Source: Blautia sp. An81
GTDB lineage: Bacteria > Bacillota > Clostridia > Lachnospirales > Lachnospiraceae
Direction: 5' to 3'
Length of the DNA stretch: 64,000 nucleotides
Assembly (NCBI RefSeq): GCF_002161285.1
Contig: NZ_NFHH01000003.1
Location: forward strand, 62,001 to 126,000
In this document: positions 1-64,000 of the stretch, piece after piece
Position numbering within the stretch: position 1 is the first letter of the stretch
Layout: the number at the start of each line of letters is the position of its first letter
Program-made: the position numbers and the translations under genes
The notes under the pieces: generated by a model
What the model was told of the DNA's origin: nothing
Database searches by the model: none
Seen by the model: only the letters and a program-made list of their open reading frames with translations

Positions 1-893
1 CGGATCCCCTGGATGATGCCGTTGGCAGGAAGATATAAAAAAGTCTGGAGCTTATAGTAAATTCCCAGGATCGTTACATAAATCTGGGAAAAAGAAGTCA
101 GAATCACATTCAGGGAGGCAATCAGCAGGGATGGAAGGGCGATGTTCAGAGAAGCCGGAATGCCAATGGAATATAACCGGGCCGTAAGCCCCTTTTCCCT
201 CACCAGATGCTGAATCCCGATATGGAGAGGAAGGGTCCCTGAAAAATAGACTCCCAGATAGATCACAAGGGATACTACCTGTCCCAGCCCGGTGGCCAGG
301 GCTGCTCCTTCGATTCCCATTTCCGGGCAGGGACCAAGGCCGAAGATCATGATGGGATCCAGGATAATATTAGTGATACATCCAGCCATAAGACTGACCA
401 TACTGACGGTCATCTGGCCGGTAGACTGGAAGATTTTTTCAAAAGAAATCCCCAGAGTAATTATGGGAGAAAAGGCAAATACGATCATGGAATAGCGCAT
501 GCCCAGATCAAAGAGAGAAGCCTGGGAAGTAAACATCCGGAGAAAGGCAGGCATTAGGGCAATGGATCCAACAGCCAGCAGCAATCCATGGAACAGAGCC
601 AGAACAAGTCCCCAGGTAGCCGCCCGGTTGGCCTTTTCTTTTTCCGAAGCGCCCAGATAAAATGCAATGACGGCATTGATCCCTACGCCAAAACCAATGG
701 CGATGGCATTGATAAAGTTCTGGACAGGATAGACCAGGGATAGGGCCGTCATGGCGTCTTCGCTGATCTTTGCCACAAAAAAACTGTCTACAATATTGTA
801 CAGAGAATTCACCAGCATAGAGATCATCATAGGAAATCCCATGGATAAGATCAGAGAGAATACTGGTTTTTCCTTCATAAAAGTTTCGTTCAT
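1..893 (-). CDS. MATE-family multidrug/Na+ efflux transporter (3' end outside window)
   Basis: Reading the reverse strand from the ATG at 893 gives an uninterrupted, very hydrophobic protein of about 297 residues that is still open at base 1. It begins MNETFMKEKPVFSLILSMGF and continues with repeated transmembrane helices and segments typical of MATE exporters, such as SLYNIVDSFFVAKIS and LVYPVQNFINAIAIGFGVG. The start is fixed by an AAGGAG ribosome site at about 906-911. MATE proteins use a Na+ or H+ gradient to export cationic compounds; the substrate here cannot be read from sequence. The gene has its own promoter (1029-1058) and a leader of roughly 130 bases holding a terminator-like hairpin, so expression may be attenuated. 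A second, complete MATE gene lies at 44305-45663. Confidence 0.88.
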   Translation of the reverse strand, partial: MNETFMKEKPVFSLILSMGFPMMISMLVNSLYNIVDSFFVAKISEDAMTALSLVYPVQNFINAIAIGFGVGINAVIAFYLGASEKEKANRAATWGLVLALFHGLLLAVGSIALMPAFLRMFTSQASLFDLGMRYSMIVFAFSPIITLGISFEKIFQSTGQMTVSMVSLMAGCITNIILDPIMIFGLGPCPEMGIEGAALATGLGQVVSLVIYLGVYFSGTLPLHIGIQHLVREKGLTARLYSIGIPASLNIALPSLLIASLNVILTSFSQIYVTILGIYYKLQTFLYLPANGIIQGI

Positions 894-940
894 TTTTCTT
901 ATCACTCCTTGTGTAATAATATTTACCGCCGCTATGAGCA

Positions 941-979
941 AAAGAAAAGCCACATAATCACCGACGGCGATTATGTGGC
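941..979 (-). terminator. Terminator-like hairpin in the MATE gene leader (possible attenuator)
   Basis: The arms GCCACATAATC and GATTATGTGGC form an 11-bp perfect stem around a 9-base loop. On the reverse strand the stem is followed by TTTTCTTT. It lies between the promoter and the start codon of the MATE gene, so it would end transcription before the gene unless prevented. An upstream stretch, ATGTGG at about 1007-1012 on the same transcript, could pair with CCACAT in the first arm. No known riboswitch class was recognised. Confidence 0.55.
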
Positions 980-1028
980 GAAAAATGGGATGCTCCCAGA
1001 AAAATCCACATGGAATTTTAGCAGTACC

Positions 1029-1058
1029 ATTATATGCAGAACCTTCCAAGATTGTCAA
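1029..1058 (-). promoter_or_regulatory. Sigma-A-type promoter for the MATE gene
   Basis: On the reverse strand TTGACA (1053-1058) and TATAAT (1029-1034) match both consensus boxes with an 18-base spacer. Transcription would start near 1022. Confidence 0.75.
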
Positions 1059-1082
1059 GATATTATTTAACAAGAAAATACG

Positions 1083-1111
1083 TTGAACTGCGAAAGGATT
1101 CGTTTTATAAT
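1083..1111 (+). promoter_or_regulatory. Promoter for glycerate kinase
   Basis: TTGAAC (1083-1088) and TATAAT (1106-1111) are separated by 17 bases. The predicted start near 1118 argues against the upstream ATG at 1120 and for the ATG at 1156. Confidence 0.65.
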
Positions 1112-1155
1112 CAAAGAGATTGAAAGAACAGAAGAACCAGACAAGGAGTAAGGGT

Positions 1156-2295
1156 ATGAAAGTAGTGATTGCGATTGATTCATTTAAAGGGAGCCTGTCT
1201 TCTCTGGAGGCAGGAGAGGCAGCAAAAAGGGGAATATTGAAAAGTAATCCTCAGGCACAGGTAGAGATCAGACCGCTGGCAGATGGAGGCGAAGGAACCG
1301 TAGAAGCATTGGTCCAGGGAATGGGAGGACGTACCTGTAAAGTGACAGTTACAGGACCTCTTGGAAATCCGGTAGAGGCAGAATATGGAATTGTAGGAGA
1401 GAACACGGCGGTAATCGAAATGTCTGCGGCAGCAGGAATTACTCTGGTTCCGGACCAGATGAGAAATCCTCTCTATACCACTACCTATGGAGTAGGAGAA
1501 ATGATAAAAGATGCTGTTGAAAAGGGATGCAGAAGATTTCTGGTGGGAATCGGAGGCAGTGCTACCAATGATGGAGGAGTGGGGATGCTCCAGGCTCTGG
1601 GTTATGAATTTTTGGATGCTGAAGGGAATGAGGTTCCTCTGGGGGCCAGAGGGCTGGAACAGCTGTCAGCCATCAAAGACGAAAAAGTTCTTCCCCAGTT
1701 AAAGGAATGTGAGTTCCGTGTTGCCTGTGATGTGGAAAATCCTCTGTGCGGACCTCAGGGCAGCAGCGCCATCTATGGCCCTCAGAAGGGGGCAGATGCG
1801 GAAATGATCGACAAGATGGATAAATGGCTGGGTGCTTATGCAGAGCTGGCTGGAAAAACTTTTCCTCAGGCAGACCCGGAAAAACCGGGGACCGGAGCAG
1901 CAGGCGGCCTGGGCTTTGCTTTTCTTACTTTTACAAACAGTGTTCTGGAATCAGGGATACAGATTATTCTGGAAGAAACCAGACTGGAAGATTACGTGAA
2001 AGATGCAGATGTGGTTGTTACCGGAGAAGGACGCCTTGACGGACAGACGGCTATGGGAAAAGCGCCTGTAGGAGTAGCCAGCCTTGCAAAAAAATACGGG
2101 AAGACTGTAGTTGCCTTTTCAGGAAGTGTGACCAGAGATGCAGTAAAATGCAATGAAAAAGGAATCGATGCATTTTTCCCTGTTGTCAGGGGAACCTCCA
2201 CTTTGGAAGAAGCTATGGAGCCGGAGACTGCAGGGCAGAATCTGTCTGATACGGCAGAACAGGTATTTCGCCTTATAAATTTAAAATCTATATAA
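1156..2295 (+). CDS. glxK: Glycerate 2-kinase (GlxK/GarK family)
   Basis: The 379-residue product opens with MKVVIAIDSFKGSLSSLEA, the usual N terminus of the type II glycerate kinase family. Also visible are PLADGGEGTVEAL and the glycine-rich GIGGSATNDGGVGMLQALG and VVTGEGRLDGQTAMGKAP segments. The enzyme phosphorylates D-glycerate with ATP in the cytoplasm, feeding glycerate or serine-derived carbon into glycolysis. The ATG at 1156 is preferred over the in-frame ATG at 1120 because AAGGAG lies just upstream and the homologous region begins there. The gene stands alone, with its own promoter and a terminator at 2308-2360. Confidence 0.93.
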   Translation: MKVVIAIDSFKGSLSSLEAGEAAKRGILKSNPQAQVEIRPLADGGEGTVEALVQGMGGRTCKVTVTGPLGNPVEAEYGIVGENTAVIEMSAAAGITLVPDQMRNPLYTTTYGVGEMIKDAVEKGCRRFLVGIGGSATNDGGVGMLQALGYEFLDAEGNEVPLGARGLEQLSAIKDEKVLPQLKECEFRVACDVENPLCGPQGSSAIYGPQKGADAEMIDKMDKWLGAYAELAGKTFPQADPEKPGTGAAGGLGFAFLTFTNSVLESGIQIILEETRLEDYVKDADVVVTGEGRLDGQTAMGKAPVGVASLAKKYGKTVVAFSGSVTRDAVKCNEKGIDAFFPVVRGTSTLEEAMEPETAGQNLSDTAEQVFRLINLKSI

Positions 2296-2307
2296 AGCAA
2301 AATATAT

Positions 2308-2360
2308 ACCCTCTCTGAACAAGAGGCCTGTGTGTCCCTGTACAGAGAGGGTAGGATTTT
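2308..2360 (+). terminator. Intrinsic terminator after glycerate kinase
   Basis: ACCCTCTCTG (2308-2317) pairs perfectly with CAGAGAGGGT (2343-2352), and a short T-run follows (AGGATTTTT). Confidence 0.75.
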
Positions 2361-2417
2361 TCCAGCATAAGACAGCTGGAAGGGATAGAAAGATGAAGGA
2401 CAGAAAAGGAGAAGAGA

Positions 2418-3953
2418 ATGGAAACAGAGAAAAAGCCAGAGGGCTGGAGCCGGAAAATTTATCTGGAACTGACGCCTCCAAGCCAGGAGGATAATGTCTC
2501 GGATCAGGAGCGGATTTTGAGGGCTCTGAGAGGGGAATATGGAGAAGTCAGCTGCAGCCTTCCGGTCTTAAAGAAACTATATCCTCTCTGCTGCCAGGCG
2601 GACTGGAAGATTACACTGCTTCTTGTATGGAACGGGAAAAGCTGGGAGCTGGCAAATATAGAACCGGGAGATACTTCAGATGAACATTATGGGTTCTGTG
2701 CGGATTTGGGGAGTACGATTTTAGCCGGAGAGCTGGTAGATATGAATACGGGGAAAGTTCTCTGGCAGAAGTCTGTGTTTAACCATCAGATCGCCTATGG
2801 AGAAGATATTCTTACAAGAATTTTTTACGGAAAGGATAATCCTCAGAAGCTGGAAGAAATCAGGAAAGCCACAGTAGACAGCTTTTTGGAACTATTTGAA
2901 AAAATGGAGCAGGATACCGGAATCTCCGGGGAGCAGTGTGCATCTATGGTCATAGCGGGAAACACTACGATGATGCATTTTCTCTATGGTCTGGACGCTT
3001 TCTGCGCATTTTCCGCCCCTTACGCGGTGCGCACCCTGAAACCGGACTGCTATAGAGCCGTGGACCTGGGCTTTCCTTTAAAAGGATATGTATATGGTTA
3101 TCCTGGACAGGCGAACTATCTGGGAGGAGATATTTTAAGCGGTATAGTAGAAACAGAAATATACAAAGGGGAAGAGATTTCGGTTTTTCTGGATATCGGG
3201 ACTAACGGAGAACTGGTCATTGGAAATAAGGATTTCCTGGTGGCAGGTGCAGGAGCTGCAGGACCGGCTCTGGAAGGCGGTGTAGTAAAAACAGGTATGC
3301 GGGCGGAACCGGGAGCCGTGGACCGGGTTCATATAGAAAATGGACAGGTACAGATTCATGTGATCGGTGAAAGGGCGCCGGCAGGTATCTGCGGTTCCGG
3401 TATTGTGGATCTGCTGGCTGAGATGTTTCTCAATGGCTGGATTGATGTAAGAGGCCGTTATGTGGAGGAAGCTTCTGAAAAAATCCGGAAAGTAGAAGGA
3501 GAACTGGCTGCCGAATATGGGCCCGGCCTCTTTTTCTTCCAGAAGGATATAGAAGAGTTTCTGAAGACAAAAGCCGCAGCCGGGACCATGGTAGAATATA
3601 TGATGGGAGAAGTAGGACTGGAAATGAAGGATATTGGGCGCTTTTATGTGGCAGGAGCCTTTGGAACCCATATTTCTAAAGAGGCTGGAATTACTGTAGG
3701 GCTTTATCCGGATATTCCCAGAGACAGGCTTCTTCTTCCGGGAAACAGTTCTCTGGCCGGCGCAAGGAAAATGCTTCTCCATAAAGAGATTAAGGAAGCG
3801 GTAGAGAAAATCCTGGATAAGATGACCTATATCCAGTTTGGGGCCGTAGACAATTTCCTGCATCTCATGGTGGCGGCAGAGGCCATTCCCCATACAGATA
3901 TCGGCAGATATCCAACAGTGGAAAAAGAATTGAAAAAAAGAGGACTGCTGTAG
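2418..3953 (+). CDS. ASKHA-domain (RACo/DUF4445-like) protein lacking the N-terminal ferredoxin domain
   Basis: The 511-residue product matches the linker and actin-like ATPase portions of reductive activators of corrinoid proteins. The linker includes KIYLELTPPSQEDN near residue 14. The ASKHA core begins near residue 92 (YGFCADLGSTI) and includes VIAGNTTMMHFL, FLDIGTNGELVIGNKD and FYVAGAFGTHISKEAG. Known family members use ATP to drive reduction of Co(II) corrinoid to Co(I), and they normally carry about 100 N-terminal residues with a [2Fe-2S] centre. That domain is absent here. The upstream 120 bases hold only the previous gene's terminator and encode no cysteine-rich segment. No corrinoid protein or methyltransferase is adjacent, so the partner is unknown. 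The identity of the ASKHA part is well supported; the function is inferred. Confidence 0.8.
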   Translation: METEKKPEGWSRKIYLELTPPSQEDNVSDQERILRALRGEYGEVSCSLPVLKKLYPLCCQADWKITLLLVWNGKSWELANIEPGDTSDEHYGFCADLGSTILAGELVDMNTGKVLWQKSVFNHQIAYGEDILTRIFYGKDNPQKLEEIRKATVDSFLELFEKMEQDTGISGEQCASMVIAGNTTMMHFLYGLDAFCAFSAPYAVRTLKPDCYRAVDLGFPLKGYVYGYPGQANYLGGDILSGIVETEIYKGEEISVFLDIGTNGELVIGNKDFLVAGAGAAGPALEGGVVKTGMRAEPGAVDRVHIENGQVQIHVIGERAPAGICGSGIVDLLAEMFLNGWIDVRGRYVEEASEKIRKVEGELAAEYGPGLFFFQKDIEEFLKTKAAAGTMVEYMMGEVGLEMKDIGRFYVAGAFGTHISKEAGITVGLYPDIPRDRLLLPGNSSLAGARKMLLHKEIKEAVEKILDKMTYIQFGAVDNFLHLMVAAEAIPHTDIGRYPTVEKELKKRGLL

Positions 3954-4011
3954 CAGGAAAGAGCCGGAAAATTCCGGGACATCTTCACTGGGGACAGCAG
4001 TCCTCTTTTTT
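3939..4011. terminator. Bidirectional terminator between the ASKHA gene and aroA
   Basis: AGAGGACTGCTGT (overlapping the ASKHA stop codon) pairs with ACAGCAGTCCTC at 3994-4005. T-runs follow on both strands: CTTTTTT forward, and the complement of GAAAAAAAG in reverse. It serves two convergent genes. Confidence 0.75.
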
Positions 4012-5287
4012 AATGCTGAAGACTTTGAAGGTCTTCGTAGAAGTTTGGATAAGAGATATTTACACAATCTGCCTGGGTAATCTCTGTCTCTCCTTCTGAA
4101 GCCAGCCCTGCTACAGCGAAGGACATGGCAATCCGGTGATCCAGATGACTGTCCAGCTGGGCTCCGTGGAGAAGAGGGCCTCCTTTAATGATCATACCAT
4201 CTTCTGTAGGCGTTACATCGGCCCCCATAGCCTGTAAATGATGGACCATAATATCCAGGCGGTTAGATTCTTTTACTTTCAGTTCCTGGGCATCTCGGAT
4301 CACTGTGACGCCTTCTGCAAAAGCAGCCATTACCGCTATGACAGGAAGTTCGTCGATGAGAGTGGGAATCAGCTCTCCCTGTATCACAGTACCTTTCAGG
4401 GAGCTGTATTTTACAAGAAGATCTGCCGCCGGTTCCTGACAGTGCTCACGCTGATTTAAAATCTGGATATTGGCGCCCATCTGCCGGCATACCCGTAGGA
4501 TTCCGTCTCTGGTAGGATTGATTCCCACATTCTTGATCAAGATTTCAGAGCCTGGCACCAGAAGACCTGCGGCTATAAAATAGGCAGCGGAAGAAATATC
4601 TCCCGGTACCTGGACTTCCTGGCCGGTGAGAGCAGGTTCCGGTTCAATAGTTACAGTTGTATTTTGGCTTGTCACTGTGGCCCCAAAGGAGCGGAGCATT
4701 AACTCAGAATGGTTTCTGGAAAGGAATGGCTCTGTAACACTGGTAGGCCCATCGGCGTAAAGACCTGCAAGAAGCACACAGGACTTCACCTGGGCGGAAC
4801 TTACCGGGGAATTATAATGAATCCCTTTGAGAGGGCTGCCCTGGATCTCCAGGGGTACACAGTCGTTGCCACGGATGCTTTTTATATTTCCGCCCATAGC
4901 GGTAAGAGGAGTGATAATTCGTCTCATAGGCCTCTTCTGAATGGATTCGTCCCCGGTCAGAGCACTTTGAAAATTCTGGCCTGCCAGGATACCGCTGAGG
5001 AGACGGACAGTTGTGCCGCTGTTGCCTGCGTCCAGAATATCAGAAGGAGCAGTAAGGCCGTGGAGTCCTTTTCCATGGATAAGGATTTCACCCGGTTTTT
5101 TCTCGATTTCAATTCCCATTTTCTGAAAACAGTCTATAGTGGAAAGACAGTCCGCGCCTTCCAGAAAATTAGTAATACTGGTGGTACCCTTGGAAAGAGC
5201 GCCCAGCATTACACTGCGATGGGAGATGGATTTATCTCCCGGAACCGTCACTTCCCCTTTTAATGGAGCTGATTTGCTGAATTTCAT
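4010..5287 (-). CDS. aroA: 3-phosphoshikimate 1-carboxyvinyltransferase (EPSP synthase)
   Basis: The 425-residue protein carries VPGDKSISHRSVMLGAL near residue 15 and DAGNSGTTVRLLSGIL near residue 86, both hallmarks of EPSP synthase. ELKVKESNRLD and HLDHRIAMSFAVAGL follow in the second half. It joins phosphoenolpyruvate to shikimate-3-phosphate in the aromatic amino-acid pathway. It is the second gene of a reverse-strand pair, 8 bases downstream of tyrA. The length is normal for the family. Confidence 0.96.
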   Translation of the reverse strand: MKFSKSAPLKGEVTVPGDKSISHRSVMLGALSKGTTSITNFLEGADCLSTIDCFQKMGIEIEKKPGEILIHGKGLHGLTAPSDILDAGNSGTTVRLLSGILAGQNFQSALTGDESIQKRPMRRIITPLTAMGGNIKSIRGNDCVPLEIQGSPLKGIHYNSPVSSAQVKSCVLLAGLYADGPTSVTEPFLSRNHSELMLRSFGATVTSQNTTVTIEPEPALTGQEVQVPGDISSAAYFIAAGLLVPGSEILIKNVGINPTRDGILRVCRQMGANIQILNQREHCQEPAADLLVKYSSLKGTVIQGELIPTLIDELPVIAVMAAFAEGVTVIRDAQELKVKESNRLDIMVHHLQAMGADVTPTEDGMIIKGGPLLHGAQLDSHLDHRIAMSFAVAGLASEGETEITQADCVNISYPNFYEDLQSLQH

Positions 5288-5295
5288 AGATTTTT

Positions 5296-6393
5296 CTACC
5301 TCTCGTAAATAATATAATTTCGCTTTTTAAGCTGCTCTGCAGCAAGCTTCTGGGCTTCCTCTTCATAAAATTCGATTCGGAGAACGCCGTCTTCAAACTC
5401 ACGGTTGTGGACAATGCCGATATTTTTAATACTTATATTGTTCATGGAAAGAATCGTGGCAATGGTGGCAATGGCGCCTGTTTCGTCTACCACATCACAG
5501 TATAAGGTAAAAGATTTTTTCAGAGGACCGCTGGGAGCGTCACTGAAAGAATTCCGGTATTCCCGTGACTGGGCAAACATTTCATAGAGACCGTTCTCAT
5601 CTCTCTGGTCTACCAGATACTTGGCCTGGACAATCTGCCGGATATACTCATCCAGGACTCTGGAAATATACTCCGGGTTCTCCAGGCAGATCTGCTGCCA
5701 CATATGAGGAGAAGAAGAGGCAATCCTGGTAATATCCTTAAATCCTCCGGCGGCAATGGTCTTCATATGCTCCTGAGGAGAATCCAGTTTCTTTACTACG
5801 TTTACCAGAGAGGCTGCTACAATATGAGGCAGATGACTGACAGAGGCAGTGATAAAGTCGTGCTCATCCCAGGACAGGATTATAGGCAGGGCTCCGATAG
5901 AGGAAACCAGTTCTGTATAAGCACCGATTTTATCAAGTCCCGCTTCCTCCGATGGAGTAAGGATATAATAAGCATTTTCAATTAAGTGATCGGTAGAATA
6001 TTCATAACCTGTTTTTTCGCTGCCGGCCATGGGATGACCACCGATAAAATTGCCCGCCATGCCAAGAGCAGTGACCTGACGGTGGATTTCTCCTTTTACA
6101 CTTCCTACATCTGTGAGGATACAGCCTGGCCGTATGGTTTCTTTCAGCCAGGGGAGACACTCCAGATTATAATCTACTGTGGCGCAGAGAAAGATATAAT
6201 CGCAGAGAGCAAAACGGGTATCCCGTTCTGTGCAGGGGATATCCACAATGCCGTCAAAGACTGCGTCCTCCAGAACCTCTTTGGTCCTGTTATAGGCCAG
6301 GATCTGGTAATCCGGATGAAATTTTCGAATCGCTTTTGCAATGGAGCCTCCGATGAGCCCCAGTCCGATAAAACCTATGGTGGTGGTTTCCAT
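5296..6393 (-). CDS. tyrA: Prephenate dehydrogenase with C-terminal ACT domain
   Basis: The 365-residue protein starts METTTIGFIGLGLIGGSIAK, a Rossmann NAD-binding loop. Prephenate dehydrogenase segments follow (GGHPMAGSEKTGYE, VSHLPHIVAASLV). Residues from about 295 form an ACT domain (TLYCDVVDETGAIATIATIL), the usual feedback site for tyrosine. The enzyme oxidatively decarboxylates prephenate to 4-hydroxyphenylpyruvate. It is the promoter-proximal gene of the tyrA-aroA operon, with an AGAAGGAGT ribosome site just upstream. Confidence 0.95.
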   Translation of the reverse strand: METTTIGFIGLGLIGGSIAKAIRKFHPDYQILAYNRTKEVLEDAVFDGIVDIPCTERDTRFALCDYIFLCATVDYNLECLPWLKETIRPGCILTDVGSVKGEIHRQVTALGMAGNFIGGHPMAGSEKTGYEYSTDHLIENAYYILTPSEEAGLDKIGAYTELVSSIGALPIILSWDEHDFITASVSHLPHIVAASLVNVVKKLDSPQEHMKTIAAGGFKDITRIASSSPHMWQQICLENPEYISRVLDEYIRQIVQAKYLVDQRDENGLYEMFAQSREYRNSFSDAPSGPLKKSFTLYCDVVDETGAIATIATILSMNNISIKNIGIVHNREFEDGVLRIEFYEEEAQKLAAEQLKKRNYIIYER

Positions 6394-6496
6394 TTAAATG
6401 TGTACTCCTTCTGAAACTTAATATTCTGACATGCAGAGAGCTGATAAGCTGATACCTGGGTTCATGTACCAGTTTTGCTGACTACCAATAGTAATA

Positions 6497-6525
6497 ATTT
6501 TATGATAGGTGTTGAAAAATGTCAA
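6497..6525 (-). promoter_or_regulatory. Promoter for the tyrA-aroA operon
   Basis: On the reverse strand TTGACA (6520-6525) and TAAAAT (6497-6502) are 17 bases apart. The leader to tyrA is about 100 bases; I saw no T-box or terminator in it. Confidence 0.7.
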
Positions 6526-6636
6526 CAGTTTAGTGCTTTAAAGTGAAAAATAAAGAGGATTTACAACAAGTAGGGCAGAATACCCTGTGATTTCAGAAAT
6601 GGTTTGTAAAAACCTTGTCTAATTTGAATGAAATAC

Positions 6637-6665
6637 TTGAATTGTTGAGAAATTTTTAGTAGAAT
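6637..6665 (+). promoter_or_regulatory. Promoter for the EF-G-like gene
   Basis: TTGAAT (6637-6642) and TAGAAT (6660-6665) are separated by 17 bases. A TTGGGAGG ribosome site lies before the ATG at 6697. The rest of the 303-base gap between tyrA and this gene holds only the two divergent promoters. Confidence 0.6.
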
Positions 6666-6696
6666 ATACACATATTAAGTTTGGGAGGTATTACAT

Positions 6697-8784
6697 ATGG
6701 ACGTTTTTAGAACCGACAGAATTAGAAATGTGGTCCTGCTCGGCCATGGCGGTGCCGGTAAGACGAGTCTGGTAGAAGCGATGGCTTATTTATCAGGTAT
6801 TACAAGCCGCTTGGGGAAAGTGACAGATGGAAACACCGTGAGCGACTATGATAAAGAGGAGATAAAGAGAAAGTTTTCAATTTCAACATCTGTTGTACCA
6901 ATCATATGGGGTAAGGTAAAAATCAATGTATTGGATACGCCAGGCTATTTCGACTTTGTGGGGGAAGTGGAAGAAGCTGTTGCAGCGGCAGATGCAGCTA
7001 TTATCGTGGTTTCCGGTAAGGACGGCATTCAGGTAGGAACCCAGAAAGCATGGGAGCTTTGCGAGAAATATAAACTTCCGAGAATGTTCTTTGTTACAGA
7101 GATGGATATTGACGATGTCAGCTATCGTCAGGTAGTGGAGGATCTTACAGAGATGTACGGAAAGAAGATCGCTCCTATCCATATGCCCATCCGTGAGGAA
7201 GGAAAATTTGTAGGATATGTAAATATCGTAAAACAGGCCGGAAGAAAATATATCGACAGAGGCAAGAAAAAAGAATGCCCGGTGCCGGATTATCTTCAGG
7301 AGTATCTGGAAAAATATCACGAAATCCTTATGGAATCTGTGGCAGAGATCAGCGAGGAATTTATGGACCGTTATTTCGCCGGCGAAGAATTCTCAGTAGC
7401 TGAGGTTTCCGCAGCACTGAAGATGAATATTTCTGAAGGCAGCATCATTCCTGTATGTATGGGCTCTACTATCAATATTCAGGGCGTGGCAAATCTGCTG
7501 GATGATATCTGCGGATACTTCCCAAGCCCGGATCAGAGAACCTGTGCAGGTATGAATTCCAAGACAAATGAAATCTATCAGGCAGATTACGATTTCACAA
7601 AAGCAAAATCTGCTTATGTATTTAAGACTATCGTAGACCCATTCCTGGGCAAATATTCTCTGGTCAAGGTATGCTCCGGCGTTATCAAAGGAGATGATAC
7701 CCTTTACAACACAGGCAAAGAAGCAGAGGAAAAACTGAATAAGCTTTATGTTCTGGAAGGCTCCAAGCCGCTGGAAGTTCCGGAACTTCATGCAGGGGAT
7801 ATCGGCGCTATTGCAAAACTGAGTACTGTAGCCACAGGAGACACCCTTGCTACAAAGAATACCCCGCTCCTCTATGGCAAAACTGAGATTTCCACACCAT
7901 ATACTTATAAGAGATATAAGACCGTGAATAAAGGTGATGAGGATAAGGTATCACAGGCTCTGAGCAGAATGATGCAGGAAGACCTGACTTTGAAAGTTGT
8001 AAATGACTCCCTGAACCGCCAGACTTTGCTCTATGGAATTGGTGAGCAGCATCTGGATATCGTTGTTAGTAAATTAAAAGAACGTTATAAAGTAGACATT
8101 GTTCTTTCTGAACCTAAGGTTCCATTTAAAGAAACCATCCGGAAGAAAGCAGATGTAGAAGCAAAATATAAGAAACAGTCCGGCGGCCATGGTCAGTATG
8201 GACATGTTAAGATGATCTTTGAGCCATCCGGAGATCTGGAAACTCCCTATGTATTTGAACAGACCGTTGTAGGCGGAGCCGTTCCAAAGAACTACTTCCC
8301 TGCAGTAGAAAAAGGTGTTCAGGAATCTGTGGTAAAGGGACCTCTGGCTTCTTATCCTGTAGTTGGTATAAAGGCTACACTTTATGATGGATCTTATCAT
8401 CCGGTAGATTCTTCGGAAATGGCATTTAAGACTGCTGCTATCCAGGCCTTCAAGAAGGGCTTTATGGAAGCTTCACCGGTACTCTTAGAGCCTATCGTTT
8501 CCATGAAAGTCAGTGTTCCTGACAAATTTACAGGAGACGTTATGGGTGATCTGAATAAGAGGAGAGGCCGTGTGCTGGGAATGAATCCAGACACAGATCA
8601 TAAAGGAAACACAGTGATCGAGGCTGATGTTCCGATGCTTTCCATTTATGGATATTCTACAGACCTTCGTTCCATGACAGGCGGCAGCGGAAACTTCTCC
8701 TATGAATTTGCCCGTTATGAGCAGGCTCCTTCTGATATTCAGGAAAAAGAAATCGCAGCAAGAGCAAAAGCAGAAGAAGACTAA
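6697..8784 (+). CDS. Elongation factor G-like GTPase (EF-G paralogue)
   Basis: The 695-residue protein has the EF-G layout. A GTPase domain carries the P-loop GHGGAGKTS (residues 17-25) and DTPGYFDF. Then come domain II, domain III, a domain IV segment GGHGQYGHVKMIFEP and a C-terminal domain V with GDLNKRRGRVLGMNPD. The G4 motif, normally NKxD, reads TEMD (in FVTEMDIDD), so guanine recognition may be altered. It is not next to rpsL, rpsG or tuf, which fits the accessory FusA2-like subfamily rather than the main translocase. It stands alone and ends at tandem terminators. Membership of the EF-G superfamily is certain; the cellular role is not. Confidence 0.9.
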   Translation: MDVFRTDRIRNVVLLGHGGAGKTSLVEAMAYLSGITSRLGKVTDGNTVSDYDKEEIKRKFSISTSVVPIIWGKVKINVLDTPGYFDFVGEVEEAVAAADAAIIVVSGKDGIQVGTQKAWELCEKYKLPRMFFVTEMDIDDVSYRQVVEDLTEMYGKKIAPIHMPIREEGKFVGYVNIVKQAGRKYIDRGKKKECPVPDYLQEYLEKYHEILMESVAEISEEFMDRYFAGEEFSVAEVSAALKMNISEGSIIPVCMGSTINIQGVANLLDDICGYFPSPDQRTCAGMNSKTNEIYQADYDFTKAKSAYVFKTIVDPFLGKYSLVKVCSGVIKGDDTLYNTGKEAEEKLNKLYVLEGSKPLEVPELHAGDIGAIAKLSTVATGDTLATKNTPLLYGKTEISTPYTYKRYKTVNKGDEDKVSQALSRMMQEDLTLKVVNDSLNRQTLLYGIGEQHLDIVVSKLKERYKVDIVLSEPKVPFKETIRKKADVEAKYKKQSGGHGQYGHVKMIFEPSGDLETPYVFEQTVVGGAVPKNYFPAVEKGVQESVVKGPLASYPVVGIKATLYDGSYHPVDSSEMAFKTAAIQAFKKGFMEASPVLLEPIVSMKVSVPDKFTGDVMGDLNKRRGRVLGMNPDTDHKGNTVIEADVPMLSIYGYSTDLRSMTGGSGNFSYEFARYEQAPSDIQEKEIAARAKAEED

Positions 8785-8823
8785 ACTTTACCAAGGTAAA
8801 TCTCTTTCTTATAACTTATAAAA

Positions 8824-8900
8824 GGAAACCGCCCTTATACAGGAAAACTGTACAGGGCGGTTTCTCTTTTTCAAAGCCCCTTTTGCGGGCTTTTTCTTTT
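8824..8900 (+). terminator. Tandem intrinsic terminators after the EF-G-like gene
   Basis: The first hairpin, GAAACCGCCCT/AGGGCGGTTTC (8825-8864), is followed by TCTTTTT. A second, AAAGCCCC/GGGCTTTTT (8874-8895), follows at once. Confidence 0.8.
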
Positions 8901-8914
8901 CTGTGAGAAATCGG

Positions 8915-8943
8915 ATGACAACCTGCAAAGGGAGTGTTACAAT
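8915..8943 (+). promoter_or_regulatory. Probable promoter for the 8994 gene
   Basis: ATGACA (8915-8920) and TACAAT (8938-8943) are separated by 17 bases. Confidence 0.45.
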
Positions 8944-8993
8944 GGAACAACACAGACCAGAACAAACTGTGTAGAAAGGTATGGTAAAGATTT

Positions 8994-10646
8994 ATGAAAA
9001 AGAAAATTCTGGCAGGGTTGGTCATCATTTTTCTGGCCTTTATTTATTACTATGTGACTCTTCCTGCTGTGAACATCCACGAAAGCGGATTCTGGGCCTT
9101 TCTGGGGGGACTGGTGCTGCTGATCCTTATTATTTACGGCATTCGGAAAAGAATTGCCACCATCCATCAGTTGAAGTCCGATAAGGTACTAAAGGGCGGG
9201 CTGGTGCTCATATTGGCCATTGCAGTTGTCTATGCAGTTGGAGCCCTTTTGTCTTCTCCAGTTGTCAATGCAGAAAAATATCAGGCTCTGATGGAACCGG
9301 AAGAACGGAACTTTGCAGAAGATATCAAAGAAATCAGCTATGACCAGATTCCCCTTTTGGATAAAGAGTCGGCAGAACTGCTGGGAAACAGAAAGATGGG
9401 AAGTATGGTGGATATGGTGTCCCAGTTTGAGGTGAGCAGTCTCTATTCCCAGATCAATTATAAGGAGCAGCCCTATCGGGTAAGCCCCCTGGTCTATGCC
9501 AGTCCTATTAAATGGCTGACCAATCAGAAGGAGGGGATTCCTGCCTATGTGCGTATTGATATGGCGACACAGAATACAGAGCTGGTAAAGTTAGATGAAG
9601 GGATCAAGTATTCGGAATCAGAATACTTCAACAGAAATATTTACCGGCATTTGAGATTTAAATATCCTACCTATATGTTTGACCAGATAAGTTTTGAGAT
9701 TGATGATGACGGAACTCCTTATTGGATCTGTCCGGTAAAGAAGTTTAACATCGGTCTTTTCGGAGGCCAGACCATAGGCAGAGTGGTACTATGCAATGCC
9801 CAGACAGGAGAGTGCCAGGACCTGAAGATCGAAGACTGTCCCAAATGGGTAGACCGGGCATATCCGGCAGATCTTCTGGTGGAACTGTATAATTATCATG
9901 GCATGCTGCAGAATGGATTCTTTAACAGTGTGCTGGGACAGAAGGGATGCCTTCAGACTACAGAAGGATATAATTATCTGGCCCTTGATGATGATGTGTG
10001 GGTTTACACAGGGGTGACCTCTGTGAGCGGAGATAAATCCAATGTGGGATTTGTCCTTATGAACCAGAGGACTATGGAGACCAGATACTATGCCTGTGAA
10101 GGCGCTCAGGAGCGGTCCGCCATGGACTCTGCAGAAGGACAGGTGCAGAACCTGAAGTATACAGCGGCATTTCCCCTTCTTCTGAACATCTCTGACCAGC
10201 CCACTTATTTCATGGCTTTAAAGGACGGAGCCGGTCTGGTGAAGAAATATGCCATGGTCAATGTTCAGAAATATCAGAATGTAGCCATCGGAGATACGGT
10301 TCAGGAATGCGAGGAGAATTATGTGGAACTGCTGAAAAGCAGCGGTATTGAAGTCAGCGGAGCTTCAGACAGTGACCTCAGTGCAGAGGGCGTCATATAC
10401 CGCATGGCCCAGGCTGTGCTGGATGGAAACTCTCATTTCTACATTACACTGGAAGGACAGGAGCTGATTTTTGATATTCCGGTAACAGAGTTCCCGGAAA
10501 TCGTAGGCTATGATACCGGAGACCAGATTTCTCTCAGGTATGAGGAAGAAGAATCCATCTGTACTGTTACCCAGCTTGAAGGCCGGGAAGCGGAAACTAA
10601 GCAGGTACAGACAGAGGAAGAGACTTCCGGGGAAGAAGAGGGATGA
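8994..10646 (+). CDS. Membrane-anchored protein of unknown function (550 aa)
   Basis: Three hydrophobic segments near residues 4-22, 30-48 and 67-88 form an N-terminal membrane anchor. About 460 mostly soluble residues follow, probably outside the membrane, and end in an acidic Glu/Thr-rich tail. I recognise no catalytic motif or named domain. The soluble part is rich in beta-prone, aromatic segments such as DDDGTPYWICPVKKFN, suggesting a structural or sensory ectodomain. The ATG at 8994 is the first plausible start; an AGAAAGG stretch lies upstream. The gene lies between its own promoter and the leuS leader promoter, so it is probably monocistronic. Confidence 0.75.
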   Translation: MKKKILAGLVIIFLAFIYYYVTLPAVNIHESGFWAFLGGLVLLILIIYGIRKRIATIHQLKSDKVLKGGLVLILAIAVVYAVGALLSSPVVNAEKYQALMEPEERNFAEDIKEISYDQIPLLDKESAELLGNRKMGSMVDMVSQFEVSSLYSQINYKEQPYRVSPLVYASPIKWLTNQKEGIPAYVRIDMATQNTELVKLDEGIKYSESEYFNRNIYRHLRFKYPTYMFDQISFEIDDDGTPYWICPVKKFNIGLFGGQTIGRVVLCNAQTGECQDLKIEDCPKWVDRAYPADLLVELYNYHGMLQNGFFNSVLGQKGCLQTTEGYNYLALDDDVWVYTGVTSVSGDKSNVGFVLMNQRTMETRYYACEGAQERSAMDSAEGQVQNLKYTAAFPLLLNISDQPTYFMALKDGAGLVKKYAMVNVQKYQNVAIGDTVQECEENYVELLKSSGIEVSGASDSDLSAEGVIYRMAQAVLDGNSHFYITLEGQELIFDIPVTEFPEIVGYDTGDQISLRYEEEESICTVTQLEGREAETKQVQTEEETSGEEEG

Positions 10647-10684
10647 TTTTCCTTTTTTGAACGGGAAGAAATCTCGTTCAGGGG

Positions 10685-10713
10685 TTGACAAATGGAAAAT
10701 CCCTGAGTAAAAT
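10685..10713 (+). promoter_or_regulatory. Promoter of the leuS leader
   Basis: TTGACA (10685-10690) and TAAAAT (10708-10713) are 17 bases apart, directly before the T-box leader. Confidence 0.75.
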
Positions 10714-10724
10714 GTGTAATAGTT

Positions 10725-10990
10725 TTATAAACTAAAAACTGTGAAGAGGATTATTAAGAAACCCTGCGTGTCAAGAGAGCTGCCGTCTGGTGCAAGGCAG
10801 TCACGTAAGCTTCCCAACTGGCCTCGGAGTTCCCAAATCGAACTTTCCCCATTGGCGGATCAGTAGATGCGGGCGGGATTTCCCGTTACAGAAAAAATGA
10901 GTGCACAGAATAATTTAAACCTGTGAATTAGAGTGGTACCACGGAATTTAAGCCCTTTCGTCTCTAGCTGGAGAAGAGAGGGCTTTTTGT
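10725..10990 (+). promoter_or_regulatory. T-box leader (leucine) of leuS
   Basis: The conserved T-box sequence AGAGTGGTACCACGGAA lies at about 10930-10946. A terminator follows (AAGCCCTTTCGTCTC pairing with GAGAGGGCT, then TTTTTG, 10949-10988). The upstream stem I region contains GGTGCAAGGCAG, typical of the apical loop, and a candidate CTC specifier at 10823-10825. Uncharged tRNA-Leu would bind and favour the antiterminator, turning leuS on when leucine is short. The specifier placement is an inference from position only. Confidence 0.88.
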
Positions 10991-11039
10991 ATTGCCGGTA
11001 CGATCAGAAACCGGCAGAAAGAATAAGGAGGAAAAGAAA

Positions 11040-13454
11040 ATGGCAGTACCATATAATCATAAGGCCATTGAAGCAAAATGGCGTAAGATCTGGGATGAAA
11101 AACCAGTAAACGTAGATGACGGCAAAAAGCCAAAATATTATTGCCTGGATATGTTTCCATATCCATCAGGAAACGGACTTCACGTAGGACACTGGAGAGG
11201 TTATGTAATCTCTGACGTCTGGAGCCGTTACAAATTAATGCATGGATATTATCTGATCCATCCTATGGGCTGGGATGCTTTTGGTCTTCCGGCAGAAAAC
11301 TATGCCATTAAGATGGGCGTACATCCTGCAAAATCTACTGCAGAAAATGTGAAAAATATCAAGAAACAGATTCAGGATATCGCTGCAATCTATGATTGGG
11401 ACAGAGAGGTAAATACTACAGATCCTAATTTCTACAAATGGACTCAGTGGATCTTTGTAAAAATGTTTAAAGAAGGCCTGGCCTATGAGAAGGAATTCCC
11501 CATTAACTGGTGTCCTTCCTGTAAGACTGGTCTGGCAAATGAAGAGGTAGTAAACGGTAAATGTGAGCGCTGCGGTGCAGAAGTAACCAAGAAAAACCTT
11601 CGTCAGTGGATGCTCCGCATTACCAAATATGCAGACCGTCTCTTGAATGACCTGGACAAACTGGACTGGCCGGAAAAGGTTAAGAAGATGCAGACCGACT
11701 GGATCGGAAAATCCTACGGCGCAGAGGTGGATTTCCCGGTAGAAGGCAGAGATGAGAAAATCACTGTGTACACTACAAGACCGGATACTCTCCATGGAGC
11801 AACCTTCATGGTTCTGGCTCCTGAGCATGCTCTGGCAAAGAGCCTGGCTACAGAGGAGACAAGGGAAGCTGTAGAAAAATACATCTATGATGCTTCTATG
11901 AAATCTAATGTAGACCGTCTTCAGGATAAAGAAAAGACCGGCGTATTCACAGGAACCTACGCCATCAATCCACTTAATGGAAAGAAAGTGCCTATCTGGC
12001 TTTCTGATTACGTACTGGCTGATTATGGTACAGGAGCTATCATGTGTGTACCGGCTCATGATGACCGTGACTTTGAATTTGCAACAAAATTCAATATTCC
12101 GATCATCCAGGTAATCGCTAAGGACGGAAAAGAAATCGAAAATATGACAGAGGCTTATACAGAAGCTTCCGGAACTATGATCAACTCCGGAGACTGGAAC
12201 GGCATGGAATCTGCAGTTCTGAAGAAAGAAGCTCCTGAAATGATCGAGAAGATGGGAATCGGAAGAAAGACAGTAAATTATAAGCTTCGTGACTGGGTAT
12301 TCTCCCGTCAGCGTTACTGGGGCGAGCCTATTCCCATCATCCACTGTCCAAAATGCGGAAACGTACCGGTTCCGGAAGACCAGCTTCCTCTGACTCTTCC
12401 AGAAGTAGAATCCTATGAGCCTACCGGCACAGGAGAATCTCCTCTGGCTGCTATTGATGAGTGGGTAAACACCACTTGCCCATGCTGTGGTTCTCCAGCC
12501 AAGAGAGAGACCAATACCATGCCTCAGTGGGCAGGTTCTTCCTGGTATTTCCTCCGCTATGTGGATAACAAAAACGACAAAGGACTGGTATCCAGAGAAA
12601 AAGCAGACAAATACCTTCCAGTAGATATGTATATCGGCGGTGTAGAGCATGCAGTTCTTCATCTGCTGTATTCCCGTTTCTATACCAAGTTCCTCTATGA
12701 TATCGGCGTGATCGATTTTGACGAACCATTCCAGAAGCTGTTTAACCAGGGTATGATCACCGGTAAGAACGGTATTAAGATGAGTAAGTCAAAAGGCAAT
12801 GTGGTTTCTCCAGATGATCTGGTAAGAGACTACGGCTGTGACTCTCTGCGACTTTACGAACTTTTCGTAGGTCCGCCGGAACTGGATGCAGAATGGGATG
12901 ACAGAGGAATCGACGGCGTTTACCGTTTCCTGAACCGTTTCTGGAAACTGGCCATGGACAGCAAAGATGCAAATGTAGCTGAGACAAAAGAAATGGTGAA
13001 GCTTCGCCATAAACTGGTTTATGACGTTACGCAGCGTCTGGAAAGCTTCAGCCTGAACACAGTTATCTCCGGTTTCATGGAGTACAATAACAAGCTTATT
13101 GATATGGCGAAAAAGACAGGAGGAATCGACAGAAAGACTATCGAAACCTTTATCCAGCTGTTGGCTCCTTTTGCTCCTCATGTGGCAGAAGAGCTGTGGC
13201 AGGAATACGGCCATGAGGATTCTGTATTCCATACCCAGTGGCCAGAGGCTGATGAAGAAGCTATGAAAGATGACGAGATCGAGATTCCTGTACAGATCAA
13301 CGGAAAGACAAGAGCCGTTATCAGCATCAGTGCAGAAGCTTCCAAAGAAGAGGCTATTGCCGCAGGAAAAGAAGCGATTGCCGATAAGCTGACAGGAAAC
13401 GTGATAAAAGAAATCTATGTTCCTAAGAAGATTATTAACATTGTAATGAAATAA
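11040..13454 (+). CDS. leuS: Leucyl-tRNA synthetase
   Basis: The 804-residue class I synthetase starts MAVPYNHKAIEAKWRKIWDE. It carries the HIGH-type motif as HVGH within PYPSGNGLHVGHWRGY. Cysteine pairs CPSC and CERC lie near residues 157-177, an editing domain with TTRPDTLHGATF follows, and the KMSKS motif appears as KMSKSKGN. It charges tRNA-Leu in the cytoplasm. An in-frame ATG-like extension to 10992 exists, but AAGGAGG at 11025-11031 and the family N terminus fix the start at 11040. It is controlled by the T-box leader and ends at its own terminator. Confidence 0.97.
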   Translation: MAVPYNHKAIEAKWRKIWDEKPVNVDDGKKPKYYCLDMFPYPSGNGLHVGHWRGYVISDVWSRYKLMHGYYLIHPMGWDAFGLPAENYAIKMGVHPAKSTAENVKNIKKQIQDIAAIYDWDREVNTTDPNFYKWTQWIFVKMFKEGLAYEKEFPINWCPSCKTGLANEEVVNGKCERCGAEVTKKNLRQWMLRITKYADRLLNDLDKLDWPEKVKKMQTDWIGKSYGAEVDFPVEGRDEKITVYTTRPDTLHGATFMVLAPEHALAKSLATEETREAVEKYIYDASMKSNVDRLQDKEKTGVFTGTYAINPLNGKKVPIWLSDYVLADYGTGAIMCVPAHDDRDFEFATKFNIPIIQVIAKDGKEIENMTEAYTEASGTMINSGDWNGMESAVLKKEAPEMIEKMGIGRKTVNYKLRDWVFSRQRYWGEPIPIIHCPKCGNVPVPEDQLPLTLPEVESYEPTGTGESPLAAIDEWVNTTCPCCGSPAKRETNTMPQWAGSSWYFLRYVDNKNDKGLVSREKADKYLPVDMYIGGVEHAVLHLLYSRFYTKFLYDIGVIDFDEPFQKLFNQGMITGKNGIKMSKSKGNVVSPDDLVRDYGCDSLRLYELFVGPPELDAEWDDRGIDGVYRFLNRFWKLAMDSKDANVAETKEMVKLRHKLVYDVTQRLESFSLNTVISGFMEYNNKLIDMAKKTGGIDRKTIETFIQLLAPFAPHVAEELWQEYGHEDSVFHTQWPEADEEAMKDDEIEIPVQINGKTRAVISISAEASKEEAIAAGKEAIADKLTGNVIKEIYVPKKIINIVMK

Positions 13455-13460
13455 GAAACA

Positions 13461-13505
13461 GAAAGCCGGGAACCCGCTTAAATTGGGAACCCGGCTTCTT
13501 TTATA
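13461..13505 (+). terminator. Terminator after leuS
   Basis: AAGCCGGG (13463-13470) pairs with CCCGGCTT (13490-13497), followed by CTTTTAT. Confidence 0.75.
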
Positions 13506-13592
13506 TTCATTAATGATACTAATCAAATTCTTTGGCGTCTTTCTGTTCATTCGGTCCGGCCAGGGCGTGGGAATGAGAGGAAAATCTTATGG

Positions 13593-13621
13593 TTGAAAAA
13601 ATTTTCTGCTTGACATATAAT
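13593..13621 (+). promoter_or_regulatory. Promoter of the putative antitoxin RNA
   Basis: TTGAAA (13593-13598) and TATAAT (13616-13621) are 17 bases apart and point toward the convergent toxin gene. Confidence 0.65.
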
Positions 13622-13627
13622 ATATTT

Positions 13628-13732
13628 AACAAGGAAGCCGATACGATAGTTCACACCTATCCGTTTCCGGCGAAATATTGTACTGAGAATAGCACCTTTA
13701 CTTTACCAGAGCGGGGGTGCTATTTTCTATGT
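13628..13732 (+). ncRNA. Putative antisense antitoxin RNA of a type I toxin-antitoxin locus
   Basis: A transcript from the promoter at 13593-13621 would be about 100 bases long. It would end at a hairpin made of AATAGCACC (13689-13697) and GGTGCTATT (13716-13724), followed by TTCTA. It contains no good open frame with a ribosome site. Its 3' end is antisense to the end of the toxin mRNA at 13720-13803. It also carries TTCACACCTATC (13650-13661), nearly identical to the complement of the toxin leader (TTCACACCCTATC, 13844-13856). It could therefore pair with both ends of the toxin message. The RNA is inferred; expression is not shown by sequence alone. Confidence 0.55.
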
Positions 13733-13803
13733 GTAAAATTCAGAATGGCGACAATCAGTAAAGCAGTGCTTACAATCAGGCTTAATTCCTCATATGTACT
13801 CAT
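13720..13803 (-). CDS. Putative holin-like toxin (27-aa membrane peptide, type I toxin-antitoxin)
   Basis: Reverse-strand translation from the ATG at 13803 gives MSTYEELSLIVSTALLIVAI followed by LNFTHRK and a stop. This is the small holin-like toxin pattern: a short MSTYE head, one transmembrane helix and a basic tail. AAGGAGG with an 8-base spacer precedes the ATG, a strong translation start for so short a frame. A TATAAT on the reverse strand at 13875-13880 could serve its promoter; the -35 is poor. Such peptides insert in the membrane and are silenced by an antisense RNA, and a convergent RNA unit lies at 13628-13732. The family assignment rests on sequence pattern and layout. Confidence 0.72.
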   Translation of the reverse strand: MSTYEELSLIVSTALLIVAILNFTHRK

Positions 13804-13894
13804 AAAAACCGCCTCCTTTCTGCAAGGCTCAGAAACGGAGGTATTCACACCCTATCGGCTCCCTGGGTAAGTATATTATATTGTCATGGTTCAA

Positions 13895-14500
13895 TCAGGA
13901 ATCCTGTACCCCGATTTCTAGCAGAACTTTCCGGTCCAATTCAGGAAAGGGTATGACTGGAGCCGGAGCAGCTCCGTGTGTGCTGATGATCTTTTCCATC
14001 CAGATCATATGGTACCAGCGGCCAAATTTTAGACCGCAGTTATAAAACTTTCCAGCCAGACGATAGCCTAGATGGGCATGAAATTCTGCACTGTTTTTAG
14101 TCAGGTATTCGTCTTCTGTCTCAGGATATCCGATACAGGCGTATAAATTCGTGATATTCTGAGCTTTGCAGATCCCTTCAATGGCACTGTAAAGCTTTCT
14201 GCCGATTCCCATTTTACGTTTGGTCTCATCCAGATAGATGGTCATTTCTGAAGAATGGTCGTAAGCAACTCGCCCTACAAAATCGCTTGTATAGGCATAA
14301 CCTAAGATTTCACCGTCTTTTTCTGCCACGAGATAGGGATGTTTTTTTAAGGTGTTTATTATTCTGCCTTTGAACTCATCAAGAGAGGGTACCTCATATT
14401 CAAAAGAGATGGCGGTTTTCTCCACATAAGGCCGGTAGATTTCCAGCAATTTTTCTGCATCCTCTGTTCTAGCTGTTCGAAGTTTTATATCTGATATCAT
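13895..14500 (-). CDS. GNAT N-acetyltransferase, phosphinothricin acetyltransferase-like
   Basis: The 201-residue protein shows the GNAT fold. An IKLRTARTEDAEKLLEIYRPYV opening typical of the Pat/Bar subgroup is followed by the acetyl-CoA loop KRKMGIGRKLYSAIEG near residue 95 and by FHAHLGYRLAGKFYNCGLKFGR near residue 140. Relatives acetylate the amino group of phosphinothricin or methionine sulfoximine; the natural substrate here is unknown. The GYRLAG..FGRWYHMIWME ending is standard for the subgroup. The gene stands alone on the reverse strand next to the toxin-antitoxin locus. Confidence 0.87.
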   Translation of the reverse strand: MISDIKLRTARTEDAEKLLEIYRPYVEKTAISFEYEVPSLDEFKGRIINTLKKHPYLVAEKDGEILGYAYTSDFVGRVAYDHSSEMTIYLDETKRKMGIGRKLYSAIEGICKAQNITNLYACIGYPETEDEYLTKNSAEFHAHLGYRLAGKFYNCGLKFGRWYHMIWMEKIISTHGAAPAPVIPFPELDRKVLLEIGVQDS

Positions 14501-14715
14501 AAATTATTTTTGGGCCCCCATTCATATATATTTCGAGATTATATGCTTGGTAAGATTATATTATCGGAGGAAGGAGAAGTCAATGAACCGGAAAAATCTT
14601 TAATGGAAAAAGAACAGTAAAAACCCTCAGGTATATATTCCACAACTAAAACATAGCTTCTTCAGCTATTTCCTATGGTCTATAATATAGATGATTATAA
14701 ACAGGAGGTGAAGCT

Positions 14716-15789
14716 GTGAAAAAATACAGACTGTTGGCGGGCTGTCTGGCATTGCTGGTTTTTGGAGCAGGCTGCGGACAAACAGGAACTGAGGAAAACA
14801 AAAGGAGCAGTGAGCAGTCAGCACCGGCCGGGGAAGAAAGACTGGACAAGGAAGAAGCTTCAGACCAGACAGAAGAGGCGGTGACAGAAACGGAAGGTGA
14901 AACAGTAACAAGAGGAGCGCTCCCGGAAGAACTGGCAGAGATTCCCCAGGATTATTTTTCTCAGTCAGACCAGCAGGGGACTCTTGTGAAATTAGAATAT
15001 GACACCTATGAGTCTATGACCTATGAGGAGCAGGAACAGGTCCTTTATAAACGGGCGATTGTATATCTGCCCTACGGCTATTCAGAAGATACCCAATATA
15101 ATGTGTTTTATTTAATGCATGGAGGATGGAGCAACGAGACTACATATCTAGGAACGCCGGACCAGCCTGCTGAATTTAAAAATGTGCTGGACAATGGTAT
15201 TGCCGATGGAAAAATCCAGCCAATAATCGTTGTCTGCCCTACTTATAATAACGAAAGTGAATCGGACAGCTCTGACTATTCCCTGGCTCTCCGGCTGACT
15301 GAGAATTATCATAATGAATTGATCAATGACCTGATACCGGCAGTGGAAGGTACATATAGTACCTATGCGGAGGATACAACTTTAGATGGAATCCGGAACT
15401 CCAGGGACCATCGTGCTTTCTGCGGTTTTTCCATGGGCTCTGTGGCAACCTGGAGGACCTTTCAGTATTGTCTGGATTATTTTCGATATTTTATGCCCTC
15501 CAGCGGAAATCTAACCTCAGATGGCGAGTACATGGCCTCTATTGTGAAGGATTCCGGTCATGAGTGGAATGACTTTTTTATCTTTGCAGCCTCTGGGACA
15601 GAAGACTTTGCCTACGCTTCTTTTAAGAACCAGATTGAGGCTATGGCAGATGTCAGTGACGGTACATTTCGCTATGCAGATAATGAAAGAGAAGGCAATC
15701 TGTATTTCCTGGAGCAGGAGGGAGGCACCCACAGCGGTGAGTACGCCATGGAATATTTCTATAACGGATTATGCTGGATCTGGAAGTAA
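14716..15789 (+). CDS. Secreted lipoprotein esterase (carbohydrate esterase family 1 / esterase D-like)
   Basis: The 357-residue product begins with a lipoprotein signal ending LLVFGAGC (Cys20). A Glu/Ser/Thr-rich linker of about 50 residues follows, then an esterase domain. YNVFYLMHGG marks the oxyanion region, CGFSMGSVATW holds the catalytic serine in a GxSxG elbow, and EGGTHSGEYAMEYFYNGL near the C terminus supplies the probable His. This architecture is seen in feruloyl or acetyl-xylan esterases that remove side groups from plant polysaccharide. The start is the GTG at 14716, preceded by AGGAGGTG. No glycoside hydrolase is nearby, so the substrate is open. Confidence 0.85.
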   Translation: MKKYRLLAGCLALLVFGAGCGQTGTEENKRSSEQSAPAGEERLDKEEASDQTEEAVTETEGETVTRGALPEELAEIPQDYFSQSDQQGTLVKLEYDTYESMTYEEQEQVLYKRAIVYLPYGYSEDTQYNVFYLMHGGWSNETTYLGTPDQPAEFKNVLDNGIADGKIQPIIVVCPTYNNESESDSSDYSLALRLTENYHNELINDLIPAVEGTYSTYAEDTTLDGIRNSRDHRAFCGFSMGSVATWRTFQYCLDYFRYFMPSSGNLTSDGEYMASIVKDSGHEWNDFFIFAASGTEDFAYASFKNQIEAMADVSDGTFRYADNEREGNLYFLEQEGGTHSGEYAMEYFYNGLCWIWK

Positions 15790-15875
15790 AAGGCATGTCA
15801 GTGCAGATAACACATGAAGCCTGGCAGGAATGCAGACAGTATCCTAAAATTTAAAAATATAGGAGGAATTTTAAA

Positions 15876-16331
15876 ATGAGTATTTTATTTATTAACGGAA
15901 GTCCAAACAAAAACGGAAACACAGCAAAACTGGCGGCAGAGCTTCTGGCAGGAAAAGAGTATGAGACTTTGAATCTGGTGGATTATAAGCTCTATGCCTA
16001 TGGACAGAAATTCGAAGATGACCAGTTTTCGGAGATTTTAGAGAAAATGAAAGAAGCAGATACAATTGTTATCGGCTCTCCTGTCTACTGGCATAATATG
16101 TGCGGAGCAGTAAGAAATCTCCTGGACCGTTTCTACGGCCCTGTAAACTCCGGGAAACTGTCAGGAAGAAAATTTGCTTTTATATTCCAGGGAGCCGCAC
16201 CAGAGCAGTGGATGCTGGAGAAAGCAGAATATACCACGAGCCGCTTTGCAAAGATGTATGGCATGGAATATGCAGGTATGGTTACAGACAACAGGGAAGC
16301 AGAAAAAGTTTCTGGGAAACTTGGGAGGTAA
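15876..16331 (+). CDS. Flavodoxin-family NAD(P)H-dependent FMN oxidoreductase
   Basis: The 151-residue protein opens MSILFINGSPNKNGNTAKLA, which holds the FMN-phosphate loop GSPNKNGNT. GSPVYWHNMCGAVRNLLDRF near residue 68 contributes to the isoalloxazine site. A GGAGG ribosome site precedes the ATG. The gene ends 6 bases before the RibD-like gene, so the two are probably co-transcribed. The electron acceptor is unknown. Confidence 0.85.
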   Translation: MSILFINGSPNKNGNTAKLAAELLAGKEYETLNLVDYKLYAYGQKFEDDQFSEILEKMKEADTIVIGSPVYWHNMCGAVRNLLDRFYGPVNSGKLSGRKFAFIFQGAAPEQWMLEKAEYTTSRFAKMYGMEYAGMVTDNREAEKVSGKLGR

Positions 16332-16337
16332 GCGCTG

Positions 16338-17051
16338 ATGAAAAGACCTTATGTGATCTGTCATATCCTTAGTTCCCTGGACGGGAAAATCAACGGCCCT
16401 TTTATGGGGACAGAAACTGTGGCAGAACTGAGCCGGGAATATGGAGCCATCCGCAGTCAGATGCAGGGAGATGCCTGGCTGTACGGAACAACTACCACAA
16501 AGGAATTTACTGGATTTGCGAAACCAGTGTTGGAAGAGAAAAATCAGGTGCCGGAAGGGGACTTCGTGGCAGACGACCGGGCAGAAATGTACTATGTATC
16601 TTTGGACACCGAAGGGGAGATTGGATGGCAGTCCGGAACCTTTGACAACAGAGGCAGGGGAAAAGCCCACGTCATTGAAATTCTTACAGAAGCAACCTCT
16701 GCTGCGTATAAAGCTTATCTGCGAAGAAGAGGAGTTTCCTATATCCTTGCCGGAAAGGATGAGCTGGACTGCAGGCTGGCAATGGAAAAATTGTATGAAC
16801 TTTTTCATATCGAAAAGCTGCTGATCTGCGGCGGCGGTATGGCAAACTGGAGTTTTCTCCAGGCAGGTATGGTAGATGAGCTAAGCCTTGTGCTGGCGCC
16901 GGTAACAGACGGAGGAAAGGGAGCGGCGGCTCTTTTCACCCAGCTTCCTTCTCAGAAAGAGGAAAGTCCGGTAGAATTTACTCTGGAAAAGGCAGAGAAG
17001 ATCGGAGACGGCGGGCTGCATTTAAAATATCTGGCCAAGAACGCTTTATAA
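16338..17051 (+). CDS. RibD C-terminal / dihydrofolate reductase-like protein
   Basis: The 237-residue protein fits the RibD_C reductase fold. HILSSLDGKINGPFMG opens it, DAWLYGTTTTKEF lies in the first third, and the nucleotide-binding LLICGGGMANWSFLQAGMVD and ELSLVLAPVTDGG follow. RibD reductases reduce the ribosyl group of a riboflavin precursor with NADPH. Stand-alone members such as this have no deaminase domain and are not tied to riboflavin genes here, so the substrate is unknown. It follows the flavodoxin gene by 6 bases. Confidence 0.85.
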   Translation: MKRPYVICHILSSLDGKINGPFMGTETVAELSREYGAIRSQMQGDAWLYGTTTTKEFTGFAKPVLEEKNQVPEGDFVADDRAEMYYVSLDTEGEIGWQSGTFDNRGRGKAHVIEILTEATSAAYKAYLRRRGVSYILAGKDELDCRLAMEKLYELFHIEKLLICGGGMANWSFLQAGMVDELSLVLAPVTDGGKGAAALFTQLPSQKEESPVEFTLEKAEKIGDGGLHLKYLAKNAL

Positions 17052-17122
17052 AATCTTATAGATGATTTCTCACAGAGAATGTGTTAGAATCGAAGAAAGC
17101 ACAGAAGATGTGAGGAATAAAA

Positions 17123-17992
17123 TTGGAAGAATTAAAAGTACATACGTCTTATGGAAATATACATGTTTATAAAAGAGGAACCGGAGAAAAAATCCTCTTT
17201 CTCCTCCACGGCAGCGGCCCGGACAGCGCCATGATCTCCTGGTGGGGGATGATGAAAAATTTTACCAGAGAATATACGGTATACGCTCCAGACCTGCTGG
17301 GCTATGGAAAAAGTGACAAGCCGGACATACGAGGCGAAAATTTTTACTCTGCCCATATCGAAGCTCTGAACGAAGCGGCAGATCAGTTAGGTGCAGAAGA
17401 ATTTTACCTGGCAGGTCTGGCTATGGGCGGAGCAGTGGCCATTGGATATGCGTTGAAATACCCTGGCAGAGTAAAGGCTTTATTTCCCATTGATTCCTGG
17501 GGATTAACCTTAACTCTGCCATTTCATCCCTTGTCTTATTTACTTATACAGAAGACAAATCTGACCTTGTGGCAATATAAGCTTTTGGGAAAAAGCAGGT
17601 GGCTGGTCCAGTACATGCTTCAGGAGTATCTTATTGGGAGCAAACGGAAAATAACCAATAAAATGCTGGGTGAAGTTCAGAAAGCCTGCCAGGAGGAATC
17701 CTGCGGAAAGGCTATGCAGGATTTTCAGAGAAGCTCCTGTGATAAGAAGAGGGCAATTCCCTGTTATGTTCAGGAACTGCATAAGCTGAAAATGCCAGTG
17801 ATCTTCATACACGGGGAAAAAGATCCTCTGGTACCGGTAAGCGATATTTTTAAGGTGGTAAATTTATGCCCCAATGGAAAAGTTCATGTAATGAGAGGCT
17901 GTAAGCACTGGCCTGTAAGGGAGCGTCCCGAAGAGGTGACCATGATCATCTTGGAAAATACAGATGAGAGGCAGGCAGAGGAAAATGGATAA
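17123..17992 (+). CDS. Alpha/beta-hydrolase fold protein with Ala in place of the nucleophile Ser
   Basis: The 289-residue protein has a clear alpha/beta-hydrolase fold. ILFLLHGSGPDSAM forms the oxyanion loop, DLLGYGKSDKP follows, FIHGEKDPLVP carries the acid Asp, and RGCKHWPVRERPEE carries the His. The nucleophile elbow, normally GxSxG, reads AGLAMGGAVAIG, with GCT (Ala) at 17420-17422 instead of Ser. Standard ester or C-C hydrolase chemistry is therefore unlikely; it may be a binding protein or use another mechanism. Translation starts at a TTG at 17123, with a GTGAGGA ribosome site. Confidence 0.83.
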   Translation: MEELKVHTSYGNIHVYKRGTGEKILFLLHGSGPDSAMISWWGMMKNFTREYTVYAPDLLGYGKSDKPDIRGENFYSAHIEALNEAADQLGAEEFYLAGLAMGGAVAIGYALKYPGRVKALFPIDSWGLTLTLPFHPLSYLLIQKTNLTLWQYKLLGKSRWLVQYMLQEYLIGSKRKITNKMLGEVQKACQEESCGKAMQDFQRSSCDKKRAIPCYVQELHKLKMPVIFIHGEKDPLVPVSDIFKVVNLCPNGKVHVMRGCKHWPVRERPEEVTMIILENTDERQAEENG

Positions 17993-18134
17993 AAAAGTCT
18001 GTGATACGGCCACAATATAATAAAAACCCGGCTGGTCAGGATATAGAGATTAATAGGAAATGCTTTTCCCTGCAGGTTATGATAAAATAGTACCATCATT
18101 TATGGCAATATGCAGAAGACAGGGGAGAGCGGAC

Positions 18135-18491
18135 ATGAAGAAATATCTGGGCCTGCTGCTGTGCGGATGTTTGCTGGCAGGATGCGGTATGGCGGACTTT
18201 AACGGGAGCAGAACAGGAAATGACAGTCAGTTCCTTATGGAATATACGATTTTTAATACTACAGATTCCCAATTGCTGGAACTGAAAAAGGGAGATAAGA
18301 TACACGGAGAAATTGAAAAGAAAGCAGGAAAACTTGCTGTCACCATTCAGCAGGAAGGGGAAGAGCCTATTTTAGAGAGCCGGGATATGCCCCCAGGTTC
18401 CTTGGATATTGAGATTGAGGAAGATGGGGCCTATCGGATTACAGTGACCGGAGAAAAGGCAAAAGGCAGCGTCAGCTTTACAAAAGAGTAG
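18135..18491 (+). CDS. Small lipoprotein of unknown function
   Basis: The 118-residue product has a lipoprotein signal, MKKYLGLLLCGCLLAGCGM, with LLAGC as lipobox and Cys17 as the acylated residue. About 100 residues follow with a beta-rich pattern (GKLAVTIQQEGEEPILES, DGAYRITVTGEKAKGSVSF), resembling small ligand-binding or immunoglobulin-like lipoproteins. The ATG at 18135 is preferred over upstream in-frame starts because the signal peptide begins there and GGGGAG lies just before it. No function can be assigned. Confidence 0.75.
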   Translation: MKKYLGLLLCGCLLAGCGMADFNGSRTGNDSQFLMEYTIFNTTDSQLLELKKGDKIHGEIEKKAGKLAVTIQQEGEEPILESRDMPPGSLDIEIEEDGAYRITVTGEKAKGSVSFTKE

Positions 18492-18623
18492 GAGATGGTC
18501 CTGCAGGACTGATTATGAGAATAGTCAGATATCAGTTGTTCCTCCAGAAAAGATTTGATACAATGGAATTTAACAGGAGGAGCAAAAAGTCAGTTGAAAA
18601 ATGATATATTGTTTTTCCATTTT

Positions 18624-18655
18624 CGCCTTCCCTGGAAGGCGATTTTTGTATTTTC
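18624..18655 (+). terminator. Terminator-like hairpin upstream of the acylphosphatase gene
   Basis: CGCCTTCC pairs with GGAAGGCG (18624-18641), followed by ATTTTTGTATTTT. A promoter-like pair, TTGTTC (18536-18541) and TACAAT (18559-18564) with 17 bases between, lies upstream. A short RNA of about 80 bases, or attenuation of the next gene, is therefore possible. Confidence 0.55.
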
Positions 18656-18695
18656 AAGAAAAGCGTTGATTTATGACAGACAGGAGCTGAGGATA

Positions 18696-18974
18696 ATGTT
18701 TAGAGAAAAAGAGATTAGAAAACACCTGATCTTTTCCGGCAGGGTACAGGGAGTGGGGTTCCGCTACCGGGCCATGCACATTGCCCAGATGCTGGGGCTG
18801 ACCGGCTGGGTGAAGAACCGCTGGGACGGAAAGGTGGAGATGGAAGTCCAGGGAAAGCGGGATGAGATCGGAAAGATGATCTCCATGCTGTATCAGCAGA
18901 GATTTATCTGGATTGAGGATATAGAAGAAAAAGAAATCCCTGCGGAAAAGGAAAGCAGCTTTTCTATTCACTGA
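18696..18974 (+). CDS. Acylphosphatase
   Basis: The 92-residue product contains the signature SGRVQGVGFRYRAM, with the phosphate-binding Arg, and GWVKNRWDGKVEMEVQG, with the catalytic Asn. These small enzymes hydrolyse acyl phosphates such as acetyl phosphate. Homology begins at the ATG at 18696; the longer in-frame extension to 18555 crosses the terminator-like hairpin and is rejected. The next gene starts 12 bases later. Confidence 0.9.
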   Translation: MFREKEIRKHLIFSGRVQGVGFRYRAMHIAQMLGLTGWVKNRWDGKVEMEVQGKRDEIGKMISMLYQQRFIWIEDIEEKEIPAEKESSFSIH

Positions 18975-18986
18975 AAGAGGAGAGAG

Positions 18987-19358
18987 ATGGCTATGACGGA
19001 AGAAGAATGGCTGAAACAGCTTTTTACAGGGCTTTCCCAATCCAATTTTCGCAGCAGATTTCATCTGAAAGAACAGGACAAGGAGTATGTGAGGCAGAAG
19101 GGATTGGATAGGATCCGGGAGCATGCCCAGGCTTTTATAGAAAAGAGACTGGCTCCGGCAGTGATCCCAAACGATGGAAAGCAGACTCCTATGCGAGGCC
19201 ATCCGGTTTTTATCGCCCAGCATGCTACGGCGACCTGCTGCAGAGGATGCCTGGAAAAATGGCATAAGATCCGGGCAGGAAAGGAACTTACCCCCAGGCA
19301 AAAGGAGTATATTGTACATGTGATTATGCTTTGGATCAAGGGGGAGATGGAAAGATGA
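18987..19358 (+). CDS. DUF4186-family protein
   Basis: The 123-residue protein matches the DUF4186 pattern: SNFRSRFHLKEQDKEYV, AFIEKRLAPAVIPNDGKQTP and MRGHPVFIAQHATATCCRGC. A His/Cys-rich core suggests metal binding. Function is unknown. It sits 12 bases after the acylphosphatase gene and 31 bases before an acetyltransferase, in a run of small forward-strand genes. Confidence 0.82.
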   Translation: MAMTEEEWLKQLFTGLSQSNFRSRFHLKEQDKEYVRQKGLDRIREHAQAFIEKRLAPAVIPNDGKQTPMRGHPVFIAQHATATCCRGCLEKWHKIRAGKELTPRQKEYIVHVIMLWIKGEMER

Positions 19359-19389
19359 AGAAGAAAAATCCGTCTTATGGAGAATAAAA

Positions 19390-19977
19390 ATGGAAAGCAA
19401 AGAGATTGTAACAAAACGGCTGCTTTTAAGAAAACTTCAGAAGGAAGACTGTGGATTTTTCCATAAGCTTCTGAGTGATCAGGAGGTGAACCGTTTCCTT
19501 CCCTGGTTCCCGGTAAAGTCCATGGGAGAAACAGAGCAGTTCTTAAAAGAGCGTTATCTGACCGTATATGAAAAGGGACAAGGCTATGTCTATGTCATAT
19601 GCCTGAAAGAAACAGGAACACCTGTAGGATATGTGAACATCAGCGGTGAGGAAAGCCATGACCTGGGATACGGGCTGGCCAGACAGTACTGGAACCAGGG
19701 AATCGTCACTGAAGCCTGTCAGGGCCTGATCCAAAAAGTGAAACAGGAGGGGCTGCCTTATATTACAGCCACTCATGACAGAGAAAATATTCCCAGCGGA
19801 AAGGTAATGAGAAAACTGGGAATGAGTTACCAATATTCCTATGAAGAACAATGGCAGCCGAAAAATTACAAGGTGATATTCCGGATGTATCAGCTGAATT
19901 TTACCATGCCAAAAGAATGGCGGTATGACCGATACTGGAAGGAATCTCAGATACATTTTGTAGAAGAAGAGTTATAA
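19390..19977 (+). CDS. GNAT N-acetyltransferase (RimJ/RimL-like)
   Basis: The 195-residue protein begins MESKEIVTKRLLLRKLQKED, the usual RimJ/RimL-type opening. Acetyl-CoA-site features follow: GYGLARQYWNQGIVTEACQG near residue 95, and ENIPSGKVMRKLGMSYQYS near residue 136. It probably acetylates an amino group of a protein or small molecule. It is 10 bases from the next gene. Confidence 0.87.
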   Translation: MESKEIVTKRLLLRKLQKEDCGFFHKLLSDQEVNRFLPWFPVKSMGETEQFLKERYLTVYEKGQGYVYVICLKETGTPVGYVNISGEESHDLGYGLARQYWNQGIVTEACQGLIQKVKQEGLPYITATHDRENIPSGKVMRKLGMSYQYSYEEQWQPKNYKVIFRMYQLNFTMPKEWRYDRYWKESQIHFVEEEL

Positions 19978-19987
19978 GGAGAAGCCT

Positions 19988-20317
19988 ATGAAAACCAGAG
20001 AAGAAGCAGTTCAGTATGCCCTGACCTTTCCTGATGTTTACAGAGACGAGCCTTTTCACGATCTAAACTGGACGGTGATCCGCAAAAAGAAAAGCAGGAA
20101 GGTGTTTCTCTGGATATTTGAAAGAGAGGGACATATCTGGCTGAATGTAAAGGCAGACCCGGAGTGGAGAGATTTCTGGAGAGAGGTATATCCTTCGGTG
20201 GTTCCGGCCTATCATTTGAATAAAAAATACTGGAATTCCATTATTTTGGACGGCACTGTACCGGAGGAGAAGATACGGCAGATGATAGGTGAGAGCTATG
20301 ATCTGGTAAAAGGATAA
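19988..20317 (+). CDS. MmcQ/YjbR-family protein
   Basis: The 109-residue protein fits the MmcQ/YjbR family: AVQYALTFPDVYRDEPF at the start, IWLNVKADPEWRDFWRE in the middle, and PAYHLNKKYWNSIILDGTVP near the end. The fold resembles a DNA-binding CyaY-like domain; no defined role is known. GGAGAAG precedes the ATG. Confidence 0.87.
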   Translation: MKTREEAVQYALTFPDVYRDEPFHDLNWTVIRKKKSRKVFLWIFEREGHIWLNVKADPEWRDFWREVYPSVVPAYHLNKKYWNSIILDGTVPEEKIRQMIGESYDLVKG

Positions 20318-20328
20318 CAAGTGAGAAA

Positions 20329-21420
20329 ATGAAAAGATATGGTTTTATGGTGTGGGGATTTTTCTGCCATTTTTGGATTGATTTTTCCTGCTCATGGTTT
20401 ATTTTTCAGGAGGTTGTAGGGGAGGCTGGCTGGTATACACTCTTATTCTTTTATAATTTTTTTGCCTTTGCTTTAGAGCTGCCTCTGGGAGTTCTGCTGG
20501 ACAGGATTTGTGAGAAGAATAAGGGCAGCTTAAAAGGCTATTCCTGGACAGGAATTGCAGGAATTTTTCTGGTGCTGCTGGCGCTGTATGGAGATATTCC
20601 CCTGTGGCTGGGCATTTTTCTGGCTGGTTTTGGGAATGCTGCCTTTCATGTGGGAACAGGTGCCCTGGTCCTGGCTGTATTTCCGGAGAAAATCTGGCCC
20701 TCAGGGCTATTTGTATCTTCCGGGGCTCTGGGAATCTGCCTTGGAAAGCTGCTTTCCGGGAAAACCGGTATGAAAATAGCTATGGGAATAATGCTGTCAC
20801 TGCTGTTTTCGACGGCGGTACTTGGAGAGGCGACAGGGAAAAAGAAGAAAAAATGCAGGGAAATCCAAAGGGAAAAGGTTCCGATGGCAACTAAAGGAAT
20901 ATTACCGGAAACTGCATTTGACCTGCTCTCAGTGCTCTGTATTTTTATGACTGTGGTTCTCCGCTCCTATCAGGGAATGGCCCTTTCTTTTCCCTGGAAT
21001 CAGACTGTAAAGACCGGTCTGATCCTGGCGGGGGCTACGGCAGCAGGAAAGCTTGCAGGAGGTATTGGAGCGGACCTGACAGGTATGAAAAAAACAGTTG
21101 TTTTATCTCTGGGTCTGGGAGGAATCCTGCTGCTGCAGCCTTCCTCTATGTGGTCTGGTACTGCCGGAACCCTGCTTTTTAACATGACCATGCCGATTAC
21201 CCTGGTGCTTTTGTACAGGACTTTTCCGAAATGGCCGGGAATTTCTTTTGGACTGCTGACCTTTGCTCTGTTTATAGGTTTTTTGCCTTCTTATTTTGGA
21301 GTTGGAAGCCTTCCAATGCCTTTTGGAGCCGGTTTTTTATCTTTTCTGTCCTTAATTCTTTTATGGATGACTATAAAGAGAAGGGAAAGGGCAGGGCAGC
21401 AAGGGAAAAGCGATCAGTAG
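20329..21420 (+). CDS. Multi-pass membrane protein, MFS-like
   Basis: The 363-residue protein has about ten hydrophobic segments with an MFS-like layout. FALELPLGVLLDRICEKN resembles the cytoplasmic loop between helices 2 and 3. A basic loop KKKKKCREIQREK near residue 172 marks the centre. FGNAAFHVGTGALVL is a conserved-looking helix. The substrate is unknown. It overlaps nothing and leads a three-gene membrane-protein group with the 21430 and 21803 genes (spacings 9 and 19 bases). Confidence 0.72.
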   Translation: MKRYGFMVWGFFCHFWIDFSCSWFIFQEVVGEAGWYTLLFFYNFFAFALELPLGVLLDRICEKNKGSLKGYSWTGIAGIFLVLLALYGDIPLWLGIFLAGFGNAAFHVGTGALVLAVFPEKIWPSGLFVSSGALGICLGKLLSGKTGMKIAMGIMLSLLFSTAVLGEATGKKKKKCREIQREKVPMATKGILPETAFDLLSVLCIFMTVVLRSYQGMALSFPWNQTVKTGLILAGATAAGKLAGGIGADLTGMKKTVVLSLGLGGILLLQPSSMWSGTAGTLLFNMTMPITLVLLYRTFPKWPGISFGLLTFALFIGFLPSYFGVGSLPMPFGAGFLSFLSLILLWMTIKRRERAGQQGKSDQ

Positions 21421-21429
21421 GAGGAAAAT

Positions 21430-21783
21430 ATGCATATTTGGATAAAAACCCTGTTCCTTTCTCTGGTTCTTACCTGGATCATCGAGACCCTGGTTTTTCT
21501 GGGAATGGGAATCCGAAAAAGGAAGGATCTGTTGCTGCTGTTTTTTATAAATTTATTTACAAATCCTATGGCAGTAACAATCTATCAGCTTCAGCCAGTT
21601 CATAGTGGCTTTATGAGCTGGATAATACAGATTTTTCTGGAAATTTTTGTGGTTTTGACAGAGGGAATCCTGCTGTATAAATGTATGGAGAGAAAGAAAA
21701 ATCCATGGATTTTGTCTCTGGCGGCCAACGGAGTTTCTTATTTGTGCGGAGCAGTTTATACAGTGGCGCTATACTGGAAGTAG
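21430..21783 (+). CDS. Small integral membrane protein, unknown function
   Basis: The 117-residue protein has four hydrophobic segments and a conserved-looking FFINLFTNPMAVTIYQL stretch. I recognise no family with a known function. A TAGGAGGAAAAT ribosome site precedes the ATG. It lies between an MFS-like protein and a signal-anchored protein in what looks like one operon. Confidence 0.7.
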   Translation: MHIWIKTLFLSLVLTWIIETLVFLGMGIRKRKDLLLLFFINLFTNPMAVTIYQLQPVHSGFMSWIIQIFLEIFVVLTEGILLYKCMERKKNPWILSLAANGVSYLCGAVYTVALYWK

Positions 21784-21802
21784 AAAATGATAGGAGGAGG
21801 CT

Positions 21803-22639
21803 ATGAAAGAGAAAAAGTTTGCAGATGTTGAAAATTGGAGGAGCCGGTTGGTTTGGGGAGTTTTACTTGCTGCGGTGATTTTTTTTCTGGTCATAAAGCC
21901 GGAGGAGGTCCAGGCGGACCTGATCCTGGAGCCGGAGGACCAGTTCTATCAGGCACATGCTGACCAGTGCGAATATGTGGACCGGAATTATTATACAGAT
22001 GGCAGCGTGGACTTCTGGACGGCGCCTAACGGGAGAAAAAAGGGGAGTTTTCCGGCAGATACCAGGCTTCAGGTTACCCATGTATATACAGACAGCCAGG
22101 GAGCGCAATGGGGTGTGTTTTTGGAGCAGGAAAGCGGCTGGATACTGATGGCGGATGTATATCTGGATTATGACAGCAGGCAATTCAGCGAAGACCATGA
22201 AGAAGAAATCCTGCCAGGAGAAGAGCAGGTGCTGGCAGAAGGGGAAAAGGTTGTATTCTGGTCCTATCCCTGCTCGGGAGAGAACTGGGGAACAGAAGAA
22301 TTACAGCAGGAACTAAAATTTTCCGAATTTTACACGGACAGCCAGGAACGGCTCTGGGGAAATGTAGGGTACTATATGGGAAGCAGAGATTTCTGGATCT
22401 GCCTTTCCGAACCCGGAAACCAGGAGATCCCCATGGAAGAGGAGCCGCCTAAAGTACCGGGACAGGCAGTAGTGATACAGGGACAAACAGCAGAACAGGA
22501 AAATGCTGTCTCAGAAGAAACTCTGGAGAAAATAAAAGAACAGGGGAGTCTGCCGGTGTGGATATTGGTTCTTCCGGCTCTTCTGACTGTTGCAGTTGCC
22601 GGAGGATGTATCTGGTTTTTCTGGTTACGGAAAAAGTAG
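21803..22639 (+). CDS. Exported, C-terminally anchored protein with SH3-like repeats
   Basis: The 278-residue product has an N-terminal signal or anchor (residues about 17-35). Two similar segments suggest bacterial SH3-like folds: DFWTAPNGRKKGSFPADTRL with QWGVFLEQESGWI, and VVFWSYPCSGEN with LWGNVGYYMGSRDFW. A transmembrane helix near residues 250-272 ends in RKK. It is probably displayed on the outer face of the membrane. The role is unknown. It follows the 21430 gene by 19 bases and a terminator comes right after it. Confidence 0.72.
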   Translation: MKEKKFADVENWRSRLVWGVLLAAVIFFLVIKPEEVQADLILEPEDQFYQAHADQCEYVDRNYYTDGSVDFWTAPNGRKKGSFPADTRLQVTHVYTDSQGAQWGVFLEQESGWILMADVYLDYDSRQFSEDHEEEILPGEEQVLAEGEKVVFWSYPCSGENWGTEELQQELKFSEFYTDSQERLWGNVGYYMGSRDFWICLSEPGNQEIPMEEEPPKVPGQAVVIQGQTAEQENAVSEETLEKIKEQGSLPVWILVLPALLTVAVAGGCIWFFWLRKK

Positions 22640-22682
22640 ATTTTCCTTGTATTGGGACAGGCATTGTGCTATACTTTTTTGG

Positions 22683-22706
22683 GCTGCCGGTGCAGCGGCA
22701 GCTTTC
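22683..22706 (+). terminator. Terminator after the membrane-protein group
   Basis: GCTGCCG (22683-22689) pairs with CGGCAGC (22696-22702), followed by TTTCTT. Confidence 0.65.
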
Positions 22707-22732
22707 TTAAAAGGTAAATTTTTGAAAAAGGA

Positions 22733-22820
22733 GGGCGCACAAGTGGGCTGGAAAACACCATTTTTAATGATTAAAAAAGGTAACTTTTTTGGTGTTCAGG
22801 CTATAAGTGCGCCCATTTTT
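22733..22820 (+). repeat. Long imperfect hairpin (8-bp GC arms, T-run)
   Basis: GGGCGCAC (22733-22740) pairs with GTGCGCCC (22807-22814). Inside it AACACC pairs with GGTGTT and AAAAAAG with CTTTTTT. ATTTTT follows the outer arm. It occupies the middle of the 304-base gap before the 22944 gene and overlaps the ribosome site and body of the possible 28-residue frame at 22743. It could be a terminator, a small palindromic element or a translation-control structure. Confidence 0.5.
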
Positions 22821-22829
22821 AGAAGATAA
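22743..22829 (+). CDS. Possible 28-residue peptide (low confidence)
   Basis: A GTG at 22743 is preceded by AAAGGAGG with an 8-base spacer. It opens a frame reading MGWKTPFLMIKKGNFFGVQA then ISAPIFRR and a stop. The peptide is cationic and moderately hydrophobic. The strong ribosome site is the main support. Against it, the frame lies inside a hairpin and I recognise no relatives. Confidence 0.3.
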   Translation: MGWKTPFLMIKKGNFFGVQAISAPIFRR

Positions 22830-22943
22830 TCTTATCTGTGGCAGGGCCTGAGGAGAACAGGAAACTGTTCTGCCGGACGTAAAAGACTGCTATCTGAAAT
22901 TCTGAAAATGGGCATTATCTAGGAAGAATGAGAGGATAATGCT

Positions 22944-24137
22944 ATGAACATCAAGAAACAAATTTCCAGGTTATATCTATATGAAATTGTAAGTGGTTTG
23001 CAGATCGTAGATGCAGTATGGGTATTTTTCCTTTTGCAGCGGGGATTTTCCCTGGGACAGGTGGGAATTGCCGAAGGAGTTTTCCACGCAGTGAGTATGT
23101 GCTTTGAAATTCCAAGCGGCATGGTATCGGATACCATAGGCAGGAGAAGGACGCTTATGCTGTCGGGAATCGTATCGGCTATGGCTGCATTCTTTATGAT
23201 CGCTTCGGATAACTTTGCAATGATACTTCTGGCTATGGGAATCAACGCAGTTAGCTACAATCTGGTCTCCGGTACCAGAGAGGCTCTGACCTATGATAGC
23301 CTTCTGGTGACTGGACAGGAGGAAATGTATCTGAAGGTAGCGTCCAGACAGGATTTCCTTTATGAGGCCCTGTTTGCCTTTACCAGCCTGATGAGTGTGG
23401 TAACGGTAAGTTTAGGCTACAAAAAAGCCTATCTGCTTGGGATTCTTCAGGGGATTTTGTGTACTTTCTGCGCATCTCTTCTGAAAGAAGCTGTTGTTGA
23501 AGAGAAAAAGAATAGAGAAAAAATGTCTCTGGGAATCATGGCAAAAGAAGTTGCCGGACATTTTGTGAGAACGGCGAAGTTTCTGAGAAAGACCCCAAAA
23601 GTTGCCTGGCGGATGGCCTGTTCCGGACTGGTATCTGCGGCAGTGTATGTGGTCTATATGCTTCTGCAGGACCATCTTGTAGCCGTGGGACTTGAGCCGG
23701 GATTTCTGGGAATCCCTCTGCTGCTGATTTCCTTGTGCACTATGGCAGGAGCAGTTCTGGCGGAGAAAAGCAGAAAGATTTCTTCCAGAAAGCTCTATCT
23801 GGCAGGGGGAATCCTTACAGGGCTTTCTCTGATCTTTGCCGGGAGAAATTCTCTGGTGATTTCAGTTATGGGAGGAGGAATTGCCCACTGTGTCAGCGAG
23901 GTCATCATGCTCCGTACAGAAACTGAAAATCAGAAGTTCTTTTCCAGCGAATCTCGTGCTACAATGGTATCAGCAGGCAGTATGGCTTACAGTGTTTTTA
24001 TGACCATTTTAAGTCCCGGAGCGGGGGCTCTGGCAGATGTTCTTTCTGTTTCAGAAGCCTTTGCTCTGCTGGGGTTATTGGCTGCGGCTGCCGGTGTGAT
24101 CATGTTTTGCAGGATGAGGTATGAAAATGAGAAGTGA
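22944..24137 (+). CDS. MFS transporter
   Basis: The 397-residue protein has about 12 hydrophobic helices and a characteristic MFS loop after helix 2, PSGMVSDTIGRRRTLML. A basic central loop (KEAVVEEKKNREK) separates the two halves. This is the compact drug-exporter type. Its last codons overlap the first 17 bases of the AadE-like gene, so the two are translated together. A link to aminoglycoside handling is inferred from this pairing only. Confidence 0.88.
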   Translation: MNIKKQISRLYLYEIVSGLQIVDAVWVFFLLQRGFSLGQVGIAEGVFHAVSMCFEIPSGMVSDTIGRRRTLMLSGIVSAMAAFFMIASDNFAMILLAMGINAVSYNLVSGTREALTYDSLLVTGQEEMYLKVASRQDFLYEALFAFTSLMSVVTVSLGYKKAYLLGILQGILCTFCASLLKEAVVEEKKNREKMSLGIMAKEVAGHFVRTAKFLRKTPKVAWRMACSGLVSAAVYVVYMLLQDHLVAVGLEPGFLGIPLLLISLCTMAGAVLAEKSRKISSRKLYLAGGILTGLSLIFAGRNSLVISVMGGGIAHCVSEVIMLRTETENQKFFSSESRATMVSAGSMAYSVFMTILSPGAGALADVLSVSEAFALLGLLAAAAGVIMFCRMRYENEK

Positions 24138-24999
24138 AAAAGAAATGTTTGAACTGTTAATTTCTACGGCCAGGGATGATGAACGGATATTGGCTGCTTA
24201 TCTGGAGGGGTCCCGGACAGTACCCCAGGTTCCAAGGGATATTTTTCAGGACTTTGATCTGGTCTACGTAGTGACAGAAACCAGGCCTTTTATAGAAGAA
24301 AAAGAATGGATCAACAGGTTTGGTCAGCGCCTGTATATGCAGTACCCGGATGAGGGAATCTGGGATAATGGGAATCATGAGAACTGCTATGGATGGCTGA
24401 TGCAGTTTGCAGACGGCAACCGTCTGGACCTCCATGTATGTACCCTGGCTTTTGTAAAGGAACAGTTAAAGAAAGGGGAACCTTATCGGATTCTTTTAGA
24501 TAAAACCGGCTGCCTGCCCCAGCCCGGAGAAAATCTTGAAAAAGTATACTGGGTGAAGAAACCTTCCCAGGAAGAATTTCTGGCAGTCTGCAATGAATTC
24601 TGGTGGTGTCTGAATAATGTGGCAAAAGGTTTGTGGAGGGAAGAACTCCCCTATGTGATGGAACAGCTGAACTTCGTGATACGGCCAATGCTTTTTAAAG
24701 TTCTTGCCTGGAAGGCTGGAAAGGACCATGATTTTTCTGCCAGTGTAGGAAAGGGAGGAAAATATTTGAAAAACTATCTGCCGGAGGCGGTTTATGAAAG
24801 CTATATGAGAACCTATCCGGCAGGAGAAAAAGAAGCGATACAGAAAAGTGTCTTTGAGATGTGCAGTCTTTTTGAGACAATGGCCAGAGAGGTGGCCCAG
24901 GCTCTGGGATTTTCCTACCATGAAGAGGAAGGGAGAAATTCCAGAGCTTATCTGGAACATGTCTGCCAGCTCCCCAAAGACGCAAAAGAGATTTACTGA
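24121..24999 (+). CDS. Aminoglycoside 6-adenylyltransferase (AadE/ANT(6)-like)
   Basis: The 292-residue protein matches the streptomycin adenylyltransferase family. The nucleotidyltransferase motif YLEGSRTVPQVPRDIFQDFD (residues about 27-46) holds the GSR and DxD elements. WDNGNHENCYGWLMQFADGN and RLDLHV follow with the third acidic residue, and a C-terminal helical domain includes YVMEQLNFVIRPMLFKVLAW. Characterised relatives adenylylate streptomycin at position 6. Chromosomal homologues in gut Firmicutes are common and often untested. It overlaps the MFS gene by 17 bases and its end overlaps the convergent ybaK-like gene by 7. Confidence 0.87.
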   Translation: MKMRSEKEMFELLISTARDDERILAAYLEGSRTVPQVPRDIFQDFDLVYVVTETRPFIEEKEWINRFGQRLYMQYPDEGIWDNGNHENCYGWLMQFADGNRLDLHVCTLAFVKEQLKKGEPYRILLDKTGCLPQPGENLEKVYWVKKPSQEEFLAVCNEFWWCLNNVAKGLWREELPYVMEQLNFVIRPMLFKVLAWKAGKDHDFSASVGKGGKYLKNYLPEAVYESYMRTYPAGEKEAIQKSVFEMCSLFETMAREVAQALGFSYHEEEGRNSRAYLEHVCQLPKDAKEIY

Positions 25000-25472
25000 T
25001 CCATAGGTTTGCAGACGTCTATCCAGTCTTTGGCGTTTGTATAGTTTTCCAGCTCGCTGCAGGTCAGCTCAATAGCGGAGTTTTCGCTGCCTGCAGCAGG
25101 GAAAACGGTTTCAAAGCGTTTTAAAGACTGGTCCAGATAGATTTCCGTATGAGAAGGATTGGCAAAAGGACATACGCCTCCGATCCCATGGCCGGTGAGA
25201 GGTTCTACGTCATCCTTTGCCAGCATTTTCGCCTTCATACCGAAGTAATGTTTGAATTTGCTGTTATCGATTTTCATATCCCCGGCGGTGACAATGAGGA
25301 TTGCATGGTCCTTTTCTTTGCTGTAAAAAGACAGGGTTTTTGCAATCCGGGCAGGGGCGGTTCCTACTGCCTGGGCAGCCAGCTCCACAGTAGCGCTGGA
25401 CTGGGAAAATTCCCGGATATCATTCTCCCTTCCCAGGGATTTGAAATATTGTTTTACAGATTCTAGTGACAT
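24993..25472 (-). CDS. YbaK/EbsC-family Cys-tRNA(Pro)/aminoacyl-tRNA deacylase
   Basis: The 159-residue protein shows the YbaK editing fold. SSATVELAAQAVGTAPARIA lies near residue 25, AILIVTAGDMKIDNSKFKHYF near 58, and the GIGGVCPFANP substrate pocket near 97. Relatives clear mischarged tRNA in trans. It is a single reverse-strand gene with its own promoter, and it overlaps the end of the AadE-like gene tail to tail. Confidence 0.9.
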   Translation of the reverse strand: MSLESVKQYFKSLGRENDIREFSQSSATVELAAQAVGTAPARIAKTLSFYSKEKDHAILIVTAGDMKIDNSKFKHYFGMKAKMLAKDDVEPLTGHGIGGVCPFANPSHTEIYLDQSLKRFETVFPAAGSENSAIELTCSELENYTNAKDWIDVCKPMDQ

Positions 25473-25531
25473 GGTGAATAATTCCTTTCTGTTTTATATA
25501 AAAGTTTGTTGAGTTTTGCTGCTATAGAGTT

Positions 25532-25560
25532 ATTTTATATAGTTATTTGGAAGATGTCAA
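25532..25560 (-). promoter_or_regulatory. Promoter of the ybaK-like gene
   Basis: On the reverse strand TTGACA (25555-25560) and TAAAAT (25532-25537) are 17 bases apart. Confidence 0.7.
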
Positions 25561-25563
25561 AGT

Positions 25564-25932
25564 TTATTGCACACTGATATTTTCAACGATAGACATTTTC
25601 TGTAACTGTTTTGCAGGTCCCCGAATCGCTAAAAAAGAAGTAAACAAAACAATAGCGATTATGAGCATAAGAGGAATGAACGGAACACTCCAAGGCGTTC
25701 CCCAAATATTTGTTATCAGGCTTACATAGATGACCCAGTGCATGGGAAGACCGATAATACAGCCTAAAATAACTCCGCTTATCCCATAGGTCCCTGCTTC
25801 GGCAATTATCATTTTTACAAGCTGCCGATTACTCATTCCAATCGCCCTCATACCTCCGTATTCTTTCATTTTGGCGGCAACTCCCATATTATTTTGAATC
25901 ATAGCATGTATGAATAAATAGCTGAAAAAGAC
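25564..25932 (-). pseudogene. Remnant of an FtsX-family ABC transporter permease (C-terminal part only)
   Basis: The reverse strand encodes about 123 residues matching the last part of MacB/FtsX permeases: MKEYGGMRAIGMSNRQLVKM, ISGVILGCIIGLPMHW, and a final LAIRGPAKQLQ...ENISVQ ending. The preceding half of the protein is absent. Upstream of about 25932 the frame runs into sequence antisense to the next gene, with no ribosome site. A full permease is 400-800 residues, so this is a decayed fragment. No ATP-binding partner is nearby. Confidence 0.75.
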
Positions 25933-25950
25933 ATAGAAATGCGGTATAAT
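25922..25950 (+). promoter_or_regulatory. Promoter of the YhhN-like gene
   Basis: CTGAAA (25922-25927) and TATAAT (25945-25950) are separated by 17 bases. Confidence 0.5.
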
Positions 25951-25981
25951 TATAAAACACAGAAAAATAAGGGGGTGCTTT

Positions 25982-26638
25982 ATGCTGTATGTGATCTGGG
26001 GGATTTTAGTCCTTCCTGTGATCATTGTGGGAATGATCCTGCATTTTAAGATCAAGGAATGGGGGAAGCGCAGATGGAATATCCTTCCCAAATGTCTTTC
26101 TACCTGGATGATCGTGTGTACTGGTTTTTTAGGAATCTGGGCCAGAGGAGACAGCCAGGGACTGGATAAGAAATGGATTTTGGCGGCCTTGGTCCTTTTC
26201 CTGCTGGCGGACGGTTTTCTGGAAGTACAGTTTTTCCTGGGTATGGGAGTATTTGCAGCGGGACATCTGATCTTGATCGGATGGTTTCTCACAAGAGGAG
26301 CCTATACGCCGGTAAGTTTTTTCTGGTGGGTTCTCTTTATGGGAGTTTCCTTATATCTGTTCCACAGGGAACTAAGGGGAGCCAGAGAGAATCCCAAACT
26401 GTATGCCATGATCTTGTATCCGGCAGTGCTTATGGGAATGACAGCGGTGGCTGTTATGCTTCCTTCAAAGCTGGGGCCGGATTACCTGAGAGCAGCAGTG
26501 GGAGCAGTGCTGTTTGCGGTTTCGGATTTAATGGTGGGAAAGGGTTTTTTTAACAAGCTGTCAAAGCCTATGAGCGTACTGGCGTTGAGCCTCTATTATG
26601 CAGGAATATTTTGCATAGCATTGATTACGTGGATATAA
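25982..26638 (+). CDS. YhhN/TMEM86-family membrane protein (lysoplasmalogenase-like)
   Basis: The 218-residue protein has about eight hydrophobic helices and the YhhN-family elements LFLLADGFLEVQFFLGMGVF and YLRAAVGAVLFAVSDLMVGK, with the conserved acidic residues in helices 3 and 7. Animal members hydrolyse the vinyl-ether bond of lysoplasmalogen. Many anaerobic Firmicutes make plasmalogens, which fits, but bacterial activity is inferred. A run of G (AAGGGGG) precedes the ATG, and the gene ends 12 bases before the next. Confidence 0.85.
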   Translation: MLYVIWGILVLPVIIVGMILHFKIKEWGKRRWNILPKCLSTWMIVCTGFLGIWARGDSQGLDKKWILAALVLFLLADGFLEVQFFLGMGVFAAGHLILIGWFLTRGAYTPVSFFWWVLFMGVSLYLFHRELRGARENPKLYAMILYPAVLMGMTAVAVMLPSKLGPDYLRAAVGAVLFAVSDLMVGKGFFNKLSKPMSVLALSLYYAGIFCIALITWI

Positions 26639-26650
26639 AAGGAGATAAGA

Positions 26651-27136
26651 GTGGAAGAAAAAACAGAAATGATTTATGGAGAAATTTATCAAAGTCCCAT
26701 AGGAGCTCTGACAATTTTGTCTGGAGACAAAGGAATTAAGGCCATAAAATTTTATGAAGATGAGAAAGTGAAAGCCCAGGGCAGGACTAATGAGATGACC
26801 AGGTGGGCGGTGAAAGAGCTGGAGGAATATTTTCAGGGAAAGAGAAAGGCCTTTACGGTGCCCTGTGTTCCTCAGGGTACAGATTTTCAGAAAAGAGTAT
26901 GGGAAGCTCTTACTCAGATTCCTTATGGCGAGACAAGGACTTATAAAGAAATTGCAGCGGCGGCAGGGAACTCCAAAGCCAGCCGGGCGGTGGGAATGGC
27001 AAATAACAGGAATCCCATACCCATTATCATTCCCTGCCACAGAGTGATCGGAACTAATGGAAGTCTGACTGGTTATGCAGGGGGACTGAAAGTTAAAGAA
27101 TATTTGCTGAAACTGGAAAGCAATTTGAATTTTTGA
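26651..27136 (+). CDS. ogt: Methylated-DNA-[protein]-cysteine S-methyltransferase
   Basis: The 161-residue protein carries the active-site motif IPIIIPCHRVIGTNGSLTGY, with the acceptor Cys in PCHR, and the DNA-binding stretch FQKRVWEALTQIPYGETRTY. It repairs O6-methylguanine by taking the alkyl group onto Cys, once per molecule. It starts at a GTG (26651) with AGGAG upstream, follows the YhhN-like gene, and ends at a terminator. Confidence 0.94.
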   Translation: MEEKTEMIYGEIYQSPIGALTILSGDKGIKAIKFYEDEKVKAQGRTNEMTRWAVKELEEYFQGKRKAFTVPCVPQGTDFQKRVWEALTQIPYGETRTYKEIAAAAGNSKASRAVGMANNRNPIPIIIPCHRVIGTNGSLTGYAGGLKVKEYLLKLESNLNF

Positions 27137-27148
27137 AAGTATGCAGGG

Positions 27149-27204
27149 AAAGGAAGATTGGTTTGCTTGTTTACGATAGCTGGCAGGCCGGTTTTCCTTT
27201 TTTT
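27149..27204 (+). terminator. Terminator after ogt
   Basis: AAAGGAA (27149-27155) pairs with TTCCTTT near 27195-27201. Additional TTGG/CCGG pairing extends the stem, and a T-run follows. Confidence 0.55.
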
Positions 27205-27216
27205 AAAATTTTAAAA

Positions 27217-27267
27217 TAAACAGTATATAACACTTGACAAAAGTTAACTACTGTTATATACTGTTTA
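27217..27267 (+). promoter_or_regulatory. GntR-ABC operon promoter inside a perfect inverted-repeat operator
   Basis: TTGACA (27234-27239) and TATACT (27257-27262) are 17 bases apart. TAAACAGTATATAACA (27217-27232) and its exact reverse complement TGTTATATACTGTTTA (27252-27267) flank the -35 and cover the -10. This is the expected position for autoregulation by the YtrA-type regulator encoded just downstream. Confidence 0.85.
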
Positions 27268-27287
27268 CAACAAAGGAGGAACAATGC

Positions 27288-27659
27288 ATGAAGATAATCA
27301 TAAACAATTCTCTGATGATCCCAATCTACGAGCAGATTGTAGACCAGATCAAGACCCTTATCCGGAAAGGGGAGTTAAAGGAGAATGATAATCTGCCTTC
27401 TGTACGGGCTTTGGCCAGGGAACTGAAGATCAGCGCCCTGACAGTGAAAAAGGCCTATGACGATCTGGAAACTGAAGGCTTTACCGTTACGGTACACGGC
27501 AAAGGAACCTATGTGGCGGCGACCAATGCAGAACGGCTTTTGGAAGAGCAGAAAAAGGAAGTAGAGGCAGATTTGGAAAAAGCTATACAGAAAGCCAGAC
27601 GATGCGGAATCAGCGATGAAGACTTAAAAGACATTTTTGAGTTATTGTTGGAGGGATGA
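27288..27659 (+). CDS. YtrA-type GntR-family transcriptional regulator
   Basis: The 123-residue protein has an N-terminal winged helix-turn-helix of GntR type: IPIYEQIVDQIKTLIRKGEL, then LPSVRALARELKISALTVKK and AYDDLETEG. The C-terminal segment is short and lacks an effector domain, as in the YtrA subfamily that controls ABC exporters. The ATG at 27288 is chosen because AAAGGAGG precedes it and homology starts there. Its stop overlaps the ABC ATPase start by 4 bases. It probably represses its own operon through the inverted repeat at 27217-27267. Confidence 0.93.
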   Translation: MKIIINNSLMIPIYEQIVDQIKTLIRKGELKENDNLPSVRALARELKISALTVKKAYDDLETEGFTVTVHGKGTYVAATNAERLLEEQKKEVEADLEKAIQKARRCGISDEDLKDIFELLLEG

Positions 27660-28513
27660 TTATGTTAAAAATCGATCATTTAAGAAAGAACTATGGAAGT
27701 TTTGCTTTGGACTGTACCCTGGAAGTGCAGCCAGGCTGTATCACAGGACTGATCGGCCAGAACGGAGCGGGAAAAAGCACTACATTTAAAGCGGTTTTAG
27801 GTCTTATCTCTACAGAGGGCGGGAGCATCCGGATTTTTGGAAAGGACCTGAAGGACTTTACCGCAAAAGACAAACAGGGGTTGGGAGTGGTCCTCTCCGA
27901 TTCCGGATTCAGCGGATATCTGACTATTGAAGATATCATCCCTGTGATGGAAAGCCTCTATACCAAATTTGACAAGACCTTTTTTAAAGAGCAGATAAAG
28001 CGGTTTCAGCTTCCTGAAAAGAAACGTCTAAAGGATTTTTCTACGGGAATGAAGGCAAAGCTGAAGGTCCTGGCAGCGATTTCTCATAATGCAAAACTGC
28101 TGATCCTTGACGAGCCTACAGCAGGTCTTGATGTGGTGGCCAGAGATGAACTTCTGGAAATGCTCCGGGAGTTTATGGAAAAGGACGAGGAACGGTCTAT
28201 TCTCATAAGCTCCCATATTTCCAGTGACCTGGAAACTTTGTGTGATGACCTTTACATGATCCATGAAGGAAAGATCATTCTCCATGAAGATACAGATGTG
28301 CTCCTCAGCGACTATGGACTTTTGAAAGTGGACAGAGAACAGTATACGGGATTGGATAAAGAATATATTCTGAGAAGAAAAAAGGAGAGCTACGGATATA
28401 GCTGCCTGACAAACCAGAAACAATATTATGTGGAGAATTATCCAGATATTGTCATTGAAAAAGGAAATATTGATGAAGTGATAACTATGATGATCAGAGG
28501 TGAAAGATTATGA
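27656..28513 (+). CDS. ABC transporter ATP-binding protein
   Basis: The 285-residue protein has Walker A GLIGQNGAGKSTTFKAV (residues about 32-48), the signature LKDFSTGMKAKLKVLAAI, Walker B KLLILDEPTAGLD, and the switch His in ILISSHISSDLE. It energises the permease encoded next, with which it overlaps by 4 bases. YtrA-linked ABC systems often respond to cell-wall-active compounds; the substrate here is unknown. Confidence 0.93.
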   Translation: MIMLKIDHLRKNYGSFALDCTLEVQPGCITGLIGQNGAGKSTTFKAVLGLISTEGGSIRIFGKDLKDFTAKDKQGLGVVLSDSGFSGYLTIEDIIPVMESLYTKFDKTFFKEQIKRFQLPEKKRLKDFSTGMKAKLKVLAAISHNAKLLILDEPTAGLDVVARDELLEMLREFMEKDEERSILISSHISSDLETLCDDLYMIHEGKIILHEDTDVLLSDYGLLKVDREQYTGLDKEYILRRKKESYGYSCLTNQKQYYVENYPDIVIEKGNIDEVITMMIRGERL

Positions 28514-29163
28514 AAGGATTATTGATAAAAGATTTTCGGTTAATGAAAGTTCAGAAAAATTTTTTGACTTTAATCACAGTCATAGGAGTTTTTATGGCTC
28601 TGTTTTCTGAAAATGTATCGTATACGATTGGCTTTATATCTTTTATATTTTCGCTGTTTTCAATAAGCTCTATCAGTTATGATGAGCTTGACAATGGAAA
28701 TGCTTTTTTGTTTTCCCTGCCCGTTACCAGAAAGACTTATACCATCGAAAAATATTGTTTCGGAATGATCATGGGACTGGGGGCCTGGATTATAATATCA
28801 ATGCTGTCAGTAGCTATAGGAATCGGAAGAGGACAGGAGCCTGTTGGAGAATTAATTACAATTGCTTTTATAATTCTGCCCCTGGTATTATTTATGCTGG
28901 CAGTGATGGTGCCTGTAATGCTGAAATTTGGGGCTGAAAAGGGAAGAGTTGCGGTAGTCATTCTCTTTGCAGTGCTTTATTTGACAATAGTAATGCTGGC
29001 AGAGAGTGTACAACAGTGGGGAGAAGATTTTTTGCCGATTCTGGATTCTCTTCCTGAAATAGGAATTGGAACTTTTCTGGGAATCCTGATTGCCGCTGCT
29101 GTTTTAATTTTACTTTTGTCCGTGAGAATCAGTATCGGAATTGTAAAAAAGAAAGAATTTTAA
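28510..29163 (+). CDS. ABC-2-type transporter permease
   Basis: The 217-residue protein has six hydrophobic helices and opens MKGLLIKDFRLMKVQKNFLT, typical of ABC-2 permeases in GntR-ABC operons. SSISYDELDNGNAFLFSLPV and TRKTYTIEKY is the usual cytoplasmic loop. It would form the membrane channel for the ATPase encoded upstream. The next gene follows after 14 bases. Confidence 0.87.
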   Translation: MKGLLIKDFRLMKVQKNFLTLITVIGVFMALFSENVSYTIGFISFIFSLFSISSISYDELDNGNAFLFSLPVTRKTYTIEKYCFGMIMGLGAWIIISMLSVAIGIGRGQEPVGELITIAFIILPLVLFMLAVMVPVMLKFGAEKGRVAVVILFAVLYLTIVMLAESVQQWGEDFLPILDSLPEIGIGTFLGILIAAAVLILLLSVRISIGIVKKKEF

Positions 29164-29177
29164 GAGGGAAAACAAGT

Positions 29178-29399
29178 ATGAAAAATTCAGGCAGATGTCC
29201 AAAATGCGGTTCTGTAGATATTGTTCGTGTTCCGGATAATCCCCGTCGTTATACCAGCGGAAACAATATCTATACCACTTCAATAACTTTAATAGGGAAA
29301 ATCCCTGTTATCCGCTATGTATGTTGCTGCTGCGGCTATGTAGAGAACTGGGTGGAGAAGGCAGGGGAGCTGGATACCATTAAAAGAAATTTTGGATAA
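29178..29399 (+). CDS. Small zinc-ribbon protein
   Basis: The 73-residue protein has a CPKC pair near residue 8 and a CCCCGY cluster near residue 50, the two halves of a zinc ribbon. The remainder is short and polar. It lies 14 bases behind the ABC permease and may be the last gene of that operon. Function is unknown. Confidence 0.7.
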   Translation: MKNSGRCPKCGSVDIVRVPDNPRRYTSGNNIYTTSITLIGKIPVIRYVCCCCGYVENWVEKAGELDTIKRNFG

Positions 29400-29445
29400 A
29401 GTGGAAGTATATGGATTTTGGAAATGAAAACCATCAAGAAGAGAA

Positions 29446-29697
29446 ATTTACGGTTGAAAAATGGTTTTTACAATTTGAACCGTAGTTTTAAACAGGGTAA
29501 AACGGTTAAATTTGGAATTTCCAAAATATAACCGTACTTTTTCCAGAAATTAAACGGTTAAAAAAGGCATTCGTTAAATTATAACCGTACAATAGCCTGG
29601 AAATGAACGGTTATAATGGCATTTTTAGGATTATAACCGTATAACAGTCCGGAAATGAACGGTTAAATATAGCAATTTTGAATTATAACCGTATAAT
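29446..29697. repeat. Array of five ~52-bp palindromic repeats
   Basis: ACGGTT occurs at 29450, 29502, 29554, 29607 and 29659. Each is followed 28-29 bases later by its inverse AACCGT (29478, 29530, 29583, 29635, 29687), giving a period of 52-53 bases. Units 2-5 also share ATTATAACCGTA-like right arms and CCTGGAAA-like joints. Each unit is a hairpin with an AT-rich middle. No reading frame crosses the array. Together with the element at 29766-29921 it fills the 540-base gap between the zinc-ribbon gene and rqcH. Confidence 0.85.
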
Positions 29698-29765
29698 CCT
29701 GGAGAATCCCCAAGTTTAGTGATGATTTATGCGAAAAATAGGGGATAAAAAGAAAAGCTCAGAGT

Positions 29766-29921
29766 AAGGCGTTTCCGCATTAACCAAAATTGAGAATATT
29801 TATACATTTTATTGCTCATTCTGCGCTGCTTTGAGCTTATGGTCTGTCTCAAAGCAATGCTCGACAAATTGGCATAAAATGTATAAATATTCCTGAAATA
29901 TGATTCATGCCACAACGCCTT
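29766..29921. repeat. Dispersed palindromic element, copy A
   Basis: The ends AAGGCGTT and AACGCCTT are inverted repeats. Inside, GAATATTTATACATTTTAT pairs with ATAAAATGTATAAATATTC, and CTTTGAG with CTCAAAG near the centre. The whole unit folds as one long hairpin of about 156 bases. Related copies lie at 44215-44263, 57975-58122 (inside 57921-58180) and 59558-59704. This copy sits 17 bases beyond the rqcH stop. Confidence 0.85.
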
Positions 29922-29938
29922 GCTTTTTATGAAGATTA

Positions 29939-31684
29939 TTATTCCACCTGCTCAATCCCGGAGATATCCGGTTCAATCATCAGGGAATAGTTGGTGTAGT
30001 AGACGACAAACCCTGGTTTGGCGCCGTTGGGTTTTTTCACATGTTTTTTCTGGATATAATCAATTTCTACTTTGGGGGCTGTTCTGCCGCTGGAATAGTA
30101 GGCGGCCAGCCGTCCGGCTTCTTCAAAGGTTCTGTCAGGCAGTTCTTCATTATTGCTCTTTATGATTACGTGGGAGCCGGCCATTTTCTTGGCGTGAAAC
30201 CACCAGTCATTTCCTGTGGCAAATTTAAAAGTCAGCTCATCATTCTGATAATTATTTTTTCCTATATAGATATGGTAGCCGTCGCTGGAAATATAATGAA
30301 GTGGTTTGGACTTTGCCATTGCCTTCTTTTTATTTCCGGAATAATGTTTCTTGATATATCCGTATTCGGTCAGCTCGTCTTTAATCTGGGACAGATCGTT
30401 TTCCTGAAGAGCAATGTCCAGTGCCGTGCTGATGGATTCCAGATGCTGGATTTCTTCTTCCGTATCTTTTAACTGTTCCTCCAGAGCCTGGGCAGTACGT
30501 TTCATCTTATTGTAACGGTCAAAATATTTCTTGGCGTTTTCCTGAGGGCTCATAGTGGGATCCAGAGGAATAGTAATCTCCTCGTTGGTATAATAATTCA
30601 GAGCCTTAAAGGATTTGCAGCCTTCCTCCAGGTTATATCCGTAGGTGTTGATCAGTTCTCCGTAAACTTTGTACTTGTCCATTTTCTGAGTATCCTTCAT
30701 CTGCTTGGACTGGAGATCCAGTTTTTTCCGATTCCGCTCCAGGGCGGTCTGAACGATCCGGCGAAGGTCAGAAGATTTCTGACGGATCCGGGTAATCTGA
30801 TCTTTCTGGGCGTAATACTGTTCCAGTACCTGGGACATGGAAGAAAAGCTTTTCACAGGAGCGTTCATATATTTTGTCAAAGGAAGGGCGGCGTATTCCA
30901 CCGGCTCTTCTTTTTCGTTATAGACAATATTTGGCTGGAAATTACCTTCCTTTACATCTTCCATAAGCCTTTGAAAAGTATGAAAGAGGTGCTCCTTTGC
31001 CGGAGGCGTGAGAGATTTTGCCGGCTGACTGCCGTCCAGAGAAGCCCGATGGCAGATTTCCTCGGCAATACAGGGGCTGATCCCTGTAAGGGAGGTATAG
31101 AGGGCTTTGGACAGATTTACAGGCTTTTCACATACAGATTGGGAAAAGTCTTCCTCGGACACAGTCATAGGATTATATTTTTCCTGAGTCTTTGGGAGAA
31201 AGTAGGCTCTGCCTGGAAGCACTTCCCGGACAGAGCTTACATTTCCGGAAATATGCTTGATGCTGTCCAGGATCATCCGCTCTTCATTTAAGAAAATAAT
31301 ATTGCTGTGTTTTCCCATGATCTCTACCACCAGGATTTTATGGCACAGATCGCCCAGCTCATTTAAATGCTCGATTTCAAATTCAATAGCTCTTTCCATA
31401 TCCGGCTGGGTCACAGAGACGATCCTTCCGCTTCCGATATGTTTCCGAAGAAGCATGCAGAAATTAGGGGCGGTTAAGGGGCTGGTTTTATTTTTATCTG
31501 TAAAATAGATCAATGGAAGGGAAGCACTGGCGGAGATCAGGAGACGGTACTGAGTCTTGTTGCTTTTTATGGTGATCAGCAGCTCATCTGCCTCCGGCTG
31601 GGCGATTTTATTGATCTTTCCTCCCACGATAGTATCTTGAAATTCTTTTACCATGTTTGCAATGGTGATTCCGTCAAATGCCAT
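29939..31684 (-). CDS. rqcH: Ribosome-associated quality-control protein RqcH (NFACT/Rqc2 family)
   Basis: The 581-residue protein has the NFACT-N domain (MAFDGITIANMVKEFQDTIV, MLLRKHIGSGRIVSV, VVEIMGKHSNIIFLN). A long helical coiled-coil middle spans about residues 290-430, and a C-terminal NFACT-R domain contains DWWFHAKKMAGSHVIIKSN. Bacterial RqcH binds obstructed 50S subunits and adds alanine tails to stalled peptides; older annotations call it fibronectin-binding protein. At the position of the catalytic Asp97-Arg98 pair it reads Glu97-Arg98, a conservative change. It is a single reverse-strand gene with AAAGGAG before the ATG. Confidence 0.94.
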   Translation of the reverse strand: MAFDGITIANMVKEFQDTIVGGKINKIAQPEADELLITIKSNKTQYRLLISASASLPLIYFTDKNKTSPLTAPNFCMLLRKHIGSGRIVSVTQPDMERAIEFEIEHLNELGDLCHKILVVEIMGKHSNIIFLNEERMILDSIKHISGNVSSVREVLPGRAYFLPKTQEKYNPMTVSEEDFSQSVCEKPVNLSKALYTSLTGISPCIAEEICHRASLDGSQPAKSLTPPAKEHLFHTFQRLMEDVKEGNFQPNIVYNEKEEPVEYAALPLTKYMNAPVKSFSSMSQVLEQYYAQKDQITRIRQKSSDLRRIVQTALERNRKKLDLQSKQMKDTQKMDKYKVYGELINTYGYNLEEGCKSFKALNYYTNEEITIPLDPTMSPQENAKKYFDRYNKMKRTAQALEEQLKDTEEEIQHLESISTALDIALQENDLSQIKDELTEYGYIKKHYSGNKKKAMAKSKPLHYISSDGYHIYIGKNNYQNDELTFKFATGNDWWFHAKKMAGSHVIIKSNNEELPDRTFEEAGRLAAYYSSGRTAPKVEIDYIQKKHVKKPNGAKPGFVVYYTNYSLMIEPDISGIEQVE

Positions 31685-31764
31685 AGTCTTTGCACTCCTT
31701 TATCAATCATTTGGGGATATCCTTTTTATCTTATCATAAATTTTTGTAAGAAGCAAAAAAATGT

Positions 31765-31793
31765 TTGACGGGTATGTGCCTTTGACTTATAAT
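31765..31793 (+). promoter_or_regulatory. Promoter of the yicC-remA-gmk-rpoZ operon
   Basis: TTGACG (31765-31770) and TATAAT (31788-31793) are separated by 17 bases. Confidence 0.7.
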
Positions 31794-31847
31794 GACTATG
31801 TATGTTTATGCCCTCAGGCAAATAATGGACACAGAAAAGAGTTTTAC

Positions 31848-32726
31848 ATGATTAAAAGTATGACCGGCTTCGGCAGAGCCGAGCTAGTAGACGAAGAAAA
31901 AAAGATCACCGTAGAGATGAAGTCTGTGAATCACCGGTATCTGGATATTAATATGCGGATGCCAAAGAAGCTCAGCTTTTTTGAGGCGGCGATTCGTAAT
32001 CTTTTGAAAGAGTATATCCAGAGAGGAAAGGTAGATCTCTTTATTACTTATGAAGATTACACTCAGAGCAGAGTTTCGGTAAAATACAATCGGGAGATTG
32101 CACAGCAGTATCTTACCTACATCAGGGAGATGGGCAGTGAATTTGGACTTGAGACAGAGATCACTGCGGCGGCTCTTTCTAAATATCCGGAAGTGTTTAC
32201 CATGGAAGAGCAGACTCCTGATGAGAAAGAGCTTTGGACAGCTCTGGAACAGGTGATCCGCGGCGCAGCCGGACAGTTTGTAGAGAGCCGAACCCAGGAA
32301 GGTGCTCATCTGAGACAGGATATCCTGGAAAAACTGGAGGCTATGGATAAAAAGGTAGATCTGGTAGAAGCGAGATCCCCTGAGATTCTGCGGGAATACC
32401 GGGAGAAGCTGGAAGGCAAGGTGAAAGAGCTTCTGGCGGATGCCCAGATCGAGGAGAGTCGGATCGCAGCAGAGGTAATTCTTTTTGCCGATAAGATCTG
32501 TACAGATGAGGAAACGGTCCGGCTGAAAAGCCATATCCATCGTATGGAGGAAGTTCTCCATGAGAACGAAGGGATTGGGCGAAAATTGGATTTCATAGCT
32601 CAGGAGATGAATCGGGAGGCAAATACCATCCTCTCTAAGGCAAATGACCTGGAGACTTCCAATCTGGCCATTGATCTTAAGACAGAGATTGAAAAAGTCC
32701 GGGAACAGATCCAGAATATTGAATAA
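31848..32726 (+). CDS. YicC/YloC-family endoribonuclease
   Basis: The 292-residue protein starts MIKSMTGFGRAELVDEEKKI and keeps the family landmarks KSVNHRYLDINMRMPKKLS and a C-terminal GRKLDFIAQEMNREANTILS with KANDLETSNLAIDLKTEIEK. YicC-type proteins are RNases implicated in small-RNA turnover. The in-frame extension to 31761 lies over the promoter and is rejected. It leads the conserved yicC-remA-gmk-rpoZ order. Confidence 0.93.
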   Translation: MIKSMTGFGRAELVDEEKKITVEMKSVNHRYLDINMRMPKKLSFFEAAIRNLLKEYIQRGKVDLFITYEDYTQSRVSVKYNREIAQQYLTYIREMGSEFGLETEITAAALSKYPEVFTMEEQTPDEKELWTALEQVIRGAAGQFVESRTQEGAHLRQDILEKLEAMDKKVDLVEARSPEILREYREKLEGKVKELLADAQIEESRIAAEVILFADKICTDEETVRLKSHIHRMEEVLHENEGIGRKLDFIAQEMNREANTILSKANDLETSNLAIDLKTEIEKVREQIQNIE

Positions 32727-32734
32727 AGGCAGGA

Positions 32735-33013
32735 ATGTCTATGACAAAGTTGTTGAATATCGGATTTGGAAATGTAGTAAATATGGATAAGGTGGTAGCG
32801 GTGGTCAGTCCCGACGCGGCACCTATCAAACGTCTGGTCCAGGCGGCAAAGGAATCAGGTAAAGCAGTGGATGCCACCCAGGGGAGAAAGACCAAAGCTG
32901 TTCTTATTACAGACGGCGATATGGTTGTGCTTTCTGCCCTTCAGCCTGAAACCATATCCAAGAGGTTTGGTACATTTCCGGAAAATGAAACAAGAGGGGA
33001 ATATGATGTCTGA
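32735..33013 (+). CDS. remA: RemA family (DUF370) DNA-binding regulator
   Basis: The 92-residue protein contains LLNIGFGNVVNMDKVVAVVS and GKAVDATQGRKTKAVLITDG, the RemA signature. In Bacillus RemA is a DNA-binding activator of matrix genes that forms ring assemblies. The start may instead be the second ATG at 32741, giving MTKLLNIGFG, closer to the family N terminus. It overlaps gmk by 11 bases, so translation is coupled. Confidence 0.93.
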   Translation: MSMTKLLNIGFGNVVNMDKVVAVVSPDAAPIKRLVQAAKESGKAVDATQGRKTKAVLITDGDMVVLSALQPETISKRFGTFPENETRGEYDV

Positions 33014-33638
33014 AAAAGGAATTTTAGTTGTGGTTTCCGGTTTCTCCGGTGCAGGAAAGGGAACACTGATCAAAAGGCTGATGGAAAAGTATGATAATTA
33101 TGCTCTTTCCATTTCTGCCACTACCAGGGCGCCCAGGCCGGGAGAAGAGCACGGAAGAGAGTATTTTTTCCATACAAAAAGAGAGTTTGAAGAGCTGATC
33201 CTTCAGGACGCGCTGATCGAATATGCTCAATATGTGGAAAATTATTATGGGACGCCCAAGGCATATGTAGAAAAACAGTTAAACGCCGGAAAAGACGTGA
33301 TCCTGGAAATTGAGATCCAGGGAGCGCTTAAGGTAAAGGAAAAACTTCCGGATACATTGCTGCTTTTTGTGACGCCGCCTACGGCTGACGAACTGAAAAG
33401 ACGTCTGATAGGAAGAGGCACAGAGACAATGGAAGTGATCCAGTCCAGGCTTTCCAGGGCTTTTGAAGAGGCCAAGGGTATGCCGGAGTATGATTATATC
33501 CTGGTCAACGACCAGCTGGAGGAGTGTGTGGACCGTATGCATGCCATTATCCAGAGTCAGCATGACAGGGCAGATAACTGTCAGGATTTTATAGAAAAAA
33601 TAACAGAGGAAATTGCTGTATTCCAGAAAGGAGAATGA
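33003..33638 (+). CDS. gmk: Guanylate kinase
   Basis: The 211-residue enzyme has the P-loop VVSGFSGAGKGTLIKRL, then SISATTRAPRPGEEHGREYF for GMP binding and DVILEIEIQGALKVKE. It converts GMP to GDP with ATP. Two adjacent ATGs (33003 and 33006) could start it; AGAGGGG lies upstream and homology begins at once. Longer upstream frames cover remA and are rejected. Confidence 0.96.
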   Translation: MMSEKGILVVVSGFSGAGKGTLIKRLMEKYDNYALSISATTRAPRPGEEHGREYFFHTKREFEELILQDALIEYAQYVENYYGTPKAYVEKQLNAGKDVILEIEIQGALKVKEKLPDTLLLFVTPPTADELKRRLIGRGTETMEVIQSRLSRAFEEAKGMPEYDYILVNDQLEECVDRMHAIIQSQHDRADNCQDFIEKITEEIAVFQKGE

Positions 33639-33642
33639 ATTT

Positions 33643-33897
33643 ATGATACATCCATCTTACACAGAACTTATGGAAGCTATTAACGAAGGAGCAGAGCTGG
33701 AGGATGAACCTTTAGTAACCAGCCGCTATTCCGTGGTACTTGCCACCAGTAAGAGAGCAAGACAGCTGATCGCAGGGAGAGAGCCTATGGTACCTGCTGC
33801 AGGAAAGAAACCTTTATCCACTGCGGTAGAGGAGATTTATAAAGGTAAAGTCCACATTCTGCCGGAAGATCCTGAGACAGAAGAGGAAGAGAACTAA
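33643..33897 (+). CDS. rpoZ: DNA-directed RNA polymerase omega subunit
   Basis: The 84-residue protein reads MIHPSYTELMEAINEGAELE then TSRYSVVLATSKRARQLIAG, the omega signature, and ends in an acidic tail after KPLSTAVEEIYKGKV. It helps assemble RNA polymerase. AAGGAG precedes the ATG, 4 bases after gmk ends. Confidence 0.94.
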   Translation: MIHPSYTELMEAINEGAELEDEPLVTSRYSVVLATSKRARQLIAGREPMVPAAGKKPLSTAVEEIYKGKVHILPEDPETEEEEN

Positions 33898-33972
33898 AAA
33901 GATGAATATTATGTACAGGGACTGCTGACAGCTTCTTGCCGGCGGTCCTTTGTGCTAATCCAAGGAGGTTTC

Positions 33973-35313
33973 ATGAGAAAGGTACTGTTTATTTCTCTGG
34001 GCTGCGACAAAAACCTGGCAGACTCGGAAGACATGCTTGGTATGCTGGTAGAGAAAGGCTACGAGATTACCAATGAGGAAAAAGAGGCAGAGGTGATCGT
34101 TATCAATACCTGCGCCTTTATCCATGATGCAAAAGAGGAAAGTGTTAACAGTATATTGGAGATGGCCCAGTATAAAGAAACCGGCAGGCTGAAGGCCCTG
34201 CTGGTCACCGGCTGTCTGGCTCAGCGTTATCAGAAAGAGATTACAGAGGAGATCCCGGAAGTAGATGCTGTTCTGGGAACGGGAAGCTGGGACGAGCTTA
34301 TCCAGGCCCTGGATAAAGTTTTTGACGGAGAAAAGTATCTGGATTTCCAGGATGTGGATCGTCTTCCTCAGGCAGAAGGAAAAAGGGTGATTACTACAGG
34401 AGGGCATTACGATTATCTGAAAATCGCAGAAGGCTGCGATAAACGATGTACTTACTGTATTATTCCAAAACTTAGAGGAAAATATCGGAGTATTCCTATG
34501 GAGAAGCTGGTGTCTCAGGCAGAGTATCTGGCCTCTCAGGGTGTGCGGGAACTGATCGTGGTGGCCCAGGAGACCACTATATACGGACAGGATCTCTATG
34601 GAGAAAAATCCCTTCATATCCTGCTGAAAAAGCTTTGCCAGATACCGGGAATCCAGTGGATCCGTATTCTCTACTGCTATCCTGAAGAGATCTATCCGGA
34701 GCTTATTCAGACAATGAAGGAAGAACGGAAGATCTGCCATTATCTGGACCTTCCCATTCAGCACTGCAATGACAGAATTTTAAAGAGAATGGGGAGAAGA
34801 ACCACGAAAGCGGAACTGGTTCAGATCGTAGAGACTCTTCGGAGAGAAATCCCGGACATCATCCTGAGAACTACTCTGATCACAGGATTCCCAGGAGAGA
34901 CCCAGGAGGAACATGAAGAATTGATGGAATTTATTGATACCATGGAATTTGACCGTCTGGGTGTGTTTACCTATTCTGCGGAAGAGGATACTCCTGCAGC
35001 CAGAATGCCGGACCAGATTGAAGAGGAAGAGAAAGAGAGACGTCAGGCGGAGCTGATGGAGCTTCAGCAGGAGATTTCTATAGATAAGGGAAACGCCAGG
35101 ATTGGAAGCAACGTAGAAGTTATGGTAGAGGGAAAGGTGGCAGATGAAAACGCCTATGTGGCCCGGACCTACGGAGATGCTCCCGGAGTAGATGGTTATA
35201 TGTTTATCAACACGGATACGGAACTGATGTCCGGAGATTTTGCTCTGGTCCATGTGACGGGAGCCCTTGAATATGATTTGATAGGAGAGTTGAAAGATGA
35301 ATACACCGAATAA
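33973..35313 (+). CDS. rimO: Ribosomal protein S12 methylthiotransferase
   Basis: The 446-residue protein has the N-terminal UPF0004 domain (ISLGCDKNLADSEDMLG, INTCAFIHDAKEES), the radical-SAM motif AEGCDKRCTYCIIPKLRGKY with CxxxCxxC, and a C-terminal TRAM domain. It adds a methylthio group to an Asp of ribosomal protein S12. AAGGAGGTTTC precedes the ATG at 33973. It overlaps pgsA by 17 bases. Confidence 0.96.
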   Translation: MRKVLFISLGCDKNLADSEDMLGMLVEKGYEITNEEKEAEVIVINTCAFIHDAKEESVNSILEMAQYKETGRLKALLVTGCLAQRYQKEITEEIPEVDAVLGTGSWDELIQALDKVFDGEKYLDFQDVDRLPQAEGKRVITTGGHYDYLKIAEGCDKRCTYCIIPKLRGKYRSIPMEKLVSQAEYLASQGVRELIVVAQETTIYGQDLYGEKSLHILLKKLCQIPGIQWIRILYCYPEEIYPELIQTMKEERKICHYLDLPIQHCNDRILKRMGRRTTKAELVQIVETLRREIPDIILRTTLITGFPGETQEEHEELMEFIDTMEFDRLGVFTYSAEEDTPAARMPDQIEEEEKERRQAELMELQQEISIDKGNARIGSNVEVMVEGKVADENAYVARTYGDAPGVDGYMFINTDTELMSGDFALVHVTGALEYDLIGELKDEYTE

Positions 35314-35839
35314 ACTGACAATTGCAAGAGTGATCATGATACCATTCTTTGTAGCCTTTTTAATGTATGACATAACAGGGGCGGCAGATAAGTGGATTGC
35401 CCTGGTAATCTTTGTAGTGGCCAGCCTCACAGATACCCTGGATGGTTATCTGGCCAGAAAACATAACCTGGTAACGAATTTTGGAAAATTTATGGACCCC
35501 CTGGCGGACAAGCTTCTGGTATGTTCTGCTCTGATCTGCTTTACTGCAATGGGAAAACTGGCGGCCTGGATTACCATTGTGATCATTGCCAGAGAATTTA
35601 TTATCAGTGGATTCCGCCTTGTTGCGGCAGATAACGGCATTGTCATTGCGGCCAGCTACTGGGGAAAATTTAAAACAGTATCTCAGATGATCCTTATCAT
35701 CCTGATGATCATGGATATCCAGAATACAATCTTCCAGACTCTGATCACAGTATTTATTGTAATCGCTGTGGCTCTGACGATTATTTCGCTGGTAGATTAT
35801 ATTGCAAAAAACAGAAAAGTGTTAAGCATGCAGGATTAG
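35297..35839 (+). CDS. pgsA: CDP-diacylglycerol-glycerol-3-phosphate 3-phosphatidyltransferase
   Basis: The 180-residue membrane protein has the CDP-alcohol phosphotransferase motif as DTLDGYLARKHN followed by FGKFMDPLADK, with all four Asp residues. It makes phosphatidylglycerol phosphate, the precursor of phosphatidylglycerol and of the cardiolipin made by the synthase at 41390. It overlaps rimO by 17 bases and lies 16 bases before cinA. Confidence 0.95.
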   Translation: MNTPNKLTIARVIMIPFFVAFLMYDITGAADKWIALVIFVVASLTDTLDGYLARKHNLVTNFGKFMDPLADKLLVCSALICFTAMGKLAAWITIVIIAREFIISGFRLVAADNGIVIAASYWGKFKTVSQMILIILMIMDIQNTIFQTLITVFIVIAVALTIISLVDYIAKNRKVLSMQD

Positions 35840-35855
35840 GAAAGAGGGAAAACAG

Positions 35856-37151
35856 ATGACAGCAGAATTGATCTGTGTGGGAACAGAGCTGCTTTTGGGA
35901 AACATTGTTAATACAAACGGCGCCTATATTGCTCAGAAATGTGCGGATCTGGGACTGTCCATGTACTACCAGAGTGTAGTGGGAGACAATATGCGCCGGC
36001 TGTGCAAATGTTTCCGGGCAGCGCTGAAGCGGTCTGACGTGGTAATCCTTTGCGGCGGACTGGGGCCTACCCAGGATGACCTTACAAAAGAAGCAGTGGC
36101 CAGAGTCCTGAAGCGGGAGCTGGTGGAGGACAAAAAAAGCCGGCGTCACATTGAAAAATTTATGAAACAGTATCTGAGAAATACTCCGGGAAAAGCCATT
36201 ACCCAGAATAACTGGAAACAGGCTCTCATACCTGAAGGGGCAATAGCGGTAGAGAATGACAATGGCACTGCCCCTGGAATTATTGTAGAAGAAGGGGAAA
36301 AGACGATCATTCTTCTTCCAGGTCCTCCAGGGGAACTGATTCCGATGTTCGAGAGCAGGATTTATCCATATCTCCATAAAAAGCAGCCGGAGATCATTTC
36401 TTCCAGAACCCTGAAAATATGCGGAGTGGGAGAGAGTCAGGCTGAAACAGATATCCAGGACCTGATTCAAAAGCAGAAAAATCCCACAGTGGCAACCTAT
36501 GCCAAGCCGGGAGAAGTCCACATCCGTGTGACTGCCAAAGCAGCAGATGAAGAGACTGCTCAGCAGCTTATAGAGCCTGTGGCTGAAGAGCTTCGGAAGA
36601 GATTTCAGGGAAGTGTTTATACAGAGGAGGAAGATAAGACTCTGGAAATGGCAGCGGTAGAGCTTTTGAGAGAGAGGGGACTTACTGTGACAACTGTAGA
36701 GTCCTGTACAGGAGGAGCCCTTTCTGCCAGGCTGGTGGATGTGCCGGGAGCTTCTGAGGTGCTGAAACAGGGATTTATTACCTATTCTGATAAAGCAAAG
36801 AAAAAACTTGTCCATGTTAAGAAAGGTACCCTGAAAAATCACGGTGCAGTAAGCAGGAAATGCGCAAAAGAAATGGCAGAAGGAGGAGCTGCGGCAGCAG
36901 GAGCAGATGCAGCCCTGTCAGTTACCGGTTTTGCAGGCCCCGAGGGAGGAACGGAAGAGTATCCTGTGGGGACCGTTTTTATCGGATGCTGTTTTAAAGG
37001 AAAGACAAAAGTGAAGGAATGTCATTTTAATGGAGACCGAAGCAGCGTAAGGGAACAGGCAGTAGTCAATGCCCTTGTGCTGCTCCGGAAATGTATTTTA
37101 GAGGGAGATGAGACCGGCAGGCTCACTGGAGCATCTTCATCATCTGAATGA
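35856..37151 (+). CDS. cinA: CinA-family protein (competence/damage-inducible, NMN deamidase domain)
   Basis: The 431-residue protein has an N-terminal molybdopterin-binding-like domain (AELICVGTELLLGNIVNTNG, VVILCGGLGPTQDDLTKEAV). A C-terminal CinA deamidase domain follows (TTVESCTGGALSARLVDVPG, SVTGFAGPEGGTEEYPVGTV). The C-terminal domain deamidates NMN in pyridine-nucleotide salvage; the N-terminal one has ADP-ribose hydrolase activity in some species. It is the last gene of the operon. Its final 29 bases overlap the convergent gene at 37123. Confidence 0.95.
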   Translation: MTAELICVGTELLLGNIVNTNGAYIAQKCADLGLSMYYQSVVGDNMRRLCKCFRAALKRSDVVILCGGLGPTQDDLTKEAVARVLKRELVEDKKSRRHIEKFMKQYLRNTPGKAITQNNWKQALIPEGAIAVENDNGTAPGIIVEEGEKTIILLPGPPGELIPMFESRIYPYLHKKQPEIISSRTLKICGVGESQAETDIQDLIQKQKNPTVATYAKPGEVHIRVTAKAADEETAQQLIEPVAEELRKRFQGSVYTEEEDKTLEMAAVELLRERGLTVTTVESCTGGALSARLVDVPGASEVLKQGFITYSDKAKKKLVHVKKGTLKNHGAVSRKCAKEMAEGGAAAAGADAALSVTGFAGPEGGTEEYPVGTVFIGCCFKGKTKVKECHFNGDRSSVREQAVVNALVLLRKCILEGDETGRLTGASSSSE

Positions 37152-37452
37152 TCCTGTCCATGCGGGCAGTCTCTTCAGGAGATTTTCCGGTTTTCAAAAC
37201 TTCTATAATGGTTTCGATTTCTGCATTAGAAAACCTGGTACCGTTGGAACGGTTCCGGGAGGCAGCTGCCATAAGCAGCGGCAGGAGCTCTTGAGGGCTT
37301 TTTCCAGAGCTTTGCTGCGCGAAAGAATTTAACATAGCCAGTTTGGCCGGGTCCATTCCAGCCAGACCGGGATGCTCCACCCAGGAAGTCTTTTCCTGGG
37401 TGTTTTTTTGCCCTTTATTGTCAGATTTTTGATTATTCACAGGAATCTGCAC
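37123..37452 (-). CDS. Conserved hypothetical protein, 109 aa
   Basis: This soluble, Gln/Ser-rich protein has a disordered N-terminal third. A helical remainder follows (PGLAGMDPAKLAMLNSFAQQ, then IIQMMKMLQ at the C terminus). No domain is recognised. Its start overlaps the end of the 37433 gene by 20 bases and its end overlaps cinA by 29. The first gene's tail ends with a similar run (NIIQTMAMVQMFEL), so the two proteins may be distant relatives or partners. Confidence 0.65.
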   Translation of the reverse strand: MQIPVNNQKSDNKGQKNTQEKTSWVEHPGLAGMDPAKLAMLNSFAQQSSGKSPQELLPLLMAAASRNRSNGTRFSNAEIETIIEVLKTGKSPEETARMDRIIQMMKMLQ

Positions 37453-37801
37453 CTCCTTCCTCTACATCTTTCTGAGGGAAAGGCTTCTGGCTTAATTCAA
37501 ACATCTGGACCATGGCCATGGTCTGGATGATATTGTCCAGCTGCTCTTTGGTCCGGCCATGACATACATTGCTGCAGGCGGTGAGCATTTCCAGAGGATT
37601 ATTCTTTTCCCTGGATTGAGCGCAGATTTCTGTAGTGCCGGGAGAAGAACGGAAAAGCCGAAGGGTGTTTTTAAACTCCAGAAATTTTGCGAAGACAGAT
37701 ACAAAGGACTGCCCTTGGGCCGGAAGATATGGCAGGGCGGCCTTCAGCATTTCTATGGAATCTTCACTTACCATTTCGTCAAGAAGAGACTGATTATCCA
37801 T
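37433..37801 (-). CDS. Conserved hypothetical protein, 122 aa
   Basis: The helical soluble protein opens MDNQSLLDEMVSEDSIEMLK and continues AALPYLPAQGQSFVSVFAKF. The ATG at 37801 is chosen over the longer in-frame frame to 37951, because the upstream part is rich in aromatic and basic residues unlike a protein start. AAAGAG precedes it. It is translated just before the 37123 gene with a 20-base overlap. I do not recognise a function. Confidence 0.65.
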   Translation of the reverse strand: MDNQSLLDEMVSEDSIEMLKAALPYLPAQGQSFVSVFAKFLEFKNTLRLFRSSPGTTEICAQSREKNNPLEMLTACSNVCHGRTKEQLDNIIQTMAMVQMFELSQKPFPQKDVEEGGADSCE

Positions 37802-38053
37802 ATAATTCTCTTTTTTGCATTTTGCTCCATTATATGCCGGGAAAGAAAAATGTATGACCCGATATCCAACAGTTATCGGATGCTTCCCCAAAGCCATTCG
37901 ATATCTGGAAACAGCAAATGTAAAATAAAGCCTAAAATAATGATTTGTCAACTTGCTATAACATCTCGAGATTTGTGCGTTTTAGCAGTATTTTGCACCA
38001 CATGACCATTTGACTATGGAAATCATAAGATATAGGGAAAGGAGTTTTGCGTT

Positions 38054-38203
38054 ATGGAAAGAGAGAAAACAAAACTTGTGGAGGAAGGCAACACCATTTA
38101 TGAAATAGATCTGAACTGTATGAGAAAAAAAGAGATAGAACGGGAGAAAGTACTGAAAAGACAGGATGAAAATCAGAGCAGGGACACCTGTAGGAAACGT
38201 TAG
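38054..38203 (+). CDS. Small charged protein, 49 aa
   Basis: An ATG at 38054, after GGAAAGGAG with an 11-base gap, opens a frame reading MEREKTKLVEEGNTIYEIDL with a strongly charged helical tail (KKEIEREKVLKRQDEN). It fills the gap between the 37801 gene and the alaS terminator. It is short, so it is a moderate call; no domain is known. Confidence 0.5.
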   Translation: MEREKTKLVEEGNTIYEIDLNCMRKKEIEREKVLKRQDENQSRDTCRKR

Positions 38204-38237
38204 AGGGCGTCTTTTGGCAGGCTGTCTGCTGTTATAA

Positions 38238-38290
38238 ACAAGAAAACCCCTCAGCTTTCGGCTTTTCAGAGCCTGGCTGGGGAGTTTTTG
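38238..38290 (+). terminator. Terminator upstream of alaS
   Basis: AACCCCTCAGC pairs with GCTGGGG (with one bulge) near 38274-38280, then AGTTTTTG. It closes the 38054 gene and sits just before the alaS promoter. Confidence 0.6.
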
Positions 38291-38292
38291 TC

Positions 38293-38321
38293 TTGAAATA
38301 CCATTCTGGCTGTGCTATCAT
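38293..38321 (+). promoter_or_regulatory. Promoter of alaS
   Basis: TTGAAA (38293-38298) and TATCAT (38316-38321) are separated by 17 bases. The short leader shows no T-box. Confidence 0.55.
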
Positions 38322-38376
38322 AAAAAACAATGACTGCTTAAGAAGAGAATATGGGCAGCAACGGGAGGGAAAAACC

Positions 38377-41016
38377 GTGAAGAAATACGGAGTAAATGAA
38401 TTAAGAAGAATGTTTTTAGAATTTTTTGAGAGCAAGGGACATCTGGCTATGAAGAGCTTTTCCCTGGTTCCTCACAATGATAAAAGTCTCCTTTTGATCA
38501 ATTCCGGTATGGCGCCGCTGAAGCCATACTTTACCGGAGCAGAGATTCCACCGAGACGGAGAGTGACAACCTGTCAGAAGTGTATCCGTACAGGAGATAT
38601 CGAGAATGTGGGAAAGACTGCCCGCCACGGCACATTTTTTGAAATGCTGGGAAACTTTTCCTTTGGAGATTATTTCAAGCATGAAGCCATTGCCTGGTCC
38701 TGGGAATTCCTGACTGAGGTGGTAGGACTGGATCCGGAAAGACTGTACCCATCTGTTTATCTGGATGACGACGAGGCCTTTGATATCTGGAATAAGGAAA
38801 TCGGCATACCGGCAGAAAGAATCTACCGTTTTGGAAAAGAAGATAATTTCTGGGAACATGGAGCAGGTCCCTGCGGTCCCTGTTCAGAGATTTACTATGA
38901 CAGAGGAGAGAAATACGGCTGTGGAAAACCGGGCTGTACTGTAGGATGCGACTGTGACCGCTACATGGAAATCTGGAACAACGTATTTACTCAGTTTGAT
39001 AATGATGGAGAGGGCCATTATACAGAACTGGAGCAGAAGAATATTGATACCGGTATGGGACTGGAGCGTCTGGCTTCTGTAGTCCAGGATGTAGATTCCA
39101 TTTTTGATGTGGATACTCTTTGCGCCCTGAGAAATAAGGTATGTGAGCTGGCTCATACAGAGTATAAGAAAGACGAGGAGAAAGATGTTTCCATCCGTCT
39201 GATCACAGACCATATCCGTTCTGCTACTTTTATGATTTCAGATGGTATTATGCCTACCAATGAGGGCAGAGGCTATGTTCTCCGCCGTCTGATCCGCCGG
39301 GCTGCCCGTCACGGACGCCTTCTGGGAATCCAGGGCAAGTTCCTGGCAGAGTTAAGCGCCACTGTAATTGAAGGTTCCAAGGATGGATATCCGGAACTGG
39401 ACGAGAAGAAGAGCTTTATCTTCCAGGTACTTACCAAGGAAGAAGAGCAGTTTAATAAAACCATTGACCAGGGTCTCCATATTCTGGGAGAGATGGAAGA
39501 GGCCATGGAAAAAGAAGGAAAGAAAGAGCTGTCAGGGGACGATGCCTTTAAGCTTTATGATACCTATGGATTCCCTCTGGATCTGACAAAAGAAATCCTG
39601 GAGGAGAAGGGATATACGGTAGATGAAGAAGGCTTTAAAAAATCTATGGATGTCCAGAGAGAAAAAGCCAGAAAAGCCAGAGAAGTTACCAACTATATGG
39701 GAGCAGACGCTACAGTATACGACGAGATCGATCCTTCCATTACCACAGAATTTGTAGGATATGACCATCTGGTATGGGATTCAAAAGTAACCGTTTTAAC
39801 TACCCAGGAAGAGGTAACTGACGCCCTTACTGAGGACCAGAGAGGAACTGTGTTTGTAGAGGAAACTCCTTTCTATGCTACTATGGGCGGACAGGAAGGC
39901 GATAAGGGTATTATCACTATAGGAGATGCAGAATTCCAGGTTGAAGACACCATTCATTTAAGAGGCGGAAAAGTAGGACATGTAGGTATCCTTACCAAAG
40001 GAATGATCAAGGTAGGGGATGTGGTGACTCTTCATGTAGATGAGGCAGGAAGAGCAGACTGCTGTAAGAACCACAGTGCTACCCATCTGCTGCAGAAAGC
40101 CTTAAAAACCGTTTTGGGCTCTCACGTTGAGCAGAAAGGTTCTCTGGTAACTCCTGACAGACTTCGCTTTGACTTTGCTCATTTCCAGGCTATGACCCAG
40201 GAAGAATTGGCACAGACAGAAGCACTTGTAAACAAAGAGATTCAGGCAAATCTTCCTGTACAGACAGATATTATGACTATTGACGAGGCTAAGAAGACAG
40301 GGGCTATGGCTCTGTTTGGTGAGAAATACGGGGAGAAAGTCCGGGTAGTTTCTATGGGAGACTTCTCAAAAGAGCTTTGTGGAGGTACCCATGTGCCAAA
40401 TACCGGTGTGATCACAACCTTTAAGATTGTATCAGAAAGCGGAATCGCTGCAGGCGTCCGTCGTATCGAGGCCCTTACCGGCGACGGCGTATTTGCTTAC
40501 TATAAGGAAATTGAGAAACGCCAGGGAGAGATTGCAGCTATGCTGAAAACTACTCCGGCGGAGATCGAGGAGAAGATTGCCCATCTTCAGGCTGAGGTAA
40601 AGGCTCTTCACAGTGAAAACGAATCTTTGAAAGCAAAAATGGCTCAGGATGCTGTAGGAGATGTAATGAGCCAGGTACAGGAAATTAAAGGCGTCAAACT
40701 GCTGGCAACAGCCCTTGAAGATGTAGATATGAACGGTCTGAGAGATCTGGGCGACCAGTTAAAGGAAAAACTGGGCGAAGGTGTTGTTGTTTTAGCCAGC
40801 GTTAACGGTGGAAAAGTAAACCTTCTGGCAATGGTTACAGATCAGGCACAGAAAACAGGTGCCCATGCCGGAAATCTGATTAAAGGTATTGCGGCTATTG
40901 TAGGCGGAGGCGGCGGAGGCCGTCCGAATATGGCCCAGGCAGGTGGAAAAAATCCGGATAAAGTACCGGAAGCATTAAAGGCTGCAGGGAATATTTTGGC
41001 GGACCAGATAAAATAA
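38377..41016 (+). CDS. alaS: Alanyl-tRNA synthetase
   Basis: The 879-residue class II enzyme opens KKYGVNELRRMFLEFFESKG. It has the catalytic-core segments TTCQKCIRTGDIENVGKTAR and GRGYVLRRLIRRAARHGRLL. The editing domain carries the zinc motifs HSATHLLQKAL and CGGTHV, and a Gly-rich C-Ala tail (GGGGGGRPNMAQAGG) follows. It charges tRNA-Ala. I place the start at the GTG at 38377, after GGGAGGG; the upstream in-frame ATG at 38293 lies in the promoter. Confidence 0.95.
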   Translation: MKKYGVNELRRMFLEFFESKGHLAMKSFSLVPHNDKSLLLINSGMAPLKPYFTGAEIPPRRRVTTCQKCIRTGDIENVGKTARHGTFFEMLGNFSFGDYFKHEAIAWSWEFLTEVVGLDPERLYPSVYLDDDEAFDIWNKEIGIPAERIYRFGKEDNFWEHGAGPCGPCSEIYYDRGEKYGCGKPGCTVGCDCDRYMEIWNNVFTQFDNDGEGHYTELEQKNIDTGMGLERLASVVQDVDSIFDVDTLCALRNKVCELAHTEYKKDEEKDVSIRLITDHIRSATFMISDGIMPTNEGRGYVLRRLIRRAARHGRLLGIQGKFLAELSATVIEGSKDGYPELDEKKSFIFQVLTKEEEQFNKTIDQGLHILGEMEEAMEKEGKKELSGDDAFKLYDTYGFPLDLTKEILEEKGYTVDEEGFKKSMDVQREKARKAREVTNYMGADATVYDEIDPSITTEFVGYDHLVWDSKVTVLTTQEEVTDALTEDQRGTVFVEETPFYATMGGQEGDKGIITIGDAEFQVEDTIHLRGGKVGHVGILTKGMIKVGDVVTLHVDEAGRADCCKNHSATHLLQKALKTVLGSHVEQKGSLVTPDRLRFDFAHFQAMTQEELAQTEALVNKEIQANLPVQTDIMTIDEAKKTGAMALFGEKYGEKVRVVSMGDFSKELCGGTHVPNTGVITTFKIVSESGIAAGVRRIEALTGDGVFAYYKEIEKRQGEIAAMLKTTPAEIEEKIAHLQAEVKALHSENESLKAKMAQDAVGDVMSQVQEIKGVKLLATALEDVDMNGLRDLGDQLKEKLGEGVVVLASVNGGKVNLLAMVTDQAQKTGAHAGNLIKGIAAIVGGGGGGRPNMAQAGGKNPDKVPEALKAAGNILADQIK

Positions 41017-41049
41017 TGCAGGTTTTTAAGAAAAATTAATTCAAACCAG

Positions 41050-41077
41050 TTGACGTACGGGAAAAATCTGCTATAAT
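41050..41077 (+). promoter_or_regulatory. Promoter of rpsU
   Basis: TTGACG (41050-41055) and TATAAT (41072-41077) have a 16-base spacer. Confidence 0.65.
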
Positions 41078-41153
41078 GGTTTGTGTGCAAAAAAATACCC
41101 AGACAGTTGTATTATGCACAATTTACAGCTGGAGGGAGGTTAGGTGTGAGACT

Positions 41154-41330
41154 ATGTCAAACGTAATCGTAAAAGAGAACGAGACTTTGGATAGCGCTTT
41201 ACGTCGTTTCAAGCGTAGCTGTGCTAAGGCCGGCATTCAGCAGGAAATCCGTAAAAGAGAGCATTACGAGAAACCTAGTGTTCGTCGTAAGAAAAAATCT
41301 GAAGCAGCTAGAAAACGTAAATATAATTAA
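41154..41330 (+). CDS. rpsU: 30S ribosomal protein S21
   Basis: The 58-residue protein reads [20 protein letters not shown] and then a basic tail [19 protein letters not shown], the S21 pattern. The ATG at 41154 fits the family start; the in-frame extension to 41076 covers the promoter region. It is followed by a terminator 8 bases on. Confidence 0.96.
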
Positions 41331-41338
41331 TGTGCAGT

Positions 41339-41372
41339 AAAAGCCTCTGGAGCATACCAGAGGCTTTCTTAC
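41339..41372 (+). terminator. Terminator after rpsU
   Basis: AAGCCTCTGG pairs with CCAGAGGCTT around AGCATA, followed by TCTTACTT. Confidence 0.75.
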
Positions 41373-41389
41373 TTGACAAGGACAGATTT

Positions 41390-42925
41390 ATGAAAAAGTT
41401 AGTAGACTTGTTATCCAACAGGCTGTTTGTTACAATAGTGGCGGTGCTTCTGCAGCTGGCCTGGATTTTTGCTCTGCTGTGGGGAGTGGGGGCTTTTTCC
41501 GGACACTTGATGAACCTGATCAATGTACTGAGCCTGATTTTGGTATTGTGGATAGTTAATAAAAAGAGCAATCCTTCCTATAAGCTGGCCTGGAGTATAT
41601 TGATCCTGGCGGTGCCGGTCTTTGGCGTAATCATTTACCTTCTGTTTGGCCAGTCAAGAGTGGCTGGAAAAATGACCCAGGATTCCCAGACAGTAATGAA
41701 GAAAATCGCCAATTATTTTAAAGAGGATAAAAAGACCAGGGAGGCCCTGGAGAACACAGATCTGGGAGCCTCCATACAGTCTGCCTATATCCGGGATTTT
41801 GCAGGATTTCCTGTTCAGGGGAATACTACCACAAAGTATTACTCTGTGGGAGACGACATGTTCATCGATATGCTGGAAGATATGAAAAAAGCAGAGCATT
41901 ATATTTTCCTGGAATATTTTATTATCCGGGAAGGCAGGATGTGGGGAGCGATCCTGGATGTTTTGGAAGAGAAAGTAAAACAGGGAGTGGATGTCCGACT
42001 TATATATGATGACATGGGCTGTGTAAATACCCTTCCCCATAAATATTATAAAAAGCTTCAGGCAAAGGGGATAAAATGTGCGGCATTTAATCCGGTAAGA
42101 CCCATTCTGAATATTGTGCTGAATAACCGAGACCACAGAAAAATACTGGTAATTGATGGACACACCGGCTATACAGGAGGGCTCAACCTGGCAGATGAGT
42201 ATATCAATGAGCTGGAGAGGTTTGGTCACTGGAAGGATACAGGGGTGCGGCTCTATGGTCAGGGTGTATGGAACCTTACGGTAATGTTCCTCCAGATGTG
42301 GTCAGTGATTACCAGGACCCAGGTTCAGTTTCCGGCTTATGGGCCATATATTTATCATACAGAGGAATTTGAAAATGATGGCTTTGTCCAGCCTTACGGA
42401 GATTCTCCTCTGGACGGGGAAGTAGTAGGAGAAAATGTATATCTGAATATGATTAATCAGGCTAAGAAATATGTATATATTTCTACGCCCTACCTGATTA
42501 TAGATAATGAGATGATGACTGCTCTCTGTCTGGCTTCCAAGAAAGGGGTAGATGTTCGGATCATCACTCCTGGAATACCGGATAAGAAGATGGTATTTTT
42601 GCTGACACAGTCTTACTATGAGCAGCTGATCAGTGCAGGGGTAAGGATTTATGAATATACACCGGGATTTATTCATGCAAAGAACTTTGTCTGTGATGAC
42701 GAGTTTGCGGCAGTGGGAACCATTAATCTGGATTACCGAAGTCTTTATCTGCATTTTGAATGCGGTGTATGGATGTACCAGAGCCAGGCAGTTGGCCAGG
42801 TAAAAGAGGATATGCTGAGGACTTTCGAGATTAGTGAAGAAATTACCCTTGATTGGTGCCTGAAACAAAATGTGGTCCGCAGGGCAGGGCAGAGTATTCT
42901 CCGGCTATTTGCTCCAATGCTTTAA
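41390..42925 (+). CDS. cls: Cardiolipin synthase (phospholipase D family)
   Basis: The 511-residue protein has two N-terminal membrane helices (about residues 10-65). Two HKD motifs follow: NNRDHRKILVIDGHTGYTGG and HAKNFVCDDEFAAVGTINLD. It condenses two phosphatidylglycerols to cardiolipin, using the lipid made through pgsA. The start at 41390 is taken because the longer frame to 41330 crosses the rpsU terminator. Confidence 0.95.
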   Translation: MKKLVDLLSNRLFVTIVAVLLQLAWIFALLWGVGAFSGHLMNLINVLSLILVLWIVNKKSNPSYKLAWSILILAVPVFGVIIYLLFGQSRVAGKMTQDSQTVMKKIANYFKEDKKTREALENTDLGASIQSAYIRDFAGFPVQGNTTTKYYSVGDDMFIDMLEDMKKAEHYIFLEYFIIREGRMWGAILDVLEEKVKQGVDVRLIYDDMGCVNTLPHKYYKKLQAKGIKCAAFNPVRPILNIVLNNRDHRKILVIDGHTGYTGGLNLADEYINELERFGHWKDTGVRLYGQGVWNLTVMFLQMWSVITRTQVQFPAYGPYIYHTEEFENDGFVQPYGDSPLDGEVVGENVYLNMINQAKKYVYISTPYLIIDNEMMTALCLASKKGVDVRIITPGIPDKKMVFLLTQSYYEQLISAGVRIYEYTPGFIHAKNFVCDDEFAAVGTINLDYRSLYLHFECGVWMYQSQAVGQVKEDMLRTFEISEEITLDWCLKQNVVRRAGQSILRLFAPML

Positions 42926-42989
42926 AAAATTGCATATTTTACTGCTGCTTTGCTTACAATAATCTAAGAGGATTTTTGGAGCGCATTGT

Positions 42990-44162
42990 ATGACAGGGAA
43001 AGCGGCGGGAGTTATCATGGCAGGGATTCTTATGATCTCTGCCATATTTGCAGGAGGAACGGTGTCTGTAAAGGCAGAAGGGGAGGAGCTGATCACATCT
43101 CCCCACGGAGTTCTAATGGAGGCCTCTACAGGACAGATTATTTACGAAAAAGATATGGATACGCAGGTGAAACCTGCCAGTATCACAAAGATTATGACAC
43201 TTCTTCTGATCTTTGACGAATTGGCGAAAGGAACCATACATATGGAGGACCAGGTGGTTACCAGCGCTTATGCAAAATCTATGGGAGGCTCGCAGGTCTT
43301 TCTGGAAGAAGGAGAAAAACAGACTGTGGAGACCATGATTAAATGTATCGTCATAGCTTCCGGCAACGATGCCAGTGTGGCCATGGCAGAGCACATTGCA
43401 GGCAGCGAGGGAGAATTTGTCAAAAGAATGAATGAACGTGGGGCAGGACTTGGCATGGAGAATACCCATTTTGAGGATTGCTGCGGGCTGACAGAATCGG
43501 ATAATCATTATACCAGCGCCCATGATGTAGCCATTATGTCCAGGGAACTGGTGACCAGATATCCCAAAGTCCTGGAATATTCCTCTGTGTGGATGGAAAA
43601 CATTACCCATGAGACGGACAAAGGAACTTCTGAATTTGGGTTGACCAATACGAATAAATTGATTCGCAGCTATGACGGCTGCGTGGGACTGAAGACTGGA
43701 AGTACCAGTGTGGCAAAATACTGTGTCAGTGCTGTGGCACAGAGAGAGGGCATTACATTGATCAGTGTAGTCATGACGGCTCCAGATTATAAGGTGCGTT
43801 TTACCGATGCGGCAGCTATGCTGAATCTGGGCTTTGGAAGCTGCCAGCTTTATACAGACAGCGAACCGGAAGGGCTGCCCCAAATACCTGTAGAGGGCGG
43901 GGTGAAAGAACAGGTTCCCTGTGAGTATAAGGAAGAATTCCGATATCTGGATACCACGGGAGCCTCTCTTGAAAATGTGGAAAAGAAAATTGTGCTTCCC
44001 GAATCTGTGCAGGCCCCGGTGGCTCAGGGGGATAAGGCAGGAACAGCGGAATATTATCTGGATGGGGAAAAGATCGGCAGTGTAGACCTGATTTTCAGTC
44101 AGGACTGCAGGGAAGCTGGTTATACAGACTGCCTGAAAAAGGTTTGGGATATTTTTTTATAA
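42990..44162 (+). CDS. D-alanyl-D-alanine carboxypeptidase (penicillin-binding, DacF-like)
   Basis: The 390-residue protein has a signal peptide (residues 1-30), then the serine peptidase motifs SxxK as PASITKIMT, SxN as ASGNDASVAMAEHI and KTG as VGLKTGSTSVAK. The C-terminal beta-domain follows from about residue 290. It trims the terminal D-Ala of peptidoglycan stems outside the membrane. A second such enzyme lies at 51320. Confidence 0.94.
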   Translation: MTGKAAGVIMAGILMISAIFAGGTVSVKAEGEELITSPHGVLMEASTGQIIYEKDMDTQVKPASITKIMTLLLIFDELAKGTIHMEDQVVTSAYAKSMGGSQVFLEEGEKQTVETMIKCIVIASGNDASVAMAEHIAGSEGEFVKRMNERGAGLGMENTHFEDCCGLTESDNHYTSAHDVAIMSRELVTRYPKVLEYSSVWMENITHETDKGTSEFGLTNTNKLIRSYDGCVGLKTGSTSVAKYCVSAVAQREGITLISVVMTAPDYKVRFTDAAAMLNLGFGSCQLYTDSEPEGLPQIPVEGGVKEQVPCEYKEEFRYLDTTGASLENVEKKIVLPESVQAPVAQGDKAGTAEYYLDGEKIGSVDLIFSQDCREAGYTDCLKKVWDIFL

Positions 44163-44171
44163 AAATACCTA

Positions 44172-44200
44172 TTGCAAGCCTTTACTTTTTATACTATAAT
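44172..44200 (+). promoter_or_regulatory. Promoter of the second MATE gene
   Basis: TTGCAA (44172-44177) and TATAAT (44195-44200) are separated by 17 bases. The leader holds the short palindromic element copy at 44215-44263. Confidence 0.65.
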
Positions 44201-44214
44201 GACCAGGCTGTAAA

Positions 44215-44263
44215 CGAGCTGTCGCATTAATCAAAATCAAGAATATTTTTAATGTGACAGTTC
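44215..44263. repeat. Dispersed palindromic element, short copy D
   Basis: GAGCTGTCGCATTAATCAAA and AGAATATTT match the left end of copies B and C. TTAATGTGACAGTTC matches the right end. The central arms are missing, as if deleted. It lies in the leader of the MATE gene, where its ends can pair (CTGTCGCATTA with TAATGTGACAG). Confidence 0.75.
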
Positions 44264-44304
44264 CTTGAGCTAGAAATACAGGAGTATAAGTATTTGGAGA
44301 TAGC

Positions 44305-45663
44305 ATGGCAAGAAAAGAATTACAGATTGATATGACGGCTGGAAACCCGGCTAAAATTATTTTGAATTTTACTATACCGATTTTTATAGGAAATATTTTT
44401 CAACAGTTTTATAACATGGCGGATACCATCATTGTAGGAAAATTTGTGGGAACGGGGGCCTTGGCTGCCGTTGGAAGTGTTGGCACCATTGTCTTTCTGA
44501 TCATCGGATTTCTTCAGGGACTGACAGCAGGATTTTCTGTACTGACTGCCCAGCGTTTTGGCGCGGGAGATATGGAAAACATGAGAAAATCCGTGGGCAC
44601 CGCCTGCATTTTATCTCTGATCATTACAGTGGTGATGACGGCGGGAAGTATGCTGAGTATGAATTGGCTCCTTCATTTTATGAATACGCCGGAGGATATT
44701 TTTGCGGATGCTTATGCCTATATCATGATCATCTGCGGAGGAATTGCTGCCACTGTGCTTTATAATCTTCTTTCCGGAATCCTCCGTGCTTTGGGAGACA
44801 GCAAGACACCGTTATACTTTCTGATATTGTCTGCAGTGCTGAATATAGGGCTTGACTTATTTTTGATCATTGTTTTTCATATGGGTGTAGCAGGAGCTGC
44901 CTATGCAACGGTAATCTCCCAGGGCGTATCCGGTATAGGATGTCTGATTTATATTATAAAAAAGGTGCCTCTTCTGAGGATGAAGAAGGAAGATTTCCGG
45001 CCAAGAGGATATCTGGTAAAGATGGAGATGGCAGTGGGATTTCCTATGGCTCTTCAGTATTCTATTACTGCAGTAGGAACTATGATGGTCCAGTCTTCCC
45101 TGAATCTGCTGGGCTCTTTGTCCGTGGCAGCATTTACTGCAGCCAATAAGATTGAATCCATAGGAACCCAGGCATATGTGGCATTAGGGACTACTATGGC
45201 AACTTATTGTGCGCAGAATATCGGAGCCGGAGATATAAAGAGAATCCGTCAGGGATTTAGAAATGCTACAGTTATGGGCTGTGTTTATGGTGTTATCCTG
45301 GCTGTTCCCATGATGACGGTAGGAAAATATCTGGCATACCTTTTTGTTTCTCAGGATGTAGAAGCTATTATTGGCCAGGTAGACATTTATTTGAAATGTG
45401 TGGGACTGTTTCTGATTCCTCTGACTGTGGTGAATGTTTACCGCAACGGGATTCAGGGAATGGGATATGGATTTTTGCCTATGCTGGCAGGTGTTGCAGA
45501 ACTTTTAGGAAGAGGAGCCGTAGCTTTCTGGGCAGCAGGGCAGAGAAGTTATGTGGGGGCCTGCATGGCCAGTCCCATAGCCTGGATATTGGCAGGAAGT
45601 CTGCTGCTGGTTATGTATTTTCGGATTATGAAGAGTCAGAGCAGATACGGGAATTTAGAATGA
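44305..45663 (+). CDS. MATE-family efflux transporter
   Basis: The 452-residue protein has 12 hydrophobic helices and MATE landmarks: FTIPIFIGNIFQQFYNMADT near residue 22, and LLSGILRALGDSKTPLYFLI near residue 158. It exports cationic compounds by ion exchange; the substrate is unknown. It is complete, unlike the copy cut at the window edge. It has its own promoter and a terminator at 45675. Confidence 0.93.
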   Translation: MARKELQIDMTAGNPAKIILNFTIPIFIGNIFQQFYNMADTIIVGKFVGTGALAAVGSVGTIVFLIIGFLQGLTAGFSVLTAQRFGAGDMENMRKSVGTACILSLIITVVMTAGSMLSMNWLLHFMNTPEDIFADAYAYIMIICGGIAATVLYNLLSGILRALGDSKTPLYFLILSAVLNIGLDLFLIIVFHMGVAGAAYATVISQGVSGIGCLIYIIKKVPLLRMKKEDFRPRGYLVKMEMAVGFPMALQYSITAVGTMMVQSSLNLLGSLSVAAFTAANKIESIGTQAYVALGTTMATYCAQNIGAGDIKRIRQGFRNATVMGCVYGVILAVPMMTVGKYLAYLFVSQDVEAIIGQVDIYLKCVGLFLIPLTVVNVYRNGIQGMGYGFLPMLAGVAELLGRGAVAFWAAGQRSYVGACMASPIAWILAGSLLLVMYFRIMKSQSRYGNLE

Positions 45664-45674
45664 GGATTAAAATA

Positions 45675-45718
45675 GAGAGAACAGGAGGGAGGGCCTTTTG
45701 GGTTCTCTCTTTCTTTTT
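45675..45718 (+). terminator. Terminator after the MATE gene
   Basis: GAGAGAAC (45675-45682) pairs with GTTCTCTC (45702-45709), followed by TTTCTTTTT. Confidence 0.7.
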
Positions 45719-45763
45719 ACAAAGAAATGCGGTAAGATATAAGAAAATTTGAGAGGTAAAAAA

Positions 45764-46582
45764 GTGAAGAAATTTGTTACAGTAAAATACCAAATAGATT
45801 CAGATAAAATAAAGTGTCCTTTTACTGTAGTCATGGTCAGTGACCTGCACAATGTGGTCTTTGGAGAAAAGAACAGCCAGCTTCTGAAAAAAATCGGGGA
45901 GATTGCTCCAGATTTTCTGGTGATTGCAGGAGATCTGGTCCTGGGCAAGCCGGAAGCTTCCCTGAAAGAGCCAGAGGAATTTTTAAAACAGGCGCTGAAG
46001 ATTGCCCCTGTTTTTTACGCTCCAGGCAATCATGAGCAGAGAATGAAGCTTTATCCCCAGACTTATGGAAAGGCTTATATAGGCTATGAGAAAAGGATTC
46101 AGAGAATGGGCGTAAAGCTCTTGGAAAACCGGACGGAAATCATACAGATAAAAGGTCAGGATGTGGCGGTTACAGGTCTGGAGCTGCCCTATGAATATTA
46201 TCTGAAAAGAAAGCAGAAGACATTGGAGAAGAGAGAACTTACCAGACTTCTGGGAAAGCCGAAAAAGGACTGCTTCCAGATTCTCCTTGCCCATACGCCA
46301 AAATATGGAAAGACTTATCTGGAGTGGGGAGGAGATCTGATTTTTTCCGGCCACTATCATGGAGGTATGGTCCGGCTGCCTTTTTTCGGAGGTGTGGTCA
46401 GTCCGGACCTGCGGCTTTTCCCAAGATTCTCCCATGGGAAATTTACACAGGAAGACCGGCATCTTATCGTAGGAGCAGGACTGGGGGAACATACCATACC
46501 CCTTCGGATATTTAACCCCAGAGAACTGGTGGTTGTTTGTTGCGCCCCAAAGGATGGACAGGAGAAAGGAAAGACAAAATGA
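45764..46582 (+). CDS. Metallophosphoesterase (calcineurin-like, membrane-proximal type)
   Basis: The 272-residue protein contains the metallophosphoesterase motifs in order: VVMVSDLHN, VIAGDLVLG, YAPGNHEQR and LIFSGHYHGGMVRLP, giving the usual metal ligands. I place the start at the GTG at 45764, after GAGAGG with a 7-base gap; the TTG at 45749 is less likely. Its stop overlaps the MoxR gene by 4 bases. The substrate is unknown. Confidence 0.9.
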   Translation: MKKFVTVKYQIDSDKIKCPFTVVMVSDLHNVVFGEKNSQLLKKIGEIAPDFLVIAGDLVLGKPEASLKEPEEFLKQALKIAPVFYAPGNHEQRMKLYPQTYGKAYIGYEKRIQRMGVKLLENRTEIIQIKGQDVAVTGLELPYEYYLKRKQKTLEKRELTRLLGKPKKDCFQILLAHTPKYGKTYLEWGGDLIFSGHYHGGMVRLPFFGGVVSPDLRLFPRFSHGKFTQEDRHLIVGAGLGEHTIPLRIFNPRELVVVCCAPKDGQEKGKTK

Positions 46583-47511
46583 GCAGAGAGAGTTTAAAAG
46601 CTATCGGAGATAATATAGAAAAGGTAATTATAGGAAAGAGGGATGTTATCGATCTCATACTTGCCGCAATAGTATCTCAGGGACATGTGCTGCTGGAGGA
46701 TGTGCCTGGTACGGGAAAGACCAAGCTGGCCAAGGCTCTGGCAAGATCTGTGGAAGGGAGATTTTCCCGTATTCAGTTTACTCCGGATTTACTGCCATCG
46801 GATGTGACAGGTATGAATTATTATAACCAAAAAGAAGGGGAGTTTCGTTTTAAACCGGGACCAGTGTTCTGCCACGTGCTGCTGGCGGACGAAATCAACC
46901 GGGCAGCACCCCGTACCCAGTCCAGTCTTCTGGAATGTATGGAGGAAAAGCAGGTAACTACGGAAGGAGAAACCAGAAAGCTTGAGGCCCCCTTTTTTGT
47001 TATCGCAACTCAGAATCCCATTGAAAATGCAGGAACCTTTCCCCTTCCTGAAGCCCAGATGGACCGTTTTCTCATGAGACTGTCTCTGGGAATGCCAACC
47101 AGAGAAGAAGAACTCCAGATTCTGGAGCGTTTTGAAAGAGCGGACCCTCTGGACAGTCTGGAGCCGGTGAGCACGGTGGAAGAGCTGAGAAAAGACCAGG
47201 AGGAATATAAAAAGGTTTATGTACATCCGGAGCTGAAAGGCTATCTGACAGATATCTGCGAGAGGACCAGAAATATGGGAGAAATCCTTGGAGGGGTCAG
47301 CCCCAGAGGAACCATAGCTCTTTACCAGGCTGTACGGGCCTGGGCCTATATCCAGGGAAGAGAGTATGTGGTTCCTGAAGATATTAAGAAGCTGGCTGTG
47401 CCGGTGCTTTCTCACCGTCTGATCCTGGGCGGAGGCTTTCTGAAGGGGGAAGAGCTGATTCGCCGGATATTGAAAGAGACTGACGTACCAACGGAAGAAT
47501 GGGGAAAATGA
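46579..47511 (+). CDS. MoxR-family AAA+ ATPase
   Basis: The 310-residue protein has Walker A EDVPGTGKTKLAKALARSVE, Walker B LLADEINRAAPRTQSSLLEC, and sensor segment FFVIATQNPIENAGTFPLPE. MoxR ATPases act as chaperones, often with DUF58 and VWA proteins in assembling envelope complexes. It overlaps the upstream gene by 4 bases and lies 1 base from the DUF58 gene. Confidence 0.94.
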   Translation: MSRESLKAIGDNIEKVIIGKRDVIDLILAAIVSQGHVLLEDVPGTGKTKLAKALARSVEGRFSRIQFTPDLLPSDVTGMNYYNQKEGEFRFKPGPVFCHVLLADEINRAAPRTQSSLLECMEEKQVTTEGETRKLEAPFFVIATQNPIENAGTFPLPEAQMDRFLMRLSLGMPTREEELQILERFERADPLDSLEPVSTVEELRKDQEEYKKVYVHPELKGYLTDICERTRNMGEILGGVSPRGTIALYQAVRAWAYIQGREYVVPEDIKKLAVPVLSHRLILGGGFLKGEELIRRILKETDVPTEEWGK

Positions 47512-47512
47512 G

Positions 47513-48637
47513 ATGATTTTTTTGCTCATACTGGCAGGAGGGATACTGGCCCAGTTCCTGGCAGGAATATATTATGAAAAAAACTGGAGAAAAGGACTGA
47601 AAGTGGAGGTCCATTTCCAAGGGGAGCCTATCTTTCAGGGAGAAGAAGGATTTCTTACCGAAATCATTGAAAATGCCAAAAGGCTGTTTCTGCCAACTCT
47701 TCAGGCAGGATTTGCCGTAAGCAGGAATCTTTCTTTCGGGCAGGAAGAGAATACCAGTGTGTCGGATCAGAGCTATAAAAGGGATATTTTTTCCGTTATG
47801 GGGAGACAGAGGATTATCCGCCAGGTCCCTTTTATGGCTGTAAGGCGGGGATACTACGAAATACAGAAAGTGGACCTGGTAACCAGGGGAATCCTTTTGA
47901 ATGGAGAGATGTATCATACGGTTCCTGCCAGTACATATCTCTATGTATATCCTAAAAGACTTTCAGGAGAAAACTGGGAAATGCTTTTTCGGCGGATTTC
48001 AGGAATCTACGAGTCCAGAAAAAGACTTCTGGAGGATCCCTTTCAGTTTCGCGGCATCCGGGAGTATACCCCGGAAGACCCTATGAATAAGATTAACTGG
48101 AAGGCCAGTGCCAGGACCGGCAGTCTTATGGTGAACCAGTTAAACTCAGCGGTGTCTGGCAATGTGTATATTCTTTTAGATGTGGAAGATGAGACGGTAT
48201 GGAAATATGAGGAAATCCATGAAGAAGGAATCCGTCTGGCTGCAGCTGCAGCGGAATATTTTTTATCCAGAGGGATTGATGTAGGACTGATTACCAATGG
48301 AAAAGACTGCAAAGAAAAGTCCGAGATTTTTCTGGCCGGACAGTCTGGCAGAGGACAGAGGGAAAAACTTTTTCAATGTCTTTCCAGGATTGATCTGGGA
48401 CAAGACTGCAGGAAATTTTCCGACTGCCTGGAGGGAAAAAAGGAGTTTCTTTTATCAAGAGAAAGCCTCTGCATTCTCATTACAAAAAATCAGTATGGAG
48501 AGCTGGAAGAGATTATGGCAGAACTGGGAGAAAAAAATCAGGGTAGCGTTTATCTGGCTACGCTGTATTCAGAGATGGAGCTGAAAATAAAAAGAAAACA
48601 AAGGATGGAAGTCCTTCGCTGGGAGGTGAAGAGATGA
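47513..48637 (+). CDS. DUF58 domain-containing protein
   Basis: The 374-residue protein has a short N-terminal membrane segment and the DUF58 core FQFRGIREYTPEDPMNKINW with KASARTGSLMVNQL, followed by a VWA-like domain. It is the standard partner of MoxR ATPases. It overlaps the downstream membrane-protein gene by 4 bases, so these genes form one translational unit. Confidence 0.92.
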   Translation: MIFLLILAGGILAQFLAGIYYEKNWRKGLKVEVHFQGEPIFQGEEGFLTEIIENAKRLFLPTLQAGFAVSRNLSFGQEENTSVSDQSYKRDIFSVMGRQRIIRQVPFMAVRRGYYEIQKVDLVTRGILLNGEMYHTVPASTYLYVYPKRLSGENWEMLFRRISGIYESRKRLLEDPFQFRGIREYTPEDPMNKINWKASARTGSLMVNQLNSAVSGNVYILLDVEDETVWKYEEIHEEGIRLAAAAAEYFLSRGIDVGLITNGKDCKEKSEIFLAGQSGRGQREKLFQCLSRIDLGQDCRKFSDCLEGKKEFLLSRESLCILITKNQYGELEEIMAELGEKNQGSVYLATLYSEMELKIKRKQRMEVLRWEVKR

Positions 48638-49857
48638 AGGAAGACAAAATTCTGAAAATATATGGCTTTCTTCACCTGTGGCTTTTTATGACAGGCATTC
48701 TTCTTCTCCTTCTGTATTTGGGAGATGGGTTATATGCAGGAACTCCGGTAAAGATTTTCTGCATGCTCATATCTGCCCCGGTCTTCCGGGAAGTATCGAT
48801 GAGAGGAAAGAAAATCTGGAGTTATCTGGCTGTATCATTTTTGATTCTGGCAGGTTTCTGGCTTTTGGGAAAGGCGGGATGGGAAAGAGGCTGTCTTCTT
48901 CTGGGTGTCCTTTTCTTTCTGACCCTGTTTTTTGTACAGAGGATAAAGGGGAACAGAAAGGCTTTTTTTCGGCCTTCTTATCCCTGCCTGCTGGTTTTTG
49001 CACTGGAATATATTTTTGCTCTGGAGTATGGGCTGGAAATCTTTCAGAATGTGTTTCTGGTCTTTGCCGGGTGTTATTGGCTTTTGATTCTGTGGTGCCG
49101 GAACAGGGAAGGTTTTCTGGAATACTGCGGCGCTCATGAAAAATTATACCGGTTTCCAAAACAGGGAATTGCTTATGGAAACCGGCTGATGCTGATCTTT
49201 CTCACAGGACTGACTGTGGGCTGCATGGTTATCCTGCCTTTTCTGGAAATTGACAGGGGAATCCTGGCTGTACTGGAGCTGCTGAGGCGGTTTCTGGCGA
49301 TGCTCCTGTCTGGTGAAAGAGAAGCTCCGGAGCCGGAAGAACTGCCCCAGGAGGATATGGGAGCCCAGCCCCCTTTTCTGGGAGCCGGAGAAGAACCCTC
49401 TCCTCTGCTGACAGCTATTTGGGAAGTGCTGGAAAAAATATTAATCGCAGCATTCGTTCTGGCCATCCTGGGAGGAATCTGTGTGTTTCTTTACTGGTTG
49501 TATAGGAAATATAACAGTGAGACTGAAGTCAATGGGGATATACTGGAAAGCCTGGATGTTTCCAGAAAGGAAAAGACTGAGAAACTGGGAAAAAGCCGGA
49601 TGCCGAGGTTGGGATTCTTTTGGGGCAGGACGCCTGAGGCCAGAATACGGAAATCTTACCGGCAAAAAATTATGAGAGAAGGGAAACCTTCTGCCGTCTT
49701 CACCCCCATGGAACTGGAGGAAGCAGCAGGTCTTCCAGAAGGGGAGGAAAGAGAAGAGTTTCACAGCCTTTACGAAAAGGCCAGATACGGAAATGCTCCC
49801 TGCTCCCAGGAAGAGGCCAGGCGCATGGGGGAGCTGGAGAGGGTGGACTTTTCCTGA
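48634..49857 (+). CDS. Membrane protein with DUF4129-like C terminus
   Basis: The 407-residue protein has about six hydrophobic segments in the first 215 residues. An acidic Pro/Glu loop (PEPEELPQEDMGAQPPFLGA) and another helix (about 273-293) follow. The cytoplasmic tail is rich in basic and acidic residues and ends TPMELEEAAGLPEGEEREEF, like DUF4129 tails. It completes the MoxR-DUF58 operon. The transglutaminase-like domain found in some such operons is not present. Confidence 0.78.
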   Translation: MKEDKILKIYGFLHLWLFMTGILLLLLYLGDGLYAGTPVKIFCMLISAPVFREVSMRGKKIWSYLAVSFLILAGFWLLGKAGWERGCLLLGVLFFLTLFFVQRIKGNRKAFFRPSYPCLLVFALEYIFALEYGLEIFQNVFLVFAGCYWLLILWCRNREGFLEYCGAHEKLYRFPKQGIAYGNRLMLIFLTGLTVGCMVILPFLEIDRGILAVLELLRRFLAMLLSGEREAPEPEELPQEDMGAQPPFLGAGEEPSPLLTAIWEVLEKILIAAFVLAILGGICVFLYWLYRKYNSETEVNGDILESLDVSRKEKTEKLGKSRMPRLGFFWGRTPEARIRKSYRQKIMREGKPSAVFTPMELEEAAGLPEGEEREEFHSLYEKARYGNAPCSQEEARRMGELERVDFS

Positions 49858-49903
49858 AAAATAGTGTAGAATGGCACATAGCGAAAAAAAGAGGTAAGGA
49901 AAT

Positions 49904-50659
49904 ATGGGAACTGGAATTCCGGTAAAACTCCAGGTGTTTGAAGGTCCTCTGGATCTTCTTCTCCATCTGATCGAGAAAAATAAAGTGAATATCTATGATA
50001 TACCGATTGCTGAGATCACAGATCAGTACATGGAGTATATCCATCAGATGCAGCAGGAAGACCTGAATATCATGAGTGAGTTTATGGTAATGGCAGCAAC
50101 GCTGATTTCTATCAAGTGCCGGATGCTCCTGCCGAAAGAGGTAAACGAAGAAGGAGAGGAAGAGGACCCAAGGGAGGAACTGGTCCGTCAGCTCCTGGAA
50201 TATAAGATGTATAAATACATGTCCTATGAACTCCGGGATCGAATGGCGGCAGCGGCGAAAAATGTGTATAAAGCCCCTACGGTTCCCAAGGAAGTACTGG
50301 CCTACAGAGAACCGGTGGATCCGGAAGAACTTCTGAAGGGCATTACCTTGGCAAAACTCAATGATATTTTCCAGAGCGTTATCCGCAGACAGGAGGATAA
50401 GGTAGACCCTATCCGGAGCAAATTTGGAAAAATCGAGAAGGAAGAGATCAGTCTTCCTGACAAAATGGAAGAGGTAGAGGACTATGCAAGGAGCCACAGA
50501 TACTTCGGCTTTCGAGATCTGCTCTCAAGACAGTCCAGCAAGGTCCAGGTGATCGTTACCTTTCTTTCCATCCTGGAATTGATGAAGATGGGAAAAATCC
50601 GTATCAGCCAGAAAGAAACTTTCGGGGAAATTTATATTGAAAGCTGCATGAAAGGATAG
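49904..50659 (+). CDS. scpA: Segregation and condensation protein A
   Basis: The 251-residue kleisin opens VKLQVFEGPLDLLLHLIEKN, the ScpA signature, and continues with AEITDQYMEYIHQMQQEDLN. The C-terminal winged helix is VTFLSILELMKMGKIRISQK. It bridges SMC heads in chromosome condensation. It lies 5 bases before scpB. Confidence 0.96.
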   Translation: MGTGIPVKLQVFEGPLDLLLHLIEKNKVNIYDIPIAEITDQYMEYIHQMQQEDLNIMSEFMVMAATLISIKCRMLLPKEVNEEGEEEDPREELVRQLLEYKMYKYMSYELRDRMAAAAKNVYKAPTVPKEVLAYREPVDPEELLKGITLAKLNDIFQSVIRRQEDKVDPIRSKFGKIEKEEISLPDKMEEVEDYARSHRYFGFRDLLSRQSSKVQVIVTFLSILELMKMGKIRISQKETFGEIYIESCMKG

Positions 50660-50664
50660 AATCA

Positions 50665-51234
50665 ATGGAACTGAAAAAAATCGAGGGTGCCATAGAGGCC
50701 ATACTCTTTGCTATGGGAGACGCAGTATCATTAAGAGATATTGCCAAGACTATTGGTCATGATATGGAAACTACGAAAAAAATCATTCGAAATATGATGC
50801 TGAAATATCAGACAGAAGACAGAGGCATTAAGATCATTGAGCTGGAAGACTCCTTTCAGATGTGTTCAAAGGAAGAATACTATGATTATCTGGTGGCCAT
50901 GGCACTTCAGCCTAAGAAGGCGGTTCTGTCCGATGTCATGTTGGAGACTCTGTCCATTATTGCTTATAAGCAGCCTGTTACAAAACTGGAGATTGAGAAA
51001 ATCCGGGGCGTGAAAAGTGACCATGCAGTGAATAAGCTGGTTGAATACGGACTGGTGAGAGAGGTAGGCCGTCTGGATGCTCCGGGAAGACCGATTTTGT
51101 TTGGGACCACAGAGGAATTTCTCAGGAATTTTGGCGTTCAGGGTCTGGACGACCTGCCGGAGATCGATCCGGTACAGATTGAAGATTTTAAAGCAGAGGC
51201 AGAGGAGGAGATCCAGCTTCAGCTTGATGTTTAA
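50665..51234 (+). CDS. scpB: Segregation and condensation protein B
   Basis: The 189-residue protein opens MELKKIEGAIEAILFAMGDA and has the two winged-helix repeats of ScpB, including LETLSIIAYKQPVTKLEIEK and IRGVKSD, and GRPILFGTTEEFLRNFG. It partners ScpA and SMC. It ends at a terminator. Confidence 0.96.
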   Translation: MELKKIEGAIEAILFAMGDAVSLRDIAKTIGHDMETTKKIIRNMMLKYQTEDRGIKIIELEDSFQMCSKEEYYDYLVAMALQPKKAVLSDVMLETLSIIAYKQPVTKLEIEKIRGVKSDHAVNKLVEYGLVREVGRLDAPGRPILFGTTEEFLRNFGVQGLDDLPEIDPVQIEDFKAEAEEEIQLQLDV

Positions 51235-51236
51235 AG

Positions 51237-51281
51237 AGATACTGCAGACGGGAGGAAGACCTGTTTGTGGTATCTTTTTTT
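51237..51281 (+). terminator. Terminator after scpB
   Basis: AGATAC (51237-51242) pairs with GTATCT (51270-51275), with inner GCAGAC/GTTTGT pairing and a run of T after it. Confidence 0.65.
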
Positions 51282-51319
51282 GGGCCTGTTCATAACCTTT
51301 ATAAGAAGGAGAGACAGGT

Positions 51320-52549
51320 ATGAAAAAAGCTGGGAAAATATGGATAATAGGAATTCTGATCTGCCTGGAGATAATTCTTCTTCCCTGGCAGGTCTATGGA
51401 GAAGAAGTTCAGGAGCCGGACAGCCTGTATGCCCTGTCTGCAGTGCTCATGGACGGTGATTCAGGAAGGGTACTCTTTGAAAAGAACGGGGAGGAACAGA
51501 GACCAATGGCCAGTACCACTAAAGTGATGACCTGTATTCTGGTACTGGAATCGGGAAGGACAGGGGAGACAGCCCAAACTTCTGCCTATGCCGCATCTAT
51601 GCCGGAAGTGCATATGGGAGCCAGAGAGGGCGAGAGTTATGGCGTCAGAGATCTTCTCTATGCCCTGATGCTGGAAAGTTACAATGACGCAGCGGTGATC
51701 CTGGCAGAGCATATCGGGGGAAGCACAGAAGGATTTGCAGATATGATGAACGAGAAAGCCAGGGAAATCGGCTGTGAGGATACATGGTTTATCACCCCCA
51801 ATGGCCTGGACGCCCAGGCAGAAACAGAAGAAGGGGTAAAGATACATTCTACCACAGCAGAAGATCTGGCCAGAATCCTTCGCTACTGCATAAGAGAATC
51901 TTCTGCCAGGGAAGAGTTTCTGGAAATTACCCGTACGCCGTCTTACACTTTTACAGACTCTTCAGGAAACAAAACCATCTCCTGCACCAACCACAATGCT
52001 TTTCTGAGCATGATGGAAGGGGCGTTGACGGGAAAAACGGGATTTACCGCAGATGCAGGCTACTGTTATGTAGGGGCTCTTGAGAGAGAGGGCAGGACTT
52101 TGATCGTGGCCCTGCTGGGCTGCGGCTGGCCTAACAATAAAAATTATAAATGGTCAGATACCAGAAAGCTGATGGAATACGGACTGGAAAACTATACCTG
52201 GCAGAGCTTTGCCCAGGCTGAACTTCCTCTGATTCCACAGTATCTGCCGGTAGAAAATGGACAGACGGAGATACTGGGAGTCCCGGCCCAGGTGGCGGTT
52301 TCCCTGGAGGAACTTTCTCAGGAAGAAGGAATGCTCATCAGGAAAGACGAAAAACTGGAGGCGGTTGTGGAGATAGAGCAGAGCCTTCAGGCACCGGTAA
52401 AAGAAGGAGAAAAAGCCGGAGAGATTTTATATCAGGTAAATGGTCAGACCTGGAAGACCAGGGAGATCCATACAGCGGCTTCTCTGGAAAAAATTGATTT
52501 TCCCTGGTGTCTGGAGGAGACCTTAAAGAGACTGGTATTTGCTCCATGA
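51320..52549 (+). CDS. D-alanyl-D-alanine carboxypeptidase (penicillin-binding)
   Basis: The 409-residue protein has a signal peptide, SxxK as MASTTKVMTCILVLESG, SxN as ESYNDAAVILAEHIGG and KTG as LTGKTGFTADAGYC. The C-terminal stalk from about residue 300 ends in an amphipathic stretch for membrane attachment. It trims peptidoglycan stems. It differs clearly from the 42990 enzyme, so these are separate paralogues rather than a recent duplication. Confidence 0.94.
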   Translation: MKKAGKIWIIGILICLEIILLPWQVYGEEVQEPDSLYALSAVLMDGDSGRVLFEKNGEEQRPMASTTKVMTCILVLESGRTGETAQTSAYAASMPEVHMGAREGESYGVRDLLYALMLESYNDAAVILAEHIGGSTEGFADMMNEKAREIGCEDTWFITPNGLDAQAETEEGVKIHSTTAEDLARILRYCIRESSAREEFLEITRTPSYTFTDSSGNKTISCTNHNAFLSMMEGALTGKTGFTADAGYCYVGALEREGRTLIVALLGCGWPNNKNYKWSDTRKLMEYGLENYTWQSFAQAELPLIPQYLPVENGQTEILGVPAQVAVSLEELSQEEGMLIRKDEKLEAVVEIEQSLQAPVKEGEKAGEILYQVNGQTWKTREIHTAASLEKIDFPWCLEETLKRLVFAP

Positions 52550-52592
52550 CCGTGATAAAATAGTTATAAAACTACGAATATAGGAGGAATGG

Positions 52593-53114
52593 ATGATGAA
52601 TGCAGCTATGGAAAATATTCTTACAAGAAGAAGTGTCAGAGCCTTTGAGGAGAAGGAAATCCCCAGAGAAGAACTGGAGCAGATTGCAAAAGCTGCGATC
52701 TATGCGCCAAGTGGACAGAACAAACAAACCTGGAAGATAACTGTAGTTACAGACCGGACTAAGATCCAGGCACTGGCAAAGGCTGTAGGAGAAAAACTGG
52801 GAAGAGAGGGGTATGATATGTACAGTCCGCAAGTCCTGGTAATCCCTTCCAATGACAGAGATAATCACCACTCTCAGGATGATAATGCCTGTGCTATGGA
52901 AAACATTATGCTGGCGGCCCATTCCTTCGGAATTGGTTCTGTTTGGATCAATCAGGTAAGAGATGTCTGCGACGTCCAGGAAGTGAGAGCTATTTTGAGA
53001 GGCTGGGAGATCCCGGACAATCATGTGATATTTGGAATCGCTGCCCTGGGATATGCGAAGACTCCTGTTACTCAGAATCCTGAGAAAAAAGGGCAGATAC
53101 ATTTTGTGGATTAA
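52593..53114 (+). CDS. Nitroreductase-family protein
   Basis: The 173-residue protein has the FMN-binding opening ILTRRSVRAFEEKEIPREEL with YAPSGQNKQTWKITVV, and the dimer segment NACAMENIMLAAHSFGIGSV. Nitroreductases transfer electrons from NAD(P)H through FMN to varied acceptors. TAGGAGG precedes the ATG. The next gene follows 13 bases later. Confidence 0.92.
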   Translation: MMNAAMENILTRRSVRAFEEKEIPREELEQIAKAAIYAPSGQNKQTWKITVVTDRTKIQALAKAVGEKLGREGYDMYSPQVLVIPSNDRDNHHSQDDNACAMENIMLAAHSFGIGSVWINQVRDVCDVQEVRAILRGWEIPDNHVIFGIAALGYAKTPVTQNPEKKGQIHFVD

Positions 53115-53127
53115 GGATAGAAACAAG

Positions 53128-53877
53128 ATGAAACCAATCATAATGGACTTTTCCGGCATCTACCGGGAAGAAAATTTTTTGAAAGAGGAAGAGGCTTTGT
53201 GGCTGGATTTTCGAAAGCTTCAGGGAGTAAACTGTTACTGTACCCAGGAGGCGGAGGATGAGATTAAAGAAAAGATTTACAGTCTGCCCTTTCAGGGAAT
53301 CCATTTTCTGGATTCCGGCAATTATCATTACCTTACAAAATTCTGGCTGGAGAAAATCCAGAAGCCTTTTTCCCTTCTGGTATTCGACAATCATACAGAT
53401 ATGCAGGAGGCAGCCTTTTTCGGGCTGCTTTCCTGCGGCAGCTGGGCTGGAGAGGTCCTGGAAAGCCATACATTCCTTTCCAGTATGTGTGTAGCAGGCC
53501 CTCCTGAAAAAGCCTTTGAAGAATATCATGGCCCAGGCAGGGAGAAACTGACCTGCATCAGCAGGGAAGAACTGTCGATAAAGGGAGAAAATCTCTTTCT
53601 GGAATTTCTGGAGACAAATAGAGACGTGCCTTTGTACATCTCTATAGATAAAGATGTTTTAAGAGAAGAGGATGCCAGGACCAACTGGGACCAGGGAGTG
53701 CTTTCTCTGGAACAACTTTTAAAATGGCTGGAACTGGCCTTTAAAAAAAGGAAAATCTTGGGAGTAGATATCTGTGGAGAAAATCCTCCGGATACAGCCA
53801 GGCCTCTTTCAGGAGAAGAGCTGAAGATTAATTCCCGGACAAACAGAGAACTGTTATCCTTTTTAAAAAATAAATAA
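53128..53877 (+). CDS. Arginase/ureohydrolase-fold protein
   Basis: The 249-residue protein keeps the metal motifs of ureohydrolases: FDNHTDMQ in place of the usual DAHxD, and SIDKDVLREED for SxDxDxxD. HFLDSGNYHYLTKF stands where the first metal His is expected. The family includes arginase and agmatinase. The substrate is unknown, and the motif changes place it among divergent members. The ATG at 53128 is chosen because homology begins with MKPIIMDFSGIYR. Confidence 0.8.
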   Translation: MKPIIMDFSGIYREENFLKEEEALWLDFRKLQGVNCYCTQEAEDEIKEKIYSLPFQGIHFLDSGNYHYLTKFWLEKIQKPFSLLVFDNHTDMQEAAFFGLLSCGSWAGEVLESHTFLSSMCVAGPPEKAFEEYHGPGREKLTCISREELSIKGENLFLEFLETNRDVPLYISIDKDVLREEDARTNWDQGVLSLEQLLKWLELAFKKRKILGVDICGENPPDTARPLSGEELKINSRTNRELLSFLKNK

Positions 53878-53892
53878 AAAAGCAAGTTATAC

Positions 53893-53922
53893 TTGACTAA
53901 TTTAATCTAGATTCGTTATAAT
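53893..53922 (+). promoter_or_regulatory. Promoter of the CODH-like cluster
   Basis: TTGACT (53893-53898) and TATAAT (53917-53922) are 18 bases apart. TAGGAGG precedes the ATG at 53961. Confidence 0.7.
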
Positions 53923-53960
53923 TTTAACATACAATTATTTACATAGGAGGAATTTAAGAA

Positions 53961-55844
53961 ATGAACCAGTGTTATGGATGCAATACCTGTGCCAGTGCGG
54001 ACAAGCCTTTGGAGGGATTTATCCGCAGCCTTCCCATGGAGACTTCTCATCACAGAGTAGAAGGACAGAGCACCAAATGCGGCTTCGGCCTTCAGGGTGT
54101 GTGCTGCCGTCTCTGCGCTAACGGCCCATGCCGGATCACACCAAAAGCTCCCAGAGGAATCTGCGGTGCTACTGCAGATGTTATCGTGGCAAGAAACTTC
54201 CTGCGGGCAGTTGCCAGCGGTTCCGGCTGCTATATCCACATTGTGGAGAATACAGCTCTGAACGTGAAGAAAACAGCAGAGATCAAGGGAGAGATCAAAG
54301 GTGAAAAATCCCTGGCAAAACTGGCAGAGATTTTTGGCGTACAGGGAACCGACAAGTGGGATACTGCAAAACAGGTAGCCCAGATGGTCCTGGACGATCT
54401 GTATAAACCGGAATACGAAAAAATGGAACTGGTGGAAAAAATGGCTTACGGCCCCAGATTTAAGAGATGGCAGGAACTGAATATCCTTCCCGGAGGAGCC
54501 AAAGGCGAAGTGTTCCATGGCGTGGTGAAATGTTCCACAAACCTGAATTCTGACCCTGTAGATATGTATACAGACTGCCTGAAACTGGGTATTTCCACAG
54601 GTATCTACGGACTGACACTGACAAACCTGCTGAACGACGTACTTTTAGGAGAACCGGAACTTCGCATGGCACCGGTAGGCCTTCGTGTGATTGACCCAGA
54701 TTATATCAACATTATGATCACAGGACATCAGCACACGATTTTCGTAGATCTTCAGGAGAGACTTACCTCCAAAGAAGCTGTTGCAAAAGCTCAGGCAGCA
54801 GGAGCCAAAGGCTTTAAGCTGGTTGGCTGTACTTGCGTGGGACAGGATCTTCAGCTTAGAGGCGCTCATTATACAGAAGTATTTGACGGCCATGCAGGAA
54901 ACAACTACACCAGTGAAGCTGTTCTTGCCACAGGCGGCATTGACGCTGTTCTTTCTGAGTTTAACTGTACTCTTCCAGGCATTGAGCCTATCTGTGATGA
55001 ACTGATGATCAAACAGATCTGTCTGGATGATGTAGCAAAGAAGGCCAATGCAGAGCTGAAACCTTTCAAATTTGAAGAGAGAGAAAAACAGAGCGAAGAG
55101 ATTATTGACGAGATCGTAGAAGCTTATAAAGCGAGAAGAGGCAAAGTAACCATGAATCTTCAGCCGGAACATGGAAACGACCACACTCTTACCGGTGTTT
55201 CCGAAGGTTCCTTAAAGGAATTCCTGGGAGGAAACTGGAAACCTCTTATCGACCTTATCGTATCCGGAGATATTAAAGGTGTTGCCGGCGTGGTAGGATG
55301 CTCCAACCTGACAGCAGGGGGCCATGACGTTCTTACAGTAGACCTGGTAAAAGAACTGATCTCCAGAGACATTATCGTTCTCACAGCAGGATGTTCTTCA
55401 GGGGGAATCGAAAACTGCGGTCTGATGACGCCGGAAGCAGCAAAACTGGCAGGACCAAAGCTCCGTGCAGTCTGCGAAAAACTGAATATTCCTCCAGTGC
55501 TGAACTTTGGTCCATGTCTGGCTATCGGACGTCTGGAAATCGTTGCCACAGAGCTGGCAGAAGCTCTGGGAATCGATATTCCTCAGCTTCCGCTGGTACT
55601 TTCTGCCGCACAGTGGCTGGAAGAGCAGGCTCTGGCAGACGGATGCTTCGGCCTGGCCCTGGGACTGCCCCTTCATTTAGGACTGCCGCCTTTCGTTACA
55701 GGAAGCGATCTGGCAGTGAAACTTCTTACGGAAGATATGAAGAGCCTTACCGGCGGACAGGTGATCATTAACCCGGACGCTAAGGCAAGTGCAGATATCC
55801 TGGAAAAGATCATTGAGGAGAAACGTGCAGGTTTAAATATTTAA
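53961..55844 (+). CDS. Divergent anaerobic carbon-monoxide dehydrogenase catalytic-subunit homologue (CooS-like)
   Basis: The 627-residue protein aligns over its length with Ni-Fe CO dehydrogenase. The D-cluster Cys pair (C40, C48) and B-cluster cysteines (C49, C52, C57, C68) are present. So are the C-cluster ligands His256, Cys292, Cys336, Cys447, Cys478 and Cys519, counterparts of His261, Cys295, 333, 446, 476 and 526 in Carboxydothermus CODH-II. By recalled alignment the catalytic Lys563 is Gln556, and the channel histidines 93, 96, 99 and 102 are Tyr91, Ile94, Asn97 and Leu100. An extra CxxCxxC (C4, C7, C10) starts the protein. A metal cluster is expected, but CO oxidation is uncertain. 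It leads a three-gene electron-transfer operon. Confidence 0.88.
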   Translation: MNQCYGCNTCASADKPLEGFIRSLPMETSHHRVEGQSTKCGFGLQGVCCRLCANGPCRITPKAPRGICGATADVIVARNFLRAVASGSGCYIHIVENTALNVKKTAEIKGEIKGEKSLAKLAEIFGVQGTDKWDTAKQVAQMVLDDLYKPEYEKMELVEKMAYGPRFKRWQELNILPGGAKGEVFHGVVKCSTNLNSDPVDMYTDCLKLGISTGIYGLTLTNLLNDVLLGEPELRMAPVGLRVIDPDYINIMITGHQHTIFVDLQERLTSKEAVAKAQAAGAKGFKLVGCTCVGQDLQLRGAHYTEVFDGHAGNNYTSEAVLATGGIDAVLSEFNCTLPGIEPICDELMIKQICLDDVAKKANAELKPFKFEEREKQSEEIIDEIVEAYKARRGKVTMNLQPEHGNDHTLTGVSEGSLKEFLGGNWKPLIDLIVSGDIKGVAGVVGCSNLTAGGHDVLTVDLVKELISRDIIVLTAGCSSGGIENCGLMTPEAAKLAGPKLRAVCEKLNIPPVLNFGPCLAIGRLEIVATELAEALGIDIPQLPLVLSAAQWLEEQALADGCFGLALGLPLHLGLPPFVTGSDLAVKLLTEDMKSLTGGQVIINPDAKASADILEKIIEEKRAGLNI

Positions 55845-55860
55845 AAGACAGGAGCCTAAG

Positions 55861-56307
55861 ATGAAGAGAATAATGATAGACGCCTCGAAATGCGACGGCT
55901 GCAAGAGCTGCTCCGTGGCATGTATGCAGGCCCACAGAAAAGATGAAGGCGATGTCTATACACTGGATCTCACAGACATTGCCAATGAGACCAGGAATTT
56001 TATCTATAAAAATCCTGATGGAAGTTATACTCCGGTGTTCTGCAGACACTGTGACCAGCCGGAGTGTGTCATGTCCTGTATGAGCGGCGCTCTTGCCAAA
56101 GACCCGGAAACAGGCCATGTACAGTACGATGAGAAGAAGTGCGGTTCCTGCTTTATGTGCGTGATGAACTGTCCTTACGGCGTACTGAAACCTGATGACA
56201 GCACCCGCAGCAAGGTGATCAAATGTGATTTCTGCATTGACAAGGGAGAAGATCCCAGCTGCGTAAAGGCCTGTCCAAAGCAGGCTATCTGGGTTGAGGA
56301 GGTGTAG
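55861..56307 (+). CDS. Four-cluster [4Fe-4S] ferredoxin (CooF/HycB-like)
   Basis: The 148-residue protein has four cysteine groups: CDGCKSCSVACMQAH, CRHCDQPECVMSC, CGSCFMCVMNCPYG and CDFCIDKG...CVKACPKQA. This is the electron-wiring subunit type found with CODH, hydrogenases and molybdopterin enzymes. It lies 16 bases after the CODH-like gene and 2 bases before the flavoprotein gene. It most likely carries electrons between them. Confidence 0.92.
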   Translation: MKRIMIDASKCDGCKSCSVACMQAHRKDEGDVYTLDLTDIANETRNFIYKNPDGSYTPVFCRHCDQPECVMSCMSGALAKDPETGHVQYDEKKCGSCFMCVMNCPYGVLKPDDSTRSKVIKCDFCIDKGEDPSCVKACPKQAIWVEEV

Positions 56308-56309
56308 AG

Positions 56310-57548
56310 ATGGAATATGTGATCTTAGGAGCAGGAGCAGCAGGCATTACTGCTGCAAAGACTATCCGGAAAGCAGACAAAAATGGAAAGATTACGGTGA
56401 TCTCTACAGATACTCAGGTACATTCCAGATGTATGCTCCACAAATATCTGAGCCATGAAAGAGATGCTGCAGGGATCAGCTTTGTGGATCCGGACTTTTT
56501 CGAGAAAAATCAGTTCACCTGGCTGCAGGGAAAAACCGTAAACCGCCTGGATACCCAGGGGAAAAAGGTTTATACCGACCAGGGAGATGAAGTAAGCTAT
56601 GACCGTCTTCTCATTGCCACAGGAGCAGAGAGCTTTATCCCACCGGTGGGAAATTTAAGAGAAGCTGAAAATGTTTTCGGACTCCGTCATTTAAGAGACG
56701 CCCAGGCTATTGATGAACTGGCAAAAAATGCTGAGAACATTGTGATCATCGGTTCCGGTCTGGTTGGCCTGGATGCAGCCTATGGTCTGATGGAGACTGG
56801 AAAGAAAGTATCCATTGTAGAGATGGCAGATCAGATCCTGCCCGTACAGCTTGATAAGACGGCGGCTTTTGAATATCAGAAACACTTTGAAGAAGCAGGA
56901 GCCCGGTTCTATCTGGGAAGAAAGGCTGCGGACACCATTATGGGAGAAGATAAGAACATTCATGAGATTGTCCTGGATAATGGAGAAAAGCTGGCCTGTG
57001 ACCTGATCATTGTGGCTGCCGGCGTCCGCTCTGCAGTTGCAGGAATGGAAGGAGAAGGGATCGTCATTGACCGTGGAATTAAGGTAGACGATTATCTTCA
57101 GACAGGAGCCGAAGGAGTATATGCGGCAGGTGATGTAACCGGCCTTTCCGGTATCTGGCCAAACGCTCAGAAGCAGGGAGAAACGGCGGCTCTGAATATG
57201 TGCGGTTCTCATGTAGAATACACAGACCGTTATGCCATTAAGAATACCATTAACTTCTTCGGACTGGTTTCTATGTGTGTAGGTGTGATCCTTCCTCAGG
57301 AGGGCGATGTGGTCATTGCCAGAGAGGATTCCAGAAACTACAAACGTGTAGTCCTTCGGGATGGAAAGGTAGTTGGCGTTCTTCTCCAGGGAGATATTTC
57401 CCACGGCGGAATCTGGCAGTATCTGATCAAAAATCAGATTTCCATATCCGGGATCCAGAAAGATATCTTTGACCTGAACTTCGGAGATTTCTATGGTATT
57501 AAGGACAATGGAGAATACCAGTGGAGAATGAAAGCCATAAGCAGATAA
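56310..57548 (+). CDS. FAD-dependent NAD(P)H oxidoreductase of the CODH cluster
   Basis: The 412-residue flavoprotein has the FAD dinucleotide loop EYVILGAGAAGITAAKTIRK, the NAD(P) loop IVIIGSGLVGLDAAYGLMET, and the second FAD motif EGVYAAGDVTGL. The C-terminal dimer domain is like that of nitrite-reductase or rubredoxin-reductase types. No redox CxxxxC pair is present. CODH, CooF and this flavoprotein recur as a three-gene set in clostridia, where they link the CODH to pyridine nucleotides. Confidence 0.92.
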   Translation: MEYVILGAGAAGITAAKTIRKADKNGKITVISTDTQVHSRCMLHKYLSHERDAAGISFVDPDFFEKNQFTWLQGKTVNRLDTQGKKVYTDQGDEVSYDRLLIATGAESFIPPVGNLREAENVFGLRHLRDAQAIDELAKNAENIVIIGSGLVGLDAAYGLMETGKKVSIVEMADQILPVQLDKTAAFEYQKHFEEAGARFYLGRKAADTIMGEDKNIHEIVLDNGEKLACDLIIVAAGVRSAVAGMEGEGIVIDRGIKVDDYLQTGAEGVYAAGDVTGLSGIWPNAQKQGETAALNMCGSHVEYTDRYAIKNTINFFGLVSMCVGVILPQEGDVVIAREDSRNYKRVVLRDGKVVGVLLQGDISHGGIWQYLIKNQISISGIQKDIFDLNFGDFYGIKDNGEYQWRMKAISR

Positions 57549-57586
57549 ACCGGATTACTGCGTCATTGCAAGTTGTTAAAGTGCCC

Positions 57587-57616
57587 TTGACAAAGCCGGC
57601 AAGGTTTCTGTATACT
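57587..57616 (+). promoter_or_regulatory. Promoter of the tyrS leader
   Basis: TTGACA (57587-57592) and TATACT (57611-57616) are 18 bases apart. Confidence 0.7.
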
Positions 57617-57622
57617 GGTCTT

Positions 57623-57911
57623 CGTAAATGAGAAAAGCGAAGATGGGAACAAGTAGTATGCAGAGAGACCTACAGAAAGGAGCCGGCAGATGAGAGGCCC
57701 AGGAGAACTGCAGTGCGAATACCTCCCGGAGCTTCACACCGAAAAGCAATGAGTAGGCTGTGACGTTTTGGTGTACGTTACAACACTTTGAGTATCGCGT
57801 AAGCTGTACTTGCAGAGGCAGGCAGTGTGAGCTGTCTGTGAATAAAGGTGGTAACACGGGAATCTATAAGCTCTCGTCCTTTTGTAACAGGAAGGACGGG
57901 GGCTTTTTATC
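57623..57911 (+). promoter_or_regulatory. T-box leader (tyrosine) of tyrS
   Basis: The T-box AAAGGTGGTAACACGGGAA begins at about 57844, followed by a terminator of CGTCCTT/AAGGACG (57874-57899) and GGGGCTTTTT. A TAC in GCGAATACC (57720-57722) is a good tyrosine specifier candidate. Uncharged tRNA-Tyr would allow read-through into tyrS. The downstream leader is unusually long because of the nested repeat at 57921-58180. Confidence 0.9.
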
Positions 57912-57920
57912 ATTGTGGGG

Positions 57921-58180
57921 ACTGCCCTGTAAAAGTTTTGCAGAATATTTACTATGTTTTCTTGAACAGTCTGGGGAGCTATCGCATTAAACAAAATCGA
58001 GAATATTTATGTATTTTATTGCTCAGTCTGCGCCGCTTTGAGCCTGCAGTCTCAAAGCTGTGCTCGACAAATTCGCATAAAATACATAAATATTCCTGAC
58101 ACATGTTTAATGCGACAACTCCTGCTCGACAAATTTGCAGAAAACATAGCAAATATTCTCTGTAATTCTTCGAGGGCAGT
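57921..58180. repeat. Outer palindromic element interrupted by copy B
   Basis: ACTGCCCT (57921-57928) and AGGGCAGT (58173-58180) form the ends. Inside, CAGAATATTTACTATGTTTT pairs with AAAACATAGCAAATATTCTC. The left arm reaches CAGTCTG and the right resumes at TGCTCGACAAATT, matching the core of the same element family. A complete second copy (57975-58122) sits between them. Confidence 0.75.
57975..58122. repeat. Dispersed palindromic element, copy B (nested)
   Basis: The ends GGAGCTATCGCATTAAAC and GTTTAATGCGACAACTCC pair at 16 of 18 positions. The inner arms GAGAATATTTATGTATTTT and AAAATACATAAATATTCCTG also pair, with CTTTGAG/CTCAAAG in the centre. It lies in the leader of tyrS, after the T-box terminator. 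Confidence 0.85.
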
Positions 58181-58308
58181 TGAAAATGATAAAAGTTTGT
58201 GAGCTGTTTATCGGACAGACGATAGCGTCCTTCAGAAAAAAGCAAAAACTGTGGCAGCTGTTATTTGTATACTGCCATGGTCAAGTAAAGAGAAAAGGAG
58301 AATCTAAG

Positions 58309-59532
58309 ATGAAAATTTATGAGGAATTGCAGGCCAGGGGGCTGATCGCACAGGTGACGGATGAAGAAGAGATCAGGGAATTGATCAACAACGGAAAGGC
58401 AACTTTTTATATCGGGTTTGACCCTACGGCGGACAGCCTTCATGTAGGGCATTTTATGGCTCTGTGTCTGATGAAGCGCCTTCAGATGGCGGGAAATAAG
58501 CCTATCGCTCTGATCGGCGGAGGCACCGGTTATATCGGGGATCCTTCCGGAAGATCGGATATGCGTTCTATGATGACAGCGGAGACTATTCAGCACAACT
58601 GTGACTGCTTTAAGAAACAGATGGAAAGATTCATTGATTTTTCTGATGGAAAAGCCCTTATGGTAAATAATGCAGAGTGGCTGTTAGATCTGAATTACAT
58701 TGACTTTTTAAGAGAGGTAGGCCCTCACTTCTCGGTAAACCGTATGCTTACTGCAGAATGCTATAAGCAGCGTATGGAGAAGGGCCTGAGCTTTCTGGAG
58801 TTTAACTATATGATCATGCAGAGCTATGATTTCTACATGCTGTATCAGAAATATGGCTGCAATATGCAGTTCGGCGGAGATGACCAGTGGAGCAATATGC
58901 TGGGCGGTACAGAACTGATCCGGAGAAAGCTGGGCAAGAACGCCTGTGCCATGACCATTACCCTTCTTCTGAATTCTGAGGGCAAAAAGATGGGCAAGAC
59001 CCAGTCCGGGGCTGTATGGCTGGATCCAAACAAGACCTCACCTTTTGACTTCTACCAGTACTGGAGAAATGTGGCAGACGCCGATGTGCTGAAATGTATC
59101 CGTATGCTGACCTTCCTTCCCCTGGAACAGATCGATGAGATGGATAAATGGGAAGGCAGCCAGTTAAATACGGCAAAAGAAATCCTGGCTTATGAGCTTA
59201 CAGAACTGGTTCACGGAACCGAAGAAGCCCAGAAGGCCCAGGAAGCGGCAAAGGCCCTGTTTACCAGTGGAAATGCAGCAAATATGCCTTCTGCCCAGAT
59301 TGAGGAGTCTGAGCTTACAGATGGAAACATCGACTTGATCTCCCTTCTGCACAAAAGCGGACTGGCTAATTCCCGTTCAGAGGCCAGAAGAGCTATTGAA
59401 CAGGGAGGCGTAGCCATTGACGGAGAAAAAATTACAGATATCAAATATCTGGTTCCAGGAGAAAAACTTCAGGGAGAGGGAATTGTCCTGAAAAAAGGAA
59501 AGAAGAACTTCCGGAAGATTACATTAAAATAA
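58309..59532 (+). CDS. tyrS: Tyrosyl-tRNA synthetase
   Basis: The 407-residue class I enzyme opens [20 protein letters not shown]. The HIGH-type motif is [11 protein letters not shown], the KMSKS-type motif is [10 protein letters not shown], and a C-terminal S4 RNA-binding domain carries [20 protein letters not shown]. It charges tRNA-Tyr. The start at 58309, after AAAAGGAG, is preferred; the in-frame extension to 58180 begins in the repeat region. It is controlled by the T-box leader about 400 bases upstream. Confidence 0.96.
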
Positions 59533-59557
59533 TAAAAGGTATTTTTGGAAAAAGCAG

Positions 59558-59704
59558 GGAGCTGTCACATTGATCAAATTCGGGAATATTTATACATTTT
59601 GCTGCTCAGCCTGCGCAGCTTTGAGCCTATAGTCTCAAAGCTGCGCTTGACAAATTCGCATAAAATCTATAAATATTCCTGATATATGTTAAACGAGACA
59701 GCTT
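59558..59704. repeat. Dispersed palindromic element, copy C
   Basis: GAGCTGTCACATTGATC and GTTAAACGAGACAGCTT form inverted ends. The inner arms GGGAATATTTATACATTTTG and AAAATCTATAAATATTCCTG pair, with CTTTGAG/CTCAAAG in the centre. It begins 26 bases after the tyrS stop. Confidence 0.83.
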
Positions 59705-60016
59705 CTTTTCTTTTGCAGAAAAGTGCAGGGAATTTTTGGCAAATCTGCCAGTTGTTTTTCGGATCTGATTGTAGTAGACTGAGAATCAGAGAGGCTGACA
59801 AATAACAAGTCTGTATCTGCATTTCATTTTTCAGCCGGAAAATACAGGATTTCTGATCTTTCATCATTTCACAGGTCTTTTTGCTTATCTATACTCTTTT
59901 TAAAAGAGATCTTTCAGATTCTGAAAAATTCCAGGGAAAATTTTTCTATCAGCCATATACTGCAAAAAAAGTATTCTCACCTTTGAGAAATGCACTGCAG
60001 ACGGAAAAGAGGTTTT
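59705..60016. other. Intergenic stretch without recognised features
   Basis: About 310 bases of AT-rich sequence between repeat copy C and the 60017 gene. Several short frames exist but none has a ribosome site. A TATACT near 59891 could belong to a promoter for the next gene, but I see no good -35. Confidence 0.4.
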
Positions 60017-60706
60017 ATGTTAAAAAAAGGTATTTTATTTCAGGGGCTGCCAAAGATGGAAGGAGGCGATTATCGGGACATCACCTATCTTTTTCTGTAT
60101 GGACTTTCCAGAAATGTGCTTTGCAGGGCGAAGATCAGGGATATGAAAAGAGAATGGAGGGAATATCTGCTGGAAAAAGCAGACAGAAGCGCTTATCAAG
60201 CTCCGGTTTTCTGGAAAATGCTGAAGAAGGAAGAAAAAAAGTGTGCCAGAATTGTCCTTGGCCTTTTAGAAGATCTGCGGAATTGTGAAGACGTAAGGGC
60301 AGAAAAGGCTTGGGTCTGCCTCAGGTATCTGATACGTTCCGGATACCGGGCAGAAGAAGAATATCTGAGAGAGAAAAAAGAGATATTCTTTTCCAGTCTT
60401 TGGGAATTGGCCGGTGAAGAGAAAGGGGATATCCTTTTAAGAAGCAGCCGGATATGCATGTGTCTGCTTATGGCGGAGGAAGATCACAGAGAGATAAAAG
60501 CAGATAAGGGAATTTTTCTTTTTGAAGAGGGCATAAAAAAGACGGAAGAATTATGGAAAAATGGAGAAAAAACAACCACTGACAATTCTTTCAGAGATGA
60601 GAAGGCAGAATTTTTGCGTGTATGGATACCATTCTTTTTCTGTCTGAACAAGGCGCCGGCAGGATCTGCAAGAATTGGAAAAAAACAGACAAAAGTCTTG
60701 ACATGA
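60017..60706 (+). CDS. Helical protein of unknown function, 229 aa
   Basis: The protein is soluble, rich in Lys, Glu and Arg, and almost wholly helical (CEDVRAEKAWVCLRYLIRSG and neighbouring stretches). No motif is recognised. I prefer the ATG at 60017, after AAAAGAGG, to the in-frame ATG at 59990. Its last bases overlap the promoter of the trp leader. It shows no link to tryptophan synthesis. Confidence 0.65.
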   Translation: MLKKGILFQGLPKMEGGDYRDITYLFLYGLSRNVLCRAKIRDMKREWREYLLEKADRSAYQAPVFWKMLKKEEKKCARIVLGLLEDLRNCEDVRAEKAWVCLRYLIRSGYRAEEEYLREKKEIFFSSLWELAGEEKGDILLRSSRICMCLLMAEEDHREIKADKGIFLFEEGIKKTEELWKNGEKTTTDNSFRDEKAEFLRVWIPFFFCLNKAPAGSARIGKKQTKVLT

Positions 60707-60725
60707 GAAAAATATATGTTATAAT
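60698..60725 (+). promoter_or_regulatory. Promoter of the trp operon leader
   Basis: TTGACA (60698-60703) and TATAAT (60720-60725) have a 16-base spacer. Confidence 0.72.
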
Positions 60726-60732
60726 TCTACCA

Positions 60733-61060
60733 AATTAGAACTTTAAACCGTTGAACAAGAGTAGTAGGTAAAAATATTTGTTTACAGAGAGTTCCGGGGG
60801 GTGAGATCGGAACAGCAAGAGTTTTTATTGAATGGACTTGTGAGGGCAGCTCGAAATTTCTTGGGAAAGAGTAGACGCTGACGGGTGTACCGATCCGTTA
60901 TCAGCAGGGAGTGTATGTCAGTACATGTAAAGAGTGGCCAGGAGTCTTTTTGTTTTATCAATAGAAGAAAAGAACAACTGGCAATTTGGGTGGTACCGCA
61001 GGAGATGATTCCCCTGTCCCAATAGAAGCAGAGACGCTTCTGTTGGGACAGGGGTTTTTT
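60733..61060 (+). promoter_or_regulatory. T-box leader (tryptophan) of the trp operon
   Basis: The T-box TTTGGGTGGTACCGCAG lies at about 60985-61001. A very strong terminator follows (CCCCTGTCCCAA pairing with TTGGGACAGGGG, an inner AGAAGC/GCTTCT stem, then TTTTTT, 61011-61060). TGG at 60833-60835, within GAATGGACT, is a clear tryptophan specifier candidate. Uncharged tRNA-Trp would open transcription into trpE and trpGD. Confidence 0.92.
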
Positions 61061-61147
61061 AATGCATTAATATTTCCCTATGCATTCAAAACTCCCAAAG
61101 GAAGTCCTTTACCGACATACGAAAATATCATTTAAGGAGGAATGTAA

Positions 61148-62447
61148 ATGCTGAAACCTGATTATGCAACAGCCAGGAAACTGGCAAAGAACTATTCTGT
61201 GATTCCTGTATGCCGGGAAATCCTGGGAGACAGTACCACCCCTATTGCAGTACTGAAAAGACTGGCGGCAAAAAGCAGCCGGTATTTCCTTCTGGAAAGT
61301 GTAGAAGGAGGAGAAAAGTGGGGCCGGTATTCCTTTCTGGGATGTGATCCAAAGCGGAGGATTTTCTGTCAGAAGGGAAAGGTAAAGATCCAGGGACAAG
61401 AAGGAGCATACGAAACAACTGAGAAGCCTCTGAAAGCAGTGAGAAAACTGATGAAAAAATATAAGGCGCCGGTACTTCCGGATTATCCCCCTTTTACCGG
61501 AGGACTGGTGGGATACTTTTCTTATTCTGTCATTGGTCTGGCGGAACCGGTCCTCCATATAAAAAATGAGAAATTTCCGGATTTTGACCTTTTTCTTTTT
61601 GACAAGGTCATTGCCTATGATCATCTGAAACAGCGGCTCCTTTTTATGGTCAATATAAAAACCGATGATCTGGAAAAAAATTACCGGAAGGCAGAGGAGG
61701 AAATCGACAAGCTTCAGAAGCTTTTAGAAGAAGCTGAAGAAAAGCAGGAAGACTTAAGAGAGAAGATGGACTTCCAATCCTTCTCCCTATATGGTGTATT
61801 TTCACACAGAGGAGCTGGAACTGATGAGCACTTCACCGGAGACTCTTGTAAAGCTTCACAACGGAAAGGTGACCACCTTTCCTGTGGCGGGAAGCAGACC
61901 CAGAGGAAAGAATGAGGAAGAAGACAGAAGACTGGAAAAAGAACTTCTCCAGGACGAAAAAGAACTGTCCGAGCATAATATGCTGGTAGATCTGGGAAGA
62001 AATGACCTGGGAAAGATCTGCAGATTCGGAAGTGTGAAAGTGACAGAGTATATGGCTGTTCATAAGTATTCAAAGATTATGCATATCTGCTCTCAGGTAG
62101 AAGGTGTGATCCGGGAAGACAAAGATGCATTAGACGCTATCGAGGCGGTGCTTCCTGCAGGCACTTTGTCAGGAGCTCCTAAGATCCGGGCCTGCCAGAT
62201 CATAGAGGAGCTGGAAAAAGAGGAACGGGGCATTTACGGAGGCGCCCTGGGATATCTGGATTTTACAGGAAATATGGATACCTGCATTGCCATCCGCATG
62301 GCGGTGAAAAAAGATCAAAAGGTTTATGTCCAGGCAGGAGGCGGTATCGTGGCAGACAGTATTCCGGAGAAAGAATACGAAGAATCCGCCAATAAAGCGG
62401 CGGCTGTGATCCAGGCCATCATTCAGGCAGAGGAGGAAGGAATATGA
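61148..62447 (+). pseudogene. trpE: trpE (anthranilate synthase component I), broken by internal deletion and frameshift
   Basis: The N-terminal half is intact in one frame to about residue 206: RYFLLESVEGGEKWGRYSFL, GGLVGYFSYSVIGLAEPV, and a helical stretch ending EDLREKM. The C-terminal half continues from about 61770 in a different frame: TSNPSPYMVYFHTEELELMS, then VAGSRPRGKNEEE, LVDLGRNDLGKI and LPAGTLSGAPKIRACQ. The roughly 45-55 residues that should lie between, including the GDIFQVVLSQR-type segment, are missing. The first frame stops at 61917 after unrelated residues. As written no active TrpE can be made; a read or assembly error remains possible. GGAGG precedes the ATG at 61148. Confidence 0.85.
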
Positions 62448-64000
62448 TCTTAGTGATTGATAATTACGACAGCTTTACTTATAACCTGGTCCAATATCTG
62501 GGCACTATCCGGCCAGATATCCAGGTGGTCCGAAACGACCAGGTGACTCTGGAAGAAATCGAAAAATGGGATCCTTCCCATATCCTCCTTTCCCCGGGAC
62601 CGGGCTATCCGGAGAAAGCCGGGATCTGCATAAATGTGGTGAAAAAATTTCAGGGAAAGATCCCTATACTGGGAATCTGTCTGGGACATCAGGCTATCTG
62701 CCAGGCATATGGGGCGGTGATCGCCCCGGCAAAAGAACTGATGCACGGAAAGAAAAGCCTGATAACCCTAAAACCGGACTGTTCCCTGTTTGCAGGACTG
62801 GCCGGGACTATAGAAGCAGCCAGGTATCATTCTCTGGCTGTAAAAAGAGATACCCTTCCGGACTGTCTGAAGATCACGGCGCAGACAGAAGACGGCGAGG
62901 TTATGGCGGTAGAGCATAAAGAATATCCTGTATATGGGCTTCAGTTTCACCCGGAGTCGGTGCTGACGCCAAAGGGAATGAAGATACTGGGAAATTTTGT
63001 AAAGATTGAGAGAAAGGAAAGAAAAGTTATGATAAAAGAAGCAATCCACACATTAATGGATGGAAAAGATCTGTCTTATGAGATGGCGAAAGGCGTTATG
63101 GAGGAGATGATGGACGGAACTGCTACCCAGGCCCAGATGGGAGCCTTTCTGGCGGCTCTGCGGATGCAGGGAGAGACCATTGATGAAATCACGGCTTTTG
63201 CCCAGGTTATGCGGGATAAGGGGATCAAGATCCAGCCTCAGAGAGAAGTTATCGATATTGTGGGTACAGGAGGCGATGAAGCTGGAACCTTTAACATCTC
63301 CACCACCTCTGCCTTTGTAGTGGCAGCAGGGGGAATTCCTGTGGCAAAGCATGGAAACCGGAGTGTTTCCAGCAAGAGCGGAGCCGCAGACGTGCTGGAA
63401 AAGCTGGGAGCCAATGTTTCCCTGGATCCGGAACAGAATGAAACTATTTTAAACCGTACAGGCATGTGCTTTCTTTTTGCCCCGGTATATCATTCTTCCA
63501 TGAAATATGCAGCCCCGGTAAGACAGCAGATGGGTGTGCGGACAGTCTTTAACATTCTGGGGCCTCTTTCCAATCCGGCGGCAGCTACCATGCAGCTGTT
63601 AGGCGTCTATGACAAAAAGCTGGTAGAGCCTCTGGCAAAGGTCCTGGGAAATCTGGGTGTGACCAGAGGGGTGGCTGTTTGCGGAGCAGACGGCCTGGAT
63701 GAGATCACCCTTACCGGAGAGACCCTGGTGTGTGAGATCCGGTTTGGAAAAGTAAAAAGCTATACCATTTCCCCGGAACAGTTTGGTATGGAGCGGTGTG
63801 ATCTTTCCTGTCTGGTAGGAGGAGATCCTCAGGAAAACGCCAGGATCACCAGAGATATCCTGGAAGGAAGAGAGAGGGGGCCCAAGCGGAACGTAGTACT
63901 TTTAAATGCCGGCATGAGCCTGTATCTGGGCATTGACGGCATTACTCTGGAGGAAGGGATAAAGATGGCGGGCGAGCTTATTGACAGTGGAAAAGCTGCT
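62444..64000 (+). CDS. trpGD: Fused TrpG-TrpD: anthranilate synthase glutaminase / anthranilate phosphoribosyltransferase (3' end outside window)
   Basis: One frame runs from the ATG at 62444 to the window edge. Residues 1-185 are the class I glutaminase: VIDNYDSFTYNLVQYLG, SPGPGYPEKAG, the Cys nucleophile in LGICLGHQAICQAYG, and LQFHPESVLTP with the His-Glu pair. A charged linker (KIERKERK) leads without a stop into the phosphoribosyltransferase at residue 196, with DIVGTGGDEAGTFNISTTSA and AKHGNRSVSSKSGAADVLE. The junction Met (63029) is in frame, so this is a fusion like that of E. coli. It overlaps the trpE stop by 4 bases. The last part of TrpD is cut off. Confidence 0.93.
   Translation, partial: MILVIDNYDSFTYNLVQYLGTIRPDIQVVRNDQVTLEEIEKWDPSHILLSPGPGYPEKAGICINVVKKFQGKIPILGICLGHQAICQAYGAVIAPAKELMHGKKSLITLKPDCSLFAGLAGTIEAARYHSLAVKRDTLPDCLKITAQTEDGEVMAVEHKEYPVYGLQFHPESVLTPKGMKILGNFVKIERKERKVMIKEAIHTLMDGKDLSYEMAKGVMEEMMDGTATQAQMGAFLAALRMQGETIDEITAFAQVMRDKGIKIQPQREVIDIVGTGGDEAGTFNISTTSAFVVAAGGIPVAKHGNRSVSSKSGAADVLEKLGANVSLDPEQNETILNRTGMCFLFAPVYHSSMKYAAPVRQQMGVRTVFNILGPLSNPAAATMQLLGVYDKKLVEPLAKVLGNLGVTRGVAVCGADGLDEITLTGETLVCEIRFGKVKSYTISPEQFGMERCDLSCLVGGDPQENARITRDILEGRERGPKRNVVLLNAGMSLYLGIDGITLEEGIKMAGELIDSGKAA

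Follow-up and report, generated by a model that had tools for sequence, protein, structure and literature searches.

A clade C Ni-CODH-family protein of Blautia sp. An81 with a complete C-cluster ligand set, a ferredoxin-like and FNOR operon and a putative stress-type operator

The clade C Ni-CODHs described by Inoue et al. 2019 show a complete C-cluster together with His to Tyr and Lys to Gln replacements (Table 2, PMC6344411). Group C-1 of this clade has a type II D-cluster and an N-terminal motif of 2-4 Cys, and groups C-1 and C-2 have an NsrR/IscR-like regulator gene alongside (PMC6344411). Induction by O2 is related by the same authors for C. ljungdahlii (PMC6344411), and in the orthologous operon of C. 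difficile cooS shows a sigmaB log2FC of 8.3 (PMC7494833). As regards activity, Bohm and Land hold that conclusions on clade C cannot yet be drawn (PMC13056359).

The window analyzed here is a 64,000-nucleotide stretch of contig NZ_NFHH01000003.1 of Blautia sp. An81. It contains an ORF (53961..55844, + strand) encoding a CODH catalytic subunit homologue of 627 amino acid residues, which scores 760.2 bits with TIGR01702 (CO_DH_cata, cut-off 478) and 495 bits with PF03063; its score with TIGR01703 (hybrid cluster protein) is 26.3 bits, below the cut-off of 360.8. The first-pass annotation had proposed placement in a CODH clade tree, and there the protein groups with known clade C members in a single clade (support 100) which unites all 114 Tyr/Gln rows, including those of C. 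ljungdahlii, C. difficile and the T. kivui-like members. These members, in place of the reference accessions of Inoue et al., anchor clade C in the tree, a quick one in which C-D sisterhood has a support of only 89 and a possible long-branch join of L076/L077 is flagged by the program. The group C-1 features are also present: a type II D-cluster (Cys40-x7-Cys48-Cys49) and an N-terminal Cys motif (Cys4, 7, 10). With near certainty, the window protein belongs to clade C of the Ni-CODH family and is of the group C-1 type; its Ni occupancy and CO/CO2 activity are predicted from the family, a relative having been measured (PMC8683389).

The first-pass annotation had read a complete C-cluster ligand set without the catalytic Lys or His, and this is borne out by the alignment. 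His256, Cys292, 336, 447, 478 and 519 align with the ligand positions, the D- and B-cluster cysteines (Cys40, 48, 49, 52, 57 and 68) are kept, and segment 289-296 reads GCTCVGQD, as reported. The classical clade E/F catalytic His and Lys are absent: residue 91 is Tyr and residue 556 is Gln, which are His and Lys in 17/17 canonical (His/Lys, E/F-type) rows. The blocks around both positions are gap-free in the CODH rows displayed, which rules out a misalignment. The set of four "channel histidines" held in part: canonical rows have His in 17/17 at both 91 and 94, the diagnostic positions, but in only 1/17 at 97 and 9/17 at 100. Codons 91-94 (54231..54242, +) encode Tyr91, Ile92, His93 and Ile94, with canonical His at 91 and 94. 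Codons 554-556 (55620..55628, +) encode Glu-Glu-Gln instead of the canonical Ser-Glu-Lys, where Glu554 corresponds to Glu556 of CooS-V and Gln556 to the catalytic Lys. Cys292 (54834..54836, +) is the ligand for which CODH-V has Glu295, and Asn335 (54963..54965, +) is aligned with Asn337 of CooS-V and is Gln in the 17 E/F-type rows. The pattern of changed residues is the already known, published signature of clade C, of which the first-pass annotation was unaware.

Across clade C, Tyr91 is present in 113/113 rows (L026, a truncated row, has no residue at 91), and Gln556 and the ligands HCCCCC in 114/114. The loci were picked by similarity to P0001 or by two patterns, SA[PA]QWLEE and CCRLC[SAT]NGP, so that in the 80 pattern-picked loci the Q-W-L-E-E or C-C-R-L-C stretch is partly selected, while the other locus sets were picked without a pattern. 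Clade C-like genes are common: in one genome collection, pattern selection gave 466 relatives, the best 80 of which were analyzed; within the genus, the homologue is found in 19/20 genomes with 91-100% identity. Since the Tyr/Gln pattern is near-invariant across 113-114 rows, it is not attributable to chance or decay. A decaying CODH, in which the loss of Lys and His reflects degeneration without function, has nothing in its favor other than that loss; the same invariant substitutes occur in many families, the gene is retained in nearly all genomes of the genus as given above, and it has a near-consensus promoter and a conserved operator-like site. We rejected this reading on residue conservation and regard it as very improbable.

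His93, two residues after Tyr91, is found in 113/113 clade C rows. However, it is also present in 15/17 clade D-type and 9/9 D-1 rows and hence is not a specific replacement for the lost Lys; in addition, it lies on a helix (H72-107), where it is expected to point to the other face. It was therefore rejected as a stand-in for the lost relay. At position 94, His is lost in 111/113 clade C rows and is kept only by the T. kivui CooS and one relative (2/113). Glu554 and Asn335 are found in 114/114 clade C rows, as well as in D-1 (9/9), D-2/3/4-type (17/17) and HCP rows (10/10, in a distant alignment), whereas E/F-type rows show Ser/Ala at 554 and Gln at 335 (17/17). That clade C holds the Glu and Asn used at this site by hybrid-cluster enzymes is a new observation.

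These residues bring the main alternative into view, an NAD(P)H-fed reductase. In most of clade C, where position 94 is Val or Ile, the site would be a CODH/HCP chimera. It would combine CODH cysteines with HCP-type Glu and Asn, without the Lys/His relay, and electrons would pass from NAD(P)H through the FNOR and the ferredoxin to the cluster and on to oxygen, peroxide or nitrogen-oxide species, as in HCP with HCR. We consider it a genuine possibility, although some way short of probable. The invariant Glu and Asn and the general loss of His94 agree with it, as does CooS-V, in which Glu556 coordinates Fe and the cluster water is bound by Asn337 (PMC9311411). CooS-V (CODH-V of Carboxydothermus, clade D-1) is also the best PDB match of the AF2 model in Foldseek (TM 0.93, compared with about 0.90 for CODHs), and has three residues in common with the window protein, Tyr91, Asn335 and Glu554 in the numbering of the latter. 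Nevertheless, it has Glu for Cys292 and keeps the Lys, and D-1 rows differ in His at 94 and in Ser for Cys48 (9/9). The comparison with CODH-V made in the first-pass annotation was thus partly right, but a hybrid-cluster enzyme of the CODH-V type as such was rejected because Cys292 is kept. That retention (114/114) also counts against the chimera, as do the activities of CooS-V itself, which reduced hydroxylamine very slowly and NO not detectably (PMC9311411).

Hybrid cluster protein resembles the window protein in having Asn and Glu at the cluster and an NADH-linked partner, but it is a separate family with another C-cluster Cys set. HCP pairs with the reductase HCR, and in E. coli it is under Rrf2/NsrR-type control. 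A true HCP is encoded elsewhere in the genome (709.7 bits, C82:38792-40369), and therefore the role that the chimera would play is already filled.

The T. kivui CooS (TKV_c08080), identified by fit with L077/L115, has the same Tyr91/Gln556/Glu554/Asn335 set as the window protein and is an active CODH, which is a further point against the chimera. Deletion of cooS lowers the CO:MV activity of extracts on CO from 178.6 to 14.9 U/mg, a loss of 92%, and complementation gives 76.9 U/mg; CooS shows a CO:MV activity of 13.9 U/mg and a Km(CO) of 5 uM (PMC8683389). Contaminating AcsAB is an unlikely source of the 13.9 U/mg with MV, since 6.5% of it would yield ~7 U/mg with ferredoxin and 0.5 was measured. 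Extracts of the glucose-grown cooS deletion mutant retained full activity (PMC8683389). Both proteins share Tyr91, His93, Asn335, Glu-Glu-Gln, all ligands and an adjoining FeS protein, with 54.4% identity over 621 positions; unlike the window protein, the T. kivui CooS has His at 94 and Gln at 258, has no adjoining FNOR and is the first branch of the clade. The first-pass annotation had suggested a different small substrate, a proposal against which measured CO oxidation would speak; such oxidation is on record for this Tyr/Gln relative (PMC8683389), which is an imperfect proxy because it keeps His94 where the window protein has Ile. By analogy, missing Lys and His alone do not exclude CO chemistry. 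A literature search on the CODH-II variants K563A, H93A and H96D found no matching paper.

The C. ljungdahlii cooS (group C-1, with CooF and FNOR) is closer. Its product (L158) is 69.1% identical to the window protein over 624 aligned positions, and both combine a complete C-cluster with the Tyr and Gln replacements of His and Lys, a type II D-cluster, the extra N-terminal Cys motif and CooF(COG0437)-FNOR neighbors. From this protein, Inoue et al. and Bohm and Land, the cooS1 of C. autoethanogenum is probably of the same clade C, FNOR-linked type. An acsA knockout of that species, still carrying intact cooS1 and cooS2, failed to oxidize CO and released 2.03 mmol CO (PMC4895105), which favors the chimera.

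The gene for the window protein opens an operon of three genes. Downstream are genes for a ferredoxin-like, CooF-like protein of 148 aa whose 16 Cys form four 4-Cys motifs (HydN/DmsB type; 55861..56307, +) and for an FNOR, a FAD/NAD(P) oxidoreductase of 412 aa with Pyr_redox_2 and Rubredoxin_C domains (NirB/PadH/NorW-like; 56310..57548, +). An FNOR of this NirB/NorW/rubredoxin-reductase type also suits the chimera. Among 108 distinct clade C loci, the 4x[4Fe-4S] protein is the next gene in 72 and FNOR is at +1/+2 in 77, according to simple ORF calls in which some genes are masked by antisense ORFs. By tblastn, which cannot tell ferredoxin from FNOR as one query is a fusion, one or both are directly downstream in 85/108 loci. 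The other 23 show neither, and for four of these <750 bp of sequence is available beyond the CODH gene. In five loci both are fused into a single protein of 570-590 aa. Synteny and fusions thus support the first-pass suggestion that the two neighbors couple the protein to NAD(P). No CooC gene is found within the operon; a separate CODH/ACS-type operon in the genome has two CooC-like ATPases (L117, named by eye). Upstream nitroreductase and arginase-like genes were rejected as operon partners, being kept upstream in the nearest relatives only: among 19 genus loci (own included) arginase-like genes occur in eight and nitroreductase genes in seven, and the 108 other clade C loci gave no arginase match and two distant nitroreductase matches. 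A promoter-like site separates these genes from the operon.

Bohm and Land put forward a redox-sensor role for clades C and D (PMC13056359). As a sensor or regulatory electron buffer without significant turnover, the protein would tune redox balance through its cluster state. According to the same source, clade C is found together with active CODHs, and its gene neighbors include electron-transfer proteins and regulators (PMC13056359); 17/108 tblastn-checked loci show Rrf2 and CODH with neither ferredoxin nor FNOR directly downstream (20 by ORF calls, of which one gained a tblastn match and two have no downstream sequence). The activity of the T. kivui enzyme (PMC8683389) and the electron-transfer genes following CODH in 85/108 loci make this role improbable.

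The operon is preceded by a promoter-like site, TTGACT-18-TATAAT (11/12; 53893..53922, +), among the two best of 11 such sites in the 5.8 kb scanned (7.0 expected). Over its -35 lies an IscR/Rrf2-type operator-like palindrome, ATACTTGACTAATTTAATCTAGATT (53889..53913, +), as judged by the IscR type-1 consensus. This 25-bp palindrome appears to be common to the CODH operon and perR-rubrerythrin promoters in the genus, which is new here; its consensus was derived from the same promoters later counted and overlaps the -35 hexamer in part, and motif shuffles were mononucleotide only. In the own genome (4.3 Mb) the pattern has three matches, at the CODH promoter (one mismatch), perR-rubrerythrin (two) and L228 (three, unexplained), and its backwards control has one. 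The CODH match is no evidence because the pattern was written after the window promoter was seen; perR-rubrerythrin as the next best match counts as evidence. In 12 genomes an 18-mer has 14 matches and its backwards control 20, a number at chance level; three precede CODH, two perR-rubrerythrin, one a rubrerythrin gene and eight are unexplained. In one genome (G133) the site precedes both CODH and a rubrerythrin gene. From its sequence, the palindrome is predicted to bind an Rrf2 protein. An Rrf2 gene is upstream on the same strand in 52/108 clade C loci, adjacent in 50, with three invariant Cys in 52/52. Unlike groups C-1 and C-2 (PMC6344411), the window operon has no adjoining regulator gene; a related Rrf2 is found elsewhere in the genome (L232, <=49% identical to CODH-linked Rrf2s). 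The main text of two papers on C. difficile PerR did not yield cooS. Stress regulation is also in line with the chimera.

Our best single guess, held at a little under an even chance, is that the window protein is a slow, stress-regulated CO/CO2-NAD(P) redox enzyme. Its C-cluster-type site would exchange electrons with a small molecule, for which CO/CO2 is the most likely choice. The exchange would be slow, as protons would have to move without the Lys and His found in canonical enzymes; a candidate for the missing acid-base group is Glu554, which is invariant and lies beside the cluster. Electrons would pass through clusters C, B and D, ferredoxin and FNOR to NAD(P)(H). Under O2, redox or Fe-S stress the operon would be switched on through an Rrf2-type Fe-S regulator also governing perR-rubrerythrin in the genus, and the enzyme may therefore be a low-flux CO-scavenging or redox valve alongside the separate CODH/ACS. 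The six ligands in 114/114 rows speak for the CO/CO2 reading, Cys292 in particular since C295A/E variants of CODH-II are Ni-deficient (PMC9311411), together with the T. kivui activity, the electron-chain synteny and fusions, the Rrf2 linkage, operator-like site, sigmaB and O2 induction, and the separate CODH/ACS-type operon. Against it stand the outlier position of the T. kivui CooS (His94, no FNOR, first branch, possible long-branch join), the full activity of its deletion mutant on glucose, the C. autoethanogenum knockout, the hybrid-cluster residues Glu554/Asn335 and the lack of CooC in the operon.

A more speculative and rather unlikely possibility is a split in clade C between a basal, CO-oxidizing T. 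kivui lineage with His94 and a large lineage with Val/Ile94, to which the window protein belongs, of NAD(P)H-linked stress reductases under Rrf2 control with perR-rubrerythrin. These would be CODH/HCP chimeras which lost the whole proton relay and gained new chemistry at a cluster that has all its cysteines plus the Glu and Asn typical of HCP. The His94 split offers a direct test of the role of the proton relay, and could show if CO oxidizers and stress enzymes differ by a single residue. If the window enzyme, a gut-bacterial member of a poorly understood CODH branch, is not a CO oxidizer, counts of human gut "CO utilizers" based on such genes would be too high.

The ORF at 53961-55844 (+) is genuine: it encodes 627 amino acid residues, and according to profile searches scores 760.2 bits against TIGR01702 (cut-off 478) and is covered by PF03063 from residue 47 to 608. 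The first-pass annotation described the protein as a CODH homologue with a complete C-cluster but without the catalytic Lys and the channel histidines, possibly acting on a different small substrate and coupled to NAD(P) through its two neighbours. The alignment bears out the C-cluster ligand positions, Gln556 opposite the catalytic Lys, and Tyr91 and Ile94 opposite the first two channel histidines, and the sequence reads GCTCVGQD at residues 289-296, as claimed. As markers, positions 91 and 94 hold, but 97 and 100 are poor because, of the 17 canonical rows, just one has His at 97 and nine have it at 100. His93, absent from that annotation, is invariant in clade C (113/113 rows of the alignment). 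The observation is right, its interpretation is partly supported and the identity of the protein is already known. Tyr and Gln beside a complete C-cluster are a published combination: in the definition of Inoue et al. 2019 (PMC6344411), clade C proteins keep the whole C-cluster but have the acid-base His replaced by Tyr and Lys by Gln, and those of group C-1 are marked by a type II D-cluster and an N-terminal Cys motif. The window protein shows the sequence features of both definitions. The same authors assign an FAD/NAD(P) oxidoreductase (FNOR), CooF (COG0437) and an NsrR/IscR-like regulator to C-1/C-2; however, no regulator gene is adjacent to the window operon.

From 225 loci, 80 of them retrieved with two clade C peptide patterns, we obtained 172 distinct proteins of at least 450 residues, which were classed by residues: 114 are of clade C type, 17 of E/F type (canonical His/Lys CODHs), 17 of D-2/3/4, nine of D-1 (CooS-V type), five of B and 10 are hybrid cluster proteins (HCP). 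A quick maximum-likelihood tree places all 114 clade C-type rows in a single clade (support 100), with clade D as its sister (support 89). The AF2 model of the window protein, built from an input alignment of 44 clade C sequences, has a mean pLDDT of 88.9 and a pTM of 0.90. Its top PDB match according to Foldseek is CooS-V (TM 0.93), followed by the D. vulgaris and other CODHs (about 0.90).

Alignment of the clade C rows shows complete C-cluster ligands (114/114), Tyr91 (113/113), and Thr291, Val293, Asn335, Glu554, Glu555 and Gln556 (each 114/114; window-protein numbering). Glu554 and Asn335 are also found in D-type rows (17/17 and 9/9) and HCP rows (10/10), while E/F-type rows show Ser (16) or Ala (1) at 554 and Gln (17) at 335. 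They align with Glu556 and Asn337 of CooS-V, of which the former is an Fe ligand and the latter hydrogen-bonds the cluster water (PMC9311411). Replacement of Cys295 of CODH-II by Ala or Glu gives a Ni-deficient enzyme (PMC9311411), and the equivalent Cys is retained in clade C. By its sequences, clade C therefore combines the CODH cysteines with two residues of hybrid-cluster enzymes. Such a chimeric cluster could belong to a reductase fed by NAD(P)H, a tentative reading that comes close behind CO/CO2-to-NAD(P) redox. The literature searched, including a targeted search, yielded no mention of this Glu/Asn sharing, which may be visible in Figure 2 of Inoue et al., where Glu residues are marked at the position equivalent to 554. 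Position 258, two residues after the ligand His256, is His in 106 of the 114 clade C rows, Gln in seven and Glu in one, and Pro in all 48 other CODH rows; in clade C it is possibly a second-sphere residue.

The measured relative is the CooS of T. kivui, which we take by fit to be the protein at L077; the 80 named loci found by pattern did not include T. kivui. The L077 genome has two CODH genes, the first encoding 627 residues and followed by a 177-residue FeS protein (68 and 19 kDa in Jain et al., PMC8683389), and its CooS shares 52.0% identity over 619 positions with the C. carboxidivorans CODH (53% in another comparison here and 53% in Jain et al., PMC8683389). It contains Tyr91, Gln556, Glu554, Asn335 and every C-cluster ligand. 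T. kivui CooS was reported to show 13.9 U/mg (CO:MV), 0.5 U/mg (CO:ferredoxin) and a Km for CO of 5 uM, and AcsAB 213.9 and 111.5 U/mg, respectively (PMC8683389). An AcsAB contamination accounting for the MV activity of CooS would be 6.5% and should give about 7 U/mg with ferredoxin, versus the 0.5 measured. In extracts of CO-grown cells, deletion of cooS lowered activity from 178.6 to 14.9 U/mg and complementation restored 76.9, whereas in glucose-grown cells deletion had no effect (50.6 and 53.8; PMC8683389). Bohm and Land question whether this CooS can serve as a model, given that the strain was CO-adapted (PMC13056359); bearing on that doubt, Tyr and Gln are already present in the L077 sequence.

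Position 94 divides clade C from the remaining CODHs. It is Val or Ile in 111 of the 113 clade C rows and His in every CODH row outside the clade (E/F 17/17, D-2/3/4 17/17, D-1 9/9, B 5/5). Only two clade C rows retain His94, the T. kivui protein and the neighbouring L076, and these form the first branch of clade C in the quick tree, for which the program gave a long-branch warning. The window protein and the C. ljungdahlii CODH (L158) both show Ile94. C. autoethanogenum is closely related to C. ljungdahlii. An acsA knockout of C. autoethanogenum with cooS1 and cooS2 intact was reported not to oxidise CO and to produce 2.03 mmol CO, and loss of cooS1 led to slower growth on CO and faster growth on H2/CO2 (PMC4895105). 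The measured CO oxidiser is therefore the one retaining His94; this link is a correlation, from one biochemical and one genetic case.

In the window, the CODH gene is followed by genes encoding a 148-residue protein with 16 Cys in four 4-Cys motifs and a 412-residue FNOR, whose C-terminal domain is of rubredoxin-reductase type according to profile search. Neighbours were counted at 108 distinct clade C loci with flanks, left from 112 after setting aside four of other clades. ORF calls place a ferredoxin at +1 in 72, an FNOR at +1/+2 in 77, and an Rrf2 gene upstream on the same strand in 52, as the adjacent ORF in 50. According to tblastn, 85 loci have one or both of these two genes immediately downstream and 23 have neither, four of the latter with less than 750 bp of downstream sequence; 17 loci consist of Rrf2 and CODH alone after this check. 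For neighbours of this kind, Bohm and Land report 72% and 71% (PMC13056359). Natural ferredoxin-FNOR fusions of 570-590 residues follow the clade C CODH in L110, L112, L123, L153 and L164. Immediately upstream of the window operon, a nitroreductase gene overlaps an arginase-like ORF (52593-53877), a pair whose place upstream of CODH is conserved in the closest relatives alone (7-8 of the 19 genus loci).

The window genome (G000) also encodes a true HCP and two more CODHs, both canonical. One (L117) lies in a CODH/ACS-type operon with flanking CooC-like ATPases, genes being named by eye. The other (L116, G000:C14:18500-38000), with His/Lys and complete ligands, is a solitary CODH next to genes for a LysR-type regulator and a permease-like protein, and no acs genes were recognized by eye among eight neighbours per side. 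Elsewhere in the window, two T-box leaders (RF00230) are found: 57631-57884 (97.8 bits), upstream of a tyrosyl-tRNA synthetase-like ORF (58180-59532), and 60742-61024 (113.7 bits), upstream of an anthranilate synthase (trpE)-like ORF from 61148, both genes named by eye. The trpE-like coding sequence (61148-62447) is divided between two ORFs, 61148-61915 and 61791-62447, which overlap but are read in different frames, as would result from a frameshift.

All 52 CODH-linked Rrf2 proteins retain three Cys. The three that were scanned exceed the Rrf2 superfamily cut-off, and none of them reaches those of IscR, NsrR or RirA. The window genome has six Rrf2-family matches, four above cut-off; a related Rrf2 gene of this genome (L232) is unlinked to the operon and up to 49% identical to CODH-linked ones. 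A palindrome overlaps the -35 of the near-consensus promoter of the window operon. Its core, ACTAWWWTAGT with at most one mismatch, occurs in 29 of 109 CODH upstream regions (108 loci and the window), compared with 4.2% of mononucleotide shuffles and 2.7% of random stretches. Across the window genome a longer form of the site has three matches, at the CODH promoter, at a perR-like promoter followed by rubrerythrin and at one unexplained place, against one in the backwards control. Within the genus, with at most 5/25 mismatches, it is present at 19/19 CODH promoters and 17/18 perR promoters (at most 0.1% in shuffles); the perR promoter without it belongs to a paralogue, 48% identical. All 18 perR loci show a rubrerythrin match, three cut by contig ends. 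Downstream of the -10, the genus perR promoters (L266-L282) contain another inverted repeat (TAACAATTATTGTTA type), which is distinct from the shared palindrome and perhaps represents the PerR box. Searches of 12 genomes of 11 genera with an 18-mer of the site gave 14 matches, eight of them unexplained, versus 20 in the backwards control. In G000 and G028 the site precedes both CODH and perR-rubrerythrin genes; in G133 it precedes CODH and also a rubrerythrin gene. At L240 (G133:C21), in another genus, the same 18-mer, with two mismatches, is found immediately before a rubrerythrin gene that shares 90% identity with the perR-linked one, and the stretch examined there contains no perR match.

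Published expression data concern the same three-gene operon in C. difficile, whose cooS (CD0174) rose by 8.3 log2 units on sigmaB overproduction and was grouped with oxidative/nitrosative stress genes (PMC7494833). An iron study of this species has negative table values, under column heads not seen, for all three genes, and its abstract states that coo formation is inhibited in a fur mutant (PMC6311696). Induction by O2 in C. ljungdahlii and C. acetobutylicum is reported by Inoue et al. (PMC6344411).

The useful additions to the published picture of clade C are the His94 split, the Glu/Asn pair that it has in common with hybrid-cluster enzymes and the operator-like site that the CODH and perR-rubrerythrin promoters share. 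For the window enzyme, redox exchange between CO/CO2 and NAD(P) is the single most likely mechanism, though at slightly less than even odds.
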